Shown here: one piece after another, positions 1 to 28,150 of the stretch | Layout of the letters: the number at the start of each line of letters is the position of its first letter | Numbering within the stretch: the first letter of the stretch is position 1 | Source: a virus | Length of the DNA stretch: 28,150 nucleotides | Direction: 5' to 3' (one strand) | Virus record (IMG/VR): IMGVR_UViG_3300009008_000195 | Span: 1 to 28,150 of that record | Translations under genes and position numbers: made by a program | Notes under the pieces: generated by a model | What the model saw: only the letters and a program-made list of their open reading frames with translations | Told to the model about the DNA's origin: nothing | The model's database searches: none

Positions 1-1444
1 CAGTAAGAACTCTTGAATTATCTACTTTATTATCTTGTAATACTTTACCTTGTTTAGCAGATAATGCTTCCGTAGTTGAAGTACTTGTTAATGTGTTATT
101 AACTGTTACTTGAGTATCAACCTTAATATAACCCATAGCAGCAATTTCTGCATCGGTTAATTTAGTATCATCAAGGAATGCTGACATATTAACATCAAAC
201 GATGTTGAATCAGATCTAGTAAATGTTGCTACACCAGTTGTTCCGTTAAGTGAACCTGAAGTAATATAAGCTGCGTTTGTATCATCTAAATAAAGACTTA
301 AATCAATATCAGTATCAGCGCCTAATTCATCAGTATATGTTAATATGTTTGCTGCAACAGATAATGATGTAGTTGTTTCTGTATCGGTAAACACTGCACC
401 AGCAGGCACGTTAGTAAGAACCTGCGAATCATCTGCCTTTCCATCTAAAGCTGTTTGAAGACCAGTGGTATTTGTAATTGTATGAGTATGAGCTGAAGGT
501 GTAAATTCTGTAGGCTTACCCGTAATATTAGCCCAAGCTAAATCATTAACCACAAAGTTTAATTTACCTGTTGTATCGTTATATGTTACAACAATATTCG
601 TTTCAGTGTTGGCGTCAACCATTGCACCGACGATATCTTCAATCTGTTCTGAATCAATGAATCCAACTCCAACTTTATCCCAAGTTGATGTAGATCCATT
701 ATATACTTCAGTTGAATTTAAATCTGTATTCCATCTAAGGTAACCAGCTTCTGGTGATGCATCACGATCAGCAGTAGAACCTGCAGGAATAATAGCTGAA
801 GTTGCAGTTGAATTAACTACTGCAGCTAAATTGATATGCTTAATATGTTTGACCGTTACTTCATCATCTACATCAGCAGGATCTGTAAGAACTACACTTG
901 TTCCATCTGTATGAGTGAAGTCTACTGAACCAAGTAACTTAATACCATTCACGAATACTTCTAATATATCATTTGCATTATGGTAGCCACCAGATATAGC
1001 AAAATCTGTTTGACCTGCGGTAGCAATAAATTCATGTTCTGTAATATCAGAACCTGAGTTAAGATTCAATGCTCTAATTACTTCAATAGTAACAATATCA
1101 TCTACTAAAGCAGGATCGGTAAGTACAATTGTAGTCCCTGAAGTTGCAGTGTAATCACCCGCAACTAACTTCATACCATTGTAGTACACGTTTACATGAT
1201 CCACCAACACATCATATACTGCACTGAATATAGTTTGGCCGGCCACTGCAGTAATTTCTGAGGTGATTATTTCATTAGCACCTGCCATACCGCCTAAGAC
1301 TTCGAATACATTGCCCGAGTTATCTTTGGAGTATAATCTTTGGTCGGCAGTGTTAAGGGCTAATTCACCCTGTTGTAATGCAGATCCATCTGGTACTTTT
1401 CCAGGGACAGCACTCTGCTTAATTTTTATTTGTGTTCCAGCCAT
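1..1444 (-). CDS. Tail fibre / virion structural protein, partial (C-terminus beyond left edge)
   Basis: I translated this open frame by hand from ATG at 1444 through 481 codons to the window edge, with no stop. The N-terminus (residues 1-52, including ALQQGELAL and a later DNSGNVFEVLGG) resembles that of the neighbouring 578-residue fibre, which suggests a shared virion-anchoring module. Two tandem copies of a roughly 60-residue module follow (about 64-124 and 138-205), each with AGQT, VxNGxKL and VLTDPA..VDD; such modules are common in marine phage fibres. Residues 265-301 carry an EDIVG..VTY..TTGKLNF module that also occurs twice in the 740-residue protein at 3968-6190. A LSAKQGKVLQDNK motif near 461-473 is typical of phage fibres. 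Role inferred: host-contact fibre or virion decoration. It has its own late promoters and a terminator upstream, so it is a separate transcription unit. No strong Shine-Dalgarno sequence precedes the ATG. Confidence 0.85.
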   Translation of the reverse strand, partial: MAGTQIKIKQSAVPGKVPDGSALQQGELALNTADQRLYSKDNSGNVFEVLGGMAGANEIITSEITAVAGQTIFSAVYDVLVDHVNVYYNGMKLVAGDYTATSGTTIVLTDPALVDDIVTIEVIRALNLNSGSDITEHEFIATAGQTDFAISGGYHNANDILEVFVNGIKLLGSVDFTHTDGTSVVLTDPADVDDEVTVKHIKHINLAAVVNSTATSAIIPAGSTADRDASPEAGYLRWNTDLNSTEVYNGSTSTWDKVGVGFIDSEQIEDIVGAMVDANTETNIVVTYNDTTGKLNFVVNDLAWANITGKPTEFTPSAHTHTITNTTGLQTALDGKADDSQVLTNVPAGAVFTDTETTTSLSVAANILTYTDELGADTDIDLSLYLDDTNAAYITSGSLNGTTGVATFTRSDSTSFDVNMSAFLDDTKLTDAEIAAMGYIKVDTQVTVNNTLTSTSTTEALSAKQGKVLQDNKVDNSRVLT

Positions 1445-1476
1445 ATATATGGTTTCTCAGTTAGTAAATTGTCAAG

Positions 1477-1490
1477 GGAGTATATACTCC
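1477..1490 (-). promoter_or_regulatory. 5'-leader palindrome of the partial fibre gene
   Basis: GGAGTATATACTCC is a perfect 14-base palindrome. If transcription starts five bases after the late box at 1500-1507 (at 1494), it occupies about nucleotides 5-18 of the mRNA and can fold as a 5-bp stem with an ATAT loop. A role as a 5' stabilising hairpin is an inference. Confidence 0.45.
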
Positions 1491-1499
1491 GTATTCTTT

Positions 1500-1507
1500 T
1501 ATTTATA
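1500..1507 (-). promoter_or_regulatory. Late promoter box TATAAATA (proximal of a tandem pair)
   Basis: This is an exact match to the T4 late consensus TATAAATA on the minus strand, 56 bases upstream of the ATG at 1444 and directly after a terminator. The predicted transcript starts near 1494 and reads the partial fibre gene. Confidence 0.8.
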
Positions 1508-1508
1508 A

Positions 1509-1516
1509 TATTTATA
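1509..1516 (-). promoter_or_regulatory. Late promoter box TATAAATA (distal of a tandem pair)
   Basis: This second exact TATAAATA on the minus strand is separated by one base from the box at 1500-1507. The pair gives overlapping late promoters for the partial fibre gene. Confidence 0.7.
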
Positions 1517-1520
1517 CAAT

Positions 1521-1546
1521 AAAAAAGGGAGTGATTTCTCACTCCC
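1521..1546 (-). terminator. Rho-independent terminator after the 578-residue fibre gene
   Basis: A perfect 8-bp stem GGGAGTGA/TCACTCCC (1527-1534 and 1539-1546) has a 4-base loop. Read on the minus strand, the stem is followed by six U residues (1526-1521). It lies 62 bases past the stop codon at 1608 and immediately before the tandem late promoters of the next gene. Confidence 0.85.
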
Positions 1547-1549
1547 TTG

Positions 1550-1578
1550 TTGACTTTTTATCGTCTATGGTGTATAAT
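1550..1578 (+). promoter_or_regulatory. Sigma70-type promoter pointing antisense into the fibre gene
   Basis: TTGACT (1550-1555), a 17-base spacer and TATAAT (1573-1578) match 11 of 12 consensus positions at optimal spacing. The predicted start is near 1585 on the plus strand, so the transcript would run antisense through the 3' end of the gene at 1608-3344. No plus-strand gene follows. It could drive a regulatory antisense RNA, be a relic, or be a chance match in AT-rich DNA. Confidence 0.45.
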
Positions 1579-1607
1579 AATAAAGTTCGCCGGAAAGGCT
1601 GGGGATA

Positions 1608-3344
1608 TTAGAACGTACCACCATCAATTACATTAGATGCAAATGGAACACCAGCTGAAGTGAACTGAATCAAGTCATATTGAGAACCAGTTACAAATGT
1701 AAGAGCAGTTCCACCAGCATTAGAAATGAATACACCGTTACCAGTGAATGAACTCATTCCAGTACCACCAGATGTTACAGGAACATCATTGTCAAATGTA
1801 ACATTACCATTAACAACTAAATTACCAGTTACTGATTCGTTAGCATCAACAGTAATATCACCACCAGCTGGGGTAATAGTTAAATCACCAGAAGTAGTTG
1901 TAATATCATTTGCAGATAGTACTAAGTTATTATCAACTGTTGCATCACCTGATAAGAACAACTCATCAAATTGTGCATCACCCCAAGGAGCTACATAATT
2001 TTCGTCTGCTGTGTCAACAATTGGTTTGAATGAGAAACGTTTAGTCTCCATATCCATACCAAAGAAGCCAGCTTGAACACTAGCACCATCACCATATTCA
2101 AAATTAACACCACGATCATTAGCATCACCACCAGCGATTGAACCATCACCAACAGTAACAACAGGATCTTTAAGTGTTGTAACTTCCGTGTTAACAGTGG
2201 TTGTAGTACCATTAACTGTTAAGTCGCCACCAATAACCGTATTACCAGTAACATTTAAGTTATCAGCAATATCAACATTACCACTAAGAACATCAATACC
2301 ATTATTGAAGTCGGCATCAGAATCAACTGTTAACTGAGTAGCAACATTTAATGTACCAACGTTTTCAGTAGTAGTATTTGCTGTTGTAATATTAGCAATT
2401 GGAGTAGTAATTTGATCTGTTACATCAACGCCATTAGCGTCAACAGTCATTTCCTCCGTACCAGCAGCATAGAATCTTAATGTGTCATCATCAGTTGTAC
2501 CAGCCTCTGCAGAAATATACGTATCTTGGTCAATATCTACAACACCACCAAGACCTGTCCAATTGCCTGAAACTGTACCTTCAAATCTATTTGAAGATTG
2601 ATTATATCTTACAGCACCATCGCCAACAACACCAGGAGCTGGTCTTGAAGCTTCAGAACCAGAAGCAACAACCAATACAGTATTTGTATCAATCGTAACT
2701 ACACCAGTACCGTCTGGAGTAATAGTTAATGAACCATTTGAATCAATAGCAGAGATTGTGTTACCATCAATTCTTACATTATCGATTGCAGCCGAACCTG
2801 TAACTGTTAAAGTATTAGAACCCCAAGTTAAATTACCAGAATCTTGTAATTCACCAGAAGCACCAGCAAATGTAATTCTACCAGATGTTAAGTCTTCAAC
2901 ATTTACTGAAGCAAGAGTTGTTTGACCAGTGAATACCTGCGTACCAGAAACTGTTAAGTTACCAACAATATCTGTATTAGCTTGAATATCTAATGAACCA
3001 GTACCATTTGGATCAACTGTTAAGTTACCATTAGTATTAGTTGTTGAAATAGTGTTACCATCAATAGTAACATTATCAATGTTAATTTGATCAATCTTAG
3101 AATCAGAATCAACAACGATTGCTTGGTTAGCTGTTAGCTGACCAAATAGTGTTGATGCTGATGGTAGCTGATCGGTGTAAAATTTACCACCAATTGCAAT
3201 AGGGTCAATAACCCCTGCGTTGTCCCAGCCAATCCAAAGTTTGTCTGAAATATATGAATATGCTTGTTCGCCTTGCTGCAGCGCATTACTCGCCGGTTGC
3301 GCATTAACCAAGGAAAACTTAGTCTTAATTACTGTACCTGACAT
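1608..3344 (-). CDS. Tail fibre-like virion structural protein (578 aa)
   Basis: The N-terminal module (residues 1-60, with ALQQGEQAYSYISDKLWIG) resembles that of the partial fibre at 1-1444. The body is a low-complexity, Asn/Thr/Asp-rich beta repeat with recurring units of the type N-V-x-I-D-G-N-T-I-S followed by G-x-L-T-I-x-P-x-G-T-G (near residues 90-125 and 190-225, and a variant near 480-510), interspersed with GNLTVxG units. Around residues 385-435 is a conserved marine-phage fibre motif, DPVVTVGDG then DRGVNFEYGDG and GFFGMD. The C-terminus has the PVTSGGTGMSSF motif often found before fibre tips. A Shine-Dalgarno AGGAG lies 8 bases before the ATG. Likely a trimeric fibre or whisker of the virion; host binding is inferred. 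Confidence 0.8.
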   Translation of the reverse strand: MSGTVIKTKFSLVNAQPASNALQQGEQAYSYISDKLWIGWDNAGVIDPIAIGGKFYTDQLPSASTLFGQLTANQAIVVDSDSKIDQINIDNVTIDGNTISTTNTNGNLTVDPNGTGSLDIQANTDIVGNLTVSGTQVFTGQTTLASVNVEDLTSGRITFAGASGELQDSGNLTWGSNTLTVTGSAAIDNVRIDGNTISAIDSNGSLTITPDGTGVVTIDTNTVLVVASGSEASRPAPGVVGDGAVRYNQSSNRFEGTVSGNWTGLGGVVDIDQDTYISAEAGTTDDDTLRFYAAGTEEMTVDANGVDVTDQITTPIANITTANTTTENVGTLNVATQLTVDSDADFNNGIDVLSGNVDIADNLNVTGNTVIGGDLTVNGTTTTVNTEVTTLKDPVVTVGDGSIAGGDANDRGVNFEYGDGASVQAGFFGMDMETKRFSFKPIVDTADENYVAPWGDAQFDELFLSGDATVDNNLVLSANDITTTSGDLTITPAGGDITVDANESVTGNLVVNGNVTFDNDVPVTSGGTGMSSFTGNGVFISNAGGTALTFVTGSQYDLIQFTSAGVPFASNVIDGGTF

Positions 3345-3405
3345 TTAAAATCTCCTAAAAAGTTTATTTTCCTATAAGTTTTGCAGCTTCTCTATGCATA
3401 TGCAC

Positions 3406-3618
3406 TTAAAAACTACCTCCGATGATTAACACTTTTGGATTCTCTACCTCACCTTGTACTTTAAAGGTTTGAGTAGCATCGTCCCATAATATAACAGAAC
3501 CATCTTGTCTATTGGATGTATCTACATCCGCTAAATCTGTTAGTCTAGTTGTAGGAATGTGTGTAACAGACTTGGCTTGAATTTTTCTAGTAGGATTGAT
3601 TTTTCCCTTTAAAGCCAT
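3406..3618 (-). CDS. Small conserved virion-associated protein (70 aa)
   Basis: This short basic-to-neutral protein starts MALKGKINPTRKIQAKSV and contains a TRLTDLADVDTSNRQDGSVI stretch, the 'LxDLxDVD...DGxVLxW' pattern seen in small proteins and fibre N-termini of marine T4-like phages. It has no membrane segment and no cysteine. A good Shine-Dalgarno sequence (AGGAG) precedes the ATG by about 10 bases, and the gene begins 2 bases after the 112-residue gene ends. Position between two fibre genes suggests a fibre-attachment or decoration protein; no function is established from sequence. Confidence 0.7.
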   Translation of the reverse strand: MALKGKINPTRKIQAKSVTHIPTTRLTDLADVDTSNRQDGSVILWDDATQTFKVQGEVENPKVLIIGGSF

Positions 3619-3620
3619 TT

Positions 3621-3959
3621 CTATATACTCCTAGTAACTGACGGTGTAACCTCTACTTGACCTTCAAGAACTCTCGTTACATCTCCTGAAGGACTTTTAA
3701 TTTCTACATCATATACATATCTACCTGCTTTCATTACTTCTGTTACAGCGTTTACCATTTTAATATTTACAATGCCTTGGGTAGGATCTGTAATAGAACA
3801 TATGAAGTTATATGCACTTGATGATTTATAATTCTTTCTTACTTGACCTGCTGCAATGTATCCGGTAAGATCTGCGTCATTACCAGCTGCGTCTTCAACA
3901 GTAACTTCTGTTGAAAAATCTGAACCTTGATCGATTGTTAAGTTTGCGTATATGGCCAT
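3621..3959 (-). CDS. Small virion structural protein, Ig-like beta fold predicted (112 aa)
   Basis: The pattern IDQGSDFSTEVTVEDAAGN, then DLTGYIAAGQVRKNY, then YVYDVEI and VLEGQVEVTPSVT matches a small beta-sandwich family often encoded beside phage baseplate and fibre genes. Cysteine is rare and there is no signal peptide. The ATG has no Shine-Dalgarno sequence; instead TATAAATA ends exactly five bases before it (3965-3972), so the late transcript may begin at the ATG. The stop codon of the upstream 740-residue gene lies inside that box. Role inferred: a minor structural or adaptor protein of the tail. Confidence 0.75.
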   Translation of the reverse strand: MAIYANLTIDQGSDFSTEVTVEDAAGNDADLTGYIAAGQVRKNYKSSSAYNFICSITDPTQGIVNIKMVNAVTEVMKAGRYVYDVEIKSPSGDVTRVLEGQVEVTPSVTRSI

Positions 3960-3964
3960 ACTAT

Positions 3965-3972
3965 TATTTATA
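3965..3972 (-). promoter_or_regulatory. Late promoter TATAAATA, five bases before an ATG
   Basis: This exact late box on the minus strand overlaps the TAA stop of the upstream gene. The spacing places transcription start at or next to the A of the ATG at 3959, which predicts a leaderless mRNA for the 112-residue gene. Confidence 0.7.
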
Positions 3973-6190
3973 ATTTTCCAACTACAACTTCGATAACATT
4001 AGATCCTTCTGAATCTGATAAAGCCTTACCAATAACAGAACCAAGTCTCGGCGCTTCTTCAGCTCTTGCTGTTCCATCACCATTTGATACAAGCATGTCA
4101 CCAGCTTTAATATCACCAGTTACCTTACATGGAACTCTTCCGGTAAGAGCCACTGGGGTTACATGAGATCCTTGTTGTTCAGAATTCATCAAGTATGCTG
4201 GAGCAGCAGATACCACACCAATAATTCTTCTATCCATATCTGTGTTTGATTGAGTTACTTCCCAATCACCACCTAATGATAACACCGTGCCAACTTCGTA
4301 ATCTGCGTCTGCTTGATAATTCTCCGCAAGGTCAGCGTATCTAGCATGAGTACATGTTCCTGTAATTAACCCTGCGGAAAAATTACCTGATGCATTTCTA
4401 AATACAATACTATTTGCTGTGTTTGCACTGGTAGCATTTGAAGATACTGTAAATGTTCCACCTTCTGAATCAACAGAACCTGAAATACCATTACCACTTG
4501 TAGTTCCTTTCTTAACATAGTTGCCAGTAGTATCTGTTCCTAATGCAACGTTATTAGCTGTAACTGTTGTAGATATATTAATAGAACCAAGGTTGGACAT
4601 TGTGGCAGAACCTGTAACATCACCGCTTAAAGTAATTGTAGGATCTGAAACGTTAAAGTCTAATGTACCATCAGCATCTTGGTATGTAACTGAAATACCA
4701 GATTCTGAATTAGATGATACCATACCACCAACAATATCTTGTACATTTTCAGTAAAGTTATCAATATTACCCACTACATGGTTATGCCCATCATCAGAAA
4801 CACCCATAGAGATTTTACCAGTAGCATCAGAATATGTGGCCCATATACCACCTGATTCTGAGTTACTTTCAAACATATTACCTGCAATATCTTGAATAGT
4901 CTCATCGAACGAATCACCATTAGCATCATATACAAGCTTTCCGCCAATAGTAACATCATTAGTGAACGTTGAAGTGCCAGAGTATGTCATTGCAACATCA
5001 ATCTCTGCAGCCGATCCACCAGAGTTCTGGATATAACGATCGTCTAAATCTTCACCAGCATATCTAATGTTAGTAGCATTTAATGTACCTGATACATCCA
5101 TCTTATATGAAGAGTGTGCGGCCTTACCAACACCAACTCTATTAGAAGTATTAACTCTAATTGTATTAGTACCACCAACACCTAAGTTTAAGTATTGGCC
5201 TGTGGCTTGAACTCCACCTGAAGTGAAGTTGATGTTACCTGTCATTGTATCACCAGATGCATTAACAAAATCAGCTGTTAAATTATCTTGGCGCTCTCTA
5301 ATGTCAACAATAACATCTGTGATATTACCTTCCGCCCAACCTTTAGACGCCATTAAACCTTCATAAGTACTCCAAGTACCTACGTCGCCTTGTAAATTGT
5401 CTACATTAGATTCTTCCGTATCTAATCTTGATTCATGGTTGTTCAAAGCCCATATTAATGACTTATCATTTGATCCATCCCATTTAGAATTAGTTAATAC
5501 AAAGTCTTCAATACCGTTAATTGCTGATACTAAAGATGTGTGTGTGCCGTATAAGTCTGCTGCTGCAAAATCAACAGTGGTACCATCACTCTGTGTGCCA
5601 CCAATTAAATCATTAATTTTATTTAATCTGGCATAGTCATTGTTTAATGCACCAGATACTGATGTTTGCGTACCATCATACACATCACCAAATGTCGTTG
5701 TTAATGAAATACCTGAAGCACTTGAAATCTGATCAATGAAATCTTTATTAGCATTAACCGCACTTACTAAATTAGTTGAATTTAGTGCGCTATCAATATC
5801 ACCAACTGTGCCGATATTTGATTCTGCGGTATCTAATCTTGAATCATGCGAATTTAATGTTCCTACTAAAGTTGAGTAGGTTGCATAATGAGTAAGATCT
5901 GTGATGTCACCCTGTTCCGTATCTTTGGTATCTAATCTTGAATCTGAATGATTAACCGCTTCTACTAGATTACCATAACCATCAAATAGAATTGAAATAT
6001 CACCAATCCAACCAGCATTATTTGTTGCTTCTGTTCTTAAGTTATTGAGAGTCGCAACTAAATTATCTTCACCTGCTTGAGCATTTGAATTGATTGCATC
6101 TAAATCACCTAAAGCGGTTCCAAGCTCATTCGTCTTGACTCTCCACTCTTCAAAAGTATTCGTCGTTGTAACGTTAACTGTATTGGCCAT
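3968..6190 (-). CDS. Large fibre-like virion structural protein (740 aa)
   Basis: Residues 1-290 carry at least six roughly 40-residue repeats centred on xAxNxxxSRLDTxESN, helical and probably coiled-coil. Residues 300-420 are beta-rich (TMTGNINF, VGVGKAAHSSYKMDVSGTLNA). Two copies of a QDI.G.M..SNSES module lie near 430-466 and 480-516. The C-terminal domain (about 616-740) begins ADLAENYQADADYEVGTV and includes GDIKAGDMLVSNGDG; it resembles C-terminal fibre domains that in some families act as assembly chaperones, but I see no definite autocleavage site. Likely a trimeric tail fibre or appendage. The ATG at 6190 follows the 66-residue gene by one base, with GAAGAAG as a weak ribosome site. 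Confidence 0.75.
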   Translation of the reverse strand: MANTVNVTTTNTFEEWRVKTNELGTALGDLDAINSNAQAGEDNLVATLNNLRTEATNNAGWIGDISILFDGYGNLVEAVNHSDSRLDTKDTEQGDITDLTHYATYSTLVGTLNSHDSRLDTAESNIGTVGDIDSALNSTNLVSAVNANKDFIDQISSASGISLTTTFGDVYDGTQTSVSGALNNDYARLNKINDLIGGTQSDGTTVDFAAADLYGTHTSLVSAINGIEDFVLTNSKWDGSNDKSLIWALNNHESRLDTEESNVDNLQGDVGTWSTYEGLMASKGWAEGNITDVIVDIRERQDNLTADFVNASGDTMTGNINFTSGGVQATGQYLNLGVGGTNTIRVNTSNRVGVGKAAHSSYKMDVSGTLNATNIRYAGEDLDDRYIQNSGGSAAEIDVAMTYSGTSTFTNDVTIGGKLVYDANGDSFDETIQDIAGNMFESNSESGGIWATYSDATGKISMGVSDDGHNHVVGNIDNFTENVQDIVGGMVSSNSESGISVTYQDADGTLDFNVSDPTITLSGDVTGSATMSNLGSINISTTVTANNVALGTDTTGNYVKKGTTSGNGISGSVDSEGGTFTVSSNATSANTANSIVFRNASGNFSAGLITGTCTHARYADLAENYQADADYEVGTVLSLGGDWEVTQSNTDMDRRIIGVVSAAPAYLMNSEQQGSHVTPVALTGRVPCKVTGDIKAGDMLVSNGDGTARAEEAPRLGSVIGKALSDSEGSNVIEVVVGKL

Positions 6191-6191
6191 A

Positions 6192-6392
6192 TTACTTCTT
6201 CTTCTTTAATAAAGTTTTTAACATGTCTTTTATTTCAGACATGTCATCTTCTAATTGATTTAATCGTGCTTCGTCTTCCTTACGTTTTGCTGAAGCCTTC
6301 CTAGCTATTTTAGCATTACTTTTATCTTTATTTATAATCGCACCTGATGTTGGATCCCTAAATAGATTGGCTTTACCTGCTACTGGGATCAT
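6192..6392 (-). CDS. Small coiled-coil protein conserved in marine T4-like phages (66 aa)
   Basis: The protein is highly charged. A short N-terminal motif (NLFRDPTSGAIINKD) is followed by a basic, lysine-rich helix and a heptad-like segment, LNQLEDDMSEIKDMLKTLLKKKK, giving a predicted coiled coil. Its ATG overlaps the TGA of the 1660-residue gene (ATGA, 4 bases), and its stop is one base from the next ATG, so translation is probably coupled. No enzyme motif is visible. Position suggests a fibre-assembly helper or a linker; function unknown. Confidence 0.7.
   Translation of the reverse strand: MIPVAGKANLFRDPTSGAIINKDKSNAKIARKASAKRKEDEARLNQLEDDMSEIKDMLKTLLKKKK
6329..6336 (-). promoter_or_regulatory. 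Possible late promoter TATAAATA inside the 66-residue gene
   Basis: This exact late box on the minus strand lies 139 bases upstream of the 740-residue gene's ATG. It is correctly oriented to add transcripts over the fibre genes, but it is internal to a coding sequence and could be coincidental. Confidence 0.5.
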
Positions 6393-9300
6393 GATAACAA
6401 TGCAATAGCTCTAAGGTTCTTACAAGATGGAATCTTCGATGTATTCTGAGATGTAAACACAATCTTAACAGCAAATAGAGTAAATGGATCAGAATTAACT
6501 GAATATTCTAACTCTCTATAATCATTTGGATCATCAGAATAAGGAACAGCACCTACAGTCGATGTAACCTCTGTCCAATTTAAATCATCAAAACCTGTTG
6601 CTTCTGAACTTGTTTTACAATAAACCTTAACATTAGTCATTGATGGTCTATTAATATCTAAATATACTTTCAATTCATCAGAACTCTCGTCCAATTGAAC
6701 TGTTTTAGTAACGTACTTAGATAATGCAGAACCTCTATATGGATCTGTTTCTTCTTCAAAATTAGCAACCAAATCATAACCATTTGTCGCGACACCAATA
6801 GGATTATTAATTCTATTAAATACTGTAATTGCTGAACATCTTTGCATATCAATTACAGGTGATACGTTATCGTTCGTAGATACAAGGGACCCGTTAAACC
6901 ATAGTGATTTAGCAGTACCAGATAATACAGCTCTTGGTGTTTGAGGTGTATAGTTGCTATTAATGATCATAGGAAGATATGAAGATGATTCAACATAAGT
7001 ATTATCACCGCCAAGTTTAGTATCTTTAATCCCCCAAGTCATACCAGTATTTGGAAGAGTAACCTCTTGGATGAATGGATATACCGTATTCCATGCTAAG
7101 TTTTCTGTAGCTGTAGCATTATCATCACCATCAATACCAGTACCAGTAGCAGCACTTGCAGTTGTTACAGTATAACGATCTCTTTCTACATTCTTAATAC
7201 CATGAGTTGCTTTGACTTCTGTAGATGGGATACCATTGATATCAGATGTACCTTCATAATCAAGTGTAACTGATTCCCCATTTGTAAAGCCGTGGTTTCT
7301 ATGTGATACAATAATATCATTAGAACCATTAACTGTTTGGAATGGATCCACCTCTAAAGCTCTCAATTGAACTTCATCATTTTCAAGTCTTATAGTAGCA
7401 GAAGAATCAAATACTGCACGATTCATTCTAAATGTAATATCCTTGTTCTGATCAGGAGTCCATGTTGAAGCATTTTGAGACTTAAACATAACACCATTAT
7501 AAGGTTGTTTAGAGATTCTATTACCATCAGAATCCTCTTCACCAATTTCAGCAATCTTAACATTATACTTATTTGAGTTAGCAAGGATAACAAAACAATA
7601 TTCAATATTATCTTGAAGATATACAGGTGAATCAAATGTAAACGTAGTTGCTGGATTAGGAGCAACAGCATCTGGGATATTTACATCACTTGGATTTAAT
7701 GTCTTAGTTGAAAACGGTATAATCTTTTGAGTTGGAATGCCTTGATCCATTTCTCTAATTTGTACTTCAACTGGAATATTATCATCTTTAGTTTCGAAGA
7801 ATAAATCCATTGAAGTAATAAATGCACCACCAGTAATATCTAATAAAATAGATTGCGCCAATGGATCACTCCATCTAACTTGTTGTCTTGAAGTAGAAGT
7901 ACTTGTTACTGTTCTATTTTGATCAATTGATTCTCTTCTAATTGCAGGCACACGAGTAGAAATAGAAACATTTTCTCTTGTTTCAATTAATCCTTTAGCA
8001 GCATAATTAGTTGATGCAAATGTAATATTATTAGCATCCTGATCATTAGTTGATGATGAAGTTAATAAGAATGTCTTATCACCAGTATTAAAACTTATTG
8101 ACTGATTATTAGGTACCCAGAATGATCCAGTTAATGAACCATTATCATCAGTTGTTAATGTGGTAGCACCTGCTGGGTGAGTTGTATTATTATTCATACC
8201 AGTAGTAGGAGTAATTGATGATGCATCATTAGTTGATATATAATCATTAACGTCTACACCATCAAAGAATGCATACACTTGAGTATTAGGTCTTAATCTT
8301 GTTGCTTCAAATGTAACGATTCTACTTCTCATAAATGGAGCAAAGTTTACATCGACAACTCTATCACCAATGTTTGTTGTTACGGTATCAGTACCAATAG
8401 ATGTTACAGTACCTGTTCTGGATTGACCAGATGTAGTAGTTGTTTGTGTTACACGATCGTTACCAGAATCCCAAGACTGTGTAGTTCTACCAGTCCAGTT
8501 AGTTTGCCACGAATTCCATACAGTACCTGTAGCAACTGATTCATTAGCAATGTCTCTCATCGCATCGAATACACCATCATTATTAATAATAACTTGTGGT
8601 CTTCTATCGATGTCTTTCCACTCATCAGTTTCAGGAGTTAACTTAATAGTACCTGACCAGTTGAATACATCATAAGGATTTACATTTACATATGATGAAT
8701 ATTGAAGTTGTTCAATAATTGCAGTTGATGTGTATGGTAATGTAATTAAGTCACCAGTCTTTTGAGCAGTACTGTTGTCTACATCAAAACTCATTGAAAC
8801 ATTGTTCTCTGAGAACAATGGTCTTAATAATCCTTTATCTCTATCAATACCTGCTTTATATTCAATACTTGAAGTATTAGCCACATTAGTAGATTGGAAT
8901 GAATCTACAAGGAAACCAGTCTTAAACTTATCGATATTACCAGGACCCAAAATCTGCTTATCTGATGCTTCTTTTTCAAGAAGAGATAATACAGTGTAAT
9001 ATTCAAGTTTGTTAATTCTCTTTTCTAGTTTACCAATGTCACGCATTGTATATCGGCGATTATCGATAAATATAATATCTACCTCTTCTGGAGTTAAAGT
9101 ATATGCTGGAACATATAAGTGGTATAACACCATTGCATCTTTAGGAGTACCAGGCTCAGATGGTTCTAAATCAGATACACCTTTAAGGACACCAAACTCA
9201 CCATCTTTATCAAGATATACTTTATCAATACGATTTAAGTAATATTGAATATCAGTAATAAACTGTGTATTGGGACGTGGGCAGAATGACGTTGAAGCAC

Positions 9301-11371
9301 CAGTACCAGTAAAGTTACCGCCACCGTTATTCATTCGAGGTCTGAAGTCAACAGCTGATCTTAATTCAATACCACCATGTGATGGAATATCTTTGTAATC
9401 TACTTGACCTGCATATGAATCAATCGTAAAGAAGTCACCAGAACCATGATCAAAGTAGTTGTATATAACTTCTAAATCACTAGTAACTGTAAAGTTTGTT
9501 TCTACCTTTAGTTTAATACCAGATACTGCATAATGAGTATCACGTTGACCATTATCAAAATCAAAATGTTTAGTTACATCTTGATTATTCTCTGTAATAG
9601 ATACAATACTTTGAACATCACAATGATCTAAGTTTTGATAAACAGAATAATCTAGTCCAGCACTTAAACTAACACCGTGATTTGATATAAGAGATTTTTG
9701 CTTATGTTTTAACGTTCTGTTAACTGGTGCAATAAGAGTAACAAACTTAGTCTCAGCAGATTGAGGTAAGTTAGAAATAGTTACTTGAGGTGGATTGTTA
9801 TTATTATCAATAGAAATATCATTAGATGTTAAAGTAATAATAGCTGAATTATAATCATTCTTTAAAATCCAGTTAGTAGTATCAAACTCTCTAAAAGTTT
9901 CACCCTCAATATTACAAGAGAACTGAACTTGGTTTTGTGCAACTTGAACAGGAGTAAATGATTTATTTACCTCATAATAGTAGTTAAAATCTTCTGGTTG
10001 TAATGGATCAATTTCAGCATTACACGTTTTAATTCTTGAAAATGGTAAACCAAATACTAGAGAATCTTTAGCAAGGTTATATTGATTGGGGATAATATCG
10101 CATTCAAAATCCCAATTAGATTCAATAGATACTGCATCACTAATAGCGCCTGTTAAATTAATATCAAAAATATGTATTCTATATTGTGATGAACCTAAAT
10201 GCTGAATAGAACGTACTCGACAAACACCAACCTGAGTATTAGCAGAATTTCTTAATGAAATAGTATCAAATGTAATTACATCTGGAAGACCAATAACATT
10301 TTCTATATCAATATAGTTATTAATATCAATTGTAGTTACTTTATCTGTTGCAAGGTCTGCATCACGTGCCTTATCAAATGCTACGTCTGTAGTTGACAAA
10401 GTCTCAATTTCATAACCACGAACATAAGCCTTAGATGGTTCAATACCAATAGTAAGTTTTGTTTCATCTGGTGTTGCATGAACATGATCTTTAATAGAAG
10501 CAGGGAAAGGGTTAACTGTATAGTTGCCTGATTCATCAAATGTTCTTCTTGCTAAAGTATCTTCGATAACTGCATAATCAGTTTCTCTTGCGTGTTTAAC
10601 AATTCTGCCTTCGTTTAAACGCGCAAGTAAAATGAAATTACCTGTTGTAGCATTAACATCTCTCTTAACCAATTCAGTAAGAATAGAATATCTATGAGCA
10701 CCAGGAGCTGATGCATTAGGGGTGCCTAATGCATTATCAGTAAGAGATGTATCAGTACCAGCCGATACGATTTCTTCTTGTACTCTTAAACCAACATCAT
10801 ACGATACATCAGTTGTATATTTAGAAAGAACAATTGTAGCGTTTTTAACAATTACAAAGTTCTTCTTAATGTAATAGATACCTTCATCAATAGATATTAA
10901 TGAACCATGACCACTTGAATCAACAGTAGCGGTAGTTACATCACCATCAGTAATAGATGCATTATCTGCAAACGTAGAACCTGAAACATAATTACCAAAT
11001 AATGTTACTGGATCTGTGTCAGTTGATGCTTCAACATGTATACACTTAAATGTTGAATTGCCATCAGATAATTCCTTTCCAACATAATCTGAAATGTTAG
11101 TAATGGGATTAGAGATCTTTAAATAGTCAATTGAGTTATGAACATGAACATGACCAGGTACTACAATAGAACCTTCTTTGAACATATGGTCGCCAACTGA
11201 CGACACTTGATTTTGAAGCATAGACTGGATTTGCGTAAGCTCTCTAGCTTGTAACGCATGGCCAGGTCTAAACAGGATTCTGTTGTACTTTTCTCTTGGC
11301 GTTAAACCATCTACCGAAGTAGGTACATTAAAATCATCCCAATATGGTTCAATATTAAACTTAATTGCCAT
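6389..11371 (-). CDS. Giant virion structural protein, DUF4815 type (1660 aa)
   Basis: The N-terminus has the hallmark of a family of very large structural proteins in marine T4-like phages: YWDDFNVPTSVDG, then REKYNRILFRPGHALQARELTQ and DHMFKEGSIVVPG. Further on is RRYTMRDIGKLEKRINKLEYYT (about residues 785-806). In the C-terminal half, a segment with LAQSILLDITGGAFITSMDLFFETKDD leads into VYLQDNIEYCFVILANSN, a beta-sandwich-like, carbohydrate-binding-like pattern. It sits directly after gp8, where T4 has genes 9-12, so it probably replaces the peripheral baseplate or short-fibre proteins; that is an inference from position. AGGA precedes the ATG. One of the largest genes expected in such a genome; no frameshift seen. 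Confidence 0.8.
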   Translation of the reverse strand: MAIKFNIEPYWDDFNVPTSVDGLTPREKYNRILFRPGHALQARELTQIQSMLQNQVSSVGDHMFKEGSIVVPGHVHVHNSIDYLKISNPITNISDYVGKELSDGNSTFKCIHVEASTDTDPVTLFGNYVSGSTFADNASITDGDVTTATVDSSGHGSLISIDEGIYYIKKNFVIVKNATIVLSKYTTDVSYDVGLRVQEEIVSAGTDTSLTDNALGTPNASAPGAHRYSILTELVKRDVNATTGNFILLARLNEGRIVKHARETDYAVIEDTLARRTFDESGNYTVNPFPASIKDHVHATPDETKLTIGIEPSKAYVRGYEIETLSTTDVAFDKARDADLATDKVTTIDINNYIDIENVIGLPDVITFDTISLRNSANTQVGVCRVRSIQHLGSSQYRIHIFDINLTGAISDAVSIESNWDFECDIIPNQYNLAKDSLVFGLPFSRIKTCNAEIDPLQPEDFNYYYEVNKSFTPVQVAQNQVQFSCNIEGETFREFDTTNWILKNDYNSAIITLTSNDISIDNNNNPPQVTISNLPQSAETKFVTLIAPVNRTLKHKQKSLISNHGVSLSAGLDYSVYQNLDHCDVQSIVSITENNQDVTKHFDFDNGQRDTHYAVSGIKLKVETNFTVTSDLEVIYNYFDHGSGDFFTIDSYAGQVDYKDIPSHGGIELRSAVDFRPRMNNGGGNFTGTGASTSFCPRPNTQFITDIQYYLNRIDKVYLDKDGEFGVLKGVSDLEPSEPGTPKDAMVLYHLYVPAYTLTPEEVDIIFIDNRRYTMRDIGKLEKRINKLEYYTVLSLLEKEASDKQILGPGNIDKFKTGFLVDSFQSTNVANTSSIEYKAGIDRDKGLLRPLFSENNVSMSFDVDNSTAQKTGDLITLPYTSTAIIEQLQYSSYVNVNPYDVFNWSGTIKLTPETDEWKDIDRRPQVIINNDGVFDAMRDIANESVATGTVWNSWQTNWTGRTTQSWDSGNDRVTQTTTTSGQSRTGTVTSIGTDTVTTNIGDRVVDVNFAPFMRSRIVTFEATRLRPNTQVYAFFDGVDVNDYISTNDASSITPTTGMNNNTTHPAGATTLTTDDNGSLTGSFWVPNNQSISFNTGDKTFLLTSSSTNDQDANNITFASTNYAAKGLIETRENVSISTRVPAIRRESIDQNRTVTSTSTSRQQVRWSDPLAQSILLDITGGAFITSMDLFFETKDDNIPVEVQIREMDQGIPTQKIIPFSTKTLNPSDVNIPDAVAPNPATTFTFDSPVYLQDNIEYCFVILANSNKYNVKIAEIGEEDSDGNRISKQPYNGVMFKSQNASTWTPDQNKDITFRMNRAVFDSSATIRLENDEVQLRALEVDPFQTVNGSNDIIVSHRNHGFTNGESVTLDYEGTSDINGIPSTEVKATHGIKNVERDRYTVTTASAATGTGIDGDDNATATENLAWNTVYPFIQEVTLPNTGMTWGIKDTKLGGDNTYVESSSYLPMIINSNYTPQTPRAVLSGTAKSLWFNGSLVSTNDNVSPVIDMQRCSAITVFNRINNPIGVATNGYDLVANFEEETDPYRGSALSKYVTKTVQLDESSDELKVYLDINRPSMTNVKVYCKTSSEATGFDDLNWTEVTSTVGAVPYSDDPNDYRELEYSVNSDPFTLFAVKIVFTSQNTSKIPSCKNLRAIALLS

Positions 11372-11385
11372 TTCTTATTCCTAAA

Positions 11386-12732
11386 TTAAAATGCGATAAC
11401 TAGTCTGATTGTTTCAATCTGATCTGAACCTCTACTTACTGGAGTTCTATTCTCAAGGAATAAAATATCTCCTGAATAATGATCAACAGTAGGATCAACA
11501 ACAGCTGTTACATCTTGGCCACCTGTAGTAGCCGATGATAAACGAACTAAATCATTATCCGCATTGAATGTACCAAAACCAGTTGTTTCATTTTGTACAT
11601 AATAGATAATACCATTCGTTGTATCGTGCTCTACCACAATGCCTTTAGATCCAGTGACTGTTCCTACGATCTCATCGTCTGGGGCAAATGAACCACCAGA
11701 AGCTACAATTGATTTGGTAACATTATAAGCATTAAATGCTGCAACATTACCAGTAGTAGAATCGACTGGATTCTTAACTAAAGATATTTGTCTAAAGTCG
11801 TTAGCACTTGGAATATCTCCATTCTCATTACCATTAAATACTTTATTAATTGCAATGTAATGAGTTCTTAATTCTTGTCTTGGGTCAGCACCAAAACCAC
11901 CTTTAGGGCCAATCACTGGTCTAATAACTGCACCAGAACCAGCACCACCTGTGATAGTAACAGTAGCTTTAGTATAACCTGTTCCAGGACTAACAACAGT
12001 AACATCAGTTACATTACCATTACCATCTACTTCCGCAGTACAAATACAACCAATGCCATCACCTTCTACTTCAAGAACAGGAGCACTAGTATAACCAGAA
12101 CCAATTTCTGAAACCTTAAAGTTATAAATTGCACCATCAATAGCATTTTCTTGTACAGACCATTGATTAAGTAATGCTGTATCAGAACCTGGATCAGGTT
12201 GAGTAGTTAAATATTGAACAGGAACAAATGATTGAGTAAGGAACTTAGTGCCAGTATCAACAGGAACTGTATATAAGTATTTCCAAATGTAACCATCATG
12301 ACCTGTATTATCAATAATACCAGCAGTAGTTACACCTGCAAGGTCAGGATTTCTTGTACATACTCCACCACTCTTCAAGCAAATGAATACATTATTGTTA
12401 TCTGAAATTACATGATATTCTTTTCCTTCGATGTTACTATCTCTATCATCATATTCTGCATATACAGTACCAGATACCCATAATGTTCTTGGTGTAGCAT
12501 AAATAATATCATTGGCTTCCACCTTCTTCATTGCATACATACCTTCCCAAGTAGTATTGGCTGTATAATCATTTTCCTCAGGAATTGTTGGATTATTTTC
12601 ATCAACTAATCCATTATCATCTAACCAAGGATTTGGTCGACCTAAACCTAAGTAATATGTGTCATTAGACATGCTGTCAACGAAGCGCTCAGTCGTATCT
12701 AATCTAAATTTGCTTGTAATAATTGCTGACAT
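11386..12732 (-). CDS. gp8: Baseplate wedge protein gp8
   Basis: Both ends match T4 gp8: AIITSKFR at the start; YIWKYLYTVPVDTGTKFLTQSFVPVQ in the middle; NDFRQISLVKNP; and YSGDILFLENRTPVSRGSDQIE at the end, equivalent to the T4 HSGEMIYMENRPPI... segment. At 448 residues it is longer than T4 gp8 (334). The extra length is a glycine-rich beta-repeat insert (about 200-280, two GxGYTxAxVxx units) and a module at about 345-405 that resembles one in gp53. In T4, gp8 dimers bind gp7 and gp10 in each wedge. AGGAG lies 8 bases upstream, and the gene follows the gp7-like gene by 9 bases. Confidence 0.9.
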   Translation of the reverse strand: MSAIITSKFRLDTTERFVDSMSNDTYYLGLGRPNPWLDDNGLVDENNPTIPEENDYTANTTWEGMYAMKKVEANDIIYATPRTLWVSGTVYAEYDDRDSNIEGKEYHVISDNNNVFICLKSGGVCTRNPDLAGVTTAGIIDNTGHDGYIWKYLYTVPVDTGTKFLTQSFVPVQYLTTQPDPGSDTALLNQWSVQENAIDGAIYNFKVSEIGSGYTSAPVLEVEGDGIGCICTAEVDGNGNVTDVTVVSPGTGYTKATVTITGGAGSGAVIRPVIGPKGGFGADPRQELRTHYIAINKVFNGNENGDIPSANDFRQISLVKNPVDSTTGNVAAFNAYNVTKSIVASGGSFAPDDEIVGTVTGSKGIVVEHDTTNGIIYYVQNETTGFGTFNADNDLVRLSSATTGGQDVTAVVDPTVDHYSGDILFLENRTPVSRGSDQIETIRLVIAF

Positions 12733-12741
12733 TTATGTCTC

Positions 12742-13905
12742 CTATGTTTCTTCTATAATACAGCCTAGCTGTGTATTTCCTATAGTTTTATTTATAACAT
12801 CTTCAAAAGTTATATGAGCATAATCTTTATTCTTACGGAAGTTAACAAACTTCGTATTATCGAAATGATCCATAAATCCAAAAAGTTTTCGAACATCTGT
12901 ATCGTATGTATATTCCTTTTCTACGTATGATCCATCATCATTAAATAACATTGGACCTGAGTAAACAGTATCGATGTAAATATTTCTTGGAAGACCGTTT
13001 AACTGGAATCCAGGTTGAACACTAGTATTTTTAGAATCCAATATGTTGATGAAGATAAGAATCTCACCGAAGAATATGAATCCTGCAGGATGTACTAATC
13101 TTGTGAATGCATTTTTCCAATCATCAATACTCTTACCAGTTCTTAACACATAAGAGAATTTCTGATAAAAGAATGAATCTTGAATATACTTCTTATCTGA
13201 AGAAAACCCATCAACAGTGGTAAATAATCCTGATTTATATACAGTAACTATATCACCTATTTGTAATTCATTATCAAATGTAATATAGTTTACCCATTCG
13301 TCATTAATTTCATCAACATAAAATCCACCTTTCCAAGTGGAATTATCTTGAAATACGTTATTAACAAATACTAAGTCATCATCAACTTTAAGTTTAAAAC
13401 CAATTGAATCTTGACCCTCAATAATATTTGTAGGCGCACTAATAACAAATATATAAGCAGGAGTATGATTTAAAGGATTTGCCTTAATAGAATCTCTTTG
13501 ATCATACCATTTACCATCAGAAGGTATTAACATATCTTCTTTAGGGAAATAAATTTCTACTTCATCATCATAAATCAATTTAAAGAATGACTTAATAGAT
13601 TCTGGTGTTCCCCTTGACTTATAGAATTCAACTAGATGTCTGTAGAATACACGAGGAGAAGCAGCAAAGTTTCTTGGAATAGGTACACCAATCTCATTTT
13701 GGAGCTCTGTTAAAAGCTCCTCTTCAATCATATCAATATCACGTTGGTGATCTAATTGATTAAGATAAAAACCAGACTTATTCTTATGCTCTAAGTACAA
13801 AGCGTATACTTTAATAAACTCAATTAGCTCTGGATAACTAGTTGAGATATGTTCCGGAACTAGGTCATCTACAAACGATGATATATTAAAGAAATTCTCT
13901 GCCAT
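12742..13905 (-). CDS. gp7-position baseplate protein, P2 gpI-like (387 aa)
   Basis: The gene lies between gp6 and gp8, exactly where T4 has gene 7, but T4 gp7 is about 1030 residues. The N-terminal 135 residues contain SYPELIEFIKVYALYLEHKN, VFYRHLVEFYKSRGTPESIKSFFKLIYDDEVEIYFP and MLIPSDGKWYDQ. The 'YRxxGTxxSI' core is typical of the tail protein I family (P2 gpI), and the N-terminal part of T4 gp7 is structurally equivalent to gpI. The rest is beta-rich with no known motif, ending in a short acidic tail. I infer that it forms the trifurcation unit with gp6 as a minimal gp7. The ATG follows the gp6 stop closely with little room for a ribosome site, which suggests coupled translation. Confidence 0.75.
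   Translation of the reverse strand: MAENFFNISSFVDDLVPEHISTSYPELIEFIKVYALYLEHKNKSGFYLNQLDHQRDIDMIEEELLTELQNEIGVPIPRNFAASPRVFYRHLVEFYKSRGTPESIKSFFKLIYDDEVEIYFPKEDMLIPSDGKWYDQRDSIKANPLNHTPAYIFVISAPTNIIEGQDSIGFKLKVDDDLVFVNNVFQDNSTWKGGFYVDEINDEWVNYITFDNELQIGDIVTVYKSGLFTTVDGFSSDKKYIQDSFFYQKFSYVLRTGKSIDDWKNAFTRLVHPAGFIFFGEILIFINILDSKNTSVQPGFQLNGLPRNIYIDTVYSGPMLFNDDGSYVEKEYTYDTDVRKLFGFMDHFDNTKFVNFRKNKDYAHITFEDVINKTIGNTQLGCIIEET
12789..12796 (-). promoter_or_regulatory. Late promoter TATAAATA upstream of gp8
   Basis: This exact late box on the minus strand sits in the last 60 bases of the gp7-like gene, 56 bases before the gp8 ATG. The spacing leaves a leader long enough to include gp8's own Shine-Dalgarno sequence. 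Confidence 0.6.
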
Positions 13906-13907
13906 TT

Positions 13908-15761
13908 TTAGTTACTCACTGTAGTATAATCAATACCAGCAGTTGTACCACCAATTACCATCGTATCAACTTCACCTAGTATTTTAGCAGTGTTATATGA
14001 AATAACAAGAAGCTCGTTTCTCATCGGTGAAATATCATTAGATGCTGGTTTAGTAATAATTTTTAATTCATCTGTTAAACCCACAACAGTATCAAGATTA
14101 AATCCTTCTAGTGTAATTTTACCAGTTAACACATCAACATAACCAACAGTGTGATTTAGAATCTTGTTATTATGGTTAATAATTTGAATAATATGTTTTG
14201 CTTCTTCTTCATTAAAATAATCTTTAAGAACACAAATTTCGTTATTATATGTAAACTCGGTTGAAGTCATATAATTTGTTGAAGCATGTAATTGAGCTAG
14301 TGGTTGGTTAAAATTAAATTCATAATATCTTTCTTCGCCTAATACTGGTGTGAATAACTTATGCATAGACACACGAGTAATATTAGATACTATAGCAATA
14401 TTAGTGCCATCAATGTCTGAAGTTAAGTTTGAATTTCTAAACACGCCACCAAATGATTTTAAGTTATCTTCGTTATATTGGAATAATGTATCTCTAATCT
14501 GTTCTGATAAAGCAGCTTCTGTAGCATTAGATACATTCGGATTATACTTATAATATACTTCTAAATCAATGCGGGTATAGCTTGGATCAACAAGGATAGG
14601 AGTAATAGATACCACATTCTTTGGTTTAAGATGAACACCTACAATTTCTGCTTTTTGTTCAGGTGTTAATACATCACCGTCCAATGGTTTAATAGATACA
14701 TATACTTTTCCATAATCAGGTGGAATATTATCTTCACCGCCCCATACAGTTAACGTATCAATATTACCATAAGAATTTTGAATAATGCCTTTATAGTCAT
14801 CTGGAGTCACCGCCCTGTTTTGAGCAACGAAACCAAGAGGAGCATTAAACTTAATTGAATCTGTACTTTCAGCAATAGCTCCACCAACAGCATCTTGTGT
14901 AGTATTAAGTATTACATCCGTGTTGCCTCCAATTGAACCCGCTAAAGAAAATTGTGAAGCACCATTAATATCTTCAGGACCTACTGTAAGATAATTAACC
15001 TTAATGATATTACCCGGAGTTAGTCTACGTCCAATTACGCCATCACCAAACTTAATTTCATAAAAACCAGATCTTGACTCTTCTAAGAAATAAGCAGTCG
15101 ATTCTGAATCAATATCGATAATATTTGGAATATTAGCAAATGTATCATATTTAGTAGATGTTTGACTTTCATATACTTCAACAATCATTGTATCGGTATT
15201 TACGTAATTGTCTTGAAGTAAGTAGTGTTCGTATCCAGTTTCATCATAAACATAAGAACGATTATTCAATTGTCCTTGCATTAACTTAACATCTTTAAAG
15301 ACATACTTACCATCTGTATCTCTGATAGTAGTATGGGTAGATTCAGCAATGAGATTGTGTGTTACAGAATTAATCGTCGTAGTGAATTTAGTACCACGAG
15401 GCATTGATAGTGGAAGATAGTTACCTGCATCGTCTTGTACATTAATAGGATTAACAACTTCGATATCAACAATCGCTACTGATGGTTTAGTTGATCTTGG
15501 TGTATAACCAAGTAACTTAGCGTGTGATACAACCGATTGTCTTAGTTGGGCAGTATCGAGGAATGTTTCGTTAAGAGCAAAGTTAGCATTTACAGAGTTA
15601 ATATGAGTGATATAAGACAATACATCAATCATTGTATTCATTGCAGAGCCTTCAAAGTTATAATCCTGGAATGCCCCAGGTTGCTCTTGCATGTATGATA
15701 TTAGATTGCTCTTGAGTGTGTTAAAGTCTAGCTCACTCGCATTAATTCTTCTATTACTCAT
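13908..15761 (-). CDS. gp6: Baseplate wedge protein gp6 (P2 gpJ family)
   Basis: At 617 residues it is close to T4 gp6 (660). The N-terminal 100 residues are diagnostic of the gp6/gpJ family: FNTLKSNLISYMQEQPG, FEGSAMNTMIDVLSYITH, NANFALNETFLDTAQLR and VVSHAKLLGYTPRS. Residues about 235-260 have the IKFGDGVIGRRL motif, and about 310-335 the GFVAQNRAVTPDDYKGIIQ motif found across baseplate J proteins. gp6 dimers join neighbouring wedges into the ring that surrounds the hub. Its ATG overlaps the gp25 stop by 4 bases (ATGA), indicating coupled translation. Confidence 0.93.
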   Translation of the reverse strand: MSNRRINASELDFNTLKSNLISYMQEQPGAFQDYNFEGSAMNTMIDVLSYITHINSVNANFALNETFLDTAQLRQSVVSHAKLLGYTPRSTKPSVAIVDIEVVNPINVQDDAGNYLPLSMPRGTKFTTTINSVTHNLIAESTHTTIRDTDGKYVFKDVKLMQGQLNNRSYVYDETGYEHYLLQDNYVNTDTMIVEVYESQTSTKYDTFANIPNIIDIDSESTAYFLEESRSGFYEIKFGDGVIGRRLTPGNIIKVNYLTVGPEDINGASQFSLAGSIGGNTDVILNTTQDAVGGAIAESTDSIKFNAPLGFVAQNRAVTPDDYKGIIQNSYGNIDTLTVWGGEDNIPPDYGKVYVSIKPLDGDVLTPEQKAEIVGVHLKPKNVVSITPILVDPSYTRIDLEVYYKYNPNVSNATEAALSEQIRDTLFQYNEDNLKSFGGVFRNSNLTSDIDGTNIAIVSNITRVSMHKLFTPVLGEERYYEFNFNQPLAQLHASTNYMTSTEFTYNNEICVLKDYFNEEEAKHIIQIINHNNKILNHTVGYVDVLTGKITLEGFNLDTVVGLTDELKIITKPASNDISPMRNELLVISYNTAKILGEVDTMVIGGTTAGIDYTTVSN

Positions 15762-16156
15762 CGTATTCTCTCTAGTGTAGTCTCTACGTCTGTAACCGTA
15801 TTAGTAGAAACAATTTGAATAGTTACTGTTATTCGAACATCATGTTTATCTGGATATGTTCTCACATTAACATTTAAAACCTTTACTCTTGGCTCATCAT
15901 TTTTAATAGCATTCTCTACTTGAGATGCTATAGCAGCAGCTGTAATTGGTGTTATGTTCTCAAACAAGAATGATCTTAGATTAGCACCAAAATAAGGATT
16001 AAATGGTCGCTCGCCATGATTAGTTCTTAGTATATTAAACACACTTTGTTTAACAGCATTGATTCCTTTCTTCGTAGAGATGTCACCAGTATTCTGGTTC
16101 AACTTATAAACAAAGTCAACGTCTGAGTATTCATTCTGTCTTGCTATCTGTGCCAT
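15758..16156 (-). CDS. gp25: Baseplate wedge protein gp25 (GPW/gp25 family)
   Basis: At 132 residues it has the length of T4 gp25. The core GERPFNPYFGANLRSFLFENI, then AIASQVENAIKNDEPRVKV, is the family signature: a lysozyme-like fold without hydrolytic activity that connects the wedge to the sheath's first ring. There is no Shine-Dalgarno sequence; instead AATAAATA (16162-16169) ends five bases before the ATG, and the gp5 stop TAA lies inside that box. The gene sits between gp5 and gp6 and overlaps gp6 by 4 bases. Confidence 0.92.
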   Translation of the reverse strand: MAQIARQNEYSDVDFVYKLNQNTGDISTKKGINAVKQSVFNILRTNHGERPFNPYFGANLRSFLFENITPITAAAIASQVENAIKNDEPRVKVLNVNVRTYPDKHDVRITVTIQIVSTNTVTDVETTLERIR

Positions 16157-16161
16157 ATATC

Positions 16162-16169
16162 TATTTATT
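16162..16169 (-). promoter_or_regulatory. Late promoter variant AATAAATA, five bases before gp25 ATG
   Basis: It matches NATAAATA, the relaxed late consensus used by cyanophage-type T4-like phages, on the minus strand. The five-base gap to the ATG is identical to that before the 112-residue gene, gp4 and the 196-residue gene, so it predicts a leaderless gp25 mRNA. Confidence 0.5.
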
Positions 16170-17112
16170 CGTTTATGTAGATGTTCTCGCCGATTAATTG
16201 TATGTTCTTACCAGACTGTATTAGTATGTCATCAGCTGCTGTAATCTTCATTGCTTTACCTGCATCAATATTAATATCTTCTTCTGCTAGGATATGACAA
16301 TGCTTCATCGTATGAATCTTAATTTCATCACCAGCTTCTACATTAATTCTCTTATCGATATTAATATTAGCACTTTGTTCTCCTTTTACTAAGATCTCCC
16401 CTTGCACATAAGCGTCTAAATTGCCACCAACAGATAGATTTACATTTTGAGAACATACAACATTTACTGACCCATATACTTCAATAGTATCATCACCGAT
16501 AACAAGTTGGTAATTATCTCTTTCGATTCTTTCTACCTTTGTGCCATTAGATTGAATCTCGTAATATGTGCCCGAAGCATGTTTTTCTCTGATTCTTTCT
16601 GCACCTAAAGTATCATCATATTCTTTAAGATGTCCCCCTTCAGTTTCGTATACATGATTCTTTGGGTATTTAGGATTATATGTAGAATGAGGTTGATATA
16701 CCCCCATTCTGCTGTTAAATTCCTTGTCCGGATCTTCTCCGCCTCTCGTTCTAATGTTGTTATCTGGATCCTGATTTTGTCGTGGAAATACCCCATCCGG
16801 ATCACCAAAACCATTAGTCACTAAAGGAAATTCTTCTGCTGATACAGTAGGGAGAGACCCCATTACCATAAAATCTTGAATTTCTTTATCAAGGAATACT
16901 CCTACCACCCACGAACCTTGTACAAGATAAGATGTGTGTCCCAACCCAGATATACCAGGAGATGTAGTTGACCCCATTACAAGGGACCAAGGGAGATCCT
17001 CAGTAGGTACTTTATTCTTGTCCTTTGAATGAGCATTAATCACCCTCACTTTAACTCTTCCAAGTTTTCTAGGATCTAAAATATCTTCTACAACACCATA
17101 AAATAACTTCAT
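16165..17112 (-). CDS. gp5: Baseplate hub spike gp5 without lysozyme domain (315 aa)
   Basis: Residues 1-95 form the OB-fold typical of gp5/gpV/VgrG (FYGVVEDILDPRKLGRVKVRVI...; LPWSLVMGSTTSPGISG; GSWVVGVFLD). After a polar linker, residues about 148-200 carry the spike entry motif (HVYETEGGHLKEYDDTLGAER, HASGTYYEI, DNYQLVIGDD). The C-terminal 110 residues are short repeats such as VGGNLDAYVQG and AGKAMKITAADDILIQSG, giving the triple-stranded beta-helix needle. T4 gp5 has 575 residues with a lysozyme domain between OB-fold and helix; here that domain is absent, as in several marine relatives. GAGGAG precedes the ATG. Confidence 0.88.
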   Translation of the reverse strand: MKLFYGVVEDILDPRKLGRVKVRVINAHSKDKNKVPTEDLPWSLVMGSTTSPGISGLGHTSYLVQGSWVVGVFLDKEIQDFMVMGSLPTVSAEEFPLVTNGFGDPDGVFPRQNQDPDNNIRTRGGEDPDKEFNSRMGVYQPHSTYNPKYPKNHVYETEGGHLKEYDDTLGAERIREKHASGTYYEIQSNGTKVERIERDNYQLVIGDDTIEVYGSVNVVCSQNVNLSVGGNLDAYVQGEILVKGEQSANINIDKRINVEAGDEIKIHTMKHCHILAEEDINIDAGKAMKITAADDILIQSGKNIQLIGENIYINE

Positions 17113-17113
17113 A

Positions 17114-18232
17114 TTATCTCCTCACCACTTCAATCTCTTGAAAATATTCATTATCATTAATTGTATGTATAATTTTAGACACAACATATACATTAGAATA
17201 CTTCTTAGAAGGACGTTGTTTAATCTTACCAATGTTAAATTTTAATCTTAATAGATGACCAACACCCAATCCTGGAATAGCAGGCACACTATATAATGTA
17301 ATTCTCTTATTGAATAATTCGGATGTGTTTGTTTTCATCACGCTCTGATTAACATAATCACCACTATTTAATAAAGGAGTTGCATCATCAAACATATCCA
17401 ACCTGGTAGTCTTTTGAGATGAAGATGATTGAGCATGTATACCAAACTTCTCTACTAATATGTCAGAGTTAGATAGATCAGTATTTACTACATGACGACC
17501 ATATATTCCATTTGCAATTTTATAATCTAAATTGTCATTATCTGAGTGAATGATGATCTTTTCTGGACGACCAATTGAATATACTTCTGATTTCTCATGA
17601 GTATCCATGGATTGATATGTAGGTTCTATAATATGTTTAATAGGGGCCCTTGCAATATGAGATAAAGGGGTTAATATAGATTTTCCTTGATCCACCAATC
17701 TTTGAAATAAGAAAAATGGACTCATTTCTTTATCGTACATTTGAGACATGATAGATCCAATCGCCTTACCTGGACTTATATTAGGAGCTATGTAATGTCC
17801 CGAAGTGTTTGAATGATCCATCACTTTAAGAGAACCCCTTCCAAATGCTTCATCATGGATTATTTTAATTATTTGTGTCGATAATCCTTTAAAGGATTTG
17901 GCCACTAAGGATGATGCATCTTGTAATTTCTTAACACTAGCTAAATCAATTTTATACGTTCTCTTGTTAGTATTAGTAGTAATATCCACTGATTGAACAC
18001 CATTAATATAAAACTTTTGTTTAATTTCCTTTTTTACATATGTGAATTTTAGATAGATTGTAGTAGATGTGTCAATAGAATCAATGACATTAATACCATC
18101 TTCCATTTCTAAAGACGCTTGGAAATTACCGAAGATATCTTCGATTATCTTCAAGTCCTTAACCTGTTCGGTGATATCAAGGGCAGAGCTGTCTAAGAAG
18201 GCAGCTTCAATGACTAGATTATCTACTTTCAT
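17114..18232 (-). CDS. Baseplate hub protein, gp27-like (372 aa)
   Basis: Its length is close to T4 gp27 (391), and its position directly before gp5, its expected partner, supports the call. The N-terminus (ITEQVKDLKIIEDIFGNFQASLEMEDG, then TIYLKFTYVKKEIKQKFYINGVQSV) matches the first hub beta-barrel of gp27/gpD-type proteins. The C-terminus (LLRLKFNIGK, YVVSKIIHTINDNEYFQEIEVVRR) matches the closing strand pattern '...xYVxxxxHxxxxxxYxxxxxxxR'. gp27 trimers form the torus that receives gp5 and adapts sixfold to threefold symmetry. ATG and the gp53 stop overlap by one base (TAATG on the minus strand). Overall identity to T4 gp27 looks low, so the call rests partly on context. Confidence 0.75.
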   Translation of the reverse strand: MKVDNLVIEAAFLDSSALDITEQVKDLKIIEDIFGNFQASLEMEDGINVIDSIDTSTTIYLKFTYVKKEIKQKFYINGVQSVDITTNTNKRTYKIDLASVKKLQDASSLVAKSFKGLSTQIIKIIHDEAFGRGSLKVMDHSNTSGHYIAPNISPGKAIGSIMSQMYDKEMSPFFLFQRLVDQGKSILTPLSHIARAPIKHIIEPTYQSMDTHEKSEVYSIGRPEKIIIHSDNDNLDYKIANGIYGRHVVNTDLSNSDILVEKFGIHAQSSSSQKTTRLDMFDDATPLLNSGDYVNQSVMKTNTSELFNKRITLYSVPAIPGLGVGHLLRLKFNIGKIKQRPSKKYSNVYVVSKIIHTINDNEYFQEIEVVRR

Positions 18233-18957
18233 TACTTATTAAGCTCTGATTTAAACTCATCGATGAATGAATCAATCATTTCAGGTCTTATTGCCCTAAC
18301 ATATCTGTTTTTATCATTTAAGTATCCTTCATGATCTAGATTAGTAACTTTGTGGGTACCAGCAGTTCTGGGTGATGTAATATCCCCAGTAGAATCATCT
18401 ACATGATAGGCAGGGGCATATGCCCTGCTTACAATTTCGGTTGCTGTAATAGTATCAGATGATTCTAGGCCGTATAAGTCCTCTCCCTCTTCTCTGAATT
18501 CACCAGAAATGAGTTTAATTACAATATATTTGTCATTAGTGTGTACAGCAAGTAACTTACCAATAGCACCGGATAGCACCCCTTGAATATATTCACCAAC
18601 AACAAACTTACCAAGGAGATCATCAGTACAAGAACAAGCTAATGCTGCAAAGTCTGCATATTTAAAGATAGAGTATTCTAATAATTGTGCAGAGTTCTTT
18701 GGCCAATCATTCCATATGTTTTTAATATTTTCATTTATTACTACAAACGTCCAATAGTACTCTGGTGTATTGTATAATCTATGAGATAATTGATCAGGTC
18801 TTTCTCCATCTCTTACTTCAACAAAATTATAGAATGTTGATTTATCTAATAGCTTCGGAGAAGCAACTACAAGACTTGTTAAATTAACAATCTTATCTTG
18901 TACACCGTCTCCATTTAAATCGTATGACAATTGTTTAAAATTAGAAAAATATCCCAT
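18232..18957 (-). CDS. gp53: Baseplate wedge protein gp53
   Basis: Residues 40-100 match gp53: FYNFVEVRDGERPDQLSHRL then YNTPEYYWTFVVINENI, a LysM-like segment aligned with T4 'RPEELANAIYGNPQLYWVLLMCND'. The C-terminus IRPEMIDSFIDEFKSELNK matches T4's closing helix. At 241 residues it is longer than T4 gp53 (about 196); the excess is an inserted beta module at about 116-165 (FVVGEYIQGVLSGAIGKLLAV, then LISGEF) that resembles one in gp8 of this phage. gp53 clamps adjacent wedges around the hub. The gene starts 2 bases after gp48 ends, where AAGGGG can act as the ribosome site. Confidence 0.9.
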   Translation of the reverse strand: MGYFSNFKQLSYDLNGDGVQDKIVNLTSLVVASPKLLDKSTFYNFVEVRDGERPDQLSHRLYNTPEYYWTFVVINENIKNIWNDWPKNSAQLLEYSIFKYADFAALACSCTDDLLGKFVVGEYIQGVLSGAIGKLLAVHTNDKYIVIKLISGEFREEGEDLYGLESSDTITATEIVSRAYAPAYHVDDSTGDITSPRTAGTHKVTNLDHEGYLNDKNRYVRAIRPEMIDSFIDEFKSELNK

Positions 18958-18959
18958 TA

Positions 18960-20144
18960 TTAATACCCCTTCTCAACATCAGCTCGGTAAATAGGAACAA
19001 TTTCTGTCAATTGAACATTGAAATCTATTTCTACTGGTTGATTGTTTTGTTTGAAAAAAGATGCGGCATTAGGGTTGTATGTAACACCAACATTAGTAAT
19101 CTGTAAAGGAGGAAGAGCAGGGAATCCTGCAACACCATGGAACGTACATAATACTTGATCAGGAATGGTTAAGGTAATAGGACTTTTTCTATGTGCATGA
19201 GCTGCTGCTCTAAACGCCTTAATAATCTTAGTACAATCTTCTGATTCTTGTTTATTGTCTGGAAGGAATTTCCAATTAAAAGAAAAGGTTCTTAATTGAG
19301 TAGTCTTGTATTGCATATACTCATTTGGATTAAGTGCTTTACCCATTCGTCTTAACATTTCATCACCAACTACAGAACCAATACCATAACCAAGAGCACC
19401 AGATATCATATCACCTCCAGCCTTCGGAATCAGTTTACCAGCCATATAACCTACACCAGCCGCCACTTGTTCACCAGCAGCAGCTGCTCCTACATAAGCA
19501 TCTTCAGCAGTAAGATTTCCCATCTCCCCATCCATTGCTAGAGCAGCTGCCTTCCTAGACAATTGTTCATAATTCATTGAATCATTTACAGCTATTGCTG
19601 GAGTCATATAAAGAGCGATAGTCTTGTTGATGTATCTCTTACCAATCTTCTCCTTGATTTCTTCGATTTCTTTAGAAATCATCTCTTGACGAGCTTCTAT
19701 TTGAACTTCTTCCTCGTCGGATATTGGATCGTCGACATCATCAGCAAACCACGAAGCAACTGTGAAATTATCAATCCACAACTTATTATCCCAATGATCA
19801 TCTTCCTCTTCCAATACTGTTATTTGAGATTTGTAGTCTTCTTGTTCAGTTTGTCTCATGAATTGAAACATAATAAACGGTTCTGCATCTCCAGCGTACT
19901 TACCTAAATTAGCATCAGATACTTCACTAGATTTCTCATATAATTTAACATCCTTACCTTCTTCAAGGTCAGCTGAATTGTAGTCTATACTATCTGCGCT
20001 ACTAGCATTACCTAAGGTTAAAGGGTAAGAAAGAAACTTACTCTCGGATGGATCTGACTTGCCATGGCCTTTTGACCACGCATCAGCTGCATCTCCTGCA
20101 AATTCAGAGACAGCACTAGAAACCTCTTTGAATGGATTACCCAT
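18960..20144 (-). CDS. gp48: Baseplate-tail tube junction protein gp48
   Basis: The C-terminal 120 residues have the tube-protein fold pattern shared by gp48, gp54 and gp19: QLRTFSFNWKFLPDNKQES, then IIKAFRAAAHAH, LPPLQITNVGVTYNPN and VEIDFNVQLTEIVPIYRADV, aligning with the T4 gp48 end 'TLEITMREIITLNRASL'. Residues 1-150 are acidic and polar. About 205-265 is an Ala/Gly-rich helical stretch (AGEQVAAGVGYMAGKL, GALGYGIGSVVGDEM). Length (394) is close to T4 gp48 (364). It caps the hub and, with gp54, starts tail tube polymerisation. The start at 20144 has AAAGG upstream and a TATAAATA late promoter 34 bases away. It is the first gene of the long minus-strand baseplate operon. Confidence 0.8.
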   Translation of the reverse strand: MGNPFKEVSSAVSEFAGDAADAWSKGHGKSDPSESKFLSYPLTLGNASSADSIDYNSADLEEGKDVKLYEKSSEVSDANLGKYAGDAEPFIMFQFMRQTEQEDYKSQITVLEEEDDHWDNKLWIDNFTVASWFADDVDDPISDEEEVQIEARQEMISKEIEEIKEKIGKRYINKTIALYMTPAIAVNDSMNYEQLSRKAAALAMDGEMGNLTAEDAYVGAAAAGEQVAAGVGYMAGKLIPKAGGDMISGALGYGIGSVVGDEMLRRMGKALNPNEYMQYKTTQLRTFSFNWKFLPDNKQESEDCTKIIKAFRAAAHAHRKSPITLTIPDQVLCTFHGVAGFPALPPLQITNVGVTYNPNAASFFKQNNQPVEIDFNVQLTEIVPIYRADVEKGY

Positions 20145-20177
20145 ATTAATACCTTTGTTTAAATATCATATAATACT

Positions 20178-20185
20178 TATTTATA
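20178..20185 (-). promoter_or_regulatory. Late promoter TATAAATA for the baseplate operon
   Basis: This exact box on the minus strand has a predicted start near 20172, giving a leader of about 27 bases to the gp48 ATG. It lies back to back with the plus-strand late box of gp4, seven bases away. Confidence 0.8.
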
Positions 20186-20192
20186 CAGTTTA

Positions 20193-20200
20193 CATAAATA
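20193..20200 (+). promoter_or_regulatory. Late promoter variant CATAAATA, five bases before gp4 ATG
   Basis: It matches NATAAATA on the plus strand. The next five bases lead straight to the gp4 ATG at 20206, so transcription would begin at the start codon. No Shine-Dalgarno sequence is present. Confidence 0.55.
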
Positions 20201-20205
20201 ATAAT

Positions 20206-20697
20206 ATGAGAAAAACCTACAAGGGGAAATGGAAACCTAAGAATATCCATAAATATAATGGCGACCCCACAAAAATAACTTATCGTTCTTTATGGGAACG
20301 TAATGCATTTCGCTACCTCGACAAGCATCCTGCAGTCAAGTGGTGGAATTCTGAAGAGACTATAGTACCTTATATATGTGGGACAGATAGAAAGCCCCAT
20401 AGATATTTTATAGATCTCACTATACGATTTGTTGACGGAACAACTGTATTAGTAGAAATCAAGCCAAAGAAACAAACTCAACCTCCAAAGAGAAAGAGTA
20501 TTAACGAGTCATTAACGTATATTAAGAACACTTCGAAGTGGAAATATGCTAAGAGATATGCGAAGGATCGAGGATGGAAATTTGAGATTTGGACAGAAGA
20601 TACTTTAGAAGGGCTTGGTATTAAGACAATGACATATAAGAAAAAGGCATCCAACGTAATTAAGAAGGTAAAGAAGAAATGCAAGAAACGACGATAG
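20206..20697 (+). CDS. gp4: Head completion nuclease gp4
   Basis: The sequence matches T4-like gp4 closely: YNGDPTKITYRSLWERNAFRYL (residues 17-38), SEETIVPYICGTDRKPHRYFIDL and VLVEIKPKKQTQPP, then KDRGWKFEIWTEDTLEGLGIK. E31, D70 and the E84-x-K86 pair fit a PD-(D/E)xK-type nuclease centre; gp4 of T4-like phages is a known nuclease needed for joining heads to tails. The frame is open upstream to 20059, but that extension overlaps gp48 antisense, so I chose ATG 20206, where homology begins. At 163 residues it is slightly longer than T4 gp4 because of a Lys/Arg-rich tail. It is the first gene of the plus-strand cluster. Confidence 0.92.
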   Translation: MRKTYKGKWKPKNIHKYNGDPTKITYRSLWERNAFRYLDKHPAVKWWNSEETIVPYICGTDRKPHRYFIDLTIRFVDGTTVLVEIKPKKQTQPPKRKSINESLTYIKNTSKWKYAKRYAKDRGWKFEIWTEDTLEGLGIKTMTYKKKASNVIKKVKKKCKKRR

Positions 20698-20792
20698 CTC
20701 TTCCTGACAAACAACCTCCCCGCCCTAAAGAAAGAAGTGTTGTCCTGCATATGATATCTATCGAAAACCATCCTGTATTATCGTATAAATAA
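20679..20792 (+). CDS. Possible small protein overlapping the gp4 end (37 aa)
   Basis: An ATG at 20679, with AAGG about 10 bases upstream, opens a 37-codon frame that overlaps gp4 by 19 bases and ends with TAA at 20790-20792. It fills almost the whole gap before the next gene. The product (starting MQETTIALPDKQPPRPKERS) is proline- and arginine-rich with no recognised domain. Its stop codon is embedded in the late box TATAAATA, as happens upstream of the 112-residue gene and gp25. It may be a real small gene or simply open spacer. Confidence 0.4.
   Translation: MQETTIALPDKQPPRPKERSVVLHMISIENHPVLSYK
20784..20791 (+). promoter_or_regulatory. Late promoter TATAAATA, five bases before an ATG
   Basis: This exact late box on the plus strand is followed by AGAAT and then the ATG at 20797. 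The predicted transcription start coincides with the start codon of the 196-residue gene. Confidence 0.75.
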
Positions 20793-20796
20793 GAAT

Positions 20797-21387
20797 ATGG
20801 CGAAAGAATCATTATTTGATAAACTAGAAGCAGAGGCGTTCCGAAAAGGTTTCCAAAAGAGATCTAAGGAAGCTCAGAAATGGTTTATGCAAAAAACAAG
20901 AGATATGGGCAAGATCAATATGCATAAGATGATCAAGGACCCAAGACTTGTAAGGAAACAGAGACCTCGTATTGGCGATATGTTTATGTATCACTACGAT
21001 CCAAAACACAGAAAGACTCTCCCTTATTATGATTCGTTTCCTTTAACTATTATGGTACAAAGGGCTCCTGGTGGATTTTATGGACTGAATCTTCATTATC
21101 TGCCACTAAAGCAAAGAGCTATATTCCTCGATAGATTAACAGAAATTGCTAATAACAAAAAGTTTGATGAAACAACTAGATTGAAATTAAATTATGATTT
21201 GTTAAAAACAGCAGGGAAATATAAATATTTCAAACCTTGTTTTAAACATTATTTAACTGAACACATAGATTCTAAGATTATGAAGGTAGAAGCTTCTGAA
21301 TGGGATGTTGCAATATTCCTTCCAACAGAGAACTTTATGAAGGCTAAGAAGACTAAGGTTTGGAAAGACAGTAGGAGTAAGTGGTAA
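20797..21387 (+). CDS. Conserved T4-like phage protein of unknown function (196 aa)
   Basis: The hallmarks are RPRIGDMFMYHYDPKHRKTLPYYDSFPLTI, GGFYGLNLHYLPLKQRAIFLDRL and EASEWDVAIFLPTENFMKA. I recognise this as a protein widespread in marine T4-like phages, but I cannot assign it a T4 gene number with confidence; a structural or DNA-end-related role near gp4 has to be left open. The first 40 residues are basic and helical. There is no signal peptide or membrane segment. The ATG at 20797 has no Shine-Dalgarno sequence and sits five bases after TATAAATA. It is linked to the tube-like gene by a TAATG overlap. Confidence 0.75.
   Translation: MAKESLFDKLEAEAFRKGFQKRSKEAQKWFMQKTRDMGKINMHKMIKDPRLVRKQRPRIGDMFMYHYDPKHRKTLPYYDSFPLTIMVQRAPGGFYGLNLHYLPLKQRAIFLDRLTEIANNKKFDETTRLKLNYDLLKTAGKYKYFKPCFKHYLTEHIDSKIMKVEASEWDVAIFLPTENFMKAKKTKVWKDSRSKW
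21220..21227 (+). promoter_or_regulatory. Possible internal late box TATAAATA
   Basis: This exact match lies within the 196-residue gene (codons for YKYF), 160 bases upstream of the gp54-like ATG and in the right orientation. The amino-acid context could create it by chance. Confidence 0.3.
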
Positions 21388-22088
21388 TGATCCCAGTAGG
21401 AATAGATACACTAAAATCAACAATTGGAAAGCGTGGAGGATTAGCAAGAGCTAATCGCTTTGCAATTTACATTACCCATCCTATGATGAAAGGTCCAATG
21501 GGTAATGGACTTATTAATACTGATATTACAGGGCTTGCTTCTAATATTGGTGGATCATTATTATCAGGTGGTTCAATTGATCCTATGGCATTTATTAATG
21601 ATCCAAGAGATATGTTCTTGCTTTGTGAAAGTGTTCAACTTCCAGGTAAGAGAATTGCTACAATGGAACAGTTCGTCACCCACAAAGCGATCAAAAAACC
21701 ATACTCATATCTTGTTGATGAAGTAACATTTACATTTGTTCTAACTAATGATTATTTTGCTAGAAAATATATGGACCAATGGCAACAAATGGTAATTGAT
21801 CAAGAGGATCTAAAAGTTAATTATAAGAATGATTATGTCACAGATGTTACTATTCAACAGTTAAGTACATCTAATGATATGATTCCTGCATATAGTATCA
21901 AGCTATTGAATGCTTTCCCTATTGCAGTAAATGCAGTTGAATTATCAAACTCATCTGAAAACAGTTTATTACAATGTTCAGTAACCTTGTCATTTGATGA
22001 TTGGCAACAACAAGGTATTCTGGATGGTATAATTGATATGGTAGGACAAGCTAGTTCTATTGTTGATGCAACACGTGGATTATTTTAA
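21387..22088 (+). CDS. Tail tube initiator, gp54-like (233 aa)
   Basis: The fold pattern matches the gp54/gp19 tube family: ANRFAIYITHP near the N-terminus, LLCESVQLPGKRIATMEQF, VTFTFVLTNDYFARKYMDQWQQMV, and near the C-terminus YSIKLLNAFPIAVNAVELSNSSENSLLQCSVTLSFDDW. T4 gp54 has the same order (PENRL..., AMQDWVNSV..., TGCIPISVSAPELS...VTFAY). I chose ATG 21387, 9 bases after AGGAG, rather than GTG 21381; the ATG overlaps the upstream TAA by one base. Likely role: with gp48, the first ring on which the tail tube polymerises. A gp19 tube paralogue is the alternative; being next to gp26 and tape-measure genes favours gp54. Confidence 0.7.
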   Translation: MIPVGIDTLKSTIGKRGGLARANRFAIYITHPMMKGPMGNGLINTDITGLASNIGGSLLSGGSIDPMAFINDPRDMFLLCESVQLPGKRIATMEQFVTHKAIKKPYSYLVDEVTFTFVLTNDYFARKYMDQWQQMVIDQEDLKVNYKNDYVTDVTIQQLSTSNDMIPAYSIKLLNAFPIAVNAVELSNSSENSLLQCSVTLSFDDWQQQGILDGIIDMVGQASSIVDATRGLF

Positions 22089-22106
22089 ACATAATGGAGA
22101 AATATT

Positions 22107-22820
22107 ATGAATACATTACCAACGTTATCTGTACCTTCGTATAGATTAACAATCCCCTCAAGTGGGAAGGAAGTACAATTTAGACCTTATCTTGTAAAAG
22201 AAGAAAAGATCTTAATGATTGCGCAAGAGTCTACTGATGGAGATCAGATTCAAGATGCAATATTAAATGTGATTGAAAATTGCTTAATTGATTATGATGG
22301 AGATGTTAGACAGTTAACAGCATATGATGTGGAGTGGATTTTCCTTCAACTAAGAAGCAAGAGTGTAGGAGAATCAATCGATATCATTAAGTTTTGTGAT
22401 GAAGAAGATTGTGATGGAGAGACACAAATTAAGATTGATATTGGAAAGGCAATAATTAAGAACAAAGAGAAGTCTGCCAATACATCTATTAAAGTTGAAG
22501 AAGGATTGGTTGTAGAGGTTAAGTTCCCTACTATTGAATCTGGTTCTGATGTGGGAGATGATGATACAGATATTTTAATTAATACTGTAGCTAATGCATT
22601 ATCATATATTCATTATGGAGATGAGATTTATGATGCTAATGGTGTTACTATAGAAGAAAGAAGAAAGTTCGTAGAAAGTCTAACGAATGAACAATTTGGT
22701 AAGATTATTGATTTCTTACTAGATGCACCATATGTGTATTATGAAGATGAGTTTACTTGTAGTAAATGCGGAACAAAACAAACGTTTAATTATGAAGGAA
22801 TTTTAGATTTTTTTATTTAG
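22107..22820 (+). CDS. gp26: Baseplate hub / tail assembly chaperone protein, gp26-like (237 aa)
   Basis: The N-terminal half carries the T4 base-plate (gp26/gp51) family pattern: LSVPSYRLTIPSSGKEVQFRPYLVKEEKI, ILNVIENCLID, LTAYDVEWIFLQLRSKSVGE. Two cysteine pairs, C97/C102 (CDEEDC) and C218/C221 (CSKC), could bind one zinc ion. T4 gp26 (208 residues) is a hub component; in position and family this protein resembles the G-type tail assembly chaperones encoded before tape-measure genes. The zero-frame stop TAG (22818-22820) follows a run of seven T residues, and a -1 frame extension continues into the tape-measure gene. The GGAGA motif upstream of ATG 22107 is the ribosome site. Confidence 0.85.
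   Translation: MNTLPTLSVPSYRLTIPSSGKEVQFRPYLVKEEKILMIAQESTDGDQIQDAILNVIENCLIDYDGDVRQLTAYDVEWIFLQLRSKSVGESIDIIKFCDEEDCDGETQIKIDIGKAIIKNKEKSANTSIKVEEGLVVEVKFPTIESGSDVGDDDTDILINTVANALSYIHYGDEIYDANGVTIEERRKFVESLTNEQFGKIIDFLLDAPYVYYEDEFTCSKCGTKQTFNYEGILDFFI
22808..22814 (+). other. Candidate -1 ribosomal frameshift slippery heptamer
   Basis: T TTT TTT fits X XXY YYZ in the gp26-like frame (zero-frame codons TTT 22809-22811 and TTT 22812-22814), three codons before the stop. Slipping back one base re-pairs both tRNAs perfectly. A 7-bp stem (22839-22845 with 22854-22860, 8-base loop) and an outer 5-bp stem (22830-22834 with CTCAT at 22865-22869) lie downstream, but 15-24 bases away, farther than usual. 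Confidence 0.65.
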
Positions 22821-22999
22821 CTCTTTCGCATGAGGCCCTTGAGTCTTTCTATAGGCTCAATTTCTCATTGATGGAGGAGCACAAGTATAGCTTGACAGAG
22901 CTAGATAACATGGTCCCTTGGGAGCGTGAGATTTACACGAGCTTACTTATAAAGCAGATTAATGAGGACATAAAGAATGCCGAAGCAAACAACAACTAA
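22814..22999 (+). CDS. -1 frame extension of the gp26-like protein (61 codons), GT-type chaperone domain
   Basis: After the slippery run, the -1 frame reads 61 sense codons (starting TAT TTA GCT CTT) and stops at TAA 22997-22999, giving a fused product of about 297 residues. The frame has a TGA at 22793-22795 just upstream, so it cannot start before the slip site; its only internal ATG (22871) lacks a ribosome site. The extension is helical and acidic, with SHEALESFYRLNFSLMEEH and MVPWEREIYTSLLIKQI, resembling the 'W..E.Y..LL' C-termini of tail assembly chaperone T domains. It overlaps the tape-measure start by 23 bases, as lambda GT overlaps H. Inferred role: chaperone loading of tail tube subunits on the tape measure. 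Confidence 0.65.
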   Translation, partial: YLALSHEALESFYRLNFSLMEEHKYSLTELDNMVPWEREIYTSLLIKQINEDIKNAEANNN

Positions 23000-25067
23000 T
23001 TTGAATCAAGGAGGGCCGGGTCTAAAAGCGAGGGAATCAGAACGCCGAATGCAATCAAACCTTGATAGCAGTCGTAAGTCATTAAACACTCTTGAATCTA
23101 AGTTTGAAGAACTTAACAAGAATATCATTAATCTAAACCAAGTTGTAACTCAATTAAGAAATGTTGAGTTGATACAAGTTGGACATGATATGAAATCTGC
23201 CAAAGAAGACAAGAGCTTCTATATGGACAGATTACAACATGATAAGGAGTCTGAAAAAGCTGCTGATAAATCTGGGGACCACCTAGTAGAAGCAACTGCT
23301 CGACAAGAAGCAGGCCTCCGTGATATATCTAAGCGTATATCACTACTCCACTCATTCATGGCTGGGGATTCTGTAAAGCGTACGAAGGAACGACTTTCAA
23401 TATCATCTAAAGAACATACTGAACAGCTTAAAAAGCACAGATCAATTGGTATGGCTCAAATGAACTTTATGAAAGAACACGGTATTTCTAATATCGCTGG
23501 TCTTCGTAATGTGATGAAGGATGGTAAGAGGAAGTTTAGTGAAGATGATGTATTAAGATTAAGGAACGAATGGGATGATATCACTAGGAAGAAGAAACAA
23601 GATCGTGATTTTTCTACTTTAAGAGACGCATCATTAGATAAAAGATCTAAGTATAGTCATCAAGGATTAAGTCCTCAATTATTTGATAGACTAGCTGCCA
23701 AGTACTCTGATTCTGACGATCAGAAAAAGCTGTATCAATTATTTGGTAGATCTACTACTGCTGTTATGGATGGTGGTAAAGGATTTAAGGGTCTAGGTGG
23801 TTCTAACCTAGATTGTGATCCATGTGATCCCCTAAAGAACATTGATAAGAATGTTGGTGATATTCTCGATTTAATGAAAGGTAATGTTCTTGCTGATAAA
23901 GAAAAAGCAAGAGAAGCAAAGAAAGCATTAAAATTATTAGAAGATAAAAGACATAAGCAATTAGGACATACTCCTGCATTACCAGCTCCTGAAGGGGGAT
24001 CTGGAGGATTAAAAGGAGGAGCTGCTCTCCTCGGTTCTACGGTTCTTTTAGATCGTGTTAAGAAACATAGAAATACACAAAGGGGTAAGGCTAAGTCACG
24101 TGCTGAAAAAAAAGTTTTAGCAAAGAGGGAAGCTGAACGTATAGCTAAAGAAAAAGCTGAAAAGAAGGCAAGACAAAAAGCTGAAAAGGAAAAGGCGATT
24201 GAAAAGAAGAAGCAAGATCGTATAAAAGAACAGGAGCGTAAGAGAAAGGAGGCTGAGGAAAAGAAGGCAAGGGAAAAGAAGGCTGCTGAGGAAAAGAAGA
24301 AAAAGGAAAAGGAGGCAAAGGAAAAGCGGGAAAAGGAAAAGAAGGAAAAGGAAAAGCAGGCAAAGGAAAAGAAGGAAAAGCAGACAAAGGAAAAGCAAGC
24401 AAAGGAAAATAAGGCAAAGAGTCAGAAGAATGTAAAAACTCCTGAAGGTGATAAACCAGTTAAAACTAAATCAGCAACTCCTAACCCTAAAAAAGCTGCT
24501 AGTCCATCTGTTATTAAGTCATGGATAAAGAAACATTTGAAGAGCTTATCTCCATCTGCTTATAAGAATGCTAAAAATATTATAAAACTTAGACACTATG
24601 GTAAGTTAAGAGCTCTTTTAGCAGCAGGGGGTCCTGCAGGATGGGTTGCATTAGGATTATCGTTTTTAGCAGAGGCAGTATTAGTCTCTTATGCAGAAGA
24701 AGCAATAGCTGAGATTGAAGCTGAAAGAGGCCCAGAACCAACTGCTGATGACATAACAGCTTCAGATTGGGGTGAAGGTGATACAAATCCTTCAGCGGAA
24801 TCAGGTGCTATTGTAACAGGAACAAGAGGTAGAAGTCGTCCTAGAAGTATGGCTGATGGTGTTGATGCTGCTACAGCTAATATGAAAGTTGTTCAAAGTC
24901 AACCTTCTGTGCAAGGAGAGGGTAAAGAGAGCTCGAAAGGAGCTACTGTTATTAAGGATTCTAACAACACAAGTAATACATCAACTACTAATGTGTATGC
25001 TATTCCAATAAGTCCTCCTGTTGATGGTTCTAATGGTGGTTGGAACCAGATGGATCCGGGGATATAA
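22977..25067 (+). CDS. Tape-measure-like protein (696 aa), gp29 position
   Basis: The protein is long and mostly helical. Residues about 20-70 and 110-160 are predicted coiled coil (LDSSRKSLNTLESKFEELNK...). About 371-483 is an extreme Lys/Glu/Ala tract (KEKEKQAKEKKEKQ...) that should form one continuous charged helix. About 544-578 is a hydrophobic stretch (LLAAGGPAGWVALGLSFLAEA) compatible with membrane insertion during DNA ejection. The C-terminal 120 residues are Ser/Thr/Asn-rich and disordered. T4's tape measure gp29 has 590 residues. I see no sequence signature for gp29; the call rests on architecture and on position right after a chaperone-like gene. GAGGA lies 8 bases upstream of the ATG, inside the preceding frame. 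Confidence 0.65.
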   Translation: MPKQTTTNLNQGGPGLKARESERRMQSNLDSSRKSLNTLESKFEELNKNIINLNQVVTQLRNVELIQVGHDMKSAKEDKSFYMDRLQHDKESEKAADKSGDHLVEATARQEAGLRDISKRISLLHSFMAGDSVKRTKERLSISSKEHTEQLKKHRSIGMAQMNFMKEHGISNIAGLRNVMKDGKRKFSEDDVLRLRNEWDDITRKKKQDRDFSTLRDASLDKRSKYSHQGLSPQLFDRLAAKYSDSDDQKKLYQLFGRSTTAVMDGGKGFKGLGGSNLDCDPCDPLKNIDKNVGDILDLMKGNVLADKEKAREAKKALKLLEDKRHKQLGHTPALPAPEGGSGGLKGGAALLGSTVLLDRVKKHRNTQRGKAKSRAEKKVLAKREAERIAKEKAEKKARQKAEKEKAIEKKKQDRIKEQERKRKEAEEKKAREKKAAEEKKKKEKEAKEKREKEKKEKEKQAKEKKEKQTKEKQAKENKAKSQKNVKTPEGDKPVKTKSATPNPKKAASPSVIKSWIKKHLKSLSPSAYKNAKNIIKLRHYGKLRALLAAGGPAGWVALGLSFLAEAVLVSYAEEAIAEIEAERGPEPTADDITASDWGEGDTNPSAESGAIVTGTRGRSRPRSMADGVDAATANMKVVQSQPSVQGEGKESSKGATVIKDSNNTSNTSTTNVYAIPISPPVDGSNGGWNQMDPGI

Positions 25068-25087
25068 AAAGGCCCCTTTCGGGGCCT
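25066..25087 (-). terminator. Rho-independent terminator after gp32
   Basis: A 7-bp, GC-rich stem AGGCCCC/GGGGCCT (25070-25076 and 25081-25087) has a TTTC loop. On the minus strand it is followed by a U run (complement of 25066-25070), so it ends gp32 transcription. On the plus strand it follows the tape-measure stop, but only A residues come after it, so it would be a weaker terminator there. Confidence 0.85.
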
Positions 25088-25123
25088 AAAAACTGCTATC
25101 TAGCTCTTATATAAACAGAGTTT

Positions 25124-25996
25124 TTATTCGGCAGCTGCCAGTTTAGCGAAGTAGCTCATAGTATCATCCCCTTCCTCACTAGTGGTTGCAGGTGTAGGAG
25201 TAGGTTCAGCTTCAATTGTTTCATCAAGATCAACCTGTTCAGCTGTGGATGTCACTTGACCATCTTCACCAAGAACACGAGTCAATTTCAACTTTAACTC
25301 ATCATAAGACTTGAAAGTACTAGGATCAGTAAACTCTGCAAGGGAGTACTCCTGATTATAGATCGCTTCAAGTTTTGTATCATCATCAGATAATGCTTCA
25401 ACAGGACCAAACTCTGATCGGTCGTAGTTACGATAACCAGCAACCTTGGCAATCTTCAACTTGAAGTTTGCCCCCTTCCATAGATCGAATGGGTTTATAG
25501 GAGTTTCATCCTGATACTGCGGTTGCATCGCATCCATAATCTTATCAAAGATCTTCTTGCCATACTCATAAAGGAATACCTTTCCTTCGTTTTCTGGATT
25601 AGCAGGATCTGAAACAATATAGATGTTTGAAACATAATGAAGACCTCGTTTCTGCTTACGAGCTTGTGCCTTTCCTTCTTCTGTTCCATTATTCCACAGC
25701 TTAGAATTTAGTTCTGATAGAGGATCGTCCTTACCAAGGGTAGTTAGAGATTTCTCTACATACCACTGACCTGTTGGCCCTTTAAAGAAATGATCCCAAT
25801 ACTTTGCCCAAGGCAATTCATCACCTTCGACAGCAGGCAAGAAACGAATAACTGCATATCCATTACCAGCCTTATCTACTGTTGGTTTCCACTTACGCTC
25901 ATCAACATAACTCTTCTTTGCGCCCCCAGCTTCCTGGGCAGCGCCTACCAATGAATCCATATTCATTGCTTTATCTTTTAAGTTTGCAAAACTCAT
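25124..25996 (-). CDS. gp32: Single-stranded DNA-binding protein gp32
   Basis: The core matches T4 gp32: WDHFFKGPTGQWYVEKSLTT, RGLHYVSNIYIVSDPANPEN (T4: YWANILVVKDPAAPEN), EGKVFLYEYGKKIFDKIMD, NPFDLWKGANFKLKI and VAGYRNYDRSEF. The N-terminus is a short basic co-operativity segment (residues 1-10), and the C-terminal 40 residues are acidic (EEGDDTMSYFAKLAAAE), the part that contacts replication partners. Length is 290 versus 301 in T4. The protein has no cysteine: the three T4 zinc cysteines are replaced, although a histidine (H69) aligns with T4 H64. Marine T4-like homologues share this loss. GGAG precedes the ATG. It lies next to gp59, its loader partner. Confidence 0.95.
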   Translation of the reverse strand: MSFANLKDKAMNMDSLVGAAQEAGGAKKSYVDERKWKPTVDKAGNGYAVIRFLPAVEGDELPWAKYWDHFFKGPTGQWYVEKSLTTLGKDDPLSELNSKLWNNGTEEGKAQARKQKRGLHYVSNIYIVSDPANPENEGKVFLYEYGKKIFDKIMDAMQPQYQDETPINPFDLWKGANFKLKIAKVAGYRNYDRSEFGPVEALSDDDTKLEAIYNQEYSLAEFTDPSTFKSYDELKLKLTRVLGEDGQVTSTAEQVDLDETIEAEPTPTPATTSEEGDDTMSYFAKLAAAE

Positions 25997-26027
25997 ATAG
26001 TATTTCTCCGTATATTTAAAGTATATT

Positions 26028-26591
26028 TTAGTATAAGGTATCTAACACTACCTTCTTCATCTTATCCTCATCGAATGAGATGAACGGTTGGTACTTCAAC
26101 ACCTTGCTTTTAATATCAGGCCACAAAATTGTGTCTGATACATCCTGATTCATAAATCCCGTAAGGCTATTTAAAACGCATACAGTCTCTAATGAAACCA
26201 GTCCTTCCATATAGTCCGTAATGACCCTTGGATAAGGAGTCCCCGTCAAGGATTCATCTAACGATCTATCTGAAATCTCTTCTAACTCTTGCTTGAAGTT
26301 ATATGTTAAACTCTCTTGAACCCTCAAGCAAGAGTTATATGTCTCATCACTCTTCATCATATCGCCAATCCAAGTGATGTCATTAATAAAGTGACACGCA
26401 AAGTATTTAGTAATATCCTCACGATTATTGAATCTATTTCCAACTTTCGTAAGCTGATACTTGTCGTGTCGACCCCAATAACTCTTTTGTGTTACTCGAG
26501 TCTTAAAATTATATTTGAAAGCATCATAGCTGTCAGAAGTGAAGTGCATCTTGACAGCCATGTAGTACTTATAAGCATCATATCCATCCAT
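26028..26591 (-). CDS. gp59: Helicase loader gp59
   Basis: It aligns with T4 gp59 across its length: DGYDAYKYYMAVKMHF (T4 DGKSVYKLYLMIKQHM), YDAFKYNFKTRVTQKSYWGRHDKYQLTKVG, FACHFINDITWIGDM (T4 LVANQDAWIGDI), YMEGLVSLETVCVLNSLTGF (T4 ...NIISFETFILLDSFLNI) and LKYQPFISFDEDKMKKVVLDT. At 187 residues it lacks the first ~13 residues of T4 gp59 (217). gp59 loads the gp41 helicase on gp32-coated forks. The in-frame TGA 15 bases upstream fixes ATG 26591 as the farthest start. A perfect sigma70 promoter overlaps this ATG, and only a poor ribosome site is visible. It lies 16 bases after gp33. Confidence 0.9.
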   Translation of the reverse strand: MDGYDAYKYYMAVKMHFTSDSYDAFKYNFKTRVTQKSYWGRHDKYQLTKVGNRFNNREDITKYFACHFINDITWIGDMMKSDETYNSCLRVQESLTYNFKQELEEISDRSLDESLTGTPYPRVITDYMEGLVSLETVCVLNSLTGFMNQDVSDTILWPDIKSKVLKYQPFISFDEDKMKKVVLDTLY

Positions 26592-26618
26592 TATACAATA
26601 ATCTCAATCAAATGTCAA
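26590..26618 (-). promoter_or_regulatory. Perfect-consensus sigma70 promoter overlapping the gp59 start
   Basis: TTGACA (26613-26618), a 17-base spacer and TATAAT (26590-26595), read on the minus strand, match all 12 consensus positions at optimal spacing. The -10 box includes the gp59 ATG, so transcription would start near 26583, inside gp59. It would most plausibly supply early gp32 mRNA, with the gp59 remainder as leader. Confidence 0.7.
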
Positions 26619-26844
26619 CAGGTAAAGTGTGAGACGTGTTTCCTCCAATCAACAGATTCAGCTCTCTTGCTTCGAATTCTAACCTCTCTATAATATCCTT
26701 AGAGACGAGCTTCTTAGCATCTCTCGGATCAATTTCATTCTGTTCACATAACTCTACTATTGCATCCATGTAAGATGTGCCTCTGTGTGTGAATACAAAA
26801 TTCTCTACCATTCGTGAGAAAGCTTTCTTGTTTATATCATCCAT
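26608..26844 (-). CDS. gp33: Late transcription co-activator gp33
   Basis: This 78-residue protein matches gp33: FSRMVENFVFTHRGTSYMDAI, then VELCEQNEIDPRDAKKLVSKDIIERLEFEARELNLL. T4 gp33 has the same order (IIEKMVEEFGMSYLEA..., EENSIPETQFAKFI..., IIEKIQSEAIDENLL). It is shorter than T4 gp33 (112), lacking the T4 N-terminal extension. The hydrophobic-acidic sliding-clamp-binding tail of T4 gp33 (NTLDFLL) is reduced here to SHTLPVDI. gp33 bridges RNA polymerase and the clamp to activate late promoters, which fits the many NATAAATA boxes in this window. Its ATG follows the upstream stop by one base. Confidence 0.85.
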   Translation of the reverse strand: MDDINKKAFSRMVENFVFTHRGTSYMDAIVELCEQNEIDPRDAKKLVSKDIIERLEFEARELNLLIGGNTSHTLPVDI

Positions 26845-27945
26845 CTACTTTACCCTTAATATAATTGTTTGATCATTAATCCTCCCACTTGGAGTTTTCT
26901 TGTTTGCTTTGATTTGATCTATAAACTTGTCAATCTGCTTTGGGGTCTTCTTCATAATGACAGGAAGAACGTCAGCAGGTTTTCTGAGTTTTAGTACTCT
27001 CGAAAGTTCTTTATCAAACCCTCTAATGGTTGAACCAGACACTATCAATCCATCTCTGCTAGCAGAAACAAATTGAGTGAGTTGTCGTGTCTTTGTATTA
27101 AACACATACAGATTCATTGAACCTGGAACCCTCATTGGATTTATTGAAGTTAGTTGATACTCGTTGTTTTCCTTTTGGAATTTCATCTTCTCAACCTGTT
27201 TGTCAGCTCCTCTACGCTTTGTAGTCGTAACTCGACGAGTGGCCTTCTTAGATGATTTAATCGACTCTACGGCCGTCTGAAACGATTTGAGAGTCTTAAT
27301 TCGAGCTTTGATAGCTCTCATTCCAAGATGATTATAAGCTTCTGTTATCTGATCATCACTTTTAGATACAAATGCTTCATAATCATATAGGTGTTCATCA
27401 ATCCAAGCTTGAATTTCAACAAGTCTCTTGATCTCTTTAATCTTCATTTCTGTGTATAGATCAACAGTGGCTTTATTGTCTCCCTCATTCCACTTATCTT
27501 CTATAGCATACAGAACTGGCATAATCTCTTTGATATTCTTTTCACGTGCTCTTTCAGCAGGACTCTTTACAATAGATACAACCTTTGGCTTACGAGCAGC
27601 TACGATCTCTCTTCCTGATTCAAGCAATTCCCCGAATCTTTCTTTAAGGAAATCTACAGCATGGGAATACATACCAGTAAACTCATTACCAAGAGCTTTC
27701 CAGTAAACCATAGCAGCAATGTGTGAATATGTGAATTCGTACGATTCATTAGCAAGGATTGCCTTAGCATCGTCCTTACTATATTCTCTCTTGATGTAGT
27801 TCTTAATTATCTCGACGTATTCTTTGGTGTCGAGTTCTCTATGAACATACAATTTGAATTCCATGAACGAACCATCAATAGGAGCGGCAGCAAGGCCGAA
27901 CTTTTGACGAGCTTTTACTTTCTTTTTTCGTTTAGTCCCAGCCAT
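26845..27945 (-). CDS. Conserved phage protein of unknown function (366 aa)
   Basis: I chose ATG 27945 (MAGTKRKKKVKARQKFG) because AAGGAG lies 9 bases upstream; the frame stays open to 28023, but that extension has no ribosome site. The N-terminus is Lys/Arg-rich. Residues 40-130 are helical (FMEFKLYVHRELDTKEYVEIIKNYIK, HIAAMVYWKALGNEF), and about 135-270 is a long, charged, mostly helical region. The last 110 residues have a beta pattern, MNLYVFNTKTRQLTQFVSASRDGLIVSGSTIRGFD, followed by LRKPADVLPVIMKK. Similar proteins occur near gp33/gp59 in marine T4-like phages. The highly basic composition (long KKATRRVTTTKRRG stretch) suggests nucleic-acid binding; that is an inference only. Confidence 0.75.
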   Translation of the reverse strand: MAGTKRKKKVKARQKFGLAAAPIDGSFMEFKLYVHRELDTKEYVEIIKNYIKREYSKDDAKAILANESYEFTYSHIAAMVYWKALGNEFTGMYSHAVDFLKERFGELLESGREIVAARKPKVVSIVKSPAERAREKNIKEIMPVLYAIEDKWNEGDNKATVDLYTEMKIKEIKRLVEIQAWIDEHLYDYEAFVSKSDDQITEAYNHLGMRAIKARIKTLKSFQTAVESIKSSKKATRRVTTTKRRGADKQVEKMKFQKENNEYQLTSINPMRVPGSMNLYVFNTKTRQLTQFVSASRDGLIVSGSTIRGFDKELSRVLKLRKPADVLPVIMKKTPKQIDKFIDQIKANKKTPSGRINDQTIILRVK

Positions 27946-28027
27946 CGTACTGATCTCCTTGTGTGGAATAATAGGCATCAAGTACCCCAGCATCTTCCCA
28001 AGCATCAAAAATCTCTTGATCACTCAT
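27932..28027 (-). CDS. Possible small protein or C-terminal part of a frameshifted small gene
   Basis: On the minus strand, ATG 28027 opens 31 codons (MSDQEIFDAWEDAGVLDAYY...) ending at TAA 27932, overlapping the 366-residue gene by 14 bases. The same frame is open further upstream without a Met (…ERAALRRATKSSNAFEANQP…), beginning after a TGA. A separate ATG with a strong AAAGGAG site (near 28118, MTRNEILRAS...) starts a frame that ends after 22 codons. Joining the two by a one-base shift would give a sensible acidic protein of about 60 residues, so this may be one small gene interrupted by a frameshift or sequence error. Confidence 0.4.
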   Translation of the reverse strand: MSDQEIFDAWEDAGVLDAYYSTQGDQYDGWD

Positions 28028-28150
28028 ATATAGATTTTCAGGCTGATTGGCTTCAAAAGCATTTGAACTCTTGGTAGCACGACGGAGAGCAGCTCGCTCT
28101 CAGGATTTCGTTTCTAGTCATAATATAACTCCTTTCTCAATAGTATGCAG

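Follow-up and report, generated by a model that had tools for sequence, protein, structure and literature searches.

The late promoter of phage T4 is gp55-, gp33- and gp45-dependent and carries the octamer TATAAATA at positions -13 to -6 of the transcription start (PMC1524935, with which PMC2988020 is consistent). In T4 and RB49 the ATG follows the box by about 12-37 bases, and the leader usually contains a Shine-Dalgarno (SD) sequence. The late promoters of the cyanophages S-PM2 and Syn9 have the same box, NATAAATA (PMC2984593), and these two phages and the pelagiphage HTVC008M are placed in one virus family, Kyanoviridae. Leaderless mRNAs of bacteria and phages, such as lambda cI, have a 5'-terminal AUG, for which they show a preference, and no SD, and initiation on the 5'-terminal AUG, mostly by 70S ribosomes, has been established for leaderless messages elsewhere (PMC9031893). 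The isolates nearest to the phage studied here are the pelagimyophages (PMC7029224) and the methylophage Melnitz (PMC9004378). The accessible portions of these two reports state that late-promoter prediction in pelagimyophages was unsuccessful (PMC7029224) and that TATAAAT late promoters were looked for in Melnitz (PMC9004378), and they contain no mention of box-to-start spacing or leaderless messages. In our search of the open literature, leaderless late mRNAs were not reported for any T4-like phage.

We analysed a virus fragment of 28,150 bases (the window). It comes from a T4-like phage, and the sequences closest to its gp6 are those of Melnitz and HTVC008M (36-37% identity). According to the original prediction, NATAAATA lies exactly five bases (N5) before the ATG of gp4, of a 196-residue gene that we identify as gp2, of a 112-residue gene and of gp25. 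All four sites are present, and are given below together with one divergent late box.

20193..20200, plus strand: late box CATAAATA of gp4, predicted -13 to -6
20201..20205, plus strand: N5 spacer ATAAT of gp4, predicted -5 to -1, with the pyrimidine T at -1
20206..20697, plus strand: gp4 head-closure gene (phrog_218, E=1e-51), its ATG the predicted +1
20784..20791, plus strand: late box TATAAATA of gp2, followed by N5 and the ATG at 20797
20797..21387, plus strand: gp2 DNA end protector gene (phrog_429, E=7e-56), its ATG the predicted +1
16162..16169, minus strand: late box AATAAATA of gp25, followed by N5 and the ATG at 16156
15758..16156, minus strand: gp25 baseplate wedge gene (phrog_261, E=2e-41), its ATG the predicted +1
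3965..3972, minus strand: late box TATAAATA of the 112-residue gene, followed by N5 and the ATG at 3959
3621..3959, minus strand: 112-residue gene (phrog_1084, L-shaped tail-fibre assembly family), its ATG the predicted +1
20178..20184, minus strand: divergent late box of a leadered gene whose ATG (20144) is 33 bases away, with the SD AAGG present

The divergent box, being leadered and having an SD before its ATG, provides a built-in contrast to the N5 sites, all four of which lack an SD core, as had been claimed. The core (AGGA, GGAG or AAGG) is found at about 12 of the 19 other window genes, so the earlier statement that most genes without the box have an SD was a fair one. The start of gp4 is corroborated by its relatives, whose N-termini align to the same Met at 20206. 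The N5 arrangement of the window's gp2 recurs at gp2 of HTVC008M, Mosig and Melnitz and that of gp25 in HTVC008M, while relatives of the 112-residue gene with at least 70% identity have it in four of four cases and more distant ones are mostly leadered. At gp25 and at the 112-residue gene, a TAA within the late box (16167-16165 and 3970-3968, respectively) also serves the upstream gene as its stop codon.

The simplest explanation for such sites would be chance or an annotation artefact, as the genome is AT-rich. However, ATAAATA-N5-ATG occurs four times in the window against 0.33 expected, and none of 100 shuffled sequences reached four. Likewise, 20 other 7-mers of the same composition yielded no site before N5-ATG in the window. 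As the arrangement is in addition conserved across phages with only about 34% gp2 identity, we regard this explanation as practically negligible. The box alone is not enriched in the window (13 versus 15.8 expected); thus, the enriched feature is the exact placement of the box before an ATG, not the box.

The box-to-ATG spacing, which had been set beforehand as the refuting test, was counted genome-wide in relatives, the window itself being a 28-kb fragment, and it shows a sharp peak at five, so that the prediction passed without being refuted. Among 685 unique boxes of environmental relatives, an ATG stands at +5 in 102 cases versus 15.5 expected from 7-mers of the same composition, and there is a weak shoulder at +6 (30 versus 14); at +4 the count is 13 versus 17.6, and no position from +1 to +4 is above the control. 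These environmental loci are mutually related, and the unique-context filter reduces this kinship and does not remove it; their gene starts are open frames and not annotations. In the isolates, the motif matches coincide with annotated CDS starts in nine of nine cases in HTVC008M (6280, 7562, 19456, 31132, 49760, 75559 and 142360 on the plus strand, 18916 and 16007 on the minus strand), seven of eight in Mosig and three of four in Melnitz, where the fourth match opens an 8-codon ORF overlapping the next start; this leaves 9, 7 and 3 N5 sites, respectively, compared with 4 in the window. By contrast, N5 ATGs opening 40 codons or more number zero in T4, RB49 and Syn9 and one each in P-HM2 and S-PM2, where the boxes lie mostly 12-40 bases from the ATG (mostly 18-40 in cyanophages, with 0-1 gene-opening N5 sites per genome in the three tested). 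An unbiased 7-mer search over 197 HTVC008M starts placed ATAAATA at distance 5 at the top (9 versus 0.03), beside SD motifs, indicating that HTVC008M starts with a recognisable signal fall into two classes, SD or box-N5. Hence, the N5 spacing is exact, conserved and clade-specific, and it coincides with gene starts.

This spacing profile also bears on the reading in which the box does serve as a late promoter, but translation proceeds mainly on longer read-through mRNAs by coupling to the upstream gene, with N5 as a by-product of compaction. The genomes are compact, and the stop codons inside the boxes of gp25 and the 112-residue gene mean that these two genes could be translated by coupling on a read-through mRNA, which counts against a leaderless reading of them. 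However, compaction predicts a spread of short spacings instead of a single peak at five and no excess over the control from +1 to +4. Moreover, gp4 and its neighbour are divergent, and a number of boxes lie directly 3' of a terminator, so that no upstream co-directional message is at hand; a terminator-like hairpin ends just 5' of the box at six N5 sites, an indication that the gene has its own promoter in this box. We therefore consider coupling very improbable as the main route.

Since the box resembles a -10 element, the sites might instead be host sigma-70 promoters with leaderless starts. Against this, no peak appears for other 7-mers of the same composition, TATAAT has none near these spacings in the phages, the window's gene set consists mostly of virion or late genes, and a conserved -35 block is absent upstream of the N5 sites, where the highest information outside the box is about 0.5 bit. 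This possibility thus seems highly unlikely to us. What the N5 sites resemble is the T4 late promoter: they share its octamer TATAAATA, with T at -13 in 84% of environmental N5 sites, they lack a -35 element, and they stand 5' of virion genes; like T4, the relative HTVC008M encodes gp55, gp33 and the clamp. They differ from T4 and RB49 in the spacing of exactly five and in the missing SD.

The original prediction put the late start about six bases after the box, which agrees with the known T4 box position (PMC1524935). With the box at -13 to -6, +1 at an N5 site would be the A of the ATG. Base composition around this position points the same way. The base at -1 is a pyrimidine in 106 of 109 N5 sites (97%) versus 138 of 204 leadered ones (Fisher 5e-11, an optimistic value, the environmental loci being related), and in 88 of 176 other HTVC008M genes, in keeping with a need to hold the start on the A. 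The leadered boxes of the pelagiphage and methylophage isolates have A at box+6 in 73% of cases and C in 0%, a bias expected if that base is the start. The -1 signature thus lends independent support to a start on the A of the ATG, and with the T4 box position it backs the claim that the A is +1 and the mRNA leaderless. A rival would have the mRNAs start 1-5 bases 5' of the ATG, giving very short leaders, because T4-type starts can wobble and spacing 6 is mildly enriched. The 97% pyrimidine at -1 together with A at +1 fits a start on the A better, the spacing-6 sites too have mostly a pyrimidine at -1 (19 of 23), and a 1-base leader would act much like a leaderless mRNA; we judge very short leaders to be a very unlikely explanation. 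The spacing-6 sites, which would have either a leader of one base or a start displaced by one, do count against a strictly leaderless reading, and at some N5 sites the start may be one base off.

We also rejected the idea that the promoter prefers ATG at +1 to +3 irrespective of translation, as leadered promoters favour ATA there; an ATG preference alone is likewise insufficient, T4 and RB49 being without an N5 ATG that opens at least 40 codons. The ATA at +1 may have been raw material for the N5 ATG.

Taken together, it is very likely, judging from sequence comparison, that T4-type late promoters have been fused to start codons in these phages and give rise to leaderless late mRNAs, and a clade-specific variant of T4-type late promoters is the best reading of the data. 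Host RNA polymerase with a phage gp55-like late sigma factor would read each N5 box and initiate at the A of the ATG; the late mRNA made there would begin 5'-AUG, with neither leader nor SD, and a ribosome, probably a 70S one, would bind this 5'-terminal AUG by the leaderless route. We infer from the sequences where the 5' end lies, that the late sigma factor is used and by which route the ribosome binds; by annotation, HTVC008M encodes the late sigma factor (gp55) as well as gp33-like and clamp genes, and the window fragment does not span the genes for gp55, gp33 and gp45. The predicted messages share the 5'-terminal AUG, the missing SD and the AUG preference with known leaderless mRNAs, but unlike those, they would come from a phage late promoter driving a set of virion genes. 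The arrangement seems to be a conserved mode of late phage protein production that had not been noted before. If so, leaderless mRNAs, which enterobacteria rarely use, would be the source of essential virion proteins in abundant ocean phages. For genome annotation, box-N5-ATG is a simple rule that locates many pelagimyophage late promoters and fixes their start codons.

Start signals are in line with such a route. The mRNA of a site with spacing 4-6 leaves no room for an SD, whereas an SD is found at 54-70% of leadered box genes in the same phages and, at spacing 20-40, at 82-88% of those in T4/RB49. At +5, the start codon is ATG in 108 cases, GTG in 0 and TTG in 1; leadered genes with an SD have 108, 6 and 1, respectively, a comparison of small power. 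In a 400-kb SAR11 fragment (L337-L356, single-cell Pelagibacteraceae AG-918-E02), in which starts were crudely taken as the first ATG, there is no leaderless peak and only about 17% of the called genes have an SD-like 4-mer; the missing peak counts against the leaderless reading, weakly so with starts called in this way. SD frequencies in the pelagiphages HTVC008M and Mosig (54-55%) are far above this value.

The distribution of the trait over two genes suggests how labile it is. Of 67 relatives, 37 have a gp2 that is scored as directly leaderless by a spacing of 4-6, among them HTVC008M, Mosig and Melnitz (34-42% identity). In 22 further relatives, the ATG at +5 or +6 opens a small ORF, of 8-9 codons or, in L005 and its kin, 64 residues, which overlaps or touches the gp2 start, so that 59 of the 67 would have a gp2 that is either leaderless itself or coupled to such an ORF with a leaderless start. 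Examples with N5 are as follows.

L008:1377, L029:10504 and L036:1491: small ORF before gp2
L177:5323, L180:10112 and L187:12039, minus strand: small ORF before gp2
L005:4001: 64-residue ORF with a hydrophobic stretch before gp2

The stop of such an ORF overlaps the gp2 start as TAATG, TAGTG or by a few bases more. Possibly, the small ORF is a leaderless leader peptide coupled to gp2. In these relatives the box-N5-ATG unit is kept even where the gene behind it has been displaced, which is difficult to account for without translation of the +5 ATG. For gp4, 28 of 30 rows in the window's clade are scored as leaderless and the gene is leadered elsewhere. Quick trees with many weak branches give eight changes between the leaderless and leadered states for gp2 and four for gp4, so the trait appears to have changed several times; as orthologues switch between the two states, leaderlessness is not essential for the gene.

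A gene for the ribosomal protein bS21 is present in HTVC008M (91228-91431), Mosig (9983-10132) and Melnitz (35461-35619), all three of which use N5, as well as in the environmental relative G002. It is absent from the T4 and cyanophage genomes tested and was not found in fragmentary contigs that bear N5 sites. A real link of bS21 to N5, as opposed to mere shared ancestry, is not established, the association being confounded by one clade. A broader proposal is that marine T4-likes infecting heterotrophic ocean bacteria have a late translation programme of their own, in which promoter-start fusions across a set of genes are combined with a phage bS21 that would retune host ribosomes toward leaderless messages; we hold this to be unlikely.

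N5 boxes also precede metabolic and curli-type genes, at 6280 and 7562 in HTVC008M, 54825 in Melnitz, and 60328, 60990, 92996 and 94129 in Mosig. The products of these auxiliary genes are a dioxygenase, CsgF, a cyclase, a desaturase, a nitroreductase and a hydroxylase, and the position of the boxes suggests that they are expressed late.

Follow-up and report, generated by a model that had tools for sequence, protein, structure and literature searches.

A gp26-family gene of a marine T4-like phage very probably encodes a lambda G/GT-like tail assembly chaperone pair by -1 ribosomal frameshifting

Introduction

Does a T4-like phage gene that ends in a run of T, with an open -1 frame behind it, encode one protein or two? 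The question is raised by a gp26-family gene in the window, by which we mean the whole 28,150-nt stretch of DNA that was analysed (IMG/VR record IMGVR_UViG_3300009008_000195). Tail assembly chaperones of T4-like phages have reportedly been treated by Vladimirov, Gautam and Davidson (2022, Virology 566:9-15). A sequence-only reading of the window had proposed a programmed -1 frameshift, with the gp26-family protein as the G part of a pair analogous to lambda G/GT, and all three elements of that proposal were supported by our comparative tests. We conclude that the window gene very probably encodes a lambda G/GT-like tail assembly chaperone pair via -1 ribosomal frameshifting.

A gp26-family gene with a slippery 3' end

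The gp26-family gene (22107-22820, frame 0, + strand, as are all window features described here) encodes a 237-aa protein, the TAC-N or 'G' product. In profile searches this protein matched PF12322 (T4_baseplate) at 1.9e-50, with a score of 172 bits against a curated cut-off of 24.5 and with profile positions 2-218 of 219 covered, and it matched phrog_150 at 9.7e-56. The 3' end of the ORF reads ATT TTA GAT TTT TTT ATT TAG and holds the slippery heptamer T TTT TTT (22808-22814), 3 nt 5' of the frame-0 stop TAG (22818-22820). Upstream of the slip the -1 frame is closed by TGA 22793-22795; past it runs the -1 extension, or 'T' part (22814-22999), of 61 codons and TAA (22997-22999), and its 3' end overlaps the ATG of the downstream gene at 22977. 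The ORF, heptamer, TGA, 61 codons, TAA and overlapping ATG were all found where the sequence-only reading had placed them.

Under the mechanism that we propose, most ribosomes would terminate at TAG 22818 and release the 237-aa form, like lambda gpG, and a minority would shift into the -1 frame at T TTT TTT and so translate the gp51-like extension. The slipped product would be a fusion of 297 aa (236 + 61), the TAC-NC, like gpGT, sharing its N-terminus with the 237-aa form.

The extension and the two genes of T4

The extension alone matched the gp51 family phrog_634 ('baseplate hub assembly catalyst') at 1.5e-23, and phrog_150 is covered almost completely by the fused window protein; the extension is therefore not a chance open frame. 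Its predicted fold is three helices (AlphaFold2, pLDDT 87). By homology, the extension corresponds to the C-terminal portion of T4 gp51; other records annotate the extension as a gene of its own, named 'baseplate hub assembly catalyst'.

T4 itself provides a natural control. Its genes 26 and 51 are divergent, and PF12322 matches both products (gp26, 8.8e-64; gp51, 3.9e-52). T4 gp51 is a single ORF with the gp26 domain and the extension in one frame (phrog_634, 1.2e-23); since this one ORF matches both the gp26 domain and the extension family, the two parts belong to one polypeptide. T4 and its close relatives encode the short form (gp26) and the long form (gp51) as two homologous genes. T4 gp26 ends in Gly-Leu-Lys-Glu-Phe-Phe, and the T4-type gp26 genes surveyed (n = 12) end in the same region. 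None of the 12 carries the slip heptamer, the equivalent site reading TTC TTT, TTC TTC, TTT GTT or others. Retention of the heptamer is thus confined to genes whose extension is in a different frame. The sequence-only reading had noted that T4 is not known to be described as having such a frameshift; the pair itself is present in T4, as genes 26 and 51. The window record is a virus fragment of 28 kb with a single PF12322 match, and the T4-type arrangement of a short gp26 plus an in-frame long gp51 is absent from that fragment. One T4-type gp51 (L108, 3001-3746) was considered as a case of recoding and rejected: its interruption lies mid-gene, not at the chaperone junction, and is probably a sequencing error or decay.

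Conservation of the -1 frame and the slip site

In the first round, the extension lay in the -1 frame in all 80 IMG/VR relatives. Later rounds were seeded with T4 gp51, L048, Cronobacter S13, Dickeya Coodle and S-CAM1, named phages were added, and the full survey placed the extension in the -1 frame in 213/213 frameshift-type loci, a count that leaves out the Streptococcus GXN1 locus (extension in the +1 frame) and whose members are not independent (121 extension clusters at 90% nucleotide identity). The sequence-only reading would have been refuted by homologues with many stops in the -1 frame, or by synonymous divergence across that frame; instead, both other frames contain stops across the extension in all 208 measured loci, and substitutions at -1-frame codon positions 1, 2 and 3 number 318, 113 and 824 (60 disjoint close pairs). 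The closest pairs (11 pairs, pS < 0.4) gave pN/pS of 0.00-0.43, with eight at <=0.15. For the window itself, the extension shares 84% amino acid identity with that of contig L004, with 30 substitutions at third positions against 10 at positions 1 and 2. The extension evolves as a -1-frame protein, and the same arrangement is under purifying selection in > 200 loci.

The slip site, which the sequence-only reading had proposed to check in marine T4-like relatives, is conserved as well. Among 47 representatives (outside Ackermannviridae, below 85% amino acid identity), all 47 have two Phe codons written TTT TTT or TTT TTC after a codon that ends in T. TTT TTY is kept even in phages that use TTT for a minority of their Phe codons (phiM12, 0.15; OLIVR6, 0.25; S13, 0.25; D490, 0.22). 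Judged by codon usage within these genes, such retention has a probability of about 1e-10 at the first Phe codon and 1e-11 at the NNT before it, figures that treat lineages as independent and are hence overstated. Slip sites in Ackermannviridae are NATTTTC, GGTTTTC or GGCTTTC. Three loci of that family (L094, L096 and L097) have GGTTTTC, GGCTTTC and AATTTTC, yet retain the -1 extension. Two-frame coding and its conservation, the slip site and the homology with gp26 and gp51 are thus established as far as sequence comparison reaches.

It might be argued that the extension is a separate small gene (gp51) with its own start codon, coupled to the gp26 stop. Separate 'baseplate hub assembly catalyst' genes are indeed annotated publicly in P-SSM2, HTVC008M, Mosig, phiM12 and KVP40, and in 56 of 208 loci an ATG follows the gp26 stop by no more than two codons, which makes coupled initiation possible in those phages. 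However, many loci have no extension-frame ATG until codon 10 or later, and the first start-like codons of the -1 frame in the window are TTG 22868 and ATG 22871, from which initiation would remove most of the first predicted helix (H6-23) and conserved residues (A4). Also against a separate gene, both parts share one ORF in T4 gp51, S-CAM1 and Cronobacter S13 carry the extension with no gene annotated there, and the slip site is retained far beyond codon-usage expectation. We consider a separately initiated gp51 improbable.

Slightly less probable still is an origin of the fusion in transcription, with RNA polymerase slipping on the T run. Runs of T can slip in transcription, and the run in the window is seven T long. 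At 124 surveyed loci, however, the slip site has only six T and then C, and in Ackermannviridae the run is down to three or four T. The conserved feature is the X XXY YYZ register ahead of the frame-0 stop, and in the window clade a predicted hairpin lies 5 nt downstream. We infer that it is the ribosome, and not the polymerase, that slips; among the papers searched, none was found to report ribosome profiling of cyanophage infection. An assembly error or a decayed gene, for which we found nothing in favour, has a negligible probability, given the > 200 loci with the same arrangement under selection and given that the T run and stop, where a sequencing correction had been a concern, are identical in three other contigs (L001-L003), of which L001 differs from the window by 6 bases and L002 by none over about 4 kb.

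Candidate stimulators of the frameshift

The predicted hairpin, a candidate stimulator of the -1 slip, spans 22820-22880 and begins 5 nt after the heptamer. Its outer helix is predicted to pair 22820-22835 with 22863-22880, and its inner helix 22839-22846 with 22853-22860. The folding energy of 22815-22900 is -30.4 kcal/mol (z -3.75; 0 of 200 shuffles as stable), and the hairpin region keeps a z of -3.1 against synonymous-codon shuffles that preserve the -1 protein and codon usage. Across six clade members the outer helix is 85% paired, with changes that are mostly one-sided. Covariation in the window clade is weak: three pairs show a double change, and 34 of 500 shuffles reach the same. Over the 47 representatives the 60 nt after the slip have a mean z of -1.1, with the strongest values in the window clade and a few others, and a search for a family-wide consensus RNA structure on 34 sequences found none. 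It is possible, and we think probable, that the hairpin raises the slip rate in the window clade. Upstream of the slip, a search for a Shine-Dalgarno-like stimulator gave z 0.0 for the window and a mean z of -0.43 for the 47 representatives; since a conserved Gly codon explains most of this, any such effect is at most weak.

Neighbouring genes, predicted fold and function

Directly upstream of gp26 lies a gene for a tail-tube-like protein (21381-22088; phrog_45 tail tube, 2.6e-32), whose match to PF06841 (1.4e-5) is below the cut-off. The downstream gene (22977-25067; 696 aa), which the sequence-only reading took for the tape measure gene, fits that role in position, size and composition: its protein is Lys/Glu/Ala-rich, and its hydropathy includes a hydrophobic C-terminal segment near residue 550. 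Against this, profile searches gave no family match and hhalign gave no match with T4 gp29. It is plausible, on position and composition, that this gene encodes a putative tape measure protein.

In other genomes the tape measure is annotated one or two genes downstream (HTVC008M, SP-15 and LIS04), and the homologue in Thornevirus SP-15 and LIS04 is flanked by annotated genes for the tail tube and the tape measure, which is the canonical chaperone position. In the Ackermannviridae phages phiMAM1 and Coodle, a gp5-type lysozyme, and not a tape measure, is annotated as the next large gene. In many marine relatives (L013, L031, L084, L088, L090) a gene of ~100-140 aa separates the extension from the large putative tape measure gene. 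Several of these proteins start with an EF-hand-loop-like HPADTNGDGKVS(x)EE motif.

The AlphaFold2 model of window gp26 has a mean pLDDT of 89. In Foldseek comparison with PDB structures, the HK97 tail assembly chaperone 2ob9 was the clearest match by probability (0.90 and 0.84), at E-values of 0.5-1.0; none reached <=0.001, and several unrelated structures had lower E-values at low probability. The top hits, to GTP cyclohydrolase IB, were rejected as spurious (probability <=0.13, rmsd about 20), and a search of solved structures by sequence found no relative. The modelled likeness to the HK97 chaperone is suggestive only. A chaperone role for gp26 and its extension we infer from family, position and analogy with lambda. 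By that analogy, the shared domain may coat the tape measure protein, the extension may recruit tail tube subunits, and the long-to-short ratio would be low.

Distribution and origin

The frameshift form was found in Kyanoviridae, Ackermannviridae, several unclassified genera and some Straboviridae (KVP40, S13), with Emdodecavirus and Menderavirus among the genera, and the two-gene form only in T4-type phages. In a 41-row unrooted tree, full support was obtained for a single group of T4-type gp26 and a single group of T4-type gp51, the latter on a long stem, and the frameshift genes cluster with support 71/68. The distribution favours an ancestral frameshift, as the sequence-only reading had suggested, and a derived duplication, an order on which the unrooted gene tree does not decide.

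At locus L048 (2992-4592), a normal frameshift gp26 gene has directly behind it another gp26-like gene, a short one (232 aa) with neither slip site nor extension. A viral scan found no second contig with this tandem, which is a possible intermediate toward the T4 two-gene arrangement.

An extension in the +1 (or -2) frame was observed in L230 (2170-2440; Bacillus SP-15), L231 (2160-2450; Listeria LIS04) and L098 (3170-3500; Streptococcus GXN1). NCC CGA TTY is common to the three, just 5' of the frame-0 stop, and their extension matched the gp51-like extension profile (hhalign E 6e-6, probability 85%), which suggests +1 frameshifting in the same family. We put at about even odds the broader reading of one chaperone family with three routes, namely -1 poly-T slippage (T4-like phages and Ackermannviridae), two genes (T4 and close relatives) and a +1/-2 shift (Thornevirus-like SP-15, LIS04 and GXN1), with the L048 tandem as a possible route from frameshift to two genes. 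T4-type and marine phages, set side by side, become a natural experiment in which recoding is replaced by gene duplication.

Comparison with known systems

The lambda slip site is GGGAAAG and that of the window a poly-T heptamer, and lambda gpG is shorter than gp26 by about 100 aa. Lambda G/GT and P2 E/E+E' (Levin 1993; Christie 2002; Xu 2004), likened to the window by arrangement, resemble it in pairing a short chaperone with a -1-extended one, in the slip near the 3' end and in the position before the tape measure gene (putative in the window). Likened to the window by its description in PMC12846349, the TAC of Vandenendeviridae and Andersonviridae (Pseudomonas phage Adele; GTTTTT slip motif) is a contractile-tailed phage chaperone with a -1 frameshift at a short poly-T. 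Its extension, too, is there said to have been annotated as a gene, a hypothetical one.

Sullivan et al. 2010 (PMC3037559) noted that cyanophage and marine vibriophage gp51 lacks the first ~200 aa of other gp51 proteins, and a search of the main text of that paper for mention of a frameshift found none. On our reading, the 'missing' 200 aa of cyanophage gp51 are encoded upstream, in the gp26 frame, to which the slip joins the extension, so a 'gp51' that is ~200 aa too short and separately annotated is explained as the frameshift tail of gp26. For abundant marine phages, the annotation of many public genomes should be revised accordingly. An annotation gap between gp26 and the next gene coincides with the extension in L091 (3230-3400; Cronobacter S13) and in L083 (4706-4893; S-CAM1). 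For T4, gp51, an essential protein described as of unknown function, gains a testable role as the long chaperone form.

The claim for the window is not new in kind, because the T4-like chaperones were published in 2022, and papers that cite Vladimirov et al. 2022 indicate that a frameshift in T4-like phages was already reported there. One of these attributes to that work that some T4-like phages have a short gene and a fused long gene in place of frameshifting (PRFect, PMC10885494), and another that TAC-N genes of T4-like phages are known to contain poly-T slippery sequences (PMC12846349). Going by these citing papers and our own tests, the chaperones concerned (gp26, gp51) are of the same families as those of the window (PF12322, phrog_150, phrog_634). 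Possibly new are the +1-frame version in Gram-positive Thornevirus phages and the tandem extra short copy in one locus. What the window contributes beyond the published T4-like chaperones is a marine lineage, represented by metagenomes only, whose hairpin is clade-specific.
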